NCBI GenBank assembly: GCA_019055375.1
Contig: JAHQIW010006935.1
Location: forward strand, 1-64,000
Source: Parelaphostrongylus tenuis
Taxonomy: Eukaryota; Nematoda; Chromadorea; Rhabditida; Metastrongylidae
Direction: 5' to 3'
Length of the DNA: 64,000 nt
The translations under genes were made by a program, and so were the position numbers. Each line of letters opens with the position of its first letter. Position 1 is the first letter of the stretch. Below the pieces are notes generated by a model, which searched no databases, was not told the DNA's origin, and was given only the letters and a program-made list of their open reading frames with translations. Below are positions 1 to 64,000 of this stretch, piece after piece.

Positions 1-300
1 ATTTTCTTTGCTACACTGCAACGAAACGAAAAAAAGCACAGCGTTGGAATCGTCGAGATTTAAGCTATCGAATGGTTACTTATATGCTGAAGAAAGAGCT
101 CTCCTTTGCGAGAAATGCGCGTGTGCAAAACACAAATGTTTTTCTTTTTGCTACAGCGTAATAAAAAGACTTTTTAAAAAAATTTCCACGTAGCGCAGTA
201 GCCAGAGATTTACGCTTTCGATTGATTGCTGCAGAGTTCAATAGAAAGTCTTTGTAGAGCAAAAGGGGTAGCTTCATTTGTTCCCGATAACAGAAAAGAA
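1..300. repeat. Degenerate ~150 bp tandem repeat (two units)
   Basis: Two imperfect units can be aligned by eye. Each has a 'ctttgctaca..gc..aataaaaag' segment (near 7 and 145), then 'tcgagatttaagcta' or 'agagatttacgcttt', then 'agaaagagct' or 'agaaagtctttg'. The same motif chain recurs at 8465-8960, so this is a dispersed, satellite-like family. No gene is seen; the short open frames here are by-products of the repeat. Confidence 0.5.
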
Positions 301-550
301 CTAAAGTCACCATCTCAAAAGTGCACTTTTTGCGTGAATGAAAGCTCAATACGCAAAATTGCACCACAGCCTAGAGGACCGTCTGCAGTACCACGACTCA
401 GTACTGAGATGTAAACGGGGTTATTAGCTGAGAACGAATACTTTTGAGGGAATGAAGGCTCTATACGTGAATTTTGAACCACATTCGGAGTACTGCCTAC
501 AGTACCAGACCTAGAGCACCGTAAGCTAAGAAGGATAAACAAAAAGGATA
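300..550. repeat. Short tandem duplication with 'gcagtacca..gac' motif
   Basis: Two ~110 bp units share 'cctagaggaccg/cctagagcaccg', 'gcagtaccacgac/acagtaccagac' and 'gaatgaaagctcaatacg/gaatgaaggctctatacg'. They are probably a continuation of the tandem family at the window start. No coding signal. Confidence 0.4.
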
Positions 551-552
551 AA

Positions 553-832
553 GCTCTCGGCGTTGATCAATCCCTGAGGGATGCGCCATGCATTTGACTT
601 CAATTTTTAACCTCGTTTGAGGTGATTGAATGCATATTTGGCCTTTACAATGACTCGCGGTGGTCTCCCGCTGTACCGAGTCAGTGCTGCTTATCCTCCC
701 AGACAAGTCTGAGACCTGTCTGGTACCAATTTACCGGATGGATGGCCTGGTGAGCCTTGAAGGCGAGATCGAACCATTGACCTCGTGTGCGACGCAGAGC
801 ACCTCTAACCACTGGACCAAATGCGCTCCTAG
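553..832 (-). mobile_element. tRNA-derived SINE, family A (full-length copy)
   Basis: Read on the minus strand, the element starts with a tRNA-like head at the 832 end. This has a box-A-like part around the 'ggttagagg' complement and a box B 'ggttcgatct' at about 767-776. The body contains 'cagacttgtctggg' and 'gactcggt' and ends in 'gatcaacgccgagag' near 553. The same head-body-tail order occurs at 1314-1592 (+) and 56246-56491 (-). This is a non-coding retroposon presumably mobilised by a LINE; no LINE partner is seen here. Confidence 0.8.
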
Positions 833-849
833 CAAGGATATCGTCTGAA

Positions 850-1313
850 AAATGGACCTTTGTATGAACGAAGGACGATTAAGCCGGATAATTTGAGGCG
901 ATGGAATAAAGACGTACGACGAACTGTGGTGGCTCGCACTACAGACGTCAATGTCTGCAAATTTGCGTGCTCATCAGACCTCTCTTACGTTGTCTGTAAA
1001 TTTGCGTGCGCAGAATATTTCTCATTGTTTTTTCTCGCTTGGAATTCCTCGGATTTGTTTGTTGTTTGTTTGTTTATTTGTTTGTTTTTGTGTTTTGTTT
1101 ACTTGTTTGCGTTTATTTTCATCTGCCTGGGCCTATGTATTTGCAATTTTTCAGTGTTTGCTCTTCTTTTGACGAATCTGCCGTTGCCTCGACGCGAAGT
1201 GTCGTTTGATGGCTTCAAGTGGTTTGTTTGTTTGTTTGTTTGTTTGTTGTTTATCTATTTATCTAATTTGAGACATAATCATTATTCTATAATTTTGCCT
1301 AGTCCGCTATACT
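850..1313. other. Non-coding spacer with (GTTT)n tracts
   Basis: It contains two TTTG/GTTT microsatellite tracts (about 1056-1090 and 1220-1250) and a short direct repeat of 'ttgcgtgc' with 'tctgtaaatttgcgtg'. The long open frame running through here is created by the TTTG tract and runs into the next SINE, so I do not call a gene. Confidence 0.5.
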
Positions 1314-1620
1314 TAGAGGCATATGGCGCAGTGGTTAGAGGTATTGTGCGTCGTCGCACACGAGGTCAATGGTTCGATCTGGCGCTCGTGGTTCACGAAG
1401 CCATCCATCCCTCCGAGGCTGGTAAATTGGTCTCAGACTTTTCTGGGAGGATAAACATTACTGACTCGATATAGCGGGAGGCCACCGCGAGTCATTGTAA
1501 AGGCCGAATATGCATCCAGTCATCTCAAACGAAGTTGAAAATTCAAGACGAAAGTACGGCGCGTCCACCAGGAATTGATCAACACCGAGAGGATTATTAT
1601 TACTATTATTATTATTATAT
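1314..1620 (+). mobile_element. tRNA-derived SINE, family A (with ATT-repeat tail)
   Basis: The head runs from 'agaggcatatggcgcagtgg' (box A) to 'ggttcgatct' (box B, near 1371). The body includes 'gactcgatatagcgggaggcc' and 'tcattgtaaaggcc'. The 3' end 'gatcaacaccgagagg' is followed by a (TTA/ATT)n tail at 1593-1620. It is the reverse orientation of the copy at 553-832, so the two form an inverted pair 480 bp apart. Confidence 0.8.
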
Positions 1621-1639
1621 CTTTCGTTTCAAGTAATTT

Positions 1640-1875
1640 CTTATGACCACAGCTCAAATTTTTATATGCCTGACAATCATTTTTTGAGCCACGCATTTCA
1701 GTGGTCTATCAAAGAGAAGAGCACCCACACAGGATTAGCAAAAGACGAGAAAGGGTAACTGCCCGACTGACGAAATCGCAAGATCGAAACACGTGTATCA
1801 GGCGTTATGTCAACCCTCTTTGATAGACCACTGACATGCGTGGCTCAAAAAATGATCATCAAGCATATTATTATT
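1640..1875. mobile_element. Short fold-back (MITE-like) element carrying a hammerhead motif
   Basis: The terminal inverted repeats can be read directly. The left end is 'tgcctgacaatcattttttg', 'agccacgcatttcagtggtc', 'tatcaaagag'. The right end is the reverse complement, 'ctctttgatagacca', 'ctgacatgcgtggctc', 'aaaaaatgatcatcaagca'. The inside holds 'gcacccacacaggattagca' and 'cgaaatcgcaagatcgaaac'. The same TIR and core build the much larger elements at 54540-55050 and 57810-58325. No transposase, so non-autonomous. Confidence 0.8.
1761..1803 (+). ncRNA. Hammerhead ribozyme motif (copy H1)
   Basis: In order: stem I 5' strand GCCCGA (1761-1766), core CTGACGA (1767-1773), stem II AATC (1774-1777), loop GCAA, GATC (1782-1785), GAA plus A15.1, then a 2-bp stem III AC/GT with a 4-nt loop. 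The cleavage-site triplet is GTA (cut after 1797) and the stem I 3' strand is TCAGGC. Stem I pairs 5 of 6. Stem II has lost its closing G-C (A74-C85 mismatch), so this copy may be weak. This is the minimal, short-stem-III class known from Penelope-like retroelements. Activity is inferred. Confidence 0.7.
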
Positions 1876-2284
1876 ATAATTCTACCGTACTTATTGCACT
1901 TACTTTGTTTTACACAACCCTTCTTCTCAATTTACTGATGCGGATCTACTATTGTTCATTTTGACTTTTACACGTTCGGTTCCTCGTTGGAGGTCTTCTC
2001 AGCTGTTCTCGAGATTTTTAACCCAAGTAGGGTTTTCTAGCCCAAGTAGAGTTTTGTTCTTCTGAAATGGTGTGGTTATTTCGTTTTTTAAGCCTCAATT
2101 GTCCAGAGTTTCCGTGAACCTAAAATTCTTCTTCAAGTATTACCAATATGTTTGAATAGAATCCTCCCGAGATGCGCTCAATAGAGCTCCCTAATAACCA
2201 TTCGAAACTGTACTTTTTAATTTATATAGGAAGTTATAGATTTCTTGCAGTTTTTAGAATCGCCTTTTGCCTAGTTACCTGAAA
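1876..2284. other. AT-rich intergenic sequence, nothing recognised
   Basis: There is no exon-like block, tRNA-like head or inverted repeat. A local direct repeat of 'tttt.taacccaagtagggtttt' / 'tagcccaagtagagtttt' lies near 2018-2058. Confidence 0.4.
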
Positions 2285-2580
2285 TCCCAGCACTTTTTGC
2301 ATTCGATCCGTCTCCTTGCATTCATCCTCCAGAAAGTTTTCCGGACATTTCACGTGTTGCTTCGACTGCTGCTGCTGGAGGATTCCGTTTGCTTTGTAGT
2401 CGTCGTAAAATCCTCGATGGGACGAGTATCCTTGCTATCTCGGAGGAAGCCGAGCTGGAGCTTTTATTGATTGCTTGCAAAGAAGTGTCGTAGGGGGAGG
2501 GGGGAACTGAACTAGGGTATTCCATATCACCTCGCTTTCTGGTGCACTGTATCATTAACCACTGCGCTCCGGCCTCTAAT
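2285..2580 (-). mobile_element. tRNA-headed SINE-like repeat, family G
   Basis: On the minus strand the 2580 end begins with 'ggccggagcgcagtggttaa' (box-A-like). It runs through 'ccagaaagcgaggtgatatg' and ends in a body with 'aggatgaatgcaaggagacg' and 'gatcgaatgc'. A diverged relative occupies 4960-5215 on the same strand. The short open frames in it are not convincing genes. Confidence 0.5.
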
Positions 2581-2654
2581 AGAGAACATTCTTTACTTAT
2601 GAGATATTTTTGCTTAATCTGTCATATGCAGTAGCGTTTTACCAATCATCATGT

Positions 2655-3045
2655 GATCCACCTGATGTACAGTAATGTGCAAAACTTTCGCGTCAAACGG
2701 TACTCGAACCCGCACCTCACTCTAGCAGGAAACGCGTGCTCTAACCCGCTCAACTAGTGACTACCGTTTTGCCATCACTCTTTCTGCGCTGCAACACATC
2801 TATCTGCCGGCAACCAATCGTCAACGGTTCGGCCCAGATCGTCGCTATCGCTTTGGTTGCTGGCAGATAGATGCATTGCAGCATAGAAAGAGTGATGTCA
2901 AAAGGCGTCAATGGTGCAACGGTTCAAGCAGGTTCTCCCCGAGAGAGCTGAAATGCGGGCTCGAGTCCCGTCTGCTGCAAAAGTTTTACACATCGCTTTA
3001 CATCAATGGGTTTATTATAACATCATGCCACCGCTGAAGGAGATT
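2655..3045. mobile_element. Fold-back element with head-to-head tRNA-like modules (family B)
   Basis: The left and right halves are reverse complements: 'tgccatcactctttctgcgc' against 'catagaaagagtgatgtcaa', and 'catctatctgccggcaacca' against 'tggttgctggcagatagatg'. Each arm carries a pol III-type tRNA-like module: minus orientation at about 2695-2765 and plus at about 2905-2980 ('gtgcaacggttcaagcagg' ... 'gggctcgagtcccgt'). The terminal motif is 'catcatgccaccgct'. It looks like a SINE-type unit dimerised head to head. It is non-autonomous. Confidence 0.75.
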
Positions 3046-3098
3046 GACCAAGAAAGATTGTGTTTCGTTATGTGATCCTTGAGAGTTTTGACTGAGAC

Positions 3099-3405
3099 TG
3101 GTATTCCAAAAAAAAAAGAATGTCCAAAGCTTAAACAAGATTGGGACACCATTGCCATAGACCGGTGTTTCGGAGGTTTTGGCCTCCTCGTCAGTGACCC
3201 TCGCCCCACATTAAGCCCTGCATTGTAGCAAGGAGGGAGGCGTATGTGGTGATGGCATAGTGTACAATGACACTGGTCCATCACCACTTTTCAGTCGATG
3301 GATTTGGTCACTAACGAGGAGGCCAAAACCTCCGAAACACCGGTGTATGGCCCTGGCGTCCCAACCTCGTTTAGGCTTTAGACATTCCCTTTTTTGGAAT
3401 TTTTT
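3099..3405. mobile_element. Fold-back element, family C, with hammerhead-like cores in both arms
   Basis: The inverted repeats include 'ggtattccaaaaaaaaaaga' with 'tcccttttttggaat', 'gaccggtgtttcggaggttt' with 'aaacctccgaaacaccggt', and 'ggcctcctcgtcagtgacc' with 'ggtcactaacgaggaggcc'. The loop region is about 3205-3290. No coding content. The arms hold a hammerhead core (better preserved on the minus strand, 3160-3194). Confidence 0.75.
3160..3194 (-). ncRNA. Hammerhead-like core in the left arm of the family C fold-back
   Basis: Minus strand: core CTGACGA, a perfect 5-bp stem II GGAGG/CCTCC with loop CCAAAA, then GAAAC, a 2-bp stem III AC/GT with loop ACCG, and GTC before the cut. All core positions fit the hammerhead consensus (CUGANGA..GAA..UH). 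Stem I flanks pair poorly, so it is probably a decayed or trans-acting copy. The other arm (+ strand, 3311-3345) has CTAACGA and a G at position 17, so it should be inactive. Confidence 0.5.
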
Positions 3406-3660
3406 TGAATGTTTACTGTGAGGTTTTAAAAAACAGTCGATGTTATGAGACTGTTATGTAACCAGCGTTACTGGTTAAAATAAGAGGGCAAGATTTCGCG
3501 TTAGAAATCGATCTTCTAGCTTACTGGTATTGATGCGTATCTATCTCAGTATATGTACTATATGATAGAGTAGTTCACCCCTGCCATTTTCTTTTACAAC
3601 ATGCAGATTTATACAGATAGTAGTTACCCTTAGAGATATTGGATATATGTGTTCAACTAG
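3406..3660. other. Non-coding spacer between fold-back elements
   Basis: No ORF, tRNA-like head or inverted repeat recognised. Confidence 0.4.
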
Positions 3661-4088
3661 AATTCTTTTCATTTAACCGCATTTTTAGCGGTGGTATGAT
3701 GTTACAAATATACTCAATGATGTTCAGTGATGTGCGAAACTTTGACGTCGGGCGGGACGCGAACCCGCATTTTACCCTTTCCCGAACGCGTGCTTACCAG
3801 TTGCACTACTGACGCTTGTTTTGCCACCACTCTTTGCGCTGCAAGGCATCAATCGATCAGCAACCAACCGTCAAAGGTTTGGCTTGGCAACCTACATCGG
3901 CAGTGATCCTAATTACTCTGGAAGATGCTAACGCCGGTAGTGCAGTTGGTTAGCAAGCGCTCCCGAAAAGGATGAAATGCGGGTTCGATTTCCGTGTGAC
4001 ATGAAAGTTCAGCACCTTACTCAACACCATTGGGAATTTTTGTAGCATCATGCCACCGCTAAAAATGTGGCTGAATAAGAAATCTTGT
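3661..4088. mobile_element. Fold-back element with head-to-head tRNA-like modules (family B)
   Basis: TIRs: 'catttttagcggtggtatga' at about 3682 is the complement of 'catgccaccgctaaaaatg' at 4049-4067. Each arm contains a tRNA-like module. The left is in minus orientation ('cgggacgcgaacccgcattt', 3751-3812). The right is in plus orientation ('gtagtgcagttggttagcaa' then 'gcgggttcgatttccgt', 3935-3995). It is the best preserved copy of the family and defines its TIR. Confidence 0.8.
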
Positions 4089-4520
4089 TGATCACAGACA
4101 ATAGTCTCCATAATCCAGCAAATGTTGTCTGTCCTTTTTCTGATTAAATCTATTTGGAATTGCTGATGCACCTTACCATCCATGTACTTCTGTGCTTGTC
4201 TCGTAAGCTCTTTTTAACGTATTTTCGTTTTCAAATGTCTTTCACTTTCAATTTCTAGGTACCTCCGTCTTCACCTAAAGTAATGTTATTTGTTCCCTTT
4301 TGAACCTCTTTTTCTAATCTCATCTTTACCTAACGCTAGCCTGGAAACCCACGCTAATCATTATAAGGTGAATGTAAGTGGTTCAACTCTACCAAAAGGT
4401 TTCGGCTTGATTCGCGCTTGGTTTAAGTCTTCATTGTCGTTCCCATGGTTCAGACTAGTCTATTTCATTCTTATCTGTCTATATATTCCTGCATTACTAT
4501 TATAGAACTATTGCTGTGGA
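4089..4520. other. Intergenic sequence, nothing recognised
   Basis: Pyrimidine-rich AT sequence without an exon, SINE head or palindrome that I can support. Confidence 0.4.
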
Positions 4521-4524
4521 AAAG

Positions 4525-4795
4525 GGCGGTATCCGAGTGATTAGTGGTGCACGTTTTAAGGAAACAATGCCCTGGTTCGACCCACTCTCTCATCACTCCT
4601 GCAATCATACAGGAATACCCTATCGTAACTATGACCAATATCGCAAGTAGATGCAACCAACTAGTGTTTGCGGCATTTACGGAGAAGACGAAATCTTCAA
4701 GTAGCGTCGAATCAATTGGCAAAGATTCGAAGGTCCTTTAGAACGACAAAGGCGAGGAAACGAACTGAGTGCTAGAAAAATTGAGATCCGCAGTG
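4525..4795 (+). mobile_element. SINE with class II (Leu/Ser-like) tRNA head, family F2
   Basis: The head 'ggtatccgagtgattagtgg' and the later 'ccctggttcgaccca' are box A and box B of a class II tRNA. The body has 'tatcgcaagtagatgcaacc' and 'gcatttacggagaagacgaa'. The same order appears at 46484-46735, where the head is 'acagtgaccgagtgactagt', so this is a family. Confidence 0.55.
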
Positions 4796-4959
4796 ATAGC
4801 TGTTCGCATAGAAATTGCCATTATGATAAAGCGGTATGATTGGAATCCGGGAAGTTTGATTTGGAAACAACAGCGAGAAGGTTAGGAGGGCAAATTTGAA
4901 TAGAAATCTGCAGTCAGCGAGGTCCAGGGTTTCTAACAACACACGTTAATCAAACTCCC

Positions 4960-5215
4960 GGCACTGCAATCTCTTGTACATCGCCGCAGCTTCTTTTTTT
5001 CCTGTAACCATTTTTCACATTTGATGGTGCGGATCCCACTACTTCTAGCATTCGATTCGACTCCTCGCATGCATTGCCTGCTTGAGGATTTCTTCTCCAT
5101 GAACGTCGTAGGTTACTGATCTTGTCAGTCTCCTTGCAGTCTTGAGTACGTTGATTGCCGAGCAACCCCCGAGCACCACTAACCTCTTGGGTCACTGCGC
5201 CCCTCACGCTTTAGT
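4960..5215 (-). mobile_element. SINE-like repeat, family G (diverged copy)
   Basis: It parallels 2285-2580 on the same strand: 'agcattcgattcgactcctc' matches 'gcattcgatccgtctccttg', followed by 'ttgcctgcttgaggatttc'. The right end 'cactgcgcccctcacgc' is the decayed box A end. Non-coding. Confidence 0.4.
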
Positions 5216-5364
5216 TATCCATAGTTGTTGAAGCGTTTAAAGTGCATCTCAAAGGTTCCAGTGCAACAGTAAACGCAATCGGCTATTTTGAGATCTTTCT
5301 CATGAACAATACAATCTGGCGATGTATTTCAAACCTATCGTGAAGTCTGCTACGGCACTTATGC

Positions 5365-5690
5365 AATGCAAGACACGTGTTTCGGCCTTCGAGCCTCATC
5401 AGTTTCGCGGTGCGTTTTTGTTAAGTCAGTTCCCCGGGAATCTATCCCTTACAAAGAGGAGTCGATGACGAACATTTTACAATCACGTACGGTGAAACAA
5501 TCACCGTGATGTCAGACAATCATCGCTCGACAACTAAGCATTCCGAAAGAATATGACGGTGATTGTTTCGTCGTACTTTGAGTGTGAAAGTGCGTTGTCG
5601 ACTCCTCTGTGTAAGGGATAGATTCTCGAGAAACTAAGTGAACAAAAAGGCACCGTGAATCTTATAATGAGGCTCGAAGGCCTGCTATAA
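5365..5690. mobile_element. Fold-back element, family D, with hammerhead core
   Basis: Inverted arms: 'ttcggccttcgagcctcatc' against 'aatgaggctcgaaggcctgc', 'aatctatcccttacaaagag' with 'gtgtaagggatagattctcg', and 'gagtcgatgacgaacattt' with 'gtgcgttgtcgactcctct'. The centre near 5500-5560 contains a second short palindrome ('tgaaacaatcaccgt' / 'acggtgattgtttcg'). No coding content. Confidence 0.75.
5372..5402 (-). ncRNA. Hammerhead ribozyme core in the family D fold-back
   Basis: Minus strand: CTGATGA core, stem II GGCT/GGCC (with a G-U pair) and loop CGAA, GAAA, stem III AC/GT with loop ACGT, then GTC at the cut. All invariant core bases of the hammerhead are present. The flanking stem I (5403-5408 against 5366-5371) pairs only partly. 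The other arm (near 5668) keeps ATGAGGCTCGAAGGCC but has lost the GAAAC, so only one arm could cleave. Confidence 0.55.
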
Positions 5691-5749
5691 GATACCTAGA
5701 AATCCAAGAATGAACTTAGATGGGATCTAATTACTCCAAGATTTTTCAG

Positions 5750-5814
5750 ACATCTATGAACTGGACTACGACGAGGAACCGATTCCAGAGCCTCCTGTGA
5801 GGAACAGCATACCT
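5750..5814 (+). CDS. Orphan exon candidate, acidic proline-rich peptide (unassigned)
   Basis: A strong nematode acceptor (atttttcag, ending 5749) and a strong donor (gtgagt at 5815) bracket 65 nt. Only one frame is fully open: two bases to complete a codon, then 21 codons ending exactly at the donor (phase 0). The peptide begins IYELDYDEEPIPEPP and then VRNSIP. I do not recognise the protein. No partner exon was found nearby, so its gene must have long introns. The acceptor, donor and acidic/proline codon pattern make it more likely real than chance, but it could be a remnant. Confidence 0.4.
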
Positions 5815-6255
5815 GTGAGTGTTTGTAGCAGCTTTTTTTCTTCAAATTACTACTATTATCGTACCTTTTTAATCTAATTGGATACATGCAGCCTAAATCT
5901 TCATATTGTTTTTGACTCTAGAGATACCTTTTTTGCCTTATTATAGAGTATAGCTCAAAGGGACTACATTTTTGACAATCTCAATCTATTGATTAACTTT
6001 GATAACAGCTCTTGTTAGCACCAACAGGACTAATTATTAGAATACTCCACATTTACTTCACTCTATTTTGCTACTAGTACATTATGCCTATCAACCTTCA
6101 TGTTCGTCATAGCGAAGCTTTTCTTGTTTTCTTCTTTTGATGACAGTATCCATGGAAACGATTGGCGTAATAGTTTAAAATTAACTTAACTTTGATCTCG
6201 ACGTAAGGGACCGGCCATAGCGTCTTTCGTATTTTACCTAAAACTTTGAGGTTGA
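5815..6255. other. AT-rich intron-like or intergenic sequence
   Basis: It follows the orphan exon donor. There is no further exon, repeat or RNA signal that I can support. Confidence 0.35.
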
Positions 6256-6261
6256 TTGATA

Positions 6262-6476
6262 GATGTATTCGGCCAGCGTTCCGATGTCTTCGTCTTCTTC
6301 AGAACCGGTGATTAGAGTCGATTGTTCATAGTCGTTCGTTCTCGTCCTCTTCGTCACAGAAGAAGATTCTACGTGAGCGACAGCGATGGCGAAGATACAC
6401 AATGAGAACGGCAATCAACTCGAATCATCGGCTCTGAAGAAGACGAAGACATCGCAACGCTGGCCGAATAAATTTT
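6262..6476. mobile_element. Fold-back element, family D-like ('tcttcgtcttcttcaga' arms)
   Basis: The left arm 'cggccagcgttccgatgtct' and 'tcgtcttcttcagaaccggt' is the complement of the right arm 'ctctgaagaagacgaagaca' and 'tcgcaacgctggccg'. The arms pair over about 90 bp around a centre near 6365. The outward motif CTGAAGA..(G)GAAC..CTGGCC is a decayed relative of the hammerhead-type ends in the neighbouring families. No ORF. Confidence 0.7.
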
Positions 6477-6479
6477 TAT

Positions 6480-6660
6480 CCCTCCGGAGTTGATGAATTG
6501 GTAGCACACCCGACTGGGAGGGTCGCAGTAGTGATCTGAAATCAGCAGGCCACCTCAAGTCATTGCAAAGGCCAGACATGCATTCAAGTACTTCAGAGAA
6601 TCTTTATGAAGACGAATGCACTGTGTATCTCTCAGAATTTTGATCAACGCCAAGAGCATT
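6480..6660 (+). mobile_element. 5'-truncated SINE, family A
   Basis: It keeps the body only: 'gactgggagggtcgcagtag', 'caagtcattgcaaaggccag', 'catgcattcaagtacttcag', and the family A 3' end 'gatcaacgccaagag'. The tRNA head is gone. It abuts the fold-back element at 6476. Confidence 0.6.
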
Positions 6661-6945
6661 TTCGTTTTATCGTTTCTGATCAGCAATAGAATTTTCTCAG
6701 TGGTTCGTCCAAGTTCAGATTGAAAGTTCATCAATTTCAATCGCACATGATCTATGTCTCCATCTATGATGAGCTGTTTTCCTCAGCTTTTGCTCTAAAT
6801 CGTTTATTTGCTGTCTTTGGTACGTGGATGGGTTTTTTCACAGACCTGAAATTTTCTTGTATGCGCGATTTATATCAGGGCTCATTCAAACAGTGGAAGC
6901 ATCTTTTATGATATAGGAATGCTACGAGAATGATAGGTAAGATTT
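6661..6945. other. Non-coding spacer
   Basis: Nothing recognised; short open frames only. Confidence 0.35.
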
Positions 6946-6949
6946 ATCC

Positions 6950-7060
6950 GGTTAGGGTTTCGTTGTCTTCGTCTCCAAGGACGCACGAGAAGTCGACTAG
7001 AAACATCCCCTCTGAAGAAGACGAAGACGTTGAAACGTTCATGGAATGAAAGTTATTTAT
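6950..7060. mobile_element. Mini fold-back element related to that at 6262-6476
   Basis: 'gtttcgttgtcttcgtctcc' near 6958 is inverted as 'ctgaagaagacgaagacgtt' near 7013. The right copy reads CTGAAGA .. ACG AAGA CGT T GAAAC, which keeps the hammerhead-like order core, short stem, GAAAC. It is only about 110 bp long. Confidence 0.5.
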
Positions 7061-8460
7061 CAACCTTACGATGTGAGATTAATTTCAAAGAAACTATTAT
7101 ATATATGCCAAGGCGCTGTAAAGTCGTCTTCTAAGAATGGTGATTCTCTTCATCAGGTATCAGGCCATGCTGTAGCTCAAATAGGTTTACTTTGTCTAAC
7201 TATGGAGCAGATTCTTGTCGCTATATCATTCACTCAGTGAGACACCCTTTTTTCCAAACCCGACGTAGCGAAGGTTTTCATCATGGCTCCACCTAAAATT
7301 TTTCGGTTTTTTCTTGCCAGTTGTAATGGTTAGTCCATAATGGTAGTTCGTTTCATCAACGCTTTCTTCAACAATAATGCTTTTTTTGGACGCATCTCTG
7401 TGGAAACGGAAAATAAAGGCGGTAACTGAATGTGACAGAAACGCATTGAGTTCCTGACACGGCAACTTAGGGGTCTCAGGAACAATTATCTAGGTCGTAT
7501 TTCAACGGCATTCATGAAAAACAAGATCCTCAACTAAAGCTATTCATTAACATTCGTTGACTATCACGAGTATGGATGCGGGGAATCACGTCTAATGAAA
7601 AAAATGCTATGATCGGTACAAAATTGCATGTCCTATCCTGTATAACAAGTAATTAATAGTACGTTCTTTCCAATATCTCTTTCACATCTATTAGACACCA
7701 CAAAAAATTCTACGATCTCTACGATAGAATGCTCATCCATATCATTCGTTCTGCCTCATCGTAACTTTTATGGTGAACTTTACTACATTTGGTTTACATG
7801 CCCTTAATCACGTATTGTGTTCGCTGAGATTTCTTGGGTAGACTCGATGGTCAACCGATTTGATAGTGTATTTTGCCATCACATAACTCCTAAGAATTTC
7901 GTCTGGCCTGACAACATCAACGCTCAGATTTCGTCCTGGTTACTTCTAAAAGTGATATATAGTAAAATTATGTCACCATGAGACACTCGTATAAAACTCC
8001 GTCGTAGTTATCGTGTAGGAGCACTTTTGCTCAATATTTATCAACAGATGACTGCATTAAGTAAATTTTGGGCACTTTACTGTTATCGGAAAGGGTTTTT
8101 GAAGGGGTTTCTTTCAACCCAAATCTGGGAGAAATCAAAAGCGTACTTGTTTTATCCTATTGCGAACAAACTTCGTTCTATCGTTCATTGTGCTCAAACT
8201 TTTCATTCATTTCATATTGTGAAATAAGCCCGGTGATATTCCTAAGTTCAAGCAGCCTAAACCTGTAAAAAGCATATGAACGGGTAGAAAGAAAATCATG
8301 CATTTTGTCCAAAGTTTTTATTGAATCGCAGAAAAGATTATAAGTTTTATAACAAAAATCCCGCGCCACATGTGAATCACTTTGCGCGATTGCTACGCCG
8401 CGCGGTCGATACACAGTCAGTGGCATTCAAACCGACAAGCAATGCGTGTGTGTTTGTGGG
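7061..8460. other. AT-rich sequence without a supported gene
   Basis: I see no exon with matching acceptor and donor, no tRNA-like module and no inverted repeat. The open frames (up to about 80 codons) have no recognisable domain and AT-biased composition. Confidence 0.4.
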
Positions 8461-8464
8461 ACTC

Positions 8465-8965
8465 AGTCTATCTTTTCTGCTTCAGTGCACTAAAAGGATC
8501 TTCTCAGAAAACAAACAAGTATTGGAATCGTCGAGATTTACGCGATCGAAAAATTACTTATAGTCTAAGGGAAGAGCTTGTCATGCGAAAAGTACGCGTA
8601 TGTGGTACACAGTTTTATTTTCTTTGCTACAGCGCAATAAATAGTTTTTTAAAGAAAACAAGAACAGTCTTAAAATTGTTGAGATTTACGCTTTCGATTG
8701 AATACCAGTGGTTTGGAGGAAAAGCTCTGTTTAGCGAAAAGAACGCGCGTCAATGCACGCAGCATGTGAAACGCAATTTTACTCTTACTTCTACACTGTT
8801 GTAGAAAGGTCTTATCTATAAACTAGTGCAGTTTTAGATCTTCATGATTTAACCATTTTAATGGTTACTAGAAGTCTAGTAGAAGGTCTTTGTCTTGCGA
8901 AAAGGCCTCTCCAAGAAACCCTTTCTGGTTATTGGAAAGTATCATCTTTCGGTAACAGAAAGGTG
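8465..8965. repeat. Degenerate ~160 bp tandem repeat array (same family as window start)
   Basis: About three units, each with 'ttctgcttcagtgcactaaa' or 'ctttgctacagcgcaataaa', then 'tggaatcgtcgagatttacg', then 'gaagagcttgtcatgcgaaa' or 'aaagctctgtttagcgaaaa'. Spacing of the 'cta/tcagcgcaataaa' motif is about 164 bp. The 140-codon open frame across it is produced by the repeat. Confidence 0.6.
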
Positions 8966-9354
8966 GTACTTTTAGGATTTCTAAGATCGAACGTTAAGGG
9001 AACAAAAATGAAGGTTTCCTTGCGATCTTCATGTATCTGTTCACTGAATCGGTTGACCATGCTCGATGCTCGAATAGAAGCTATTTTGTGGTGGATTTGT
9101 GAATTCATCTACAAGACATCTTGTTTATTATTGACCCACAGAACGAATCTGCGTAGTGCATTCGACTCCACTGAACATGGTTGGAGCAACTGATTGATGT
9201 CTAGCCTGTGCAGTCATCCTCGGCTCTCACTCAGGTGTATCGCACTTGAGCTTTTCTTCTAGATTATTCTTGGTGCCCGACCGGACTTGAATCCACTGCG
9301 CTTTACGCTTACAAATCGTACTTTGGAGTTAAGTATAGTCACCTTAAATTCTTC
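8966..9354. other. Spacer, no supported feature
   Basis: A ~110-codon open frame crosses the end of the tandem array but has no recognisable domain. Nothing else seen. Confidence 0.35.
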
Positions 9355-10045
9355 TTATTCACCCCGCTAAGCAGTGATGTGATGTCACATATATCCAATA
9401 ATGTTGCAATCCAACATGCAATATTCAGTGTCTAATAATCTAATGCCTAAACATATCTACTATATCTAATTAATTTATTCACCAACATGTCTAATATATA
9501 TGTGTATACGTAATGTCATACCATATATCATACATATATACCTATGTATGTACATATATGTGTATATATATATATATATACGTCCTTATGTACAGTATGT
9601 ATGTACATATGTATATGCCTATATATTTATAAGTATATATGCATATACATATATGTGGATATGCGTGACATATTCGTCATATATATTTTATATTTACATC
9701 CGCCAGCATACCCAATATATGTAAAAATCTGAACGTTAGACGGTAATCGAACCCGCATTTCATCTTTTGGAAGCGCATGCTAACCAGTTGCATTACCGAC
9801 GCACCTGTTCTATCATCACTCTGCCATGAGGTTTCGATATGTCAGCAAGCAACGGTCAGCGGTTCGGTCTGGCATGAACATTTCCTACGTAGGAGCGTCT
9901 GTAGTGCAATCGGTTAGCACGCGCTCTCAGGGAGGTCGAATACGGGTTCGATATCCAGCCGAGGCCCATTGTTTTGCAAATCACTTAACATTATTGGATA
10001 TGTATTTGCAGAATCGTACCACCGCCAAAACGGTTAGGTGAGATG
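9355..10045. mobile_element. Family B fold-back interrupted by an (ATATGT)n expansion
   Basis: The left TIR 'ccgctaagcagtgatgtgat' and 'atatccaataatgttg' (9361-9405) pairs with the right end 'aacattattggatatgtatt' and 'gtaccaccgccaaaacgg' (9986-10033). Minus-orientation (9738-9800) and plus-orientation (9893-9960) tRNA-like modules lie inside. About 300 bp of AT-rich microsatellite (9490-9730) sits between the left TIR and its module. Confidence 0.65.
9490..9730. repeat. (AT/ATATGT)n microsatellite
   Basis: Long imperfect run of tatatatgtgtata and tatgtacata units. It gives rise to spurious Y/I/C-rich open frames in two reading frames. Confidence 0.85.
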
Positions 10046-10099
10046 AATGTTATGGTTATATGTATATCCAATATTTGTCAACGTAACTAGGTTCAAATT

Positions 10100-10310
10100 C
10101 GATATGTGCTTGTTAAGCCAAACCATTGACGGTTGGTTGCTTACAGAGTCAACATCTTATATTACACAAAGAATGAAAGCATAACAGGAAACCTAGTAAT
10201 AGAGTGATTAGAACGTGCCCGCAGGTTGAAATGCCTGTTTGATTCTCGTCTAACGTTCAAAGTTTTGCATGCCACTCGAAATTATTGGATACTGGGGACC
10301 ATTTTCAAAA
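10100..10310 (+). mobile_element. Half copy of the family B fold-back
   Basis: It keeps one arm: 'taagccaaaccattgacggt', 'tggttgctt', then a plus-strand tRNA-like module ('gagtgattagaacgtgcccg' ... 'tgtttgattctcgtc') and 'attattggatactgg'. The opposite arm is absent. Confidence 0.5.
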
Positions 10311-10815
10311 ATACTTAAGTTTCACATCTGGCGTAATAGACGTATAATAGTTGCCAGGAGCGTTGGTGATTAGTGGTTTCCTGTTTGAAGAATTACTTAT
10401 TACGTCTGACTCGAGAAGCGGACCTTCTTCATGATTTTCATCGCAACTGAACATTTAGAGGCAGGAATCTGTTTCTTGTTTTCGCGAAGATGAAATATGA
10501 TGATGGGTGGTGGTTGCATTGAGCCTCCCCGTCGTTCGTAACGTTTCACGGTGGTTTATGGCTCATGTTCCTTGATTAGGGTCATAAAACCCTTATAGTA
10601 GCGACTGTCTTGGACATTTTTTTCTGAAGTTTCTATAGAATGTTCCTCAAAATGAGTTGTTGAAGATCATCCTAAGTGGTCCTCATACGCCTTCATTTTT
10701 TACAAGCGGAGCAAATGCTGTCCCAATCAGGTCAGACTTTCAGGTTCTCTTCTTGAGTAACTTCTTTATGATCCTAGATATAGTTGGCAAAGTTTTTGAC
10801 TTAATACCCTTTATC
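10311..10815. other. Spacer, no supported feature
   Basis: Mixed composition with no exon or repeat I can align to others in the window. Confidence 0.35.
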
Positions 10816-10819
10816 TGTT

Positions 10820-11026
10820 AGCGTAACCTAGTTTAGTACCGATATGTCCCTGCCAGGCCAAGCCATTGGCAATTGATTGCTGGCAAATCGATTATTGGTA
10901 TCGCAGAAAAAGTGGTAGCAAAAAGAGGAGTCTCGCTAATGCACTTGATTAGCTCGTGCTCGCAGAAAGGGTAAAATACGAATTTGATTCGTTTCGTCTG
11001 AGGTCCAAAGTTTTCCGTATCTCTAA

Positions 11027-11079
<53 letters not shown>

Positions 11080-11125
11080 CATAGCATCATACTAATGCTA
11101 AAAGAGCGCTTAAATAAAAAATTAT
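10820..11125 (+). mobile_element. Half copy of the family B fold-back with (TA)n inside
   Basis: It has 'ccaggccaagccattggcaa', the plus tRNA-like module ('aatgcacttgattagctcgt' ... 'aatttgattcgtttcg') and the terminal 'catagcatcatactaatgct'. A pure (TA)n run at 11031-11078 separates the module from the terminus. Confidence 0.55.
11031..11078. repeat. (TA)n microsatellite
   Basis: Uninterrupted TA dinucleotide run of about 24 units. Confidence 0.95.
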
Positions 11126-13035
11126 TGTTAAGTCGAGAATATTTGGCAGACTACTAGAACCGACTTTTGTCTTCGTTCACACTGTCCTCGAATGCGACAG
11201 GATTGTTGAAAAAAATCTTTCATATTCTTGCTTTCGTTTTTTGCAAAGCGATCTCATGGGACTATGGAGTTCTTACAATTATGTGAAAACTTAAGGAAAG
11301 TATTGAAAGCGATGTTTATAGTGGTTGTTGCAATTTCATAAACAAAAGAGCAAAATTCAGTCTCAGTATCGTTTCATAGACTTGTTGCCTCAGTGTTGTG
11401 TGTTGTCGGAAATTCGTCACTCGTCGTCTGCCATCTGTTGTCGCACAAAAGTTAGCGAAAAGCCAATCATGTGTAAACATAAGAGTGGCTTTCTACTATT
11501 AATTTTCGTCTAAATTTAACTGTCAATTTCGACTTATCTGTGTTGAACCGTTTTTAAGTTGTCCTTAGTTGCATTTGTCGCTGTCTGTGGGTTAGGCGAA
11601 GATTCTACATTCTCCAGTAGTTATATGTCATGGAAAATAATGGCAGGTGACGATTGAACCTCGCTTTTAAATAGCTTTTGGATGTAAATTTCGAAATTTT
11701 CCTTGGATAGTACTGACTAGTTAATCGTTACTCATAGTTTGAGGCTAATGGTATCACTCGTCCACTCTGTATGATTCAAATTTGCATGTCATTCAGCTTG
11801 GAAAATGATTTCTCATCGTATTACACCCTTGAAGTAATTGCTTAAAGGTCCAAAAAAGTGGTAGAAAATTTTTAGCTTGCTATTCCCTGGCAATCTTCTG
11901 CTTATCATGATCTTCTTTTCTTCAGTTTTCACAACGCACCAGACTTGAAATCATCCTTGATTAAGCATTACGCGGACAGTTCTTTTTATTCTTTGTGTTG
12001 TAATTCACAAAGGAAGACTTTTTTTAATTATTACGAGATGATATTTTTTAGCTTATTCGCCGCAATGTACACTGATTTTAATGCGTACGTGCCGATATGG
12101 CTTTTCTGCTTAGAGTGCTCATAGTGAGCTTTGACAATTAATTAGCATAGCTGTTAGTGGAATCTACAAGTCTTTGGAAGTTAGTTACAAATTCAAATGT
12201 TTTGAGGTAATAAAGTTTTTTTCTAAGGAACTATGGTGTTCGTAAATGTAGTGTTGATGCTTGGAAATTTATAGCGGTTGCGTCAGAAACTCTAAAAAAT
12301 AAGTGTTTAACTTTCCGAAAATCTCATTAATATACAGACTTGACATTTACAGTTCACATTTTGAATTGAAAACAAAAGTCAAAATCAATGATTAACGGAT
12401 TTGAATATTCAGAAAGAATCAACTAGAAATTTTGTGTATTGATACTATTGGAAACGTCTTCCATCAGTTTTTCAAGCTCTGAGCTCTATGAGTGCTTTAG
12501 TTGTCAAAAACTTATCGATACTATGTTCACTTATTGTCAGAAAACTAGCATAGTCATCGATGTATTGAATAAGTCTTTCCGAGACTAGTAAATTGCGACT
12601 CTAGAAACTAATAGAAGAGAATCGTTGAAGGCAGTGAGAAAAAGAAAAATGTTTCAAAAAAGGATACATAAAGACAACTTTAGGCGAAGAGAAAAAAAAA
12701 GGAAGGCTTTTATGAAGTTCATACTGGTCTGAGGAAGGAAACAATTGATCCACCCTCCACGTAAAGCTTTTCTGTCGTATTGTCGGTCATGTTTTGAACA
12801 ACAACATTCAAGCAACAAAGTATAATAAAAGATAATTTTCACAAATAGAGATTCCCACTTGTACAGAATGTGCGAAATGATGCTGAAACATTCTACAGAA
12901 AGATCGAACCAATCAAAATCGCTGTTTGCAGTATGCTTAATTCCTTTTTTTTTTTCTACGACAGCTCAGCTTTCAGTTTGTGAGTGCTCGTAGCTTTGAA
13001 CTTATTCATTTTTTCCAAATTTTTTTTTCGTCTTA
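11126..13035. other. AT-rich sequence without a supported gene
   Basis: About 1.9 kb with no acceptor-ORF-donor combination, SINE head or inverted repeat I can support. It is either intergenic or part of a long intron. Confidence 0.4.
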
Positions 13036-13079
13036 GCTAATTCTTTTGCCAATTTTCAAAACTCCTATAGACAGCTTTC

Positions 13080-13300
13080 ACTTCCACAATCTTTACTCCC
13101 TTTGTCGCACATTGGAGTTTTCAAGCGGAAGGTACTATAACAAAAACGACTTCATCGCCAAGTTGAAAATTGCCTTCTACCTCAAACAAAATGAATTTGT
13201 TCTTAGCACGCCATTCACGTTCAGTGGTGCGAATATTCGTATGCTCCACCTCTCTATTTTGAATTCGGATATTAATGAAGGAGGACTTAGCTCTTGAGGT
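13080..13300. other. Coding-like block, strand undecided
   Basis: An 83-codon open frame on + (13046-13297) uses many C-ending codons (TTC, CTC, GCC, ATC). A minus-strand frame (13121-13345) overlaps it, reading SFINIRIQNREVE then later FILFEVEGNFQLGDEVVFVIV, a beta-strand-like pattern. Neither has clear flanking splice sites or a recognisable family. It may be an exon relic or chance. Confidence 0.2.
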
Positions 13301-13377
13301 GAACAGAAATACCAGCGGCTTCCTAGTCCGTAAGAACATTGACATGTTAATGTATCAGTTGTTGTAATTGACAAGAT

Positions 13378-13660
13378 TTCTTCAGTTAACCGCTCTTTCA
13401 GCGGAGGTATGATGCTGTACTTATTTATCCAATAATGTAGAGTGATTGAAAGAACTTTGAACCTCAGACGAGAGTCGAACTCACATCTCACCTGTCCCGC
13501 AAGCGCGTGCTAACGGATTGCACCACCGGGACTCCTGTTCTGCTAGCACTCTGCGATATATCTTCAGTATCATTACTGCATAATACTTTGCTCTGCATCA
13601 ATCGTAATCTCATACTGCTGCTACTGAGCGGTTAAATAAAGAATTTTCGTTGCTTACATT
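13378..13660. mobile_element. Short family B fold-back copy
   Basis: The left TIR 'ttcttcagttaaccgctctt' with 'cagcggaggtatgatgct' faces the right end 'catactgctgctactgagcg' and 'gttaaataaagaattttcg'. A minus-orientation tRNA-like module ('gagagtcgaactcacatctc' ... 'gctaacggattgcaccaccg') fills the left arm. The right module is missing. Confidence 0.6.
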
Positions 13661-13800
13661 GTTCAGCATACGTCGGCTTAACTGGAATCAATGCCGATAT
13701 GTGCTTAACATGTCAAACCGTTGACAGTTGGAGACTGGCAGGTCGAATGCTCATATCGCAGAAAGAGTGGTAGCGGAACAGGAGTCTGTTAATGGGATGT
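13661..13800 (+). mobile_element. Fragment of a family B fold-back arm
   Basis: Contains 'tgtcaaaccgttgacagttg', 'gactggcaggtcgaatgctc' and 'atcgcagaaagagtggtagc', parallel to the arms at 10100 and 10820. Truncated at both ends. Confidence 0.4.
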
Positions 13801-14635
13801 ACAATAGGATTTCCTCCTTAACAATATCGTTGAGGAGGAATTTGTTACGTCGATCGAGAAGTCAATTTAAGAGTAGACCATTGCCAGGAATTACTGACAT
13901 GTGGCCAGCAATCGCTATGTGACAAGTGGTGACGACCTTGCAAAGCACTATCAAAGTTCTCAAAACTATAGAAATAGAAAATCTTCAACTGGCTTACCAA
14001 GTGGAATGAATTTGAGAATGAAACCCATCTTTTTTAATCTATAGAATTCTATTTTTTTTCTCAAATTGTGACTTGTACTCCATGAAAGTAGTGTGTCTGA
14101 GCACTTTTTATTTTATTCTAGCAAACTTTGATGTTAGGATTACTTCATTGTTTCTTGAATGAAGTATTTCTTGTAGTAAAGTATGGGTCACATTAGTGAG
14201 CAATTTATTTTGGTAACACCATCAATAATGGTGATGGATTGATTTTGCGGCGTAGAGCAATCTCACAGATGTGTCCTCATACTGTTGCATTGTTCATAAG
14301 TTCACTAAGATGGTAGCAGTTTTGTCTCCTAGAGAATGTTTTTCGACTAAGGCTCGATCTATTAAGTAATATCGTTCGTAGAGAAGTTTTGAGTGACCAG
14401 AGAATATATCATAAATCTAATAGTCCTAGTGTATAGGATCAAGCCTAGAAGTTTGTACGTGATTGTGGGCCCTCATTGCAATGGGCTGTACACATCCCTG
14501 TCAATAACTAAATACTTTACTTTATTGCGTCAGACGCTTTGTATCAGAGCTATGGTAACGGTTACAAATGTCAGTAGCAATTATAGTGATAATAAGCGAC
14601 ATTCCGACGGTGCATTTGTGAAGGATGAAAAATAA
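13801..14635. other. Spacer, no supported feature
   Basis: AT-rich sequence; nothing recognised. Confidence 0.35.
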
Positions 14636-14895
14636 GACGTTCAGGGTCGATCAACTTCAAGCGTGCACTTGTGCATCCGATTTCATTAGACGTCATAAAA
14701 TTTACTTCACGTATATCTAATCTACATGATGGCTTGTGATGACCTATTGATTCAAGCACCGTTTTTATCCGCCCAGACAAGTCTGGTACCAATTAGCTGA
14801 CCTCGGAAGGATAGAGTGCTTATTTTGCGCAAAGCGCAGTATCGAATCAACGACCATACACGCGTGTTGCAGAGCACTTATAATTATCACGCTTT
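14636..14895 (-). mobile_element. Degenerate SINE, family A
   Basis: On the plus strand it reads 'gggtcgatcaacttcaagcg' (3' end), 'cgcccagacaagtctggtac' (body) and 'cgcagtatcgaatcaacgac' followed by 'cgcgtgttgcagagcactta' (head). The order and orientation are as in the copy at 553-832, but heavily diverged. Confidence 0.5.
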
Positions 14896-17800
14896 GTGCT
14901 CTACTAGATTTCTATACACATGAATATACAGCGTGGAAAAGTGGGAAACTATAACCAGTTAGCCAGCGTAACCCTTGATGAGTGTTTTGTTTAAAAGTCG
15001 AATTCACTTTATTTGTATCTCAAACCGCATCGAATGTTTTACTTCAGTAAAACCGCCTAAAGAAGCTTTGTTGTTATTCCATTTTCGGTCTCCTAGTGAA
15101 ACATATATTGTTTTCTTTTCTAAATGTAAATCTTGAAAGTTCATCTGGTACTGCAGTAGCGCAAGTAGTTGCCTAACACTTTGGTTCTGAACTGAGTTGA
15201 TTTCCATGTACAACGTGAGGAAATAACGGCCACTTTTAGCCGAAAAAATATGTCACGTCAAAAAAGGACTTCATAAATCACAACACGTAGTATTACAATC
15301 TGCATATCTGGTTTATAAGAAAGGAGCTCTTTACTTCTACTACAATGAAATCCGATTGTTAGAGCCCATTAGTTGGAGTTTTTTTCTATATTACTTTTCT
15401 GTGGAAGCTTACGTCTCGAAAATGAATACATTGAACAAGCGATGTTTCGTCGATTGAATTGAAGTGCTGTCCGCAAACGCGTGTGTGGTGTTTTCAACTG
15501 CTGAGATTCCGCTTGAAATTTGATAATCAGAATTTTGTTTGTCTTATCAAAATTTAGCCTCTATACAACAGTTGTTTCAAGGAGCCATACCTACTAATAA
15601 ATGGAGAAATCTAAACTATAAGTTCATTATTTTTTTACTCGTCGAACTTTCTCTTATCAAAGAATTATTAGCAGTCTGTAAAAATCCAGCTTCGTATCCT
15701 AAGCATGATAAGTACTCAATTTACCCGTCTTCCCACCACATGAGGCGAAACTTTTTCCACTGCTTTTGTTTTGAAACTGTTCACAGCATAGATAGGTATG
15801 TTTATGCAAAGGTTCTCTTGTGATTTGAGAATTTGTTGAATTTTATCTTCATTGAAATGTTGTATATTCCTGAGGCATAGTTTTTACTGAAATCCCATGA
15901 TAGTCGTGCTATGACGCTTCCAGGTCTTCTCGACTAATCATATCGCGCATAATTGTGTAGTATAATTAATTTTATTCCATTTCTTTATCGACTTACATTT
16001 CGGAAGAAATGCTCCTTCGTTTTCGTCAAGTTTGTGCGTCAGTTCGTCACGATGAGAGAGTTCAAAAATTGTTTTTTTTTTTTATGCAGCGAACTCATTT
16101 GGTGGACGTTGTTCTTAAAGCAATGCACATTGTGCCTTCAAATGCTAGAAAAACATCTCCAACTGTAAAGTAAATATATCTTACCTTAAAAGAATCATGG
16201 TGGTACAACTTAGAACTTTTAATATAATAAAATACAATTGTAATTGCATGAATATAATGTTAAGATATAGTTTCCGAATTGAAAAGTTGATGTATTATAT
16301 CAATTTTGGAAGCCCGAAGGTCTTGAAGTCGTCTAGTTATCGAGAAATTATCGCCGGTTGTCGAAAACTCGAGCCGTCGCGAATGTGCCAAAAAAGATTC
16401 AATCAACACCACATGAATTTGGTTTCGCTTTTTTTTTCGTGCAAAATGCAAGCATTTGAATCAACTAAGCGTTGATTAAGTATGTTATCGTTCAGATCGT
16501 CAGATTGTTGTTGAAAATCTCCCCCGTCGACTAAGTTGTAAGTGGTTATAAAATGAAAGTTATCATTTTTATCTAATAATGATGGTTTTTTACGAACAGC
16601 CACAAGCGGTCATATAACAGCCTCCCTGATATAAATAAGAACGATCAGAATCTACACATTTGTTCAACAAGTTGCAAGTATATAAAGCTTTGCAGCTGTT
16701 TACTTACTGGATGTTCTCGAAGGCGTACGAGTTGTTTTGAAATGATTATTTATTAGCGGGAGGCTGTACATCAACTTTCTCAATGTTACTTGTACGATAT
16801 GTGGTCAAGTAATGTAGTGCTAAAAGACGATCGGATTTTTACGGGCTTTATGAGACTGTGCAGTTTTTATAGGAATTCATCGATTCCAGAGCAATATTTC
16901 TATTTTGTCTTATGAAATGATTCAATTGGCGGAAATCCAAGAAAAGTCCTCATTATCTTTTTTGGAAGCTGATTCGGCTTCGAGAAATGCTATGAGTTCA
17001 TTTAGCTCTGATTATCGCGTTGTGTCAAGAAGGGTCCAGTTTTAAACACCAAGTGCGATAGACTCAAGAAATGTCTAGCTATTTTTAAATTGTAATGAAG
17101 TACAACACACAGGGCAGAATTCATGACGATGATCTCAAATCAGTCTGTTCAGTTTATGCGTCGCCCACCAATTGAGCTTTTCCATCAGCCTTTTTAACTT
17201 CTTCCACATGGTGGAATATTGTGGAATTGTGAATGCTCAGTTTTCTACAACTCCTCAAGTGACTTCTTGAAGGACAGCTTCTGTTGCCTCCTTTAGACGT
17301 CGTTATCAACAAATGAGATGTGCTTTCGACCTTCTCTATCATGAACATTCAAATCTTCGATATGAAACTTTGCGAACAATCTGTGTACTCGGCGTTTGGA
17401 AGCGCTAGCTTTTCCAATCATCCGACAACATTTTACGTTGTTACTGTTATTGTATGTTCAGTCCATGTTAGTCAAATGACGCATTTCCATGAATTGATTC
17501 TAGAGTATTGTTTCATTGAGCCTATGGTCAGGTTAAACAATATATGGCAAATTATGAATAAGAAATAAGTTTCAAGATGGCATTCTTCATTGATCGGTGC
17601 AGCAAGCGTTTGGTTTCGAAGGTTTCGCAAGTTCAGAGCTGTGTAGGGCTACGACCATGAAACAGTTACATTAGTTCCAAAAGTTCAATGTTAAAGACGA
17701 GAATTCTAAAGGTGATGAAGGTCGGAGATAATAGCTTTTGCCACCAATGTCTGTTTCGAAATGTTAACTGAAGCAGAATAATGCAGAACGGCTTAGTGAA

Positions 17801-19235
17801 CAGCAGAAGAACTAGACGTAAGAAGTAAAAAACAGTTTTGCGAAGACTCAGTCGATGTGGGTAGTATAAAAAGGAAATCGAAACATTGGTTACAAAATGA
17901 GTTGTTAAGATACCAAAGAACATGTCATGTTTTCTTGAGCTTCTGCGTATCAAAACGATACTTTCTTTATTTTCAAGACAGTAGGAGATATTTTCACAAA
18001 AATGAAAGGTTGGGCAGGATTGATTTTTTGAAGCACAGTTAAGAATGGTATGGTATTTTATGTTCGACAGACTTCATCACTCCTTAACCCTTTCTTAACT
18101 ATTACAGTAAAATATTGTCAAGGAATCGACACAATGCAAAAAAAACAATTTGTACGACAGGCACTGATCAACTGAAATTAGCCGATTCTAGCGTGTATTT
18201 TAAAACTAGTATTTCACAAAATCACGAAAAAGTGACTTATTTCAAAATTGAAATTGCCTTTTCCACCCTTTTTATTCATCAAGTAACAACTAACCATGCC
18301 CTTAAATATCTAGACAACTCCTTTTGCGAGGTAGTAATTCCGCCAATCAAAAGACATTTGCAGAAATCTTTCACAACTGTTTCAGACGTATAGATTTAAT
18401 TTTGCTGACGATGTTGATTTTGAATGTTTCTAAATGTTTAGAGGTTCCCTGGAGTATGTGGATTGTAAACCCTTATCGGCAGAGTTAAGCTATGGAAGAA
18501 GTGAGAATCCAAACTTCAAACGGTTCCCCACTAGATCCTCCAGCGTTGAACATCTGGTAGACGCTAACATTTAACAAATGGCTTAAATCCTAGACGATTT
18601 GCTACCGTCATTGTAGAGTAATCCTGTTATTTTTTTTTTCGGAAAGTTTCAAAAATTGTTTATTTGACTTCAAATACGGTATGAGGCCATGTACGCTAGT
18701 GTTTCGAGCAAATTTTCACGATGTAAAAAATTTGTTAATTAGTATATGACGACCATTGAGACTTCCGAGTGATTAACAATATTAAATGCACTATTTTTCT
18801 TTTGTGCTAAGCTGTTTATGTGTGCATTCGTCGCAGGATTTCAATTTTTGAACATTGATTTTAGTGAATGGAAATCACATTTGACGTTTCATAAAAAGAG
18901 CGATGGTTCACTTCATGTGTCATGAAAAGTAACGTTACTAGTTATTCTGTTGTCAACATCTGCTGATACTCTTGCAGTCTTCGTCATGTCATCATGAGTG
19001 ATGTGTTCGTCGTATCGCCTGCCTTCTAATGACTGGTTTAATTTACATCTTCAATAATGAAAGTGTAGTACTGATGAGATGTTGACACACTACTGAATCG
19101 TCGTCAGATCGTATCGGGGAGACTTTACGGTTTCGCGTTGAGTGTCGCCTAAAAACGAGGCAAGGTCACTTTTTACCACTAAACATCGTTGATTCGATAA
19201 TAGCCGGCCGGCGAGAGTTGTGCAGAAATACGCAA
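14896..19235. other. Long AT-rich stretch without a supported gene
   Basis: About 4.3 kb. Several 60-95 codon open frames occur, at the frequency expected for random AT-rich DNA, with no recognisable domains or paired splice sites. A fragment near 15400-15480 ('cgtctcgaaaatgaatacat', 'gaacaagcgatgtttcgtc') matches the dispersed repeat at 27127-27400 and 40090-40260. Confidence 0.4.
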
Positions 19236-19284
19236 CTTCATGACTTTCGTCTTTCTCTACATATTGATTTTCGACAGAGCACAA

Positions 19285-19335
19285 CTATCCATCCGACCCA
19301 TCCATCCATCCATCCATCTATCCATCCATATCCAC
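19285..19335. repeat. (CATC)n microsatellite
   Basis: Repeated CATC/ATCC units. They generate the GWMDGWMDGW-like minus-strand open frame, which is not a gene. Confidence 0.8.
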
Positions 19336-20660
19336 GAAATTGAGCGCCATGCCTATGGTAACGACGACACGCACTTGCATGCAAACGGCAGTGGTATTCG
19401 TTTTCAACCGAGTAATCCCGTAATCCCATAAATTGTGTGAATATTTGATGACAGAGAGAATGTTGGATGTTGAGAACCACATCGGTCGGAGCTTTGTAAC
19501 GTCGATATTTTGTCGAATACCTTTATGGTTTTGATGAATTTTCACTGAACTTGGTAATCCGTAGAGAGCGTGCGTGGACGTTTATCGTCAGCAGAAATCA
19601 AGACAGATTGGCATCAATTATTCAAGTTTTCTACATTATTTTACATCATCATTCAAGCTGTTTTTCGCTAGAACACTGAAGTTGAAGCTCTGGTGATGTG
19701 AATTTGCTTCGGACCCGACTAGTTCAGATATAGCCTAGCACTTGAGCGACTCGCTACCGCCGTCGATAACCACTTTTCGTTGCAGTAATTCGTCGGGAAA
19801 CTTACTTACCGGCTTTTGACTATCTTGTTGCTGAATGTGTCTTGTCTGGGAAACGATAATATTAATTGATTAGAAGAAGATCTACAGCCTTGCAACGAAT
19901 TTTCGCCGCCATCTTCGAACCAAAATCGATTAATCGATATATCGATTGGCTTCGTTGTCCATCCCTGGGACAATACTGTCGCAATCTCCAAAGAAAAAAA
20001 AACGTCTCCGATGAGTGTCGAAATAGAAAAGCTGGCAGCAATCGATTTCATTGGCAATGCGAGGAGCGGTCATGTATGGTGGGCGTGACGGGCGTCCCGC
20101 CTCCGGTCCGCGCAGGACCCGCCCAGTGCCCGCTTCGACTGCCTTGTCTGTGCAGTTGGCGCCGCTGGCTCTCCATCCCTCCTCTGGCTCGCCTCGACAT
20201 CCATCCATTCGGAGACTCTTCACTTTCGCCAAACATCGATGATAATACCTGGAACGGTCCTCTTCATCATCATTCCACCAGGAGCTGCTCTGGAACTGAG
20301 TGAATCTACCAGTAGGCTGGTTGTAGTAGGGTCTTGACTGACGACGAGACTCTGAATGCCCACGTGCACGTGTGTTTGTCTGTGACCAGTCGACGGGGAG
20401 AGAGTTTTCAAAGTAGTGAGGTGGTGTGGTTGATGATCTACGGGGACAAGTGTCTTGTTGGCCGTGCTGCGCTAGCTAGCCGTTTTTTTTTTTCTTTCCA
20501 CGTGTTGCCAATAGACCAGAGCGATCAATCGCAGCCACTGGGCCGCTAATTGTTGCGTGAGTCCTATGAAGTATTGAAAATCTCGCAGCTTCTCATCATA
20601 AGCTGCTTCGGACGCTTGTTCTTAGTTTTTCTATTCATCCTGTCCTCTTGTCCCTCAAGT
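19336..20660. promoter_or_regulatory. Putative 5' flank of the NCBP3-like gene (GC-richer block 20060-20300)
   Basis: The 1.3 kb upstream of the start codon includes a 240 bp block clearly richer in G+C than its surroundings (about 20060-20300), plus 'cgatatatcgattgg' and 'caatcgatttcattggcaat'. I cannot place a TSS. 'tccctcaag' just before 20660 could serve as a trans-splice acceptor 10 nt ahead of the ATG. Several overlapping frames in the GC-rich block are open on both strands, so I call no gene there. Confidence 0.3.
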
Positions 20661-20669
20661 GAAAACTGA

Positions 20670-20723
20670 ATGAGCACCGTCTCGCCGCCTGAACCTTTCG
20701 TCTCAACCTCTTTGAGCTGGCAG
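20670..20723 (+). CDS. ncbp-3: NCBP3-like exon 1 (start codon)
   Basis: ATG at 20670 opens an 18-codon exon (MSTVSPPEPFVSTSLSWQ) ending at a strong donor (cag|gtgagc) in phase 0. Exon 2 also begins in phase 0. I chose this ATG because the codon frame, donor and phase all agree. No upstream ATG in frame gives a better exon. Confidence 0.6.
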
Positions 20724-23700
20724 GTGAGCAAAGTTTCAGGTGTGCGAGCGGTCTCGTACACTCTCTGATATCGCATTCATGGTTTGTTAGTGAGATTTGT
20801 GTGAGCAAATTTCATCTCTGCTTCAGAGGGATGTTGTTTCTTTGTCTTCTTTTTTTCTTTGTCTCGAGAAAGATTGCAAGTGAGGAAAGGAACCTAAGGA
20901 TTGTGAGAATTTTATATAATTGGGTATTAACCTCCGTTTAGATACCGAATCGTTTGAAATATTATATTGCACAGAATTTTGCAAGTTTTTCAGCATTTTA
21001 ATCAGGATATAGATGATTTACTTTAATAACGATGTAAATTTTATGAGATTGAATGTTACAGCCTGTCATTGTGAACGAATGCCGTCCAACAGAGAAACTG
21101 TTTGGAATAACACGACGTCATGTAGCAGAGGTATTTTTAATATTTCATTGATAACAAAGCTTTTCAGACGATTAAGAGGTGATCTAATAGATTGAAGTAA
21201 CATCCAAGAAACTATACTAACACATTTGTAGGCTACTGAGTTAGCACAAGATCCGTATGGAAACAATACAAATGGGTTAGAATATGATCGTGATCAGAAG
21301 ATTGTTAATAGTAGTTATCACATTATCGAATGCACGGCGGCTTTTCTATTTTTGTCCAAATATTAATTTGCAGCTTGAACAATGAAAAACATAAGCTATA
21401 TTCGATGTCTATAACAGTTTAAAACTCTAAATTGTCTATTAAACTCATATAGGCCAAATTTATATTGACTACATCAGCGGTTTGTGAATGAACAAAAAAG
21501 ATAAAGCTCCTTTCAAAGTGTAAATTAGACTCATATAGGCTAATTTCTTATTCACTACATCGGCGGTTTGTGAATGGATGAGACACTGAAATGGCGACAA
21601 ATCTTTTGAGATCGGGAAGAAGCGGTATAGTGAAATAATTGAAAACATGCAACTAAATGTTTGGATTTTGTCAACTCAGCTGTCAAGATAATGATTTTAG
21701 GCCTTTGTCAAACTTTGTAACGCAATTTACGTGACCGAATTCTCCTTTATAAAGACGGTTGAGGTTTTTTTCCCAGTCGGGTAATTTTGAGGTGACGCTA
21801 ATGTTGGGGATTCCCTGGAAATGAACCTTTTCCTTGCTCAAATTTCTCGTTCCACATTGCCAATCGTTCGTTGGTTCATCTTATTGCGTAAAGGTCGGTT
21901 TGTTTATGAACAGGCATTAGTTTATGGAAATCTGCATCCATATATATACATTTATTTATACTCCGCATCGGTCCCATGTTGATATAACAATTTATTAATA
22001 GCATTTGTTTAGATGAGCTTATGCATTTTTGCATCGCCGATCTAAATGGCAGCTACTGCTCTAATGCGTCTAAAATCCTCTATATTGCATTGTTACTTTG
22101 TTGTGAAGGGTTACAGGGGACATCTGAGAAAGTTCATATTGAAGAAAGATAATTAATATCTGATGACGAATATAAAGTGCGTATCAAGTCTATATTTATC
22201 TAAAAGCAATTTTTCAAGCTATTGAATTCAATTGCTTCTTATATATTTGCTTAGGAAAGGAAAGAAATTGTACTACATAAAATGAAATTGGTAGTATGTT
22301 TGAGTTTAGAAAATATATTTATAGCAAAGGTTTTTTTTGGAGTGTGCTGTCTTCAATTTAGGAACAATTTGATCGGTTTTTCTTCTTTCTTTTTCTCTGA
22401 ACTAATCAATCTCCATTAGTGAGTGGTGGTCCTATCCGCATCATTGGCTCGACTAATTGCTACAGGTCCTCGTCGTCGTCGTCGTCGTCGTTGTTGTTGT
22501 GCATCATCGGTTTACACGCACGAATCTGCCCATTTTTCATGGCAATCATGAACAATACAATGTCATTATTGTTCCACTAATCCATAACTGCGTTTACATA
22601 CTTGTAATCTGACGTATGATTCAGCAAATATATGGGCAAGAAAAAAAATAGCTGATCAGAGTTCCACAAAAAAAGATTTAATGGCGATATTTTCGGAGTT
22701 TTTTTTTACATGTTTATGCAGTGGCAGTCACATTTTGATTAGGTCATTTAGGCGTGTAAGTCGAAGCAAATACTCCTCCTACATGTGTAGCATACAGAAT
22801 AATTACGGAGCAATAGTGCTATAAAGTTTTAGTATTTCCACCGAATCCGATCACGATTCCTGCAACTGTACTTTTATTTTGTAAACGTGTCTGATCGATA
22901 TTCGCAAAATTGTTTAATCACATACGGTGCGCGTTCCAGCATTAGAGTGTTTTTTTTTTCTCAAGGTTAGGAATATAAAAGTCGTCAGGCTCACATAAAT
23001 CGCATTGATTTTGAGGCTCAGTTCAAATAATTACAATCACGTCCTATTGATGGGTTTTTTCATATTGATAAGTTAGTGCCCTGTTTTTAATCTGTCTTTA
23101 GAAAGGCAATCAATATAATTCGCACTCTTCTTCTAATGAGGTGAGTTCTCAGTAATTTATCGTAGGCTATTCAAAGCTCTACTCTCTAACTCGACATGAA
23201 TGAATGTGATGAATATTTGACGTTGCATTTGGTGATTAATTGAACGTAGAAATGTCCGTAATTGGTCGACAGGCAGATGGATGAACGACCGACCACCCAT
23301 GAAGCGTTGGCGTGTTGCGTGTGTGTGTGTGTGTGTCTGTATATCTGTGAATATACATATATATATATATATATATATACGGATATATGTGTGTGTCTAT
23401 CTATACATATGCGGTATTCAGTAAGAGGCAGATCTCTAAAGATAATGAGAGTGCGTGTGTGTGTGTATGTGCGCTCTCGCGTGCATGTGCTGCTGTGATG
23501 CATTGATCTGCCATGGTGGCTATGATGGTGGTGGTGGTGGTGGAGCGGGTTAATATCATGAAATAGCGCTCTCATCGTTTGATGAAGACAACGATGACGA
23601 CGACGACGACGACGTCGATGACGGACGGACGGACGACGGCTGCTATCAGTTGGCCATAATTGCTATGTCATTTTGTGAAAGAGGCGCCTTCTTTTTTTGT

Positions 23701-26700
23701 TCGTCGTAGATGATAACGACCAGTTCATACCCAAGAAGACGTCAGCATAGCTGCCTCGTCAACGGCGTCTGTGAAAATGGCGCTGGACTGACTAATTTGA
23801 TGGAATTGTGGATGATGTGCTTTCTAATAACCTTCCACTATTAATGACTATACAGCGTTTTGATGAGTAGAGGAACAGAGTACGACAAGTTGGATAATCG
23901 CTCAAAAGTTCACAAAGGAATAGAAGAATATGAAGGATCGATTTGAATTCAATACGAGAAGAATGATTGATGAAGTTCATCGTCTTGTGACATAATAAAA
24001 CTCTGTGATGATTATATTTTCTAGTCTTCCTTTATAGGGACTTGTTTTAAGCGCGGTTGAATTTCAGCGATAATCCTCTGTGAGTAGAGATTCAGAAAAG
24101 AGTCGCAACTTCTCATTGAGAATCGCCCGCAATCGTTGAGCTTTCATAGTGTTGTTTTTGTGAAAGAGACCTAAACAGTTTACCTCTTTGAACATAAACA
24201 GCACACCTCAATATCGTTTGTAATGGTTTTGTGTCCGTTTTTAGGTTCTATAGCCTTAACGTCTGTTAAGGGGCTTTATTTCGATTTCTAAATAAGTAAT
24301 TCAATTTTTTGATATTCATTTGTCGGTCGAATTTATCAAGTATGAAGATGAAGAGGAATTATACTTAGATACAGAGTTTTTTCTTGCTTCGTTGCTAAAA
24401 CTTTCGCTTTTGATGATGGGGAAAATCGCTAGTCACTAACTTCTTTCATGACTCATCATTTTCGTTCTGACTGATTAACAAAAAGCAATTTTCGTTCCAA
24501 CGTAGAGTAAGAATTGTTCATAGGGGTCGTAAGAGCTGTATAAGAGTTACTATTCAGTCCTAGTTAGGATGAAGCCACTGTTAATGAGACCAGCTAGTGG
24601 TAGTGCTATTCGATGTAGGTAGGATATATATTTTGTGGAATTATTCGCATTCGTTGAAAGAACGGTTGATTTCAGCTGTCGCAGAAGGACATCGATTGCC
24701 TCTACCGCCAGTTACGAGTCACTAAAGAGAGTCACAACGTGCGCGTGGTGTTTGTGAAAGGGACCGACGACATGACTTCATACGACGTTGAAAAGTGCTT
24801 AATATTTTTTTGTTTCCAATAGGGGAAGCTCGGATCACAGAAATTCAGCATGAACAGGCTTGATGAGAAGTAGACCATGAATAATCGTTCTATTCAAAAA
24901 TGCACTTAATAGACAAACTACGAAGTACACTTTTTCGACTTAGTCATTTAATCGTCCAAAAATCTGGCTGTTAGGTTTGAACGATAAGGGGGAGAGTTAC
25001 TGAACAGAAATGCTCTCAAAGAGTGGGCAGCTCACCAGTAACGTATACTAAAAGGGAAAATCTGAGGGTTTAAATGATCGTCAAAGTATTACGTCGGGAA
25101 TGGTGACTAATCGAGACAAAGTGATTTATAGATAATGAAAGTTCATGAATTTTGTTTTTAACCGTCCATATTAACATAGGAAGAAAGCTATTCCAATTCA
25201 TATTTTCTGAAAGCGTAGTTTTCTGTTTTTCGTATCCGGCAGCTTTTATTGCCCAAATGTGGCAGCATACATGTTCTGTTGACTAGTGTCTAAGCTGTAG
25301 AGGGCAGTACATTGACTGCAGGAAGCGATTGATGTGATCTTTCAAATACTTCTAAATCTTTTCCTCAAATTGGGCCAAAAATGAAATCTGTCACTGGAGC
25401 TTAAACGGAGCCGGAGAGATGTTCTATAATCGACTTTGCATTGGCACAAAATGCGAATAGGTTTGTTAGTGGTGACGTGTGCGAGTGGTTTGAGATAGAA
25501 TTTCGCAAATTCACACGTTGTAGTGTAGTTCCTTCTTTTTCCTCTGGGAACGCTACTCTAGAATTAGGAGTTCTCTTCAGTGTTCTTGGCATTCCACACT
25601 TGTTAGAATTTTGGATCCCATGTAACCTTTTTATAACACTTACAGAATGCAGGTGTTATAGCTAGAGATAGCTCAACTGCAACATGGTTGGAAAATGAGT
25701 GAAAAATCCTAGATTCTTCCAATATTCAAGGTCTAACAGTGTTTGTAGAAAACTATCAAGGATAAAGTCACTTCCCTTAGACTTCTTCTCAACTGTGCCT
25801 TATACAATCTGCGTAGTGAACCATCGTACTCGGTTTTTTCGTTACTAATGATAAGAACTGCTTGTATTTAGTTTTGGATTTGTAGCATAGTAATGTTTAT
25901 ATGAGGTTATAATCCACATTTCGAACATACTAATATTTGTTCATTTCAAGTTAGGTCATAAAAAGGTTAAGAAGCAGGAGAAAAGTATGTTTTCCCACAT
26001 TTTCAAGAAAGTTTCATCAGCATCTGTAAGAAGTATGGGCCAGAAATTCAGTTATATTGTATTTGAGTAGATTCTTTACTAGTTCTGTTACTTTAGGATT
26101 TTTGCTGAGTATCATCCTTGTCGTGTGGAAATTGTGGATAAGACCTCTTGTCTAATGAGTTTTGCCAGCCGTGCAGATTGCGTACGAGTAAGTGAAACCG
26201 CCTTTTTGTACTTTCAAGTCCTTTGTTAATATTTTAGTCCGTTCTAGTAGAAGTTTCTCGCAGAAAAGAAGAAGTCTGGATAAATACTATGTTTGTATCC
26301 CATAATGTGGAGTGCTGTGCAAAAACATTTGCGTCAGCCGGAATTCGAACCCAGGTCTCACTCTTTTCGGGAGCGTATGCTAACCGTTACACCACACTGT
26401 GTTTGTAATCTATTCTATAAGCTATAAAGGAAATATTTGAAGAATTTCGAAATACTTGTTTGGTGGAGAAGGTTTACACATAGTCAGCAACGGCTGAAAG
26501 TTCAAGTACGCCACAATAAGTAGTGTTGCGAAGACATCGAATGGATGATGGATTTTGAGCCGACTAGTTAGGATAATAGATGAAGCGTTCATTTGGTGAT
26601 AGGAGATCAAACGCTAGCCGAAAACGATTTTACAACTGTTCTCAAACGCTTTTGGATTGAGAGAATATACCCTCTGTATCAGCGCGTCAAATTGACTTAT

Positions 26701-29700
26701 ACCTTCGGTATACGGTAGCTCCGACAAAAGCCAGTAATTAAGTAACTAAGTAGTATGTGAAATTAGGAGTCGCTTGCATCGAACAAGCTTCACGTATGCT
26801 CTGGCAAGGCTTAACAAGCTGCTTGGACGTCGAGCTCACACGACAAAATCAGCGAGCCAGCTTTGGCTACTTTCTCATTAAAAAAATCATAATCAAAAGA
26901 GCCTCATGTGTTGAAATGTGGTAGTGTCCATGTAACTCTAATGGTATGAGACTATTGGTAGCTCAGACATATTACAGGAAAGAACAGAAGCTTTCGTAGT
27001 GCCCGCTCAACTTATTCGATCAATGCGAGAATAAAGTCATTTTTTCTCAAAATGTTAATAATTTTCTATTATACACAAGGAATTACAAAGAAGATCTACT
27101 ACTACTCCAGACCTTAATTGGTTTTTTCAAAAGTTGGTGTTGCTTTTTAATCTGCTACTTGAAGTCTCTTCGAAGTTTGTTTGGCTTTTAAAGTTCCAGA
27201 AGAATAGGAAGCGAAATTCAGAGGTTTTGAAGTTCCAAACGAAATTCTGGTTGTTATAAGCGCCGGCAGTGCATTTGTGGACGTCATCTTGTTCTAATGG
27301 ACGAAAAACTGCTTGCTCAAAGGCTTTCGTTTTTGAAATACGAGCCTCAACGAAAATTAACGTCAATTTCGCACCGTCTGAGTGAAAATCTGTTCACGTC
27401 AAACCCTATATGCTAACATAATTACAATCGATGATGATTTTGGAGTATTAGGAATTTCGTAGTTCCCGCATCTTTTTTAGTTTCTTCCAACTTAGGATTT
27501 TTCGTAATCAATGTATAGAGTGTAATTAAATTATTGAATAGCTCTCGTCTGGACCGCTTCTTCGCACAAAATGATATAATCTGATAAGGATATAACATGT
27601 TTTAAGCCGTTAGATCTAGTGTTACCGAGTGGCGCTCAATTTTATTACTTGACTATATTTTATCTTGCCTCATTTTTGAGTTTTCTCATTCCTTCCCACT
27701 GTGATAAAAACTGGCGCGGTCGATGAAGAGATTCCGAAATGTGCCGTAAACGGAATAAAGGTACAAGCGCAAAATTGGTACCTCAAAATGAACTTAACTT
27801 GATCGCTTCTGGAAAAAAACTGTCTTGGTTTCTTGCCCAAGATTGTGCCCACGCCACTGAACCCAAAAGATTTTGTTTCTACCAAGAGTTCTAGCATGCT
27901 CAGAGCAAAGATCTTAAAAAAGTTACTAATTTCAAAGAAAATTATTGTTGGAAGAGATCAACTAATATTCGATAACATGCAAGTGAAGATTGATAGTACG
28001 GTTGTAACCAAGTCTCGGTAAGCCAGGTTCAGTTGCACGTATACTTTTTCATCTTCACCTTTATTCTGTCAGTCATTGGTTGATCTAGGCCGTTCTTCAA
28101 CGATATTAACCTACAATAAGTTCTAATTTTCTTTTCATTTCTTTTTTTTTCGTTTTCGAACTCTACAATACATGAAAATTTCTATTTTACTTTTCTGTCC
28201 AATTTCTATATTTCTACACTAATAAACTAGTGGATGTTATTATGTTGATTTCATTACGTAATACTTGTTCGCTTCGCCGTAAATGAGACCTATTTATTAT
28301 TCTATTGAATCACAGATGATGATTGGAATGACAAAACCTCTTCGACGTTTCCGTGCAACAAGAGAGGCAGAGGATGGTGAATTAACGGACTCTGATGGAG
28401 AAGAAGAAGAAGGTCAGATTAAACTCGAAAAGGGAGATGATGTAGCACTGGTGGCTGATGCTGGTTCGTTTCTATAAACATTGTGTGTTCTGTTTCTTCT
28501 ACTAATTAGTGTCGTTTGAAGTTTCTGGAGGAGTAGCCTATTACTTGATTATGCTGTATCTTGGAAGTACCTTATATGCTGCCAAGGTAGCCATACCGTT
28601 TTTAAATGGTCAGATTCAATTCAAAATTAATGCTTGACTCAGAATTATGGACACCGTTCTGTTTGATAATATTCATTCTATCGCAGATGTATAGGCACTT
28701 GTAGTAATGCTAATAATGACACTATTTGCAGCGGAATCCTAACAAAGAACGGGCTTTGAATTTATGTATACGTTGTTTAGAAGTTTAATTCACTTCAAGC
28801 ATCGAGATGTCTAAATCTTTCTGAAATGCCGAAATTCAGAGTTGGTAGTCTTTTCATAAAAGATCCGTATGAATATATAGATGCTTCTGACATTTTTAGC
28901 GTTACTCTGAGAAGAGTATTTTCTCATAATTCATTTATGGAGTGTGTTCAAAAAGTTTTGAATTATAGTTTCAGCATTCTTGAGCTTTTAAACTTGTTGA
29001 ATCTATAGTGGTAATGAAATAATCATATCACTTCACATTTTTATTGTTATGGCCTTGGAATATGATGGAATATGACCAGAGTACGTTGACAACGTCGGGG
29101 TATAACGCGAATAATTGCTCATAAAACTGACGTTTGCTTGAAGTCGGTTTCCGTTGTCATTCATATGGCTCATATGGATCGATGTTGTTGACTAACATTC
29201 TGGTATCTTGTAAAGTAGTTTGCGTTTTGCAATACTTGAACGAGCCGTCACAAAAGACTCTTAACCGGTCTCTGCCCCTTGAAAAACTTTTGGCTACCAC
29301 TCTCTTTACAGCTCTGAGAAAAATTGAATAATAAAGGCGACCACAAAATGTTTGAGTTCCAAAAACTGTAGAATTATGTGAATCCCAAATGTACTTTCTC
29401 TTGAAAGAGATTTTCTTGTAACGAGAAATCAGTTTTTGCTCAACTTCAGTCGGCCATCATTTTTCGAAAAATAAGACCAATTTATTCTGGTCTTTTTTTA
29501 CTGATGAGTTCAATGAGACGAAAATTCTGACGGAAATGCATCATGATGATGGCTTACTGTAAATACAGGTAATGCGAGGGCTTCTACCACTATTCTCTTT
29601 TTCGCTAATCATGTATATTTATGTCCATGTCGACATCAGAATTGAGTATGGTGAGTGATCGAAAGGTTTTATACGAATTATGAGAATTGGGCCAATTGCG

Positions 29701-31744
29701 CCAATGTCGGTCCAGAGTGTGAATCCCGCTGGGATTCGAGCTATAAGCGAAAATGCTGCTCTTTTGCAAGATTATGACTAAGAATCATTGTCTCAGTTCA
29801 GAGCTGGTCGTCGTGGTGATGATAAATCACTTGTCGGCCAACAGAGAAGGTCCGATATCTAAACAGCTGAGCCATGTGGATGTTCACATGTCCTGAATTA
29901 TTATGAAAGCCGGGTGCTTACCGAAATCAGTGAAAAGGAATAGCAGTAACAGAAAATTCCCAAATATTCTCAGTAGAGTTTTCCAGAAGTCAGATTTTTA
30001 CATGGTCTTAATAAAGTCTTATGACTCTAATACGTCTAATGATGACAATTGAAGGACGTATTCCATATATACTTTTGACGTTTGTTTGTGTTAGATTTAG
30101 ATAGACAGACAGCTGTCTCACGAGCTGACGAATTTTCCAAGTTTTGAAGTCATTCGTCGAGAAGATATCTCATCAAATTTGAAATATTTTCGATGCTTAG
30201 TTTCAAACTTCAAATACGCTTATCTCACAGTTTGAAACAAACTTTATTGATAGAACTAGAAGACCTTAGAATTTACTACCCATAAACGTGATTTTTATGC
30301 TACTACTAAATTTTGTTAAATTTCCCATGATCTGTAGTCTTGCCTTTTTTGGAACTACTCGTTACCAACGGCTTGGTTTGTGATGGTCTTGAGCGGTAAT
30401 TTATCGATATGTTTGAAAAAGTTGAACTAGCTTGGTGAGAGGGAGATCAGTTCAGTTTAATAAGGGTGGCAGAGCTGCTGTACCTTTATTCTTTGACTTC
30501 TTGCGGTGTTTATATTGCAGTATATTCTCAGGAGTGTTATTCAACGGTAGTGGTCACTTTGGCCCCATCATAAATGGTGGTTACAAATATCCTGAGTTTT
30601 GGAGGATAGGTTGTGCATCTTTGGAATTTTTTGCCTTAATGTTTTCTCCATGATTCACGTAGTGCGTGATTCCATCTGCCGAACACGACAGTCTTTATAG
30701 TCTTTTTTATGAAAAATCTGGCTTAAAAAGTGTCCCTATACTTTGTCTTTGTGCAATTCTAGCCTGTAACGCTGTTAGTTTCTTTAGTGGAATCTGTTTT
30801 TCTTCACAAGCCAAATTGTGATCAATAAACAGTATTTTATGAAGGTTTATCGGAGCTATTATTGTACCTTCATCTAGTTAAACAAATCATGAAGCAGTTG
30901 TGTTCGTACAAGTATCACTTATTATTAAGTGCCAGTTATTATCAATGACAGTGCTTGTCCGCAACGATCCTCACCTTAAGAGTGTCGTCTATATCACAAA
31001 ATTTTCAAAATCGATATCGCAAGACGATAAGTAGGATAATGCGTTGAGGTTGAACTTTGTTCAGGAAAAACTTTCTGAAATTTTTTTCGTTTATTTTTTC
31101 AACAGCCTAGAATGAGCATAAATGAATTCAAGAACGAAATAAATCGTGGCGAAAGTAAAATATTTCTTCGAAGGCTTGAAAATCTGCTTCTAATCGAGAC
31201 GTCATAGTTCAAAACAGCAAGAATCATTTTTTTAAGAAATCTAGTATACGTATGTTAATTGTCTGTAGTGTACAGCTTATCAGTTGATGTCCAGGACTAC
31301 TTGTGCAAAACACCTTTCATATGCTGAGATTTCTCAGGAATACCTTATTGCGTTGACTGAGGGATCTTTGATAAGATTTTCTCTCCCTCATATGCATTAT
31401 TTACAGACCTAGTGCTTATCAGTATGCAAAGTGCGACATCATCTATCATCTCTGCCATTTTCAAACTGACACTTACATAGCCTGGGACATTCAACGAGAG
31501 CGTTACTCGTTCTTTAGGGTTCTTGTTAAATGTGGGTGTACCTCAGTGTCGCACAGAGTGTGCCACTTCAGTCTTCACCCACGATATTAATAATCCACTT
31601 CCTGCGATTCGGGACACCGTGAATTGTCTTCCGCTCGACGTCTGCTCGGATGGAACCGCACTCGCTCTCAACACACACACACACGCACACACAGACACAA
31701 GCACACACACATAAAAGCACACACACACACACACACACACGCAC

Positions 31745-31818
<74 letters not shown>

Positions 31819-34800
31819 ATACATACGTATACACACTAACACAAGAACATTCTAGAGATGCGATCATGTGGATATGTTTGTGTCCAAGTCAGAGTGCACA
31901 GTTATTATTATGTTGTTGGTTGTGTCACCTCTATACATACGGACGAGGGTGGACACGGTATTGTATTGTTGAAGGTTGCATTGTTCGACCTTCTAAGTCG
32001 GTTGTCTATTCAATCGTCAGTTTGGTCCGGGTCCGATCCTTACATACCGAGAGCGCTATATATTATAAAGGGATCATGAAAAATTTGAGGAACTGCCAGC
32101 ATTCCACCGATTTCGATGATTTTAAGGTCATACTAGGTTTTTAGATGGAGAGGAAATTGAAGCAAAAGTACTTTCAAAGGATAGCACGAATAATTGTGCA
32201 TATTTCAAAATAGCAGGATATCAAACGGGAAGGAGGAAAATTCATCAAAGGTGTCATTTCGACATAGGTGGAATTCCATTCAGTATTTTTTATTTCTATT
32301 CACAACTGTTTTATTTCTGTCCGACAGGAAATGCTCCTGGTAACTAATTTGACAATCTTTCAAGTATCAGAAATCATAACAACTCTAATATTATTTGTAT
32401 AATTTCCATATGATTTGATATCTTTATGAAATAATCATTTGGACTTGCTCCGGAAATACCATGATTCAGTTCTCTGGGGACCGAATCATTTACGTTGTAT
32501 GTATTTGATTTTTATCTCTATTTTTGGATTTTGGCTGGGAGACTTTGTTAAATGAAATAAAGAACTCAAATGAATAGGAATGATTGCTTGCTTGGAAGCA
32601 AGTAATCAGAGAGCGACACCTATTTCGGGCATTGTGATCTGACATTGTCTAAAGTTTTTGATTTAGTCGAATAAATTACTGACACAAAGTTAAGCCTACC
32701 TATCCCCTTATTTTTTCCTTCTTCCTGTGAAATAATTTGCCAGTCTCCATCATTTTCACCATATGTCTTTTTGTCATTGTCTGTATTACTTTGCTCCAGC
32801 ATGGAATAATAATTGGGGTAAAGAGACGTTTGAGATGGTTATCGCTATTTCGAGCAATTTAGTAGTCTCGGTGCACATTAGTGGATGTCGAACGTACCTG
32901 ATTTACTTTTACTGAGGTAATGTAAAGAAAATCTCTGTTCACATCTCAAGACTTTAGAGTCAACAAATGTCTCTGCTTTACAAATAGTTGTTTGGGGAGT
33001 ATTCGGTGTCAATTTCTTTGCTCATGGTTAAACCGCACAAAGAGTTGTGATTGGCCGGTGTTTGCAGAACGGATCGGATATGAGCACGAAAGTCAATCGC
33101 ACAGTGAGAATGCGAAGAGTTGGCGTACGTGGGAGCAGCATATATGAAGGAGAAGACTGGATGACCGGCTAGCATCGCTCACTTCATATGTACGACCCGG
33201 TAAACGGAACCGCTCCTATTCTTCATGAAAAGCATGAAAGTGCTTTGTATCACGAAGTACTGCAAAGAATGTTTTGTGTGTGGAATTGTTTTATGAAGTG
33301 TGGAACATAACCGTATTTCTGTGATGTTCGATGGTTCTCATTGTTGGATTTCCGTGGTGGTAAATATTCATTCCAGTGGAATTAGTGGATGTGAAAGAAC
33401 TTAGTGAAGTTATTCTTCGTACCAGAACTTAGATGGTTCAGAGAACATCGTTTGAAGAAACAGAGTAGTGGGGTAGAATTCATTCTACGTGATAACTATA
33501 CTGTCGTGTGGTACTTACGATATAGCGGGAAGAATTAGCAGCCTAATCTACCATTTGCAGAAATGTTTATAACTAAAGCCTAGTATGAAATATTTCTAAT
33601 ATTTAGGAGTGGTTTATTTTATCTAAAGTTTCCAGTTTTTGTTTTCAAAATTTCTTAATATATTTCTAATATATAATTTAGTAATTCTACTACTCAATTT
33701 ATTGATTAACCTAATATTTTAACTACTTATTCACTAATTTAATGTTTGGAGTAATATCTATTCAATATTTCTAGTATCTGATTTAGAAATTTTCAAAATA
33801 ATGGAGTATTTTAAGGATTTCAAAGCACGAACATTGTATGAAAGTGGATGCATGCTGAATCGTCTTTCCTATTCTAACATTTCATAAACTTATAAACCCC
33901 TTTGGACATCCTTGACCTTCAGTTCATGCGTTGACGGAATATATACAGTGTTCCATGTAAATCTAATCTATGTTTACATGGGCCAGTGTAAGCTGCATTT
34001 ATCTCCAGTGAAAGCCTGCATCTATTCCAATTGTTTTATGCCATTCATCTGTGACAAATTTTCTTTAACTCTGATGGCTTATTTTTCCGTTAATCATCTA
34101 GACATCATGTCAGAAAATGAACTGTACACTCTACAATTTACTTTTTTTTGATTGTGTACTGAAACAGTATAGGTCGAATTATCTCCTAGAGAACCATTAT
34201 TTAGTATTGACTATCTCGGAGTTTGATTCACTACTGAAGATACTAACTCATAGGAGCCAGTGAAAATTTGCCTCTCTAGCTTCTTTCTTAACATTTTCTA
34301 CCGAGGGCAATGTTTAGTGAGTCATCAAACATCATTCAATGACTAAAGCTGTTCTTTGTTGTTGCTTTCCAGCTTTCCAATACGAGTAGTAAATACTTTT
34401 AGAGAAGTTATTCATCGTAAAATATTGATACTAAACATTTGAACTTTTTTCATATTCAATATTTGAACATAGATTGAATCTAATGTGTTGTGTGATGAAA
34501 TCGGCATGTGTAGTCATTGCGCTATAACGTGCAGAGGGCGCATCTCGCAGAGTACATGTGAGGAAGGTGAAGGTGCTAGAAAGCACTTCTCACCTTTCAG
34601 CGTGTATTGTACATCGTACCTGAACAAATACGCACACAGACTCAAAGAGAAAACGATACGAAGCGACGCAGTCTTCAGGGATCGGCGACTGCCGGTCGTC
34701 CTCACTTGAAAATATTTTCTGTCTCCGTTGTGACACTTGTAAAAGTTCACCGAACTACGGCATTAAGCAAGGTCTGAATTGTCCCTAAAAGTGACAGTTT

Positions 34801-37800
34801 CAGCTAGTCGAAGTTCCAACGATGGAGTTTCTTACTCAGCAGAGAAGCATAAAAATATCATGATTCGAAGTTCACAGATGAAACCTTTAGTTAGCAACCG
34901 TGAAATCATTCTGTCAGTGCGTTCGTCCATAAAAGCTCACAAAATGGCTGTAATCTGAATGATTTGTTTTCAGATGTCATTCGAACTGGCGGCACTTCTT
35001 TCGTTTATCTCGTTTTCTTCTAACCGTCCTCCTGGAGGCCTCCTTCGGGACCGTTCCCGTCTTCTCGAAGGGCACTTTAATATTCATCATGTTCGCTTGT
35101 TGTGCTCAGTATATGGCCGAGCCCTCAGTGTTTATTATACGACTGATATTTCTCTGAGTCTCGACTGGATCCGAAGGTTCAAGAGTCAAGAATGTCTTGG
35201 TGTTGATAATGCCGTTCCATCTTTATAACATATTCTATCTTGAGAAGCTGTCCTCAGTTTTTCGGTGTGATTACGGTAGCTATACGTGTTTTGCATAGTA
35301 GAAAGCTGAAGGAGATTTTTTATACTGGATACTTGAGCGTTTAGATGGGATCCAACGACTCCGCTGGTGGTCTTTTTAGAGACCCTAATACCTCGTGAAC
35401 TTCCCGTTACTTTTTGGTCAGTTCTTCTCCGTGGTCATTTATGTTCATCTCAAGGTTTCGCTATGGGTGTCCGTATGTTTTTCTCAATCGGTCATCTATT
35501 TGTCTTTAACCCACACCTCCGATAATTGTAGTACTTCCCAGCTAATCCATAATTACATTGAAAAAGATTGCTTCGTTTGGCTCTGCGGGCATTATTCTGA
35601 TTTTCGGTATAATACTTATGTATACTACTGTTTTTATCACCTTGCTTATGATGCAGGAAATTTTTTTCTTTCTAAGAGGAAACTAAACTAGTACTAAAAA
35701 TTGATGTCTGACATTGATAAGTGAATTGTAAAACGGTAGACGCTGTACTGCGGCGACTCACTACTTCAAATAAGCCGTAGTACTGTAATCTCAAGACCTT
35801 GGTTGGGCATTGGATTTTTTACCACGAAACTAAGACGAATTGATCCTGAAATAACTATGATTGTGATTTAGCTCATACCAGAGATTTCTGCCTAGCTGTT
35901 AGAAGGATAGACCTGCTCGGAGTACTCTGATGTAGTTTGAGGCTTTGTAGTTGCTTATTGATGTGTCCTGATGCCAGGGATCAGTTTGCTTCATATCTAG
36001 TGGCATCATGAATTGAGGAGAAAGTAAGTAGTATTAGTTGAATTTTTTTTCAGGAATTTCTTCGTCATGAAAGCAGATTAGGAATGTTATTTTGAAGTGA
36101 TATTGATCTGAGCTTTTGAGTTATTTAGGTAATGCCATCTTGTCTCTATCGAAATACCATAGTTTCGAGACATTATATTTTTTAGGGGACTTTTAAAAAT
36201 ATTCGTTCAAGTTATTTCAAAGTTTACTTCACAAAAACTACTTTGTCTTCCTGTTTGCCTGCGGCATTTGGACTAGTAGCTTTTGTCACTTTGTACGTAA
36301 TTTGATTTGAAACGGTGTAAATGAAAGAGTAACTAACTTCGACTCAAGCTCTTCAGCGTTAATTAGTTTACGAACTTGGATAGTATCAACCATGAAGAAT
36401 CAGAAATATCGGTTGAAGACACTTTTTGAGCGTTCAGATTTACGAATCCTTTAGCGTAGACATGTTTAGGCTATTATTTAGAGAATCGCGGCATGAAGTA
36501 CACCTCACTGAATCCATTTGAGTTCATGCATAAAAAGTAATACCGATAAACTAAATGTCAAGAAAAACGTTTCAGTGACACGCACTCAACATAGTGTGCT
36601 TTAGAATAAATCAGGATTAGATAAAGTTTCATAAGTGTGATGAGAAAATAAATGTTCCGAGTCAGTCTTCATTATCGTTGGAATACTTATTTCTAATGTT
36701 GTAATTGTGGACCATGCAATTTGCCTCTCATTTGTATAGGCAGGATGGTAGACCTGGTCACGAGATTGTACGGAAAATCATATCCATAGAAGTGACATTT
36801 TTTGAGCACTGAGCTCCATACGCTCAGTTATGTTTTACATGATATAAAGTTTTATTTTGGCGCTAATATACATGAAGATTAGAAAGTTCGTGAGCACAAT
36901 GATCTGTGTTCTGTACATTTTGAAAAAGTAAAGCTGTTCCTATCTTAGTATTGTCTGCAAATTTGCCTTTATTGATAGACTAGACTATTTGGCTCTTTCG
37001 TACATGAAATTCTATATATGCATGTTTATGTACGCGCATATAGGTGTATACATGTACATGCCGGCTGTGTCCATATTGTCGGTCACAGTCTGGATAAACA
37101 GATTTATATATACAGATCTTTTCAGAGCTATTCTACTGAAATATGGTGTAGTAATGCAAATCTACAATCTCAAAAAAGACATCAATAAATTGAAGTCTCG
37201 TGCCGCGTAGTGGTTGAAGCAAATTTGTAATAATTGTGTGGTCTTTGGTTCTATCCCACTCCCTGCTCTATGCAATTTTTTTGCCCTAATTTAGTTGGTG
37301 ACTTGGTGTCAGACTTCTCGGGAATAATGAAAACACTGACTTGATATGTAAACCCTCGCAAATCGTTGTAGATGCCAAATAGTCAATCATTTCTGCGATG
37401 TTAATGGAGTTGAATGGATAGTGCATTTCTAGAGGTTTGATTGATGTCAAGCGCTTCAGTGTTCCTATTAATGAGTTATCTTGCAAAATTCAAGATCATT
37501 TGTAAGAACAGAATATCTTTTCATTTCAAGTGCTTTTTTTACTTTTTTTTGTAAAATTATTGAGAGCTTCCTCTATCAGAGCTCTCCTTTAATTATTTAT
37601 TTTTATTACTCTTATTTTTTATTTTTTTTATTTCAGTTCACATGAAAGCATAATAATCTTGTATTTAGTTGATTATTCGCTTATACACTTTTGAAGAAAC
37701 TGCCAGTGAAGCGAAACTTGTTTCAAAGTGCCTGAAATATGCTACTCGGCGATTCGATGAACAGGGAATTATGCTACTTAGGGGACAAAATGGAGCTCAT

Positions 37801-40800
37801 AACAGTATTTTAGGTGATAATCCAAAACGAATTCGAGAGGATTTTGTAGAAGTGGATGTGGACGTTATTGACATACCACCAGGTAAGTTTTTTCTGAAGT
37901 TCTACTGTAGCGTTAAAAGAAGAATGGATCACCACTGATAAAACGCTTGTAAATCTTCTGCGATCCACTGCAGGTCGATGGCGAGTGGTAACGTCTCATG
38001 TGCCTGAGCGTCGTTTCATGATTGTCAAATTTGCGACAAATAATGAAATATCGGTGAGATCTTCTTTACTGATAAAATCCGGAGAATCTAGTAGCTTATG
38101 GATGTTGTCTTTTACACTTTCTAGATTGAGTTGTTGGATGTTCCTTTTTTCACTCTTCTTTTTGTCATGTTAACCTTGATTTTCCAATTTTCATTTACAG
38201 GAGGCTCGAAAACTCATCTCTACAAGTGAAAATGATGGTGCTCGTAAACGAAAAAAAGAAGTAGATGACCAAGGTTATTTAATAGTATGGTCTTCGTGCC
38301 AGAAATGTAACAGTGGTTCTTAATTTCTTCCAATAATGTATCATGTGATATTTTGCAGGTTTCACATATTTGTGGTCATCAAAGGTGAAAGTACGACCTG
38401 GTTTGAATGTTTTCGACGAAAAAGGCAACGAACTGGAATGGGATTATGAGCATGACACTCGGTGAGACTGAGTTGTGCTCAGAGATTGTTTTGAGAGTGC
38501 TACTTTGAAATTTAATTTCAAAGAAAAAAATTCGAAATTAAACTTTAACCAAAAAATGAAAGCTTTTCCTTTCAGAGCTGGATCATTGGGTGCTCTCTGG
38601 TGTAATTCGAATTTTAGAACAACCTCTTTCTATGTTTTACTTTGCTGTAGTGTATATTCAGGCCATGACAGACACTATTTCTTTGATTTTTGCCCCCTAA
38701 CGATCGACAACTGTCTCCAGTGAAGTAGTCTTTGATTTCCATTAGCTACGTTTTAATGGTCTGTTGGTACTTAGAAATGCAAAATTTTTGCAATAAATTA
38801 GAGAAGTGTATTAACAGAATTTGAAATAACAGATGACATACGGATTTCGCTCTACCACAAATATCTTTACGAATAGGAAAAGGTTCCAGTAAATGTGTTA
38901 GTGTCTTTATATGTTTGAAAAGAACACGTGTGGCCCAGTGGTTAGAGGAGTTCTACAGTGGCAAGGAGTTCTGATTTTCATTCTATAAATGAGTTAAACC
39001 ACACGCACTAGGCCTCGTGTAGGCAAATTAGTTCACGACTAATTTAGGCAGACAAAAAACATGCAGCGGTATACTTTAGTATTGAAATTTCCAGTAAAGA
39101 TCTTAAGCATTCTTATGCCGTGTTTCCAGATTTTATGATGTTGATGATCCAAACATTTTCCAAAATAAGCGCGATAAGCTACCGGATTACACTTATTCAG
39201 GAGCGCCTCAAGCAAAAGTTGTCAAGGTAAGTGTTATTTGAAGGTGATCTTTTCTGACTTCAACCCTCTTAACTACTTAGACGCATTTGAATTGCACGCA
39301 CCTAGATAGCCCTACTAAATATGAATCGGTCGTATATCTCTACCAAGAGTTTAGACTTGATTTCAATAAATTCTGAAATTCACCATCCTAATTAAATCGT
39401 AAAGTTATCGGATTAACGAGACATGTATTCAGCACTTTTACGCTTTTCTTCGTCAATATCTCAATTTGTCGCTAAGCTTAGACGTCGTCATTACAAATAT
39501 TTACTGTAACTATTGTTTTTGCGGTTTCCCCTCATCACGAAACTTTTATGATACGAGTGCAGTGCCCTCAGCAGCTGTTTTTTTTTTCTTAATCTCGCAA
39601 TGTTGATCATCGTAGGTGTCGTATCGAATTGAATTGAGTAGAGTAGAGCTTTGCATGGATGAAATAGCGTCCTCAGCACTGAAGTCATCCAGAATCTTAG
39701 AGGGAGCCTAATTCTAAAATGATTTTGAAGATATCAAAACCCACACAAACGATAGGTATGATACATAATTGCAACATCTTATCCTATGCTTATCGATGAA
39801 TTAAGGTACTTATATCCATTAAGCGGTCCAATCAAAATGGAGACTGAATGTTTTTTTTCCTTTAATCATCCTCTTCTATTTTTTAACACTTAAGGTTCCA
39901 GTTGAGTTGATCTGCACGTAAATGTTGCCATAATGATGACATCTTTATACTTTGAATCAACATATCTTTCTTGCGCTGTGAACTTTATTGGTTTAAGTAA
40001 AAAGTTCTAAAATGCGTCAATTTCTGCTTACAGAATAAAAGCACTTTTGTTTTTACATGATTAATTCCTATTTTCTGGAGCCCATCAAATATATTCAATG
40101 CACTTTTTTTCGTGGAGACTCGCATTTCGAGAATGAAAGCGATTGAGCAAGAGATATTTCGTCCATTAGAACACAATGATGTCTCCAGTGTATTATTAAT
40201 GTTCATGACGCTTGGGATTCCGTATGAAAATTTGGGAATTCAAATCTTGTTTTTTTTTCTCAGGAAAACTTCTATTTCAAAAGGGCTTAAAAATCAAATA
40301 GCAGTCTCAAGAAATCTTACTGTTTACTCTAGAAAGCCCGAGTCAGATCTAGCAGTTTCATCTGTCTCAATTATATGTTTCACTTTTTGAGTATTTAACT
40401 TTTAGCAAAATCATCAGCATTTTGTGAAAAGCCAGTTTTGGAACCTGAATGATAAATTGGGTCTTATATGACTACATATCAATTGGTCATACTAAGATCA
40501 TATATCAGTTCACTGTTATATGCACTATGTACCCTATGGAGGAGTTCGTGCTAGTTATCCGTAATGAGTGTAGAAGATTAAAAGAACAAAACGGCTCTGA
40601 AGAAGGCGATACCACCGTAACGTCAGCCATTATTTTATTGCAGTGAGTGATTCGATAGATTCCAATATTGACAAGCTCGCTTCTGCTCATCAAGAATTTC
40701 ACTGAATTATTCCTTCTATTGTGACGTTGATGGATAGTCGCTTTTGAGAAGCTTCGACATCGTCCTCAGAATCGTAAAGGATGATATATCAAATTCTTTG

Positions 40801-41812
40801 TTTGTCCATCTATTTTTCATTCTATTGTTCGCAAAGTCGCGCCTTTTATATTCAACAAGAGACTTCTTGAATATTCTGCAGTGCAATACAGCATGATGTA
40901 GTGCTCTCAGAAGCTGAGTTAACTTACCGTCAAAGTCGTCTTATAGGCAGGGAAAGTTTTTAGTATCATTGTTTAATTTCTGTTCAATCAATAACAACGA
41001 ACAAAACTGAGTAGTATATTCGTCATTGTGGTATTTGGAAGACTAAAAGCATAGTGTCAACATACGACTTTTGCGATCTAACATCTGTTAAACACAGCAT
41101 TCCGACATTTGTTGAAGATCAATGGTTCATTTGGGAATCGTCGAGTTCTCATTGGATCATTAAAAACTCTTTTGAACTCATTTAATCTCCTTTATTTTTT
41201 CTTCATTTCTTTTTGGGGTTGTCATAAATTCACAACGTAATTAATTTTTAGGGACGTGGTGCGAAAAAAGGATCGCTTTTATATAGTGGCAGTGGTAATA
41301 CGCTAGCCTCTGATGAATTAGATCTTTCAGAAGTGTAAGTTGTATGTTATGATTGAGTATTTGTGTACTTTGAGATCACTTCAGCAACCATGAAGGAATC
41401 GATCGCCGCTTAGAAATTAGGAAAATTTTTTGGTTCAGAATCTCGTAGTTCTTGTAAACTTGCGCTTTATGTTCCTAAATTAATCTATAATTAGATGATA
41501 GCTTATTATATCGACGGTCATAATTTCTTTTTTGATGGATATTATGGTGATGAATAGTGCAATTCGATTATGCGAAAACAACATTTTGTAACCCTGAATT
41601 TGTTTCTCATTATCGATCGCAAGAATCTTTGATCAGTAATTCACAAACGCTTCAGAAGGCGCCGTCGCTTAGCTTCTCGTCTTGCTATATGTGGTGATGA
41701 CGATGAAGAGGAGGAGGAGGATGAAGTATGGAACGAGCGGACAGCATCTCCAACACCGCAACCTTGGGATCGTCCAAAAGGCCGGCTAGCTAATCGAGTC
41801 ACGCGAGAGTGA
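20670..41812 (+). CDS. ncbp-3: NCBP3-like nuclear cap-binding protein, 13-exon gene (span)
   Basis: Exons: 20670-20723, 21062-21130, 21232-21303, 24676-24794, 26097-26187, 28316-28450 (or 28463), 37669-37882, 37974-38053, 38201-38273, 38359-38461, 39130-39226, 41252-41334, 41656-41812. Phases agree at every junction except exon 6/7, which has two possible joins. The product is ~448 aa. An atypical RRM spans residues ~88-135 (VVFVKGTDDMTSYDV, FAEYHP, DKTSC). An acidic 'DGELTDSDGEEEEGQ' tract follows, then 'RRFMIVKFATNNE' near 263-276 and an acidic tail 'DDDEEEEEDE'. Human NCBP3 (about 620 aa) has the same order (GVDEMSTQDV, FKEYPP, DDTSC, EEGEVED, RLFMRFATKDDK), compared from memory. NCBP3 binds the m7G cap and partners NCBP1 in mRNA export. 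Intron 6 is 9.2 kb, so a missed exon there is possible. Confidence 0.72.
21062..21130 (+). CDS. ncbp-3: NCBP3-like exon 2
   Basis: Acceptor gttacag, 23 fully open codons (PVIVNECRPTEKLFG, then ITRRHVAE), donor gtattt. Phase 0 at both ends. The following intron is only 101 nt, which ties it firmly to exon 3. Confidence 0.6.
21232..21303 (+). CDS. ncbp-3: NCBP3-like exon 3
   Basis: Acceptor catttgtag, 24 codons (ATELAQDPYGNNTNG, then LEYDRDQKI). The proposed donor gttaat is weak. The frame stays open for another 19 codons, so the 3' end is the least certain in the 5' half of the gene. Phase 0/0 fits exon 4. Confidence 0.5.
21430..21580. repeat. ~86 bp tandem duplication
   Basis: 'actcatataggccaaattta' and 'ctacatcagcggtttgtgaa' in copy 1 recur 86 bp later as 'actcatataggctaatttct' and 'ctacatcggcggtttgtgaa'. 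It lies inside intron 3. Confidence 0.8.
22465..22502. repeat. (GTC)n/(GTT)n trinucleotide microsatellite
   Basis: About seven GTC units running into three or four GTT units, intronic. Confidence 0.85.
23305..23400. repeat. (GT)n and (AT)n microsatellites
   Basis: A GT run, then a TA run, then a second GT patch. The open frames crossing them are artefacts. Confidence 0.9.
23585..23640. repeat. (GAC)n / (GGAC)n microsatellite
   Basis: Repeats of GAC/GAT followed by three GGAC units, intronic. Confidence 0.85.
24676..24794 (+). CDS. ncbp-3: NCBP3-like exon 4 (start of RRM)
   Basis: Acceptor gatttcag; 39 codons plus two bases; donor gtgctt. It encodes LSQKDIDCLYRQLRVTKE and then VRVVFVKGTDDMTSYDVE. 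The G-x-D-[DE]-M-[ST]-[ST]-x-D-V signature is the RNP2/helix 1 region of the NCBP3 RRM. The two leftover bases AA join G from exon 5 to give lysine. Confidence 0.75.
24795..26096 (+). other. Intron 4 of the NCBP3-like gene
   Basis: 1.3 kb, AT-rich. Overlapping short frames at 25401-25665 show no domain. No element recognised. Confidence 0.5.
26097..26187 (+). CDS. ncbp-3: NCBP3-like exon 5 (rest of RRM)
   Basis: Acceptor tactttag; one base completes the previous codon; 30 codons to a perfect donor gtaagt. The peptide IFAEYHPCRVEIVDKTSCLM then SFASRADCVR aligns position by position with the NCBP3 segment FKEYPPAHIEWLDDTSC. This exon is the strongest support for the family call. Confidence 0.78.
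26295..26400 (-). mobile_element. Fragment of a family B fold-back (tRNA-like module)
   Basis: 'agtgctgtgcaaaaacattt', 'gaattcgaacccaggtctca' and 'gctaaccgttacaccacact' match the minus-orientation module of the other copies. The TIRs are absent. Confidence 0.5.
27127..27405 (-). repeat. Dispersed repeat with conserved peptide-like segment
   Basis: The minus-strand frame reads VEARISKTKAFEQAVFRPLE and then QDDVHKCTAGAYNNQNF. A diverged plus-strand copy at 40090-40260 reads VETRISRMKAIEQEIFRPLE then HNDV, and a third fragment lies near 15400. Several base differences leave the peptide similar. It could be an old retroelement or a pseudogene family. Function not recognised. Confidence 0.45.
28316..28463 (+). 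CDS. ncbp-3: NCBP3-like exon 6 (acidic tract)
   Basis: Acceptor gaatcacag directly before ATG ATG; phase 0 continues from exon 5. Encodes MMIGMTKPLRRFRATREAED and then GELTDSDGEEEEGQIKLEKGDD. This matches the NCBP3 run from ALINM to EAEEGEVEDE. Donor choices: gtggct after 28450 (phase 0, fits exon 7 at 37669) or gttcgt after 28463 (phase 1, would need acceptor 37696). The ATG after the acceptor could mislead gene finders into calling a separate short gene starting here. Confidence 0.7.
31555..31670 (-). other. Coding-like block beside the (CA)n tract
   Basis: On the minus strand the block downstream of the (GT)n tract has G+C-rich codons in two frames. One reads ASAVPSEQTSSGRQFTV and ends at a donor-like tcgtgg|gtgaag. 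The other reads GSIRADVERKTIHGVPN. The upstream acceptor would be formed by the GT repeat end 'gttgag'. Not recognised; low support. Confidence 0.15.
31671..31815. repeat. (CA)n microsatellite
   Basis: About 145 bp of CA dinucleotides with a few interruptions. It accounts for all the H/T-rich and C/V-rich open frames on both strands here. Confidence 0.97.
34620..34704 (-). CDS. Orphan exon candidate on the minus strand (unassigned)
   Basis: Minus strand: acceptor ttttcaag, one base, then 28 open codons (EDDRQSPIPEDCVASYRFLF, then ESVCVFVQ) ending at a strong donor cag|gtacga. Codons are G/C-ending, unlike the surrounding AT-rich intron. The peptide is not recognised. If real, a gene is nested antisense inside intron 6 of the NCBP3-like gene. 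A plus-strand frame over the same block is also open, so strand is not proven. Confidence 0.3.
34974..35230. other. GC-richer coding-like block, strand and frame undecided
   Basis: It begins right after a textbook + strand acceptor (tttgttttcag). One + frame gives a hydrophobic, membrane-like peptide (FLLTVLLEASFGTVPVFSKG, then TLIFIMFACCAQYM) with mostly C-ending codons. Another + frame is open for 89 codons. A minus frame reads IKVPFEKTGTVPKEA, then a basic tail and a stop. No donor fits cleanly. It could be an exon of a transporter-like pseudogene or a relic; not assigned. Confidence 0.2.
35353..35500 (+). other. Second coding-like block downstream of 34974
   Basis: After acceptor tctttttag (about 35378) a frame reads TLIPRELPVTFWSVLLRG and then HLCSSQGFAMGVRMFF, with a stop near 35520. 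A different frame is open for 98 codons. It may belong with the block at 34974. No family recognised. Confidence 0.15.
37195..37460 (+). mobile_element. Degenerate SINE, family A
   Basis: Head 'cgtgccgcgtagtggttgaa' and 'tctttggttctatccc'. Body 'ttggtgtcagacttctcggg' and 'actgacttgatatgtaaacc'. 3' end 'ttgatgtcaagcgc'. It sits 200 bp before exon 7. Confidence 0.55.
37669..37882 (+). CDS. ncbp-3: NCBP3-like exon 7
   Basis: Acceptor cttgtatttag (stop codon TAG overlaps it, so the exon cannot start earlier in frame); 71 codons plus one base; donor gtaagt. Contains FEETASEAKLVSKCLKYATR, ILGDNPKRIREDFVEVDVD and IDIPPG. If exon 6 ends at 28463, the acceptor would instead be 37696. Confidence 0.72.
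37974..38053 (+). CDS. ncbp-3: NCBP3-like exon 8
   Basis: Acceptor cactgcag, donor gtgaga. Encodes RWRVVTSHVPERRFMIVKFA then TNNEIS, the core that parallels NCBP3 'RLFMRFATKDDK'. The 91 nt intron before it is flanked by perfect splice sites. Confidence 0.78.
38201..38273 (+). CDS. ncbp-3: NCBP3-like exon 9
   Basis: Acceptor tcatttacag; 24 codons plus one base (EARKLISTSENDGARKRKKE, then VDDQ). The donor gttatt is weak, but phase 1 agrees with exon 10. Confidence 0.68.
38359..38461 (+). CDS. ncbp-3: NCBP3-like exon 10
   Basis: Acceptor tattttgcag, donor gtgaga. Encodes FTYLWSSKVKVRPGLNVFDE then KGNELEWDYEHDT. Phase 1 in, phase 2 out. Confidence 0.72.
38462..39129 (+). other. Intron 10, with a tRNA-like SINE head
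   Basis: A tRNA-like segment at 38930-38995 ('gtgtggcccagtggttagag') resembles the family A head in plus orientation, without a clear body. Confidence 0.4.
39130..39226 (+). CDS. ncbp-3: NCBP3-like exon 11
   Basis: Acceptor gtttccag, donor gtaagt. Encodes FYDVDDPNIFQNKRDKLPDY then TYSGAPQAKVVK. Confidence 0.72.
39227..41251 (+). other. Intron 11 (2.0 kb), with a dispersed repeat copy
   Basis: Holds the plus-strand copy of the coding-like repeat (about 40090-40260; VETRISRMKAIEQEIFRPLE). The rest is AT-rich with no supported feature. Confidence 0.45.
41252..41334 (+). CDS. ncbp-3: NCBP3-like exon 12
   Basis: Acceptor aatttttag, donor gtaagt. Encodes GRGAKKGSLLYSGSGNTLAS then DELDLSE, with two bases carried into exon 13. 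Confidence 0.72.
41656..41812 (+). CDS. ncbp-3: NCBP3-like exon 13 (stop codon)
   Basis: Acceptor cgcttcag; encodes RRRRLASRLAICGDDDEEEE then EDEVWNERTASPTPQPWDRP and ends GRLANRVTRE with TGA at 41810-41812. The basic-then-acidic order parallels the long Glu run in vertebrate NCBP3. The C-terminus is shorter than in vertebrates. Confidence 0.75.
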
Positions 41813-41839
41813 GCCGTGCTCGAGTTATTGTATGATGAG

Positions 41840-42945
41840 TATCTTCTTTTGTTTAGCCGCTCCGAGGTGTTATTGATATTATTTATTAAATATCATTGAA
41901 GCATATAACAATACAGCTAATAATGCAGCATGACTATTACAACAGTCGTGATGGCTTACGTTTTGGCAAGGTTCTCCATCTTCAAAGCCTGGAAAGGTCA
42001 AATTGATTCGTAAATTATTAATGCAAAGGCCTTCATAACCCAGCAGAAAAACGTAAGAAATAAATTTTTGGGTCGCATACGAAAAAATTTCTTTTAAAAA
42101 ACACTCACGGCTTAGATGTTTTGGTCCTTCAACTAATCACTGAAACCTACCACTTGGAGTATGTGCTTATGTGAGACTGTGCCTGGCTCAGGCCGGGAAT
42201 ATTAGCCTGAGGTATGGTGCAAGGCCACGCGTTAATATGAGGCTCTCCTCTTTGTGGTTCATTTTTTGGGCCTTTGCTATGTATCCAAAAGGCTTCCAAA
42301 GTTTTACGCGTAGATGTTTTTGATTCCTGTGCAAGGACCGTGAATTTAACGTCAAAATCTGCTCCTCTATGCTTTTGTTCCTTATGCTTGTCTAGTGGGG
42401 TGTCTGGGTCGGAGTTACGTTTTGACGTTGAATTCACGGTCCTTGCACAGGAATCAAAAACATCTACGCGTAAAACTTTGGGATCCTTTTGAATACATAG
42501 CAAAGGCCCAAACATGAACAGCAAAGAGGAGTGCCTCATATTAATGCGTGACCTTGCACCATACCTCAGGTTAATATTCCCGGCCTAAGCCAGGCACATT
42601 CTCACATAAGCACAGACTCTAAGTGGCAGGTCTTCAATGATTAGTTGAAAGACCAAAACATCGAAGCGGTGACAGTTTTTAAAATGAGGTTTTCTCCTAT
42701 GCGACCCGAAAATTCATTTCTTACATTTTCTGCTGAGGTTATGAAAGCCTTTGATTTAATAATTTACGAATCAATATGACATTTTCAGGCTCTGAAGATG
42801 ACGAACCTTGCCGAAACATAAGCCATCACAACTATTGCAATATTCATGCTGCTTTATCAACTGTTTTGTGATATGCTTCGCTGATATCCAATAAATAATA
42901 TCAATAAAACCTCGGAGCGGTTATAACAGAAGAAGAGACTCTTTA
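41840..42945. mobile_element. 1.1 kb near-perfect palindrome in the NCBP3-like 3' UTR or 3' flank
   Basis: The left arm opens with 'agccgctccgaggtgttatt' (41855) and the right arm closes with 'cctcggagcggttataacag' (42910-42929). Pairing continues inward through 'catgactattacaacagtcg' with its complement near 42815-42845, to 'tgaatttaacgtcaaaatct' with 'ttttgacgttgaattcacgg'. The loop is about 50 nt near 42390. Both arms carry a hammerhead-like CTGAAGA..GAAAC end motif (right arm 42792-42817). AATAAA occurs only in the right arm (42891, 42903); ATTAAA lies at 41885. The ~130 and ~72 codon frames inside are palindrome by-products. Confidence 0.88.
41885..41890 (+). promoter_or_regulatory. Candidate poly(A) signal ATTAAA
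   Basis: First plausible polyadenylation hexamer after the stop codon, 73 nt downstream, already inside the left arm of the palindrome. Confidence 0.3.
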
Positions 42946-43390
42946 TTCAAACTATGCCGAGGTTAATAGATAGTCGGTCTGGGATTTATTGTATGATGTA
43001 CGGGAACACCGAATACATCTGTTTGTTTTGGTAAACTGGCATTACTAATTGTTGTAACGTGCACAAAGTTGTGAAATTCTTTGTTTTTATCATGTGCACT
43101 TTCATCAGCCGTCATTTTATTGTTCCAACATAAATATGTAATCTTGTACTTTTCTGAGTTTGGTTCAGATTTTTTTCGCCGTTGAAAATTACAAGCTGGG
43201 TGTTCCTGAGTATTTTACGGTGATGGGACTTTATTGAAATACGTCGCTAAAATTACTTTTCTTCAAGATCTCCTTTTGTGTCAGTATCCAAGCTTATGGC
43301 TTAAGCCTTATAGATCTTTCTAAATTGATATTCTGCTACGTGCAATCACAGCGTGGTTGGCGAACACTAAAATCGTATTATTACCTTCGA
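42946..43390. other. Intergenic spacer
   Basis: A 13-bp direct repeat of the sequence just left of the palindrome ('ttattgtatgatg', 41825) occurs near 42987. Otherwise nothing supported. Confidence 0.4.
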
Positions 43391-43394
43391 TATA

Positions 43395-43396
43395 CA

Positions 43397-43436
<40 letters not shown>
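43395..43436. repeat. (TA)n microsatellite
   Basis: Nearly pure TA run. Confidence 0.9.
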
Positions 43437-43437
<1 letters not shown>

Positions 43438-44470
43438 ATTCACAGAAATCAGTACTTATTCCACAGTCAGTAGTCAATAAAGGCGCGTCAAGCTGTTTTT
43501 TGAGATAATCGTCGTATTGTTTGGTTCGGTTCGGTTATTCGATCTGTTTGAAGAAGAAAACTTCAAGTCGGAGAATGACAGACCTCAAAGGGCTTAATTT
43601 AGGCCAACAAGTTGGCTGGCGGATCTGCCGAAATCTATGTACGTAGTTGTGAAAGATCCAGTGGACTATGAGTATTACATTGTCCTTATAGAGTGGGCAA
43701 GTTAGAACGGCCTCGGAGTTTTCTGTATAGTAAACTGCAACTTATCGATTATACTATTCAGTTATGTTGCTTACAACCGGTATTTATTTATCGTTGTTGT
43801 AATTCGTTCATGTTCCTCAATCTGAGTAAGTGGTAAATGCTCGAGCATAGCGCATCGCCATCACTCGAGAGAACAGGTTAGATTTCAAGCAAAGGTCAAG
43901 TACCAACTATGCTTGCTATCAGCGTCCTCAGCGTTCTATTATAGCATCATTCACTCATAGACGAATACACATTAATTAATACCTTCTATCAAAGCTTGGA
44001 ACTTGACTGGCTCAAAGCATTCTGTAAGACTATATTGAATTGTGAAGCAAGGCCTCAGAAGTAGTCGATTAGAAGGTATGGCTATATGCCGTGTTTACCA
44101 GCCGTATACTAGCGACTGAAAATTTATCTGGACCGCCACATCAAGTAATCTTTTCACTTTACGAGGAATGATATATTTTTGACGACGATAGTAATAGAGA
44201 AGACGATCAGCCGAATGGCATGTGGCACTGATGAGGCTTGCAAAAAGCCAAAACGTACGTCTACCACTCGAGATGCCATACCAGATCTCTTAAAAGAATT
44301 AAAACATTGTATAAAGCATATCAACTACTTTCTAGGCTATCTAATGCTGAGTCGGGATAACGGATGAAATGTCAGGTATGCAGCGTTGATTTACCTTTGG
44401 GGAAATCCTCATACACTTTACCCTCATGCGTGACATCGTAAACGTGATTGGGCGCTTGTTTGGGCTACAC
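43437..44470. other. Intergenic, no supported gene
   Basis: A 62-codon frame at 44179-44367 has a few G/C-ending codons but no splice sites or recognisable domain. Confidence 0.35.
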
Positions 44471-44474
44471 ACTG

Positions 44475-44640
44475 ACTTGGGCTAGCTATCGATTATGTAC
44501 TCAGTCAGTGTTGTTATCATCTCTAACAAATCTGATACCATTCTGCCAACCCTTAAAGGATAGTAGGTCTTGTTGCGCTATCAAATGAATAACCACATGC
44601 GTACTGCGTAGCATTTCGACCTCGTTTGTGCTTTTATTTA
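44475..44640 (-). mobile_element. Degenerate SINE, family A
   Basis: 'tactcagtcagtgttgttat', 'aatctgataccattctgcca' and 'ctgcgtagcatttcgacc' follow the family A order in minus orientation. Much diverged. Confidence 0.4.
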
Positions 44641-46483
44641 TGATAGGGAAATGATTCCGGTTATTATACTATTTTTTTCAGGATACCGACTATTCTCTTT
44701 CTCAGTTTTTCCGAACCAAGTTAGCTTTACAGTAAAATAATCTGTGTAGTATAACCAGAATTGACTTAGAATAAGAAGTAGGAATGATATCGCTAGTTTA
44801 ATCAACTTTTATAGAAGCATCAGTCGGTAGCTTAGCGTTTTTGTGAACATGTTACGTCTTTTTATGTCTGATTTCTTTTATACAATCCATAAGCGGAATT
44901 GTACCAGAAATGACGGATTCTTTGTAGCTGACTTTCCTTACTTAAATTGCGATATATTTGTGTAGTACTTAGGGCTACTTAGGGCTTAGGGATAATTTAG
45001 GACTAGCTATGTTTTACCTTATTTACTACCTATTTTTTCATGGCAAACTCCGATTGTGAAATACAACTACAAGATTGCTACGAGTGAAATACAAGTACAA
45101 GATTGCTGAGAGAGAAGCAAACCGGAGCTCAGTTAGGCTTCCAGTCAATGATAACCTATTCTAAAGTTTATGTATCATCCACCGCGCCACCGAAACCCTC
45201 GATTTGCTTTTTCCTCAGCCATATTTCTCTGCAGGTGCTACCAGCAATTATCCAACATTGTGATTTCAATTTCCGCTTCACTTATCTGCGTTCAGTGCCG
45301 ATTTGTGCACTCCAAATCATTCCTGTTGGCGGGTGATTTCTAGAAGCATTGATATTGCTACAACATGGTTGCGAGTAGGAAAAAGTAAAGGCGTCATTAG
45401 GTGTGATGAATAATACGGAGCCCTTGGAAGGTTAGTGATGGGTTCGTAATTCAACCGCGGTTCCAAGTTCCGCTCGTATCTCAACATTTTTCTGATTCTG
45501 ACGGGTTGAGTCTGTTCTTTAATAGGGTCAAAACTCATAGAAAGCTGTAGGAAAAAGTTGCAATAATCCTTTGTAATCTTATAATCTTGCAGTGACCTTT
45601 CATATGGCATGCAATAATTGTTAGCATGTTTTCTATCGCATCTCCATGTTTCGTGCCTGACACTCGTAATGCAGCCCTCCCTCAAATAGCTTTTTATACA
45701 CTTTCAGATGGGCTTCTCTATCCCATGTACTTTTTGTTTGAATGCTTCACTTTATTTCCCGCGGATTGCTCAATATATGATAATGTCGTGCGTTGATTAT
45801 TTAATGGAAATGAGGGAGCGAGGAGCTGCTTGACTGAAAATTTTTCCACTAAATCACCAAATTTCTTTTTCTTTTAGATCTTCCATCAGTTACTCGTAAG
45901 TCTCCGGCTCAGTATGTGCAGTGTTTTACTCCACTAGGTTGAACTGAATTTAGACTTGACATCCAAAAGAATAAATATGTACGCATAGTGAAGTGGTTCA
46001 AGTCCATTGCACATAGATCAGGGTCCAAGTTTTGCTCGTATCACAGTACCCATGTGGCTACTGCTTACATTCCAACAGCCTGCTGATAAGTGGTAGGCAA
46101 TAAAAATAGAGCCGAAGTATTGTGAAATTAGTGTTTTGTCCTTATTTAAAACATATTTTGTGAATGGAAATGTTTTATAGGCTATTGTTCTGGCTAGAGT
46201 TCAATAAACTCAGTTGAATTCCCACCATACAATTTCGCTGATATTGTAGAACACCGAGTTTTCAGCTCACTAAACCAACATCTCCAACCACATTCACCAT
46301 CATTTTTGTGAAGTTTCTTGCTTTTTAATTACATTAAAACCTGCTGTTATTTTCCCTGTGTCGTAATAAGGTTTCGAATGCAGCAAATAAGGGAAATGGA
46401 GAAAAAAAACACTTCAAAAATCATTTGGATCGACAAATAACTTGGAATAAGAAATAGATGATGTAAATGTAAACATGGCTGGG
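44641..46483. other. Intergenic with tRNA-like fragments
   Basis: Two fragments share the ending 'ggttccaagttccgctcgta' / 'gggtccaagttttgctcgta' (near 45456 and 46020). The second is preceded by 'acgcatagtgaagtggttca', a tRNA-like head on the plus strand. A 122-codon minus-strand frame (45317-45685) overlaps the first fragment, has no domain, and is not called. Confidence 0.35.
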
Positions 46484-46735
46484 GGACAGTGACCGAGTGA
46501 CTAGTGATGGCTTGGCGCGCTCGACGATGGGTCAATCTCTGCCTCTCCAGCCTGGCAATCTTTGCGATGGCATAGAGATTTGCTCAACCAGTATTCTATG
46601 CCGTTCATGAAGAAGGCAAAGCTTGAATTTTTAGCGACGAACGCGAGGAGGAGAAGTAAATGCCAGAAGTACTGGGGCCAACACAGTGATAAGACTGTGA
46701 TACGGGTCCTACAAGACGATAAAGTGAAGGAAATA
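46484..46735 (+). mobile_element. SINE with class II tRNA head, family F2
   Basis: 'acagtgaccgagtgactagt' (box A), 'gatgggtcaatctctgcc' (box B region), then 'tttgcgatggcatagagatt' and 'ttcatgaagaaggcaaagct'. Matches 4525-4795 in order. Confidence 0.55.
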
Positions 46736-46804
46736 TAAACATAAATTATCAGAAAAATTATTATGAAAATTTGAATACGCTCTTATTGTAACTAAAGAAA
46801 GAGA

Positions 46805-46900
46805 GAAAACAAAGCGGTGTCCTCGGTGTTGTAGCGGTAGCCCGAGCTCTCGGTTTGTGTGAAATGCGGGTTCAACTCACGGTAGAGGTCGCGTTCTTGC
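46805..46900 (+). mobile_element. Isolated tRNA-like module (family B type)
   Basis: 'gtgttgtagcggtagcccga' and 'gaaatgcgggttcaactcac' parallel the plus module of the fold-back elements. No TIRs are visible and the ends do not pair as a tRNA acceptor stem, so it is not a functional tRNA gene. Confidence 0.45.
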
Positions 46901-47727
46901 TTACCATTCTATGGTTATATATGTTTCCATAGTAGCACTGCGATGAAGCAGAAATAGCAGAAAATGAAATCTCAAGAAAGGTCATTGAAATGCAGATACG
47001 AGTGTTTAATTTTTCAAAGCTGTTTCCGTTAAGTTAAATAAAAAAAAATGGACAGTTTTCAGAAGACGGTAAAGTTTCATTAAATTTGTCGAATCTAGAC
47101 TTTGTTTATTATCTAGCTAGTTGGGAATAAATCTCATCTCTACTGCTTTACTGCTACTTTGTGGCTTGGTTGCTCTTGGCTTCAAAGCGCAATATTCAAT
47201 AGATGCACGTCCTCAGCAATCAAACAAAAGGTGAAAAATCGACATTCATTTTTTTCTCAATTAGCTGCTCTACTGAGGTACGAATCGCTTACTACCTGGA
47301 AAAGACTAAGCGAGATCTAGCAAATCTGTTTTTATTTTGAATGGATGGTGATCTGTGGAGAAAATGTTACGCTTTTTTGTGGTTTTATGGAAAAAAGACT
47401 CTATCCATTTAGTTCGAATTGTTGCGCACTGTTCTGTAGTTCGTAAATTCTGAGTTATTGAACATAATTGTTGCTAATTTTCACTGCTTGGTTCAAATTT
47501 TTTACTTTTCCTGTCCACGGAGCAGGTAGTCATTTAGTCGTTAGGTGGCAACAATTTCCGACTTAAATGTCACAGAGTGCAGCAAATGGCAGCTTGTGAA
47601 AGAGTTCAGAGATTTCAAATACTAAAGCTATCTTTTATCTGCGATGGCAATGTTCTGATTTGTACCCACAGCTTGATAGCTATCCTTGTAGTTATCGTCT
47701 TCTGAAGATGATCACGTTATGTGATAC
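46901..47727. other. Intergenic spacer
   Basis: AT-rich. The end (47698-47725) has 'ttctgaagatgatcacgtta', resembling the fold-back end motifs. Confidence 0.35.
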
Positions 47728-48100
47728 GTCGGGGAAAAAGTTCTAAGAAGATGCTAGTAATTTTTTTGTGTCGGCAATTTTTTGTGTTTTTGGGTTCATT
47801 TGGAAGCCCGTCTTCTCCAGCGTTGATTGATATATAATTTAGCTACTTATTTCAAGATGGAGCTAACAAGCAAGCAAATTAGGTGATTGATGATGCACGA
47901 ATGGTTGTTGGGTTCAAATGCAACGGTGGACGCATCAATCTGGCTTAGGGCGAAGACGCAGATGGCAAAAGTACGATGTACAAGCGGTACCAATCAACGC
48001 GGAAAAAGGCGGGTTTTCAAATGAGCCCAGAAGGACAAAAAATGGCCAAAACTCAGAAAACTTACAAGCATTTCCTCAGAACTTTTTCGCCAACCTATTA
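47728..48100 (+). mobile_element. Mariner-derived MITE (internally deleted)
   Basis: TIRs: 'ggggaaaaagttctaagaag' (47730) pairs with 'tcctcagaactttttcgcca' (48073-48092). The subterminal 'cccgtcttctcc' and 'aaaggcgggttttcaaatga' also pair. A remnant of a mariner transposase N-terminus is readable: the MELTSKQI start, a stop, then MMHEWLLGSNATVD, the helix-turn-helix region. About 370 bp; the catalytic part is absent. Confidence 0.75.
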
Positions 48101-48164
48101 CGATTCATTACGAGAGAGATATGGTCAGAAGGAATGATTTAGCCCTTTTTTGAAACTGATATAC

Positions 48165-48470
48165 TAGTGACTACGTAAGTTTTACCGGTCTTGCCCGCCT
48201 CATCAGAGCCATGTGCTCAGCACAAGCCAACCCTAATAATAGCAGGAAGGTCGAACGTGGATCGGTAAGAACAAAGTGAAGGTGATGTTATATGCTTTGT
48301 GAGAGCCGCGTAAGCCATCGACTCAGAATAGGTGAGAATGGCAAGATAAGTAATGTTTCACGTTGTTCATCAATCCACGTTCGATTTTCCAGCGATTGGT
48401 AGGTGGACTTGGGAGCATGTGGATCTGATGAGGCGGGCGAGTCCATCGCACGTAAGCCACTAGCGTACGA
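48165..48470. mobile_element. Fold-back element with decayed hammerhead-like ends
   Basis: 'agtgactacgtaagttttac' inverted as 'cgcacgtaagccactagcg', 'gcccgcctcatcagagccat' as 'gatctgatgaggcgggcg', and 'aggtcgaacgtggatcggt' as 'atccacgttcgattttcc'. Both arms keep CTGATGAGGCGGGC but the GAAAC half of the motif is degraded. Confidence 0.75.
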
Positions 48471-49080
48471 ACCTCTCGAATGCTTAGAACACTCTCAAAC
48501 TACTTGCAATTTTTGAGCGAGGTTTTAGAAGCACTTGCTCTGAAGGTGATATTAAGAGAAGTATCAGAGATATCATCAACATGCATGAGACTAGAAGCAG
48601 GAGGTCAGTGATCCAGTAGTTTTAGGTGATACCAAATATTGCGGTGTTTTCCATTTTCGGTTCCCTAAGCATTCCAGATGTATAAGACATCCAGAACATA
48701 GGCGTATGCTATGACTAAAATGTATTATAGTGTGCTTGCTAGATGCTCACAGTTCATTATAACCCATAATTCGATCCCACCCATCAGCTTGGGAGCTTTC
48801 CGTCCATCTTCAATGGAATCTTGCTGTAGTGGTTGCAGTAGTGAATGCCCCGTCGAATGCTATGTGTTAGTATACCTGCCACGCGGATTAATTTATTAGG
48901 AATAATAGCCAGAATAAATCGATTAATAGAAAACAACCTAAATAAACAATAATTACATATAATACATTCATATCCGCCAACCAATCCAATTGGCGGAGCA
49001 AAAGGGCATATTTCGCAATAGTCGTTGAATCAATACATCGTAGTGGCTCGAGTAGTAGCTATTTCGTAACATGAGTAGTA
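48471..49080. other. Intergenic spacer
   Basis: Nothing supported beyond short open frames. Confidence 0.35.
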
Positions 49081-49084
49081 TGTC

Positions 49085-49700
49085 AGCGTGGGTCGAATAC
49101 ATGAGGACAAAGAGCGAGAGTTGACCATATTCAACTTAGAAGGTTTGCAAACGTCAATCAGGAGACGGGGGAACCAGGGAGGCTATCGTGGTCGCCTCGG
49201 AATTACGAAACCCCAGGGCGGTATGTCGGGTCGACGAAGTGTGAGTGTCATAGTCGTCATAAGTCATAAATTCTCACACTGTATGTTCGAGATCGTCTTA
49301 CGAGCCCGCTACCCATTCCTAGGGGTGAGTCGCCCACGACCCCCACCACTGGGCACGTCTCCGTGACCTGGGTTTGCAATCACAGTGTTTAGTGCATCAT
49401 CGGGCAATCACTCAGAAAGTAGAAGGTGGTGAACATAATTACATCTTGTGGACAAAGTCAGCAGACGACAACTGAACTGGGCCACATCGAGTCATAAACA
49501 ATAATTGTAGGCGATCGGTATGCTAAAGGGAGAAGGAAACAAAACGAAGACGAAACGTAACCCGGCGGCCGCACGGACCAGTTGAAGGCGCTCGACTCTT
49601 GTCGTCGGCGGCCCATGGATTGCGAAACTCCAGTCCATGCTGCGCACCAGTCCTCCCATAGCACAACGCCGCCCCTCGCATCCAACTTTATCTTAACAAT
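49085..49700. other. GC-richer block, possible retroelement relic
   Basis: Two blocks (49110-49380 and 49540-49690) are well above background G+C. Open frames of 92 codons (+) and 101 codons (-, ARGGVVLWEDWCAAWTGVSQ) cross them. The minus peptide has a loose W/R-rich look seen at LINE C-termini, but I cannot support a family. No gene called. Confidence 0.25.
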
Positions 49701-50960
49701 CGAACTCGTTATGTTATCACTAAAATGATGAAGATAATGTAAAAATAGCAATGAATGTTGCATGAGTTGCTATACTTGCTACCTGGCTTTTCTGGCAATG
49801 TAAAAACTCACCTGATACTTCAGATTCCCACTACCGATTGTTGTAAAAGCCAAGAGAATTTTAATCACTTCTGCGATGCTTAGTAGAGCAGATTATTATC
49901 CATTTCTCAATAATTCGTAACTAAAAGCTGTGAATATCAATGTGGCTCTAATTAGAATGTTTCATGCTCAGCACTTGCAACAGTAGTAAGCTCTCCCAAG
50001 CACTAGATCTCCAATATTCTTCTAAAACATACTCGTATATGGAGGGAAAAATCGTCGCAAAACAGAAGAAGTGCCTTTTGCCAATTCTTGTATAAGTACT
50101 GATCATATTTTTACTAAAACACAAGCCTTTTAGCGCCACCTATGACATCACCTTCGTTACTAAAAGTGACGTGTTTTGGCTTCATGCTTGCCAACATGCA
50201 CCATAAGCCAAAATGCCACCATTGTTATAGACTAACAAATCAACTGAAACCTCAACAGAACTCTGTTGATGACCTCACAATCCTCTCGATTACGCTTCAG
50301 TTTGTTATCTGAAAAATTTGTGTCACATCTATTCCTCCATCGCATTTGAAAAGAAAAAAGTTGAAGCTAAACCCAACTTCAACTTCTTAACATAGATTCC
50401 GGCTGTAGAATAATCCTTACTGGGGTTAAAAAGTCTAGAAGAAATTTTTATAAAATCTCAAAATACAGTAGATAAACGACCATGAGAATTTGGATGTTTA
50501 TCTACTGTTCTATCCAGATGTGTGCCCTGCTGAAAACGATTTGTATATCACGCAATCCTGTATGCAAACGTTATCAAGTGCAAAATGTCATTGCCATGGG
50601 TGAAGATTTTTATAGGGAAAGAAAATAATGAGAAATGAGTCTGTCTCTGCTGAGATGAGTTCGAGTATTCAAGTAATTTATAGGAAATTACGGACAATCC
50701 AGAAACGCTTGCCGTTTTGAGAGTGGTATAAAAGTGTTGAAACGTTCGACTCAGATTATGAAAGATACGTCACACATTCAACTCCATTTGTAGAATCGTG
50801 GTGATGACTAAATGTATACATAAACATTGCATTGGTATGCGTGGGTCTATCGATGTTCAAATTAGTGTGTTTACAAGGCCGGCATCAATTTTTTCACTTC
50901 TGAGAAATAGAAGGCTTGGTTTGCTGTCGAGTCAACGATTACATGAGTGTGTGCGTTTAT
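49701..50960. other. Intergenic spacer
   Basis: A short inverted motif 'gtttatctactgttc'/'tagataaacgaccatgaga' near 50467-50515 and a small inverted repeat near 50165-50215 ('ttttggcttcatgcttgcca' / 'ataagccaaaatgcc'). No gene supported. Confidence 0.35.
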
Positions 50961-50962
50961 AC

Positions 50963-50964
<2 letters not shown>

Positions 50965-50993
<29 letters not shown>
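50965..50993. repeat. (TA)n microsatellite abutting a SINE head
   Basis: Pure TA run ending directly at the 5' end of the SINE at 50994. Confidence 0.9.
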
Positions 50994-50995
<2 letters not shown>

Positions 50996-51440
50996 GGCGG
51001 CGTGGCCGAGTGGTTGTGATGCTCGTTGAGGCGCGTGTGGAGTCGAGCTCCACCTCCCTACACTTTCCGGCATTGAACAAGAACGCCTTATGGAACGCCA
51101 CAGCCAGGCTATCCTTGAGACTGCAAGGAAACTTGCTCGACCATTGCTCTACGTCATTCAAGAGGGCGACGAAAAAACGAATCAAGTGCTTGTTCCTTGG
51201 AGTTCCGAGGTAAGCCTAGCCGGGCTTCCTTAGATTGTCACCACATAAGAACAGTCACCAGCTCACTTTGCGACTAGTGGCTGCTAAGACGGCGCTCATT
51301 CTTGGTATGGTTTTACTCTTAGCTGAACTTTATGGGGGGAAAACGTCTGTCCCCCTCTTAGCTTAGAGGGAAGTGCTGGAGGGTTAAACCCACTGCTGAC
51401 TTCGCAATTCGACTCTCAGGAACACCTTCTAACCACCAAT
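50994..51440 (+). mobile_element. SINE with class II tRNA head, family F1
   Basis: It starts 'ggggcggcgtggccgagtgg', a near-perfect Leu/Ser-type tRNA 5' end with box A, followed by 'gtggagtcgagctccacctc' (box B region). The body is 'gaacgccttatggaacgcca', 'cagccaggctatccttgaga'. A minus-strand copy of head and proximal body lies at 52850-53060. The extent beyond about 51240 is uncertain. Confidence 0.65.
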
Positions 51441-51509
51441 TGGGAAGATATATAAATATTTGTACTTATGCACATGTATATATGTTCCATATATCAATAC
51501 TCTTTTTTG

Positions 51510-52740
51510 GCACTTTTCTGCTATCTGCTCGCAATTTCGACTCCGTGTAAAAAGCGTATTTCTTGGCACTTTTCTATGTACAAGTAGTCGTTCGATAGAG
51601 CAAATCAAAATAATTTGAATTATATGGCTATTTTCAAAAAAGGCATTCTCATTGCGCTAAAAAGCGAAAATAAAATTCTGTTTCTCATTAAAAGATTTTT
51701 CGCTGAACAAAGCTTTTTCTTCGGAGTATTATTAATCAATCGATAGATCACAGCTTAAGGATTCCAATAATCTATTTAGCTTTCATAAAAAACTTGGTAT
51801 TATGCGGTAACAGCCAAGAGAAGATTCGGTTTTGCAAAAAATGGATCTCTACACTAACCTCTCTTCACATCGATACAATGGAAAAAACGTACTTCTCGAT
51901 CGTTTTCAATGTTCAAATAATCAATATTTAGCCTAAATTAGAAGAATTGTAATGGTATATTTCACTTTCGAAAAGCCCTTGTTATCGCGCTGACAGAGCA
52001 ACGATATTGATTTGTTCCTCATTCGGAGATTTCTAGCTGATCAGTGTTTATCTTTCATGGAATCAAAAACTAAGCGATAGATCAAATTTCAGAAATTTCG
52101 ATAATGTTTCTGGTTTCTTAAACGGACTTTTTAGTGCTTCATAAGAACCAAAAAATTGGGTTTCGAACTCAAAACTATTTTCCACTTTTGCCAAACCTAA
52201 TCTAAATCATAAGAATTCTTTGATCCTGATTTTTCGATTTGTTACCGATACTCCAAAGGGGAAGCTTTGATCAGCGAGAAATCTTTGAACGAGAAGCAAA
52301 AATTTGTTTTTGCTCTTTCAGCACGACAAAAAGGTTTTTTGAACAAGAAGTACAGCAGGAAATTCTCATGATTTGTACTATCGAATGGCTACTTGAACAT
52401 TGAGAATAACCAAAAAATACATTTTTTCCAAGGTATCGAAGTGACAAGGGCAGAATAGAAGTGATCAAACCACTCTTTCTTGGCACTTACAGCGTAATGT
52501 GTCGTCGATTCTGAAAGCCATCTAAACCACTAGAATTCTTAAGATTTGATCTATCGATTGATCACTAAAACTCCGAAGGAAATTGTTTGCTCAGCGAGAA
52601 ATCTTCGAATGAGAAACAAATTATTATTTTTGTTCTTTCAATGCAATAACAAGGCTTTTTCAAAGCTGGTATACACCGTTCAAATTTTTGTGGTTTAAGT
52701 TATCGAATGTTTATTCAGTCGTCAAAAGCGAGCGCAAAGT
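51510..52740. repeat. ~330 bp repeat family: two direct units facing two inverted units
   Basis: The plus-orientation unit 'cattgcgctaaaaagcgaaa', 'gatttttcgctgaacaaagc' recurs about 335 bp later as 'atcgcgctgacagagcaacg', 'agatttctagctgatcagtg'. After about 52180 the units are inverted ('gatcagcgagaaatctttga', 'tttgctctttcagcacgaca', again near 52590). The structure is a palindrome of tandem pairs. Unit motifs recall the tandem repeat at 1-300 and 8465-8965. Confidence 0.6.
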
Positions 52741-52849
52741 AAGCTTATCTATCAGGGTCGAGTTGCCGAGCAGATAAAGGAAAAGTACCCTTTTTTATTA
52801 AAAACACATAATTGATCCGTCTTCACAGTGTTATTTTTTACTTTGAGGA

Positions 52850-53168
<319 letters not shown>

Positions 53169-53262
53169 ATTACATGGATTATATATGCAAACAATTACGT
53201 ATAAAATACATATATGTGCAACACATATATTCACAGATATATATATATATATGTACATTTTT

Positions 53263-54240
53263 GTACTCAATCGATATTTTGAAAAGTTCTGATCATAATA
53301 CTAAGCTTGTTGTCAAAAAATAATTCCACAGCACGTTCTAATAATCAATAAAAGACGATTTTTTGAATCGCAACCCAAATTCTCCAAACTTTGACGGGTT
53401 TTTTTGGGAGTATAAGGTCAGATTTCGATTATTACAAACTTTTTTGCAAGAAAAAAAGCTTCGCTTGAATGTCTTGAAATTCTTAGCTTTGAGAAAAATT
53501 TGTTGCATGAACCGCATTCCATGAACTGCGCGCGTGAGCCCCTGGTTCTTTTTAGAAAAGACCTATTCTTTTTAAACTTTTGGTATTCAGCGAGTCTATA
53601 AAAAAGCTGTCGATAGTAGAGATATGATTCTACTAAAAACCGCAAGCTCGACTGCTGGTCATCACATCGTCAGGCAATACCATCATTCGACTTGAGGTGA
53701 TCATTTTTTACTCGGCGTCAATTTTTTCAGAGGATCGTTTAGCCCCAAGGGATCGACGGAGCCGAGGGAGGGTGCTACTGATAAGTCCCACTAGCATGAA
53801 ATAGGCACCTATATAGCGCTAGATCAAACGGCTCAAAAGATGTTATATCCTTATCAAATTATATAGTTTTGAGCGGGTCTTAAAAAAGAGGTCGATAGTA
53901 GAGATACTCTTAAAAGGAGCAGAAAAATATTTTTTTTTCAAGAGGTCAAGTCAGAATGCGGACGTCGAAAAGGATCCATGTTTCCGAGAACTAATGCTCT
54001 TCTAGTTGTTACAACGCTACTAGGAGTTTTTTCTGAGAATCAAGTGCAGTAGTCGAATTTTTTGAGATTTGCCTTACCTAATGTTATGAACTGCTTACAA
54101 AAAAGCTTTATCCGACGCGGCTTTTTAAGAAATAGAGTACTTCGTTCAGATTCACTTGGTTCCAGCTATCGATTAGATGCCAAACGGTCTTGCAAAACTG
54201 AAAAATACGTTTCTACCAAAGGGCTCAAACAAGGTGGAGG
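53263..54240. other. Degenerate repeat-like, non-coding sequence
   Basis: Two similar segments: 'agcgagtctataaaaaagct','gtcgatagtagagatatg' (53588) and 'gagcgggtcttaaaaaagag','gtcgatagtagagatact' (53872) lie 284 bp apart, another old tandem duplication. No gene. Confidence 0.45.
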
Positions 54241-54590
54241 TAACGGAAGGGAATCGCGGTTTTTTCTGACTAGAAGGAACAAATTGAAAAATCGATCTCA
54301 TTCGCTTGAGGAAGAACTTTTCACACGACATCTTAGTAACCATTTGAAAGCTGAGAGTAGAGCCTCAGCCTCACATCGTCGGTTTTTCAAAAATACTCCT
54401 ATGTACGCTCCAACATTCAAAATAAAATCATGCTCCATAAAATCACGTGTATTTTCTCCTATCTCGCTATATATTTCGTTGGGACGAAACTTCTTCCTCA
54501 GAGTGCTAGAACTCAAACTTTAGCACAAGCCTGATAATTTGTTTTTGAGCCACGCATCTTTATGGCCTGTTAAATGGGCTGACTTATAGA

Positions 54591-54634
54591 GCCCGATACA
54601 CGTGTTTTCGATCTTGCGATCTCGTCAATCGGGC
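54591..54634 (-). ncRNA. Hammerhead ribozyme motif (copy H2, decayed)
   Basis: Minus strand: GCCCGA, then TTGACGA (C3 changed to T), stem II GATC/GATC with loop GCAA, GAAA with one extra A, stem III AC/GT, and GTA before TCGGGC. Stem I pairs 6 of 6. The C3 change and extra A probably abolish cleavage. Confidence 0.55.
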
Positions 54635-54944
54635 AGTTACCCTTTCGTCTTTTTTTGCCAATCCTGTATAGGTGCTCCAGTCCCCATACTTAGTGTTAGC
54701 GACGACGAACATTTTACTCTCTATGTCCAGTGAAATCACCACTGAACACAGAGTGTTGTGCACTAGACTCGACTAAAAGAAATGATATATCACGTATACT
54801 AGCCAAGAGCAATCGAGTGTACAACACTTTGTGTTCGATGGTAATTTCAGTAAACATAGAGTGTGAGTGTTCGTCATCGGTAACTCTTAGAGTAGGGACT
54901 GGAGCACCCACACAGGAATGGCAAAAAAAGACGAAAGGGCAAGT

Positions 54945-54987
54945 GCCCGACTGACGAGATTGCAAGATCGAAACACGCGCATTGGGC
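54945..54987 (+). ncRNA. Hammerhead ribozyme motif (copy H3)
   Basis: GCCCGA, intact CTGACGA, stem II GATT/GATC with loop GCAA (G-U pair inside), GAAA, stem III altered (U16.1 replaced by C, ...GCGCA), then TTGGGC. The missing A15.1-U16.1 pair predicts low activity. Confidence 0.55.
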
Positions 54988-56245
54988 TCTATAAGTCCAG
55001 TCCCATTTAACAGACCAGTGACATGCGTGGCTCAATAACAATTATCAGGCATATTGAAATTTGAGCTCTGGTCTTAAGAAAACACTCGAAACGGAAAGAC
55101 ATAGCGTAAGCTCAAAAAACTCAAAAATGTTTCCACTTTGTATGAAAAAAGCTCTTTTTATCTTTCGATCTCTCCTTAGTCTCTTGATTTGTGCTTTGAA
55201 CCTGGCTGGACAGAGCTCTTTCTATAGACTATAGTAATTACTTAATAGCGCAATGTTTTATGAATCTAGCCATGAGCTTAGTTTTTGGAAATACGGTTTT
55301 ACCAGGGAAAATGAGATCGAGTCTTACATTTTTTATAAAGCTATTTACAGGACTCTTCGACAAGATAGTGGCCGTGTCAGGGGCATGGCAAGGACGAGGC
55401 GAGACGGGACGATCACTATTTTGTTATTCAATTGGAATTTTTTCACCGTTCCGAAAATACTCCAGATAAAACGACTGACTAAGACGCTACCAAAATTCCT
55501 CTGCGCAATGATATGCTCTACGGCGTCCAGCGAATCAAACGCGTGGTAAAAATGATAGCAAAAGACGAGTGTGAAACATGATTTTTGGTCTGGGGTGCTA
55601 CAAAATTATAGAAAGATGCAAGCTAAAGTGCAAGTGTAACTCCAGCTCTGTCGAACTTTGTGATTCTTCCTTAATACTGACATATTATGTGCTTGGTCTT
55701 GTCATATTATCAGCAGAGTATTGGCAGACTAATCGCACGATTCGCTGGTGCCCTTGAAGAACTGGATGCGAAAGGTATCGAATTCACCTTCATACTGCAG
55801 GCACTCAAGCGAAAACTTAAGACGGATTATCTAAATGTTTTTAAGATAGTTTTTTTGTATATTGAGTACTTTGGCTAATTCAGAGTAGACTATTGACGGA
55901 AATTTTTCTATCGGGTGTTACACTCTTCTTCATGACAATGGGCTAATAAAAGTTTTGGCGAGGACGACAAAAAGGTTTCGAGTGGGAAGTGTAGGTGAGA
56001 CTTCTTTTGTTTTGCTTATTCTCTTCAGACGACGAATATCCCGTCACAGGGTGACGCTCATAGCAGCCTCTTCTTCCAGCTGCAACTACAAGATGATAGG
56101 AAATATTTTTGCTACACATCGTAATTCCGTAGATAAAATTGAATGCTAACTTTGTTCGGCAGACATCCGTATATAGGAATTATTAGCATCATTATCGACT
56201 AATGAGTAGAGGTACCTGTAAAATACTTATATTATATACAAGTAA

Positions 56246-56491
56246 ACTCTCGGCGTTAATCAATCCTGAGGATGCCATGCATTCGACTTAATATATCTTT
56301 GAGGTGTTGATACATAGTTACTACGCGTGGCCTCCGCTGAACCGAGTCAGTGCTGCTTATCCTCCCAGACAAGTCTGAGACTGTCTGGACCATTTACCGA
56401 CCCCGTAGGGATGGATGGCTTGGTAGCCTGAGCGCGAGATCGAACGTGCCTCGTGTGACGCAGGGCCTCTACCACTGCGCCACATGCGCCT
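56246..56491 (-). mobile_element. tRNA-derived SINE, family A (inserted in the large fold-back)
   Basis: Minus strand head at 56491 ('aggcgcatgtggcgcagtgg'), box B 'cgttcgatct', body with 'cagacttgtctggg' and 'gactcggt', 3' end 'gattaacgccgagag'. The head abuts an AT-rich microsatellite (56490-56525). It is absent from the matching arm positions, so it post-dates the element. Confidence 0.75.
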
Positions 56492-57865
56492 GTATTATAT
56501 ATATTTTATATATGTATATATTCCCTTCCGTACAGCGCCATTTCGACTGACGGGCGGCTAGGACGGCTATGAAGAGAGGTTGCCAGCGTCCTCTCTAGAC
56601 TAATGTGATGGTTCCCTAATGAATTTCATATTTTCTTCGTCATCAGATAGGATTAATGTGTTCAAGAAATGGTCAAGTATGATAGAACAGACCTCATCGA
56701 GATAATTTTTATTAGAAAAAAAACGTAATTGCTCCATTTTTGATTCCACACTTCAAAGAGGAATACATCAAGTTTTCACGCGAAAGTCAATATTTAGAAC
56801 CTTTATTGAACATTTCTATGATATTTCACTCATAATTGACACACATGATCATCTTATATTCAGTCAATATTGATGTACATAGAATTCACCACACTGGGAG
56901 AAATTTGGATAACAATGCATAGTTTGCCAAAAATAGTGCCGCTTATTGCGTGAAAATCCGACTACATCGATAATTTCCAATACTTTTTTAGTTATCAGTG
57001 CACTCCAGATATCCATTTCTCATATCAATGCGTAATTTTGTTCGAATTCTTCATTCATAGCTATGGTATACGGTGAAAATGTAGAGATATATCAGTTCCG
57101 ATTCTTTCCGATTATGAGGAAATGAATGAAAAACCGACCTCATTCGCTGGAGAGAAATTTTTCATAGGAGTGTTAGTGACCACTCGCAAGCTGAGATCTT
57201 GAGGCTGCCGCCCCACGTCGCCGCTTTTTCAAAACATCCATTTATAACTTTGTAGCACTCAGATCAAAAATTATGTTTCACACTCGTCTTTTGCTTTCAT
57301 TTTTACCACGCGTATGATTCGCTGTACGCCAAGAGCATATCATTGCGCAGAGGAATTTTGGTAGTGCCTTACACAGTCGTTTTAGCTGGAGTATTTTCGG
57401 AGCGGAGAAAAAATTGAAAAAACTCCCAACTGAATAGCAAAATAGTGATCGTCCCGCCTCGCCTCGTCCTTGTCACGCCCCTGACACGGCCATTGTCCTT
57501 GTCGAATAGCCTGTAAATAACGTTACCAAAAATGTAAGACTCGATCTCATTTTCCCTAGTAAGCCGTATTTCCAAAAAATAAGCACATAGCTAGATTCAT
57601 AAACATTACGCTATCAAGTAATTACTAATAGTCTATAGAAAGAGCTCTGTCCGGCCAGGTTCAAAGGCACAAACAAAAGACTAAGGGAGATCGAAATATT
57701 AAAGAGCTTTTTACAAAGCGAAGACATTTTTGAGTTTTCTTGAAGCTTGCGCTATATCTTCCGTTTTAAGTGTTTTCTTAAGACCGGAGCTCAAATTCAA
57801 TATGCCTGATAATTGTTATTGAGCCACGCATGTCAGTGGTCTGTTCAAATGGGCTGACTTATAGA

Positions 57866-57908
57866 GCCCAATGCACGTTTTTCGATCTTGCGATCTCGTC
57901 AGTCGGGC
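57866..57908 (-). ncRNA. Hammerhead ribozyme motif (copy H4)
   Basis: Minus strand: GCCCGA, intact CTGACGA, perfect stem II GATC/GATC with loop GCAA, GAAAAACGTGCA (stem III C15.2 and U16.1 positions altered), then TTGGGC. Core and stem II are perfect; the stem III/cleavage side is damaged. Confidence 0.55.
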
Positions 57909-58221
57909 AGTTGTCCCTTCGTCTTTTTTGCCAATCCTGTGAGGGGGCTCCAATCCCCACACTAAGAGTTAGCGACGACGAACATTTCACACTCGATGTT
58001 TACTGAAATTCACCACCGAACACAGACTGTTGCACACTGGATTGCTCTTGGCTAGTATATTCAATTTATCATATCTTTCTTTTAGTCGAGTCTAGTGCAC
58101 AACACTCTGTGTTCAGTGGTGATTTCACTGGACATAGAGTGTAAAATGTTCGTCGTCGCTAACTCTAAGTATGGGGACTGGAGCACCCATACAGGATTGG
58201 CAAAAAGGCGAAAGGGTAACT

Positions 58222-58264
58222 GCCCGACTGACGAGATCGCAAAATCGAAACACGTGTATCGGGC
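58222..58264 (+). ncRNA. Hammerhead ribozyme motif (copy H5, best preserved)
   Basis: Stem I GCCCGA (58222-58227) pairs 6 of 6 with TCGGGC (58259-58264). Core CTGACGA (58228-58234). Stem II GATC (58235-58238), loop GCAA, AATC (58243-58246), three of four pairs with the conserved closing G-C intact. GAA plus A15.1. Stem III AC/GT with loop ACGT. Cleavage predicted after A58258 (GTA). All invariant residues are present. It is a minimal type-I-like hammerhead with short stem III, the form found in Penelope-like elements, which tends to work as dimers. Confidence 0.75.
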
Positions 58265-58570
58265 TCTATAACTCAGGCCATTTAACAGGCCATAGAGATG
58301 CGTGGCTCAAAAATTATTATCAGACTTGTGCTATAGTATGAGCACTAGCACTCTGAGGAAGGAGTTCTCTCCAACGAAATATAAACATAGGAGAAAAAAC
58401 ACGTGATTTTATGGCACAGATTTGATTTTGTATGTTAGAGCGTTACATAAAGTATTTTGAAAAACCGACGACGTGGGATGTGGCTCTCAGTTCTCAGCTT
58501 TCAAACATGGTTACTAAGATGTCTGTAGGAAGTTCTTCTCTCAGCGAATGAGTTTGATTTTTTATTGTTC

Positions 58571-59137
58571 GATTCTAATCAGAAGAGCCTCTACTGAAAT
58601 TACCATGTGTTAAGTGATCAATAATCTAAAAAGACTCAGTGATATGAATTTTTCAGATCATCGTTCCCTTCCTCGGTTCAAAAAGCGAGAGAATCGCCTG
58701 CAAAAAGTCCAAAGAGAGCAAAAAATGGTTTTGAAGAGTTATAAAAAGCGTGGTCATGTACTATTTGTGGCAGATACTATGTTTTATTAAGAAGCACCGC
58801 TCAATTGAGTCATGCAATTTTTGTTACACGTCGAAAAACTACTAATTTTGAAGCCCCAAATTTCCCTTTACTATTTGATTGGATAAATTTGCTTCAATAG
58901 CATCATCATATTCTATATAGATAGCGGCAGATCGTCTTTAACACTGTCCATCTTTAAGAACCCAAGCTCTTCGCGAGATTATCAAAGCTGAATTAGAAGT
59001 GCACTGAAGGTCAATGATTCGTTGGTCAACTAATGTGGAGGGAGTTTTCTGTGGCCTCGTACTGCAATTTTTAATCGTGCAACACTACTCAAATTTCGTT
59101 GTTTCTTTACTTTTTGGACAGCAGAATGTGATTTTTA
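58571..59137. other. Spacer between the large element and the mariner relic
   Basis: No supported feature. Confidence 0.35.
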
Positions 59138-59697
59138 GGTTGGTGAAAAAGTTCTGAGAAAATGTTTGTAACTTTTTTAGGTGTTCGGCCATTTTTTGTG
59201 TTTTTAACCTAATCTGAAATCCCGTCTTCTCCTGCATTGATTGGTACATAATTTATCTAATTATTTCAAAATGGAGTTGACTAGCGAGCAAATCAGGTTG
59301 TTGATGATGCACGAATGCCTGTTGGGTTCAAATGCAACGGTGGAAAGTGAACGCATCAATGTGACTTAAGGCGAAGACACATTTGCAAAAGTACGGTGTT
59401 CAGGTGGTTCAAAAAGTTTGTCGAAGGTGAAGAAGGTTAGAAAGATCAGCCATGTTCAGGTCGTCCACATTTAAGCGTTCACTTGCCACCGTTGCATTTG
59501 AACCCAACAGCCATTCGTGCATCATCAACAAACTAATTTGTTTGCTGGTTAACTCCTTCTTGAAAAAGGTAAATAAATTATATACCAGTCAACGCGGAAG
59601 AAAGTGGGCTTTCAAATGAGCCCAAAGACGCAAAAGATGGCCGACACTCAAAAAGTTACAAGCATTTTCTCAAAACTTTTACGCACACCTATTAAAA
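59138..59697 (+). mobile_element. Mariner-derived fold-back MITE
   Basis: TIRs: 'ggttggtgaaaaagttctga' (59140) against 'ctcaaaacttttacgcacac' (59669-59688). A mariner transposase N-terminus is readable on + from 59271: MELTSEQIRLLMMHECLLG, SNATVESERINVT, stop, then CSGRPHL. The same N-terminal DNA recurs inverted at 59490-59560 ('cgttgcatttgaacccaaca', 'cattcgtgcatcatcaacaa'). So the element is a fold-back of the 5' half of a mariner. The catalytic domain is missing. Confidence 0.75.
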
Positions 59698-59699
59698 AA

Positions 59700-60450
59700 C
59701 ATAGGCGTGTTGTGCATGGTAGGAAAGGAGAATGTGCTGCTTTGATGATGAAGAAGCGCACAGCACCCGGACAGCATGAAATTATGTTTGAACACCGGCA
59801 CATGAGCTCAGTTTTTTACATATCCATTGGATCATTAGCTTAAATTTCAACAAAATCATTATAAGTGATGTTTCAAATTCATTCTTTCTATTGTTTTTCT
59901 TCAATTTTCACTTGCACAACCCTCAGAGAATTAACAGAACACTGAGTGTACGTGAGTCATGTAATCAAACATGTTTTAAAAAGAGCTCTGCACAAGGGAT
60001 GGTGTTTACATGACTAGAAATTAATTGCCCTTTTGTATTCATTGACTTGAAAAGTCTTGTACTCAGTGCGGACACAAGGGGTTTGACCTGCTTTTTTACG
60101 CTGTTCATATCATCTTCAAAAAAAAAAGTCTTCGCAGGTGATTTTTCTTGTTGGAATTACTCGCCAAATCTCAACAAGTACGCGCAAAATGTTTATTTCC
60201 ATGATCGGTGACATTATTCAACTTTGATTGAACGCAAAGAAGATATGTCGTTATCTTAATGGCATTTTGAACGGGGAAGTTTAGTGTATACGACCGCTCG
60301 TGCTAGGTTGTGACTATAATAAGGTACTCGTGATACATAATAACTCAGCGATGCGATATACGTCAAACAAGCAAGGAAATGAAATGATCGTAAACAAGTG
60401 AATATAAGAATAGCTCACCGAAATCAGGGTTGTTCATTCATTGTTCACAG
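59700..60450. promoter_or_regulatory. 5' flank of the SH2-kinase-like gene
   Basis: About 750 bp between the mariner relic and the SH2 exon. No exon or repeat is recognised; presumably it contains the promoter or an outron. The acceptor at 60441-60450 (cattgttcacag) could be cis or trans. Confidence 0.25.
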
Positions 60451-60536
60451 CTCATTCGAGAAGGCGAGTCGACATGGACAAGCAGCTCATATGCGAACAT
60501 CGGTATCATGGCCTGCTCCCACGTGAGGACATTAAG
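60451..60536 (+). CDS. First coding exon of an SH2-domain (Fer/Fes-like) tyrosine kinase, partial
   Basis: After acceptor ttgttcacag, a 23 nt leader precedes ATG at 60474. Twenty-one codons follow to donor gtgcgt (phase 0). The peptide MDKQLICEHRYHGLLPREDIK contains (W/Y)YHGxLPREDI, the opening strand of the SH2 domain in the Fer/Fes-like non-receptor tyrosine kinases that nematodes have in large numbers. These are typically short proteins with SH2 then kinase and almost no N-terminal extension, which fits a start only about 10 residues ahead of the motif. The rest of SH2 (FLVR) and the kinase domain are not found in the remaining 3.4 kb. They should lie beyond the window, or this is an orphaned exon. 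Confidence 0.6.
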
Positions 60537-61450
60537 GTGCGTCAATTTCTTACGTGACCTGAGCTGGGGTAATAGGTGCGTCGCAATATTAAATATTAGA
60601 TTTAGCAGTATTAAATATCATTGATATTAGCTAGATTGCGGCAATAAGGCGATACAGGAAGGTCGGAAGAATACGATTGCCACCTTGCCCTCCTTTCCGT
60701 TCCTCTTTTCATGAACTGTTCGTTTGTTAAAGGCGTGCGATGTAAAAGATAGACGAGAAGAAATGCAGTTTTGTACAGATCAGTAGTTGACTGGAGATAA
60801 ATTTTATTAAGCGACTGTCCATTAACTTTGCTCAGGTGTCGTCTTCGAAGATTCGTCTTTATCAAATACTTGTAATGTGCCAGAAAGTTGAACTTCCATT
60901 TGGCACATATATTTTTGAAATCGCCGTTATCACTGAGATTATATAGCACCGCATGTATTACAGATCAAGCACTTTGTCATCTCTGTGCTACAATCCGGAA
61001 AAGTTATCATTAGAAATTTGGCATTCAAATCGGTTAGCTCCTTGACTGAGTACCAACTAAACATTAAGGAGTCTATAATGAAGGTGAGCTGCGATTGAAC
61101 GCAAAACCCAGGCGTTCTTTTACATTTTCGGATGTTAGACGTCCTATTCTATATCAAAGGAGGATTATGAAATTATTTGCCGAGAGTAATCCATTTGCAC
61201 TCATTGACACTTTCTTTCTAAAACCGATAATTTCGGTTCATCGATCCCAAGAAAATTGTCTTTGTGTAGAAGATGGGAGAATTCCCTTAGGTTAACTGAT
61301 TGAAAGTCTATTGCTTGTCCAGCATGACGAATCAATGATTTGAGGCGAATATATTACGGACATTTCTATCATTTTTCAAGCAAAAAAAATCAGTACTGCT
61401 ATGTGCAGAAATTTCTGAGCCTTCTTTTGATACCAAACTTGATTACATTT
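60537..61450 (+). other. Putative first intron of the SH2-kinase-like gene
   Basis: No second SH2 exon found. Short open frames on both strands (up to 112 codons on minus, 60611-60949) show no recognisable domain. Confidence 0.35.
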
Positions 61451-61454
61451 GGCA

Positions 61455-61640
61455 AATCATGGTCGCTAAACGAAGCCTATCGCAAATGCTGGTTTACGAG
61501 TACGAATTGGAACGCAATGCACAGAGCGCCTTTGCGACAGTCAACCGTGCGAGGGCTCAGGGATATGTGTTCAGTCGAACGAACAGCGTCTCGGTTCTTT
61601 GCTGAGCTTCGCTCCGGCAACATCTTAAAGGACTAGCTTG
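61455..61640 (+). pseudogene. Frameshifted mariner transposase fragment (helix-turn-helix region)
   Basis: One frame reads MLVYEYELERNAQSAFATVN then RARAQGYVFSRTN. After a frameshift near 61575 the next frame continues ERTASRFFAELRSGN then ILKD. Together these follow the mariner N-terminal order (YE-x-LG-NA-x-A...RT-x-RRFF-x-RSGN). About 60 residues; no catalytic residues remain. It is a different lineage from the relic at 59138. Confidence 0.6.
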
Positions 61641-62599
61641 AAGGACCAGCTAAAAGCAAGCTATTGCATAGAACTTTCTCCTAACGTTCACCGGGATATC
61701 CAGACCGACATCAAGGTTTTTGCTTCGCTCTTCAATGTATTCCTTTTAGATTGCGGTGTCTTCAAACGAAATTAATTGAGGAGAAAATTTATAATGTTAC
61801 TCGCTGTTTAGTACTTATAATCGTTGTCGAGAAAACGATAAGACATGTTAATGTAGTTTTGATAACATACGGTGTTTGACATCTCTTTCTCATAGCTTTA
61901 GAAACACTCTCTTTTTGTCTTTATTACCTACTTTGTTGATCAATTATGAGACATCTTGATCGTCACAGGTTCACTGCTGGTCGGAAAATCCGATTGACCG
62001 ATATAGGATGTCGGAACTTCTAAGACATCTACAAAGAACTCTACAAATACGCAAGCCAAAGTTCGAAGAGAAATCAGGCAAACGCGACTGACACCCAACT
62101 GAATTACACAGTCATATAAGAGAAGTGCGGGATTCTAATCAAAGATTTCGAATATTTAATATATTCAAGCTGAGAACTGAAATAAAATGTTAGAAGATAT
62201 CGCAGTTCATCAATATCAGCACATCATGAGTTCCCATAATGATATTCTACGTAGAAATTGTTTTTCAAGGACAGAACAATAAAAGTTGAGTTTTAGTGAG
62301 CTGTCGATGTTGCTGTTGTTCCAAAGTTTTCATGAACATAAGCTACGCTTTTATATATTCACTAAGCACTAAAAAACTGCGTCTTTGAGAGGACAGATCT
62401 TAGAATTGTTATGAAAAAATAAAACTTTTATCTAATGATTTCTTCTAATCAAATGTGTAACTTGGCCAAATAAGAGTGGATTTGAAATTTCAATGAGAAG
62501 CCGGGCTATAGAAGCAATGATGGATCAGATTAAGTCGTGTACCATGTAATGGCTACGAATTTGAACTATTTGCCTTCCGACTTGTCATATGTTATCTCC
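61641..62599. other. Spacer, no supported feature
   Basis: Possibly contains more decayed mariner sequence near 61950-62090, which I could not align. Confidence 0.3.
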
Positions 62600-62669
62600 T
62601 CAATAGCGAAACATAGTATATAAAGTGGTATATATGGTATAAAAAATATAGTATATATAGTATAGCATT

Positions 62670-62910
62670 TGTCGAGCAGTTAGAATGTCACAGTATCCAG
62701 CCATTTTTGAGGCTTTGTTACGGCACTGGTGTACATACGTTTTGACGATCTCGCTCGCCTCGTCAATACCACACGCCCCATTAGCCACCATACACAGTAT
62801 TCTGAAACCGTCGAAATAAAGGGCATTGAGTGCATCATAGATGGCACCCATGCACCCTAGACTGTGAAATAGTCCTAGACAAGATCTCACTTTGCGAGGT
62901 CTTATCATTC
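62670..62910 (-). other. Coding-like block, minus strand, unrecognised
   Basis: A 102-codon frame (62600-62908) includes VRSCLGLFHSLGCMGAIYDA, LNALYFDGFRILCMVANGAC and EIVKTYVHQCRNKASKMAGY. It is Cys-rich with balanced codon use over about 80 codons, higher in G+C than its flanks. No acceptor or donor pair is obvious, and the 3' end runs into a TATA repeat (62600-62665). It could be an exon or a relic; no family recognised. Confidence 0.3.
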
Positions 62911-64000
62911 TTCGCCTTACTCTTGCTAGTATGTTGGCCAGTGGGGTGTATGGTACTGACAGACGAATGAGATCGCCGAAATGTATGCATACCGCTGGTG
63001 TAAGAAAATATCGAAAGCTGCTAAATCATCCTCTATGAATATATGAAAAATTAAAAAACGGACTTTTAAAAAATAGTATAAATAAACAGTTCATACAGCA
63101 TTACATTGGGCATATAATGCGCGACCGATTGTCATGAGAGAACAGCCATTGACATCGTACAATGAGCCTGATTTTTCAGTAGAAGCAAAGCGAGAGCTAT
63201 CAAAAAGCGGCGGAAGTGCTTTGTGAATATCTATAGCACCGAGAAGACAGAAATTGCCAGCAAAGTACTAATTCAAGTGAATTGTAGTCAAACCTTTTGC
63301 TTGCTGGAAAAAGCTTTTCTCCAAAATTCGGGCAATCATTCAATAGCTCACATCTCGTTAATTTCAACACAGAATTCTGTCTTGAAAAGACCTTTGCTTT
63401 TTCCTGTTTTTGGTAATCCTTAGACTACGTTGATTTTTTTAAAAGGGCTTTGTAAGGAATTGGGATCAAGAATAATATTACGTTTCGTCTTCGAAGATTT
63501 TTCCTGCACATATGAGAGATACATGCATCAAAAGCATATGAGCGTAAAAAGTCTCGCCATGTGAGAATGTAAAGAAATCTGAAGACTCTTTTTTTTCGCA
63601 AGAGTGAGGAAAATGTTGAATACGTAGCGAAGATAGCGCTCTCTCCAACCGCAGCGTTTTCAATTACCACGTCAAAAAAGTTCGATTTAAAGCATTTTTA
63701 GGAATTCTTTCTACAATCCAAGACATTTTTAAATATCATACACTTGTAGAAAAAGCTTTGCTCTATCGTTCTGTAGTTATCAACCCTTTACTTCACTTCA
63801 TTATGACAAATATAATTCACTTCATGATGACCCTCATGAAATTTAAGTAAAGGGCTAATTACGCCGAGTGCGTAACGAAAACTTCCTTCGCTTTTACAGA
63901 GCGCAAGAGAGACTTTATCGATTTTCAAATCTAGTTTTAAAACAATAAAATTCATGCTGAAAATAGATCCTGGAGTTATGAAGAAAATTTGGCAAAAATG
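62911..64000. other. AT-rich end of the window
   Basis: Contains segments resembling the 53.3-54.2 kb repeat-like sequence ('gctggaaaaagcttttctcc', 'cttgaaaagacctttgcttt'). No exon recognised. Confidence 0.3.

Follow-up and report, generated by a model that had tools for sequence, protein, structure and literature searches.

The question raised by this locus is whether a short motif at positions 58222-58264 of the stretch of Parelaphostrongylus tenuis DNA analysed here (64,000 nucleotides, hereafter the window) is a genuine hammerhead ribozyme, and in what kind of repeat it resides. Comparison of the sequences makes it very probable that the motif belongs to the type I hammerheads and that the repeats which carry it are non-coding, palindromic and interspersed in a nematode genome. 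Three lines of evidence point to this reading: the motif itself, its retention in a distant repeat with paired stem changes, and further candidates that lie nearly all in palindromes.

The motif at 58222-58264

58222 to 58264, plus strand: hammerhead R57 of family F1, complete core (sequence reading, Hammerhead_1 alignment, descriptors)

Read segment by segment, R57 is GCCCGA CUGACGA GAUC GCAA AAUC GAA A C ACGU G U A UCGGGC. Its stem I has 6 bp (GCCCGA at 58222-58227 with TCGGGC at 58259-58264), and the core segments are CTGACGA (58228-58234) and GAA (58247-58249). Helix III is formed by A15.1 (A58250) with U16.1 (T58257) and by the 15.2-16.2 pair C58251-G58256, i.e., 2 bp counting 15.1-16.1, around the loop ACGT, and H17 is A58258. 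All positions that define the hammerhead core are present, and three helices can be drawn around it with stem I open, as in type I hammerheads, this being a possible pairing rather than the minimum free energy (MFE) fold. Direct sequence reading agrees with the earlier note on the coordinates, the CTGACGA core, GAA, A15.1/U16.1 and H17=A, on the 6-bp stem I and on the 2-bp stem III with its 4-nt loop. The GCAA loop said to close stem II is wrong for R57: because C58238·A58243 cannot pair, stem II is GAU/AUC, with 3 bp and a 6-nt loop (CGCAAA), and the GCAA tetraloop is unclosed. The cut site is predicted between A58258 and U58259.

Scanned as 61 bases, R57 aligns with the Rfam model Hammerhead_1 over its full length (all 45 positions) at 25.8 bits. 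The gathering score of this model, a curators' threshold and not a molecular feature, is 34 bits, and an Rfam match above threshold, set beforehand as the refutation test, was formally not obtained. No hammerhead reaches its Rfam gathering score anywhere in the 64-kb window, and none is listed in a scan of 57500-59000 (1501 bases, E up to 1). When short stretches of six sites were submitted, R57 and two further copies described below, S1 (18.8 bits) and F2 (21.2 bits), aligned to Hammerhead_1 over the full length; the 61 bases of the copy L54 gave no Rfam match, and F3a gave no hammerhead match. The comparative evidence drawn from these sequences outweighs the sub-threshold Rfam score. A separate Rfam match, MIR6146 at 58100-58144, was rejected (25.1 bits against a gathering score of 59) as part of the palindrome.

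A strict hammerhead descriptor matches once in the window and never in 400 dinucleotide shuffles, and a relaxed one matches twice (58228 and 1767), with nine matches over all 400 shuffles together. In first-order Markov sequence, a near-identical strict descriptor finds 8 matches per 3e9 bases when stem I has at least 6 bp (3.4e-4 per window) and 18 when it has at least 5 bp (7.7e-4 per window). For one site chosen among many windows, the chance rate alone is not decisive; it is the related sites that decide. Exact-pattern scans of viral and genome contig collections returned 0 matches each and are uninformative for a nematode repeat.

Inverted copies and a distant relative

57806 to 58323: palindrome of element 57; 81% self-complementary over 524 columns, arm-to-arm fold
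57089 to 58600: element 57 including its outer inverted repeats (57089-57268 / 58421-58600, 66%)
57866 to 57908, minus strand: L57, hammerhead-like, opposite arm of element 57; CTGACGA and GAA kept
54465 to 55106: palindrome of element 54; 77% over 662 columns
54591 to 54634, minus strand: L54, hammerhead-like; C3 to U, one extra A after G12
54945 to 54987, plus strand: R54, hammerhead-like; U16.1 to C, common to L57
1761 to 1803, plus strand: hammerhead S1 of family F1, full core; one stem I mismatch and an A10.1·C11.1 mismatch
1657 to 1875: short palindromic element S1 (BLAST hairpin element at about 1616-1870)

The window self-BLAST places R57 in the right arm of the palindrome 57806-58323, i.e., inside a palindromic element, as the earlier note had proposed. 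Element 57 carries nested inverted repeats and has terminal inverted repeats; when its ends are read by eye, no target-site duplication is evident. Its opposite arm, L57, has U16.1 changed to C and C15.2 to A and is predicted to be inactive. Positions 54264-55618 hold a second element, an inverted copy of 57235-58584 (87% over 1384 columns in the self-BLAST), and R54 and L57, which share the change of U16.1 to C, are corresponding arms of the two elements. S1 is flanked by the two arms of a hairpin element (1664-1716 / 1816-1868, 53 nt each, 92%) and, judged from its sequence, looks like an internally deleted F1 element. The repeat arms measure about 250 bp, and the GC content of the window is 38.5%.

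The five F1 arms (R57, L57, L54, R54 and S1) align, with an intact core in R57 and S1, and their majority sequence is a hammerhead with a 4-bp stem II and a GCAA loop. Among the four arms other than R57, three have GATC/GATC or GATT/GATC with GCAA, L54 having a 4-bp stem II with this loop, while S1 has the closing C-G pair and the A10.1·C11.1 mismatch at the base of stem II. Across the five arms, mean pairwise identity falls from 0.899 in the motif to 0.819 on its upstream side and 0.770 on its downstream side. Sliding windows at least as conserved as the motif number 8 of 121, the motif included, and all overlap it. Motif conservation relative to the flanks is suggestive only. Within these five arms, taken with an extended stem I, no covariation signal emerges, one pair being changed on both sides and 435 of 500 shuffles reaching the same count.

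Coding capacity was sought in the elements. Element 57 has no open reading frame (ORF) of at least 80 aa, Pfam matches none of the three such ORFs located in or at element 54, and no reverse transcriptase or GIY-YIG domain was matched in the element of R57. A Pfam search of nine ORFs gave two matches, both under the curated cut-off. None of the repeat ends falls at the cut site, and no tandem hammerhead unit was seen in the window, its copies being inverted pairs or single.

A covariance model of the five F1 arms only, R1, was then the basis of a window search up to E 10 (E-values of this model and of R2, below, are rough). It returned six matches, i.e., the five training sites and one out-of-sample match, F2, at 5343-5419 on the minus strand (26.1 bits, E 3.2e-4).

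5366 to 5408, minus strand: hammerhead F2; CUGAUGA, GGCU/GGCC stem II, GAAACACGUGUC, 4 of 6 stem I pairs
5384 to 5682: palindrome of F2, overlapping the motif at its edge; 75% over 307 columns

F2 reads GCGAAA CUGAUGA GGCU CGAA GGCC GAA A C ACGU G U C UUGCAU, with two mismatches in stem I. Compared with the F1 consensus, it is identical at 11 of 11 invariant hammerhead positions and at 18 of 20 positions of the core and helix III; the two changes fall at N7 and H17, which are variable positions in hammerheads. The remainder has diverged, with 5/12 and 5/12 identical positions in the stems (42%) and 25/63 and 34/71 in the flanks (59/134 in total, 40-48%). The difference between core and remainder has a Fisher p of 8e-5, a value flattered by the fact that R1 rewards the core. 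With F2 added, 4 of 12 pairs are changed on both sides, two in stem II and two in stem I, and 5 of 500 shuffles reach four. Relatedness outside the motif is visible in the inner block of the F2 palindrome (5446-5504), which is 73% identical to 58116-58175 over 60 columns in a BLAST comparison without the motif. The other arm of F2 has a broken core, as read by eye; the same holds for both arms of element 54 and for one arm each of element 57 and F3, described below.

Further candidates among the palindromes of the window

A second covariance model, R2, was built from six motifs (the five of F1 plus F2) and run without filters. Its 18 matches up to E 10 comprise the 6 training sites, 3 named candidates (F3a, F3b and F4) and 9 that were dropped (E 1.5 or worse). 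F5 and F6 come from descriptor searches.

3154 to 3200, minus strand: hammerhead-like F3a; CUGACGA, GGAG/CUCC stem II, GAAAC ACCG GU, H17=C
3305 to 3351, plus strand: hammerhead-like F3b, inverted partner of F3a; CUAACGA (G5 to A)
3103 to 3400: palindrome of F3; 70% over 315 columns
44222 to 44267, plus strand: hammerhead relic F4; CUGAUGA, GGCU/AGCC, G12 to A, helix III ACGUACGU
48166 to 48212, minus strand: weak relic F5; CUGAUGA, AAA for GAA; partner arm 48413-48444 with CTGATGAGGCGGGC
62726 to 62772, minus strand: weak relic F6; UUGACGA, AAA for GAA; found in the two-mismatch descriptor pass

F3a (R2 match at 3154-3198, 17.6 bits, E 0.012) has an entire core and a 4-bp stem II, with 2 of 6 stem I pairs in the plain register; a two-base shift would allow UGGC/GUCA pairing. 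R57, S1, F2 and F3a have zero core mismatches (CUGANGA / GAA / A15.1-U16.1 / H17). F3b scores 12.4 bits (E 0.39), its R2 match spanning 3307-3351. F4 scores 14.9 bits (E 0.073), gives a partial Hammerhead_3 match (16.4 bits, E 0.16) and shows outer pairing ATGGCAT/ATGCCAT; no palindrome was found around it, and it is the one site that neither lies in nor overlaps a long palindrome. F4, F5 and F6 have A for G12, a change that should abolish or greatly slow hammerhead cleavage. In the relics at 44228 (plus) and 62766 (minus), a C precedes the A for G12, and CpG decay could be the source of the change there; the relic at 48206 (minus) also has A for G12.

A descriptor allowing one core mismatch finds 12 matches in the window, whereas 200 shuffles average 1.5 and never exceed 6; it adds 48206 (minus), and a two-mismatch pass adds 62766 (minus). 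Six of the 12 fall in palindromes (three in F1, one each in F2, F3 and F5), where 0.18 would be expected from shuffles. The six outside palindromes are also above expectation, only 44228 being convincing among them. Requiring at least 7 pairs in stems I and II together retains 6 of the 12, where 0.315 would be expected and none of 200 shuffles has more than 2; F3a and F5 fail this filter. A graded score of 600-bp tiles, defined after the sites were known, is at least 21 in 13 of the 212 tiles. These fall at six places, near 1.8, 3.2, 5.4, 44.2, 54.9 and 58.2 kb, each of which is one of the hammerhead sites described here. Among the 169,166 shuffled stretches of the null set, 99.9% score no more than 19.75, and the highest value, reached by one stretch, is 23.0. 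F6 scores 18.25 and lies in a weak palindrome (62705-63016), while the F5 score of 14.75 is no better than chance, 31% of null stretches reaching 14. A tile at 24.3-24.6 kb scores 18.5.

Aligned together, seven loci are invariant at U4, A6, G8, A9, G10.1, A13, A14, A15.1, C15.2, G16.2 and U16.1, a conservation partly built in by selection, since F2 was picked by a core-rewarding model and F3-F6 by model or descriptor. Stem II is 95.8% paired and stem I only 56.4%, and 7 of 12 pairs have two-sided changes, a count reached by 7 of 500 shuffles. Covariation in the type I stems is found both with F2 and with the seven loci, in few sequences. The earlier suggestion of a near-consensus hammerhead in a palindromic element is strengthened by the core-keeping distant relative and by these other candidate sites.

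Helix III is itself palindromic in many of the copies. Together with its loop, it forms the perfect palindrome ACACGUGU in R57, S1, L54 and F2; the perfect palindrome spans 8 nt in these four and in F4 (ACGUACGU), and 10 nt in F3b (ACACCGGUGU). It is one change off in F3a, F5 and F6 and lost in L57 and R54.

The palindromes extend well beyond the ribozyme sites. Of 21 palindrome rows found, 14 were counted and 7 dropped (four with far-apart arms, two overlapping at 51.5-52.8 kb, and the outer repeats of element 57). The 14 long palindromes make up 11.7% of the window, margins included; 5 hold a site scoring at least 21, 2 hold the weak ones (F5, F6) and 7 hold none. Several repeat types here tend to form palindromes, and the ribozyme is not the cause. 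Among other repeats, 59126-59702 is a palindrome with an inverted pair that resembles the beginning of a mariner-type transposase, and it is related to 47721-48101; 51509-52789 is a palindrome of 1.28 kb (64%) with no identified content; and 527-1617 is an inverted pair of about 300 bp (78%), tRNA-like or SINE-like by eye. Rfam also places a tRNA at 3744-3815 (minus strand) and a mir-87 microRNA precursor at 20679-20751 (63.6 bits, above gathering).

Folding, rival readings and relation to known systems

The predicted folds bear on whether present copies can act. In MFE predictions for 43-, 61- and 91-nt stretches of R57, stem I is kept and the hammerhead stems II and III are absent; the MFE folds of F2 and of S1 (255-nt stretch) are not hammerheads either, while those of L54, L57 and R54 include stems I and II. 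Folded as a single-strand RNA, the 518-nt palindrome 57806-58323 reaches -346.8 kcal/mol, with the arms paired together and the motif buried. Because inverted arms bury the ribozyme, cleavage would have to take place during transcription, in transcripts of a single arm or in short copies, of which S1 is an example.

The rival that survives best holds that the motifs are dead relics, i.e., that the ancestors were active and the present copies have decayed, none being cleaved in the living worm. It is compatible with the main reading and is a serious possibility, if not the favoured one. The broken cores of L57, R54, L54, F3b, F4, F5 and F6, the weak stem I of F2 and F3a, and the burial of the motif by arm-to-arm pairing all speak for it, but R57, S1, F2 and F3a keep every invariant core position. 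It is rather to be expected that at least one intact copy would cleave in vitro.

Much less survives of the proposal that a chance resemblance arose within one repeat family and was copied to its members. The lack of covariation inside F1, the Rfam scores under gathering and the few strict matches expected per whole animal genome would suit it. However, F2 keeps the hammerhead-defining positions while the rest of this distant relative has diverged, it has two-sided pair changes, and the further sites cluster in palindromes. On the shuffles, the Markov rate, the core retention of F2 and the palindrome clustering, chance was rejected as the main reading and is very improbable. Equally improbable is that the conserved block is a DNA feature (a hairpin or a transposase site of a foldback transposon) resembling a hammerhead by accident: element 57 does have nested inverted repeats, and within F1 the stretch immediately upstream is about as conserved as the motif, but F2 keeps the hammerhead positions and its stem II changes are two-sided.

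On the preferred reading, a type I hammerhead in palindromic repeats, the ribozyme class is a known one and its inverted setting is unusual. With RF00163 (Hammerhead_1), R57 has in common the opening at stem I, CUGANGA, GAA, A15.1-U16.1, H17, G10.1-C11.1 and full-length alignment; it differs in scoring below gathering and in its very short helix III. MITE/foldback elements are likewise palindromic, with no coding capacity found and with outer inverted repeats, as in element 57; such elements are not known to carry ribozymes. Metazoan non-LTR retrozymes, as described in PMC7229834, share the type I motif, a repeat length of a few hundred bp and a low GC content, but the copies in the window are not tandem. 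Dimer-type hammerheads (newt satellites, Aedes aegypti; PMC3088659, PMC7229834) have the palindromic helix III in common with the copies studied here, which differ in their nematode host and in being inverted or single. A palindromic helix III is reported in Aedes aegypti and other repeat-type hammerheads, for which dimers have been suggested (PMC3088659), and amphibian hammerheads cleave poorly as monomers and better as dimers (PMC7229834). In the present repeats, two copies could pair as a dimer through the short palindromic helix III, and by analogy the same dimer behaviour may apply.

Penelope-like elements/Terminons carry minimal type I hammerheads (PMC7761336), and the window has a Penelope-type GIY-YIG remnant in common with them, in a 1.1-kb palindrome at 41828-42950 (84%). 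Direct six-frame Pfam scans of this palindrome gave no match, so its identity rests on protein matches: a translated piece has five, four of them from Parelaphostrongylus tenuis, one labelled GIY-YIG domain-containing and one with PF01541, and the best aligns to 38% of the query with 84% identity (E 1.5e-21). These matches point to a metastrongyloid or other strongylid nematode as the probable host. The element of R57 differs in lacking any reverse transcriptase or GIY-YIG match and in having a helix III of 2 bp plus loop. The link to Penelope-like elements and retrozymes in the earlier note is indirect: the Penelope-type remnant lies elsewhere in the window, and the copies are inverted or single and non-tandem. 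Both arms of 41828-42950 contain CTGAAGA/TTGAAGA ... GAAAC/AAAAC and a GGCT/AGCC stem, which may be the decayed remains of a minimal Penelope hammerhead. A minimal Penelope-type descriptor has three matches, at 40597, 42792 and 47702, whereas 300 shuffled windows together have 13 (0.043 per window); the three are leads only. The site at 40597 (plus) reads CTGAAGA ... GTAACGTC with a GGCT/AGCC stem, as a minimal Penelope-type candidate; 42792 has a poor stem II, and 47702 adjoins a mariner-like piece.

These comparisons suggest that the palindromic repeats yield self-cutting RNA. In the mechanism proposed, transcripts through an intact arm would cut themselves after H17, which in R57 is A58258, and the downstream product would begin with a 5'-OH at 58259. 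Circularisation of the cut RNA and its copying by a Penelope-type enzyme (a reverse transcriptase), a route put forward for animal retrozymes (PMC7761336), may follow, a step that is doubtful here. Also rather improbable is a superfamily of mobile palindromic elements in nematode genomes, organised around a dimer-type hammerhead, each with no more than one working arm. Self-cleavage of the snap-back transcript would be part of their transposition cycle and the inverted dimer one of its products, e.g., through reverse transcription primed on the folded, ribozyme-cut RNA.

The metazoan hammerhead survey in PMC7229834 names rotifers, platyhelminths, annelids, crustaceans and insects, 'among others', and the word nematode is absent from the main texts of PMC7229834, PMC7761336, PMC6155905 and PMC3088659. 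Among the titles and abstract openings listed by searches of an open-access library, no report of a natural nematode hammerhead was found. If confirmed, the present finding would add nematodes, a phylum that includes model organisms and parasites, to the animals with ribozyme repeats, and an inverted arrangement to the forms that such repeats take. The role of hammerheads in animal mobile elements would then become approachable by comparing one-arm, two-arm and broken-arm elements.
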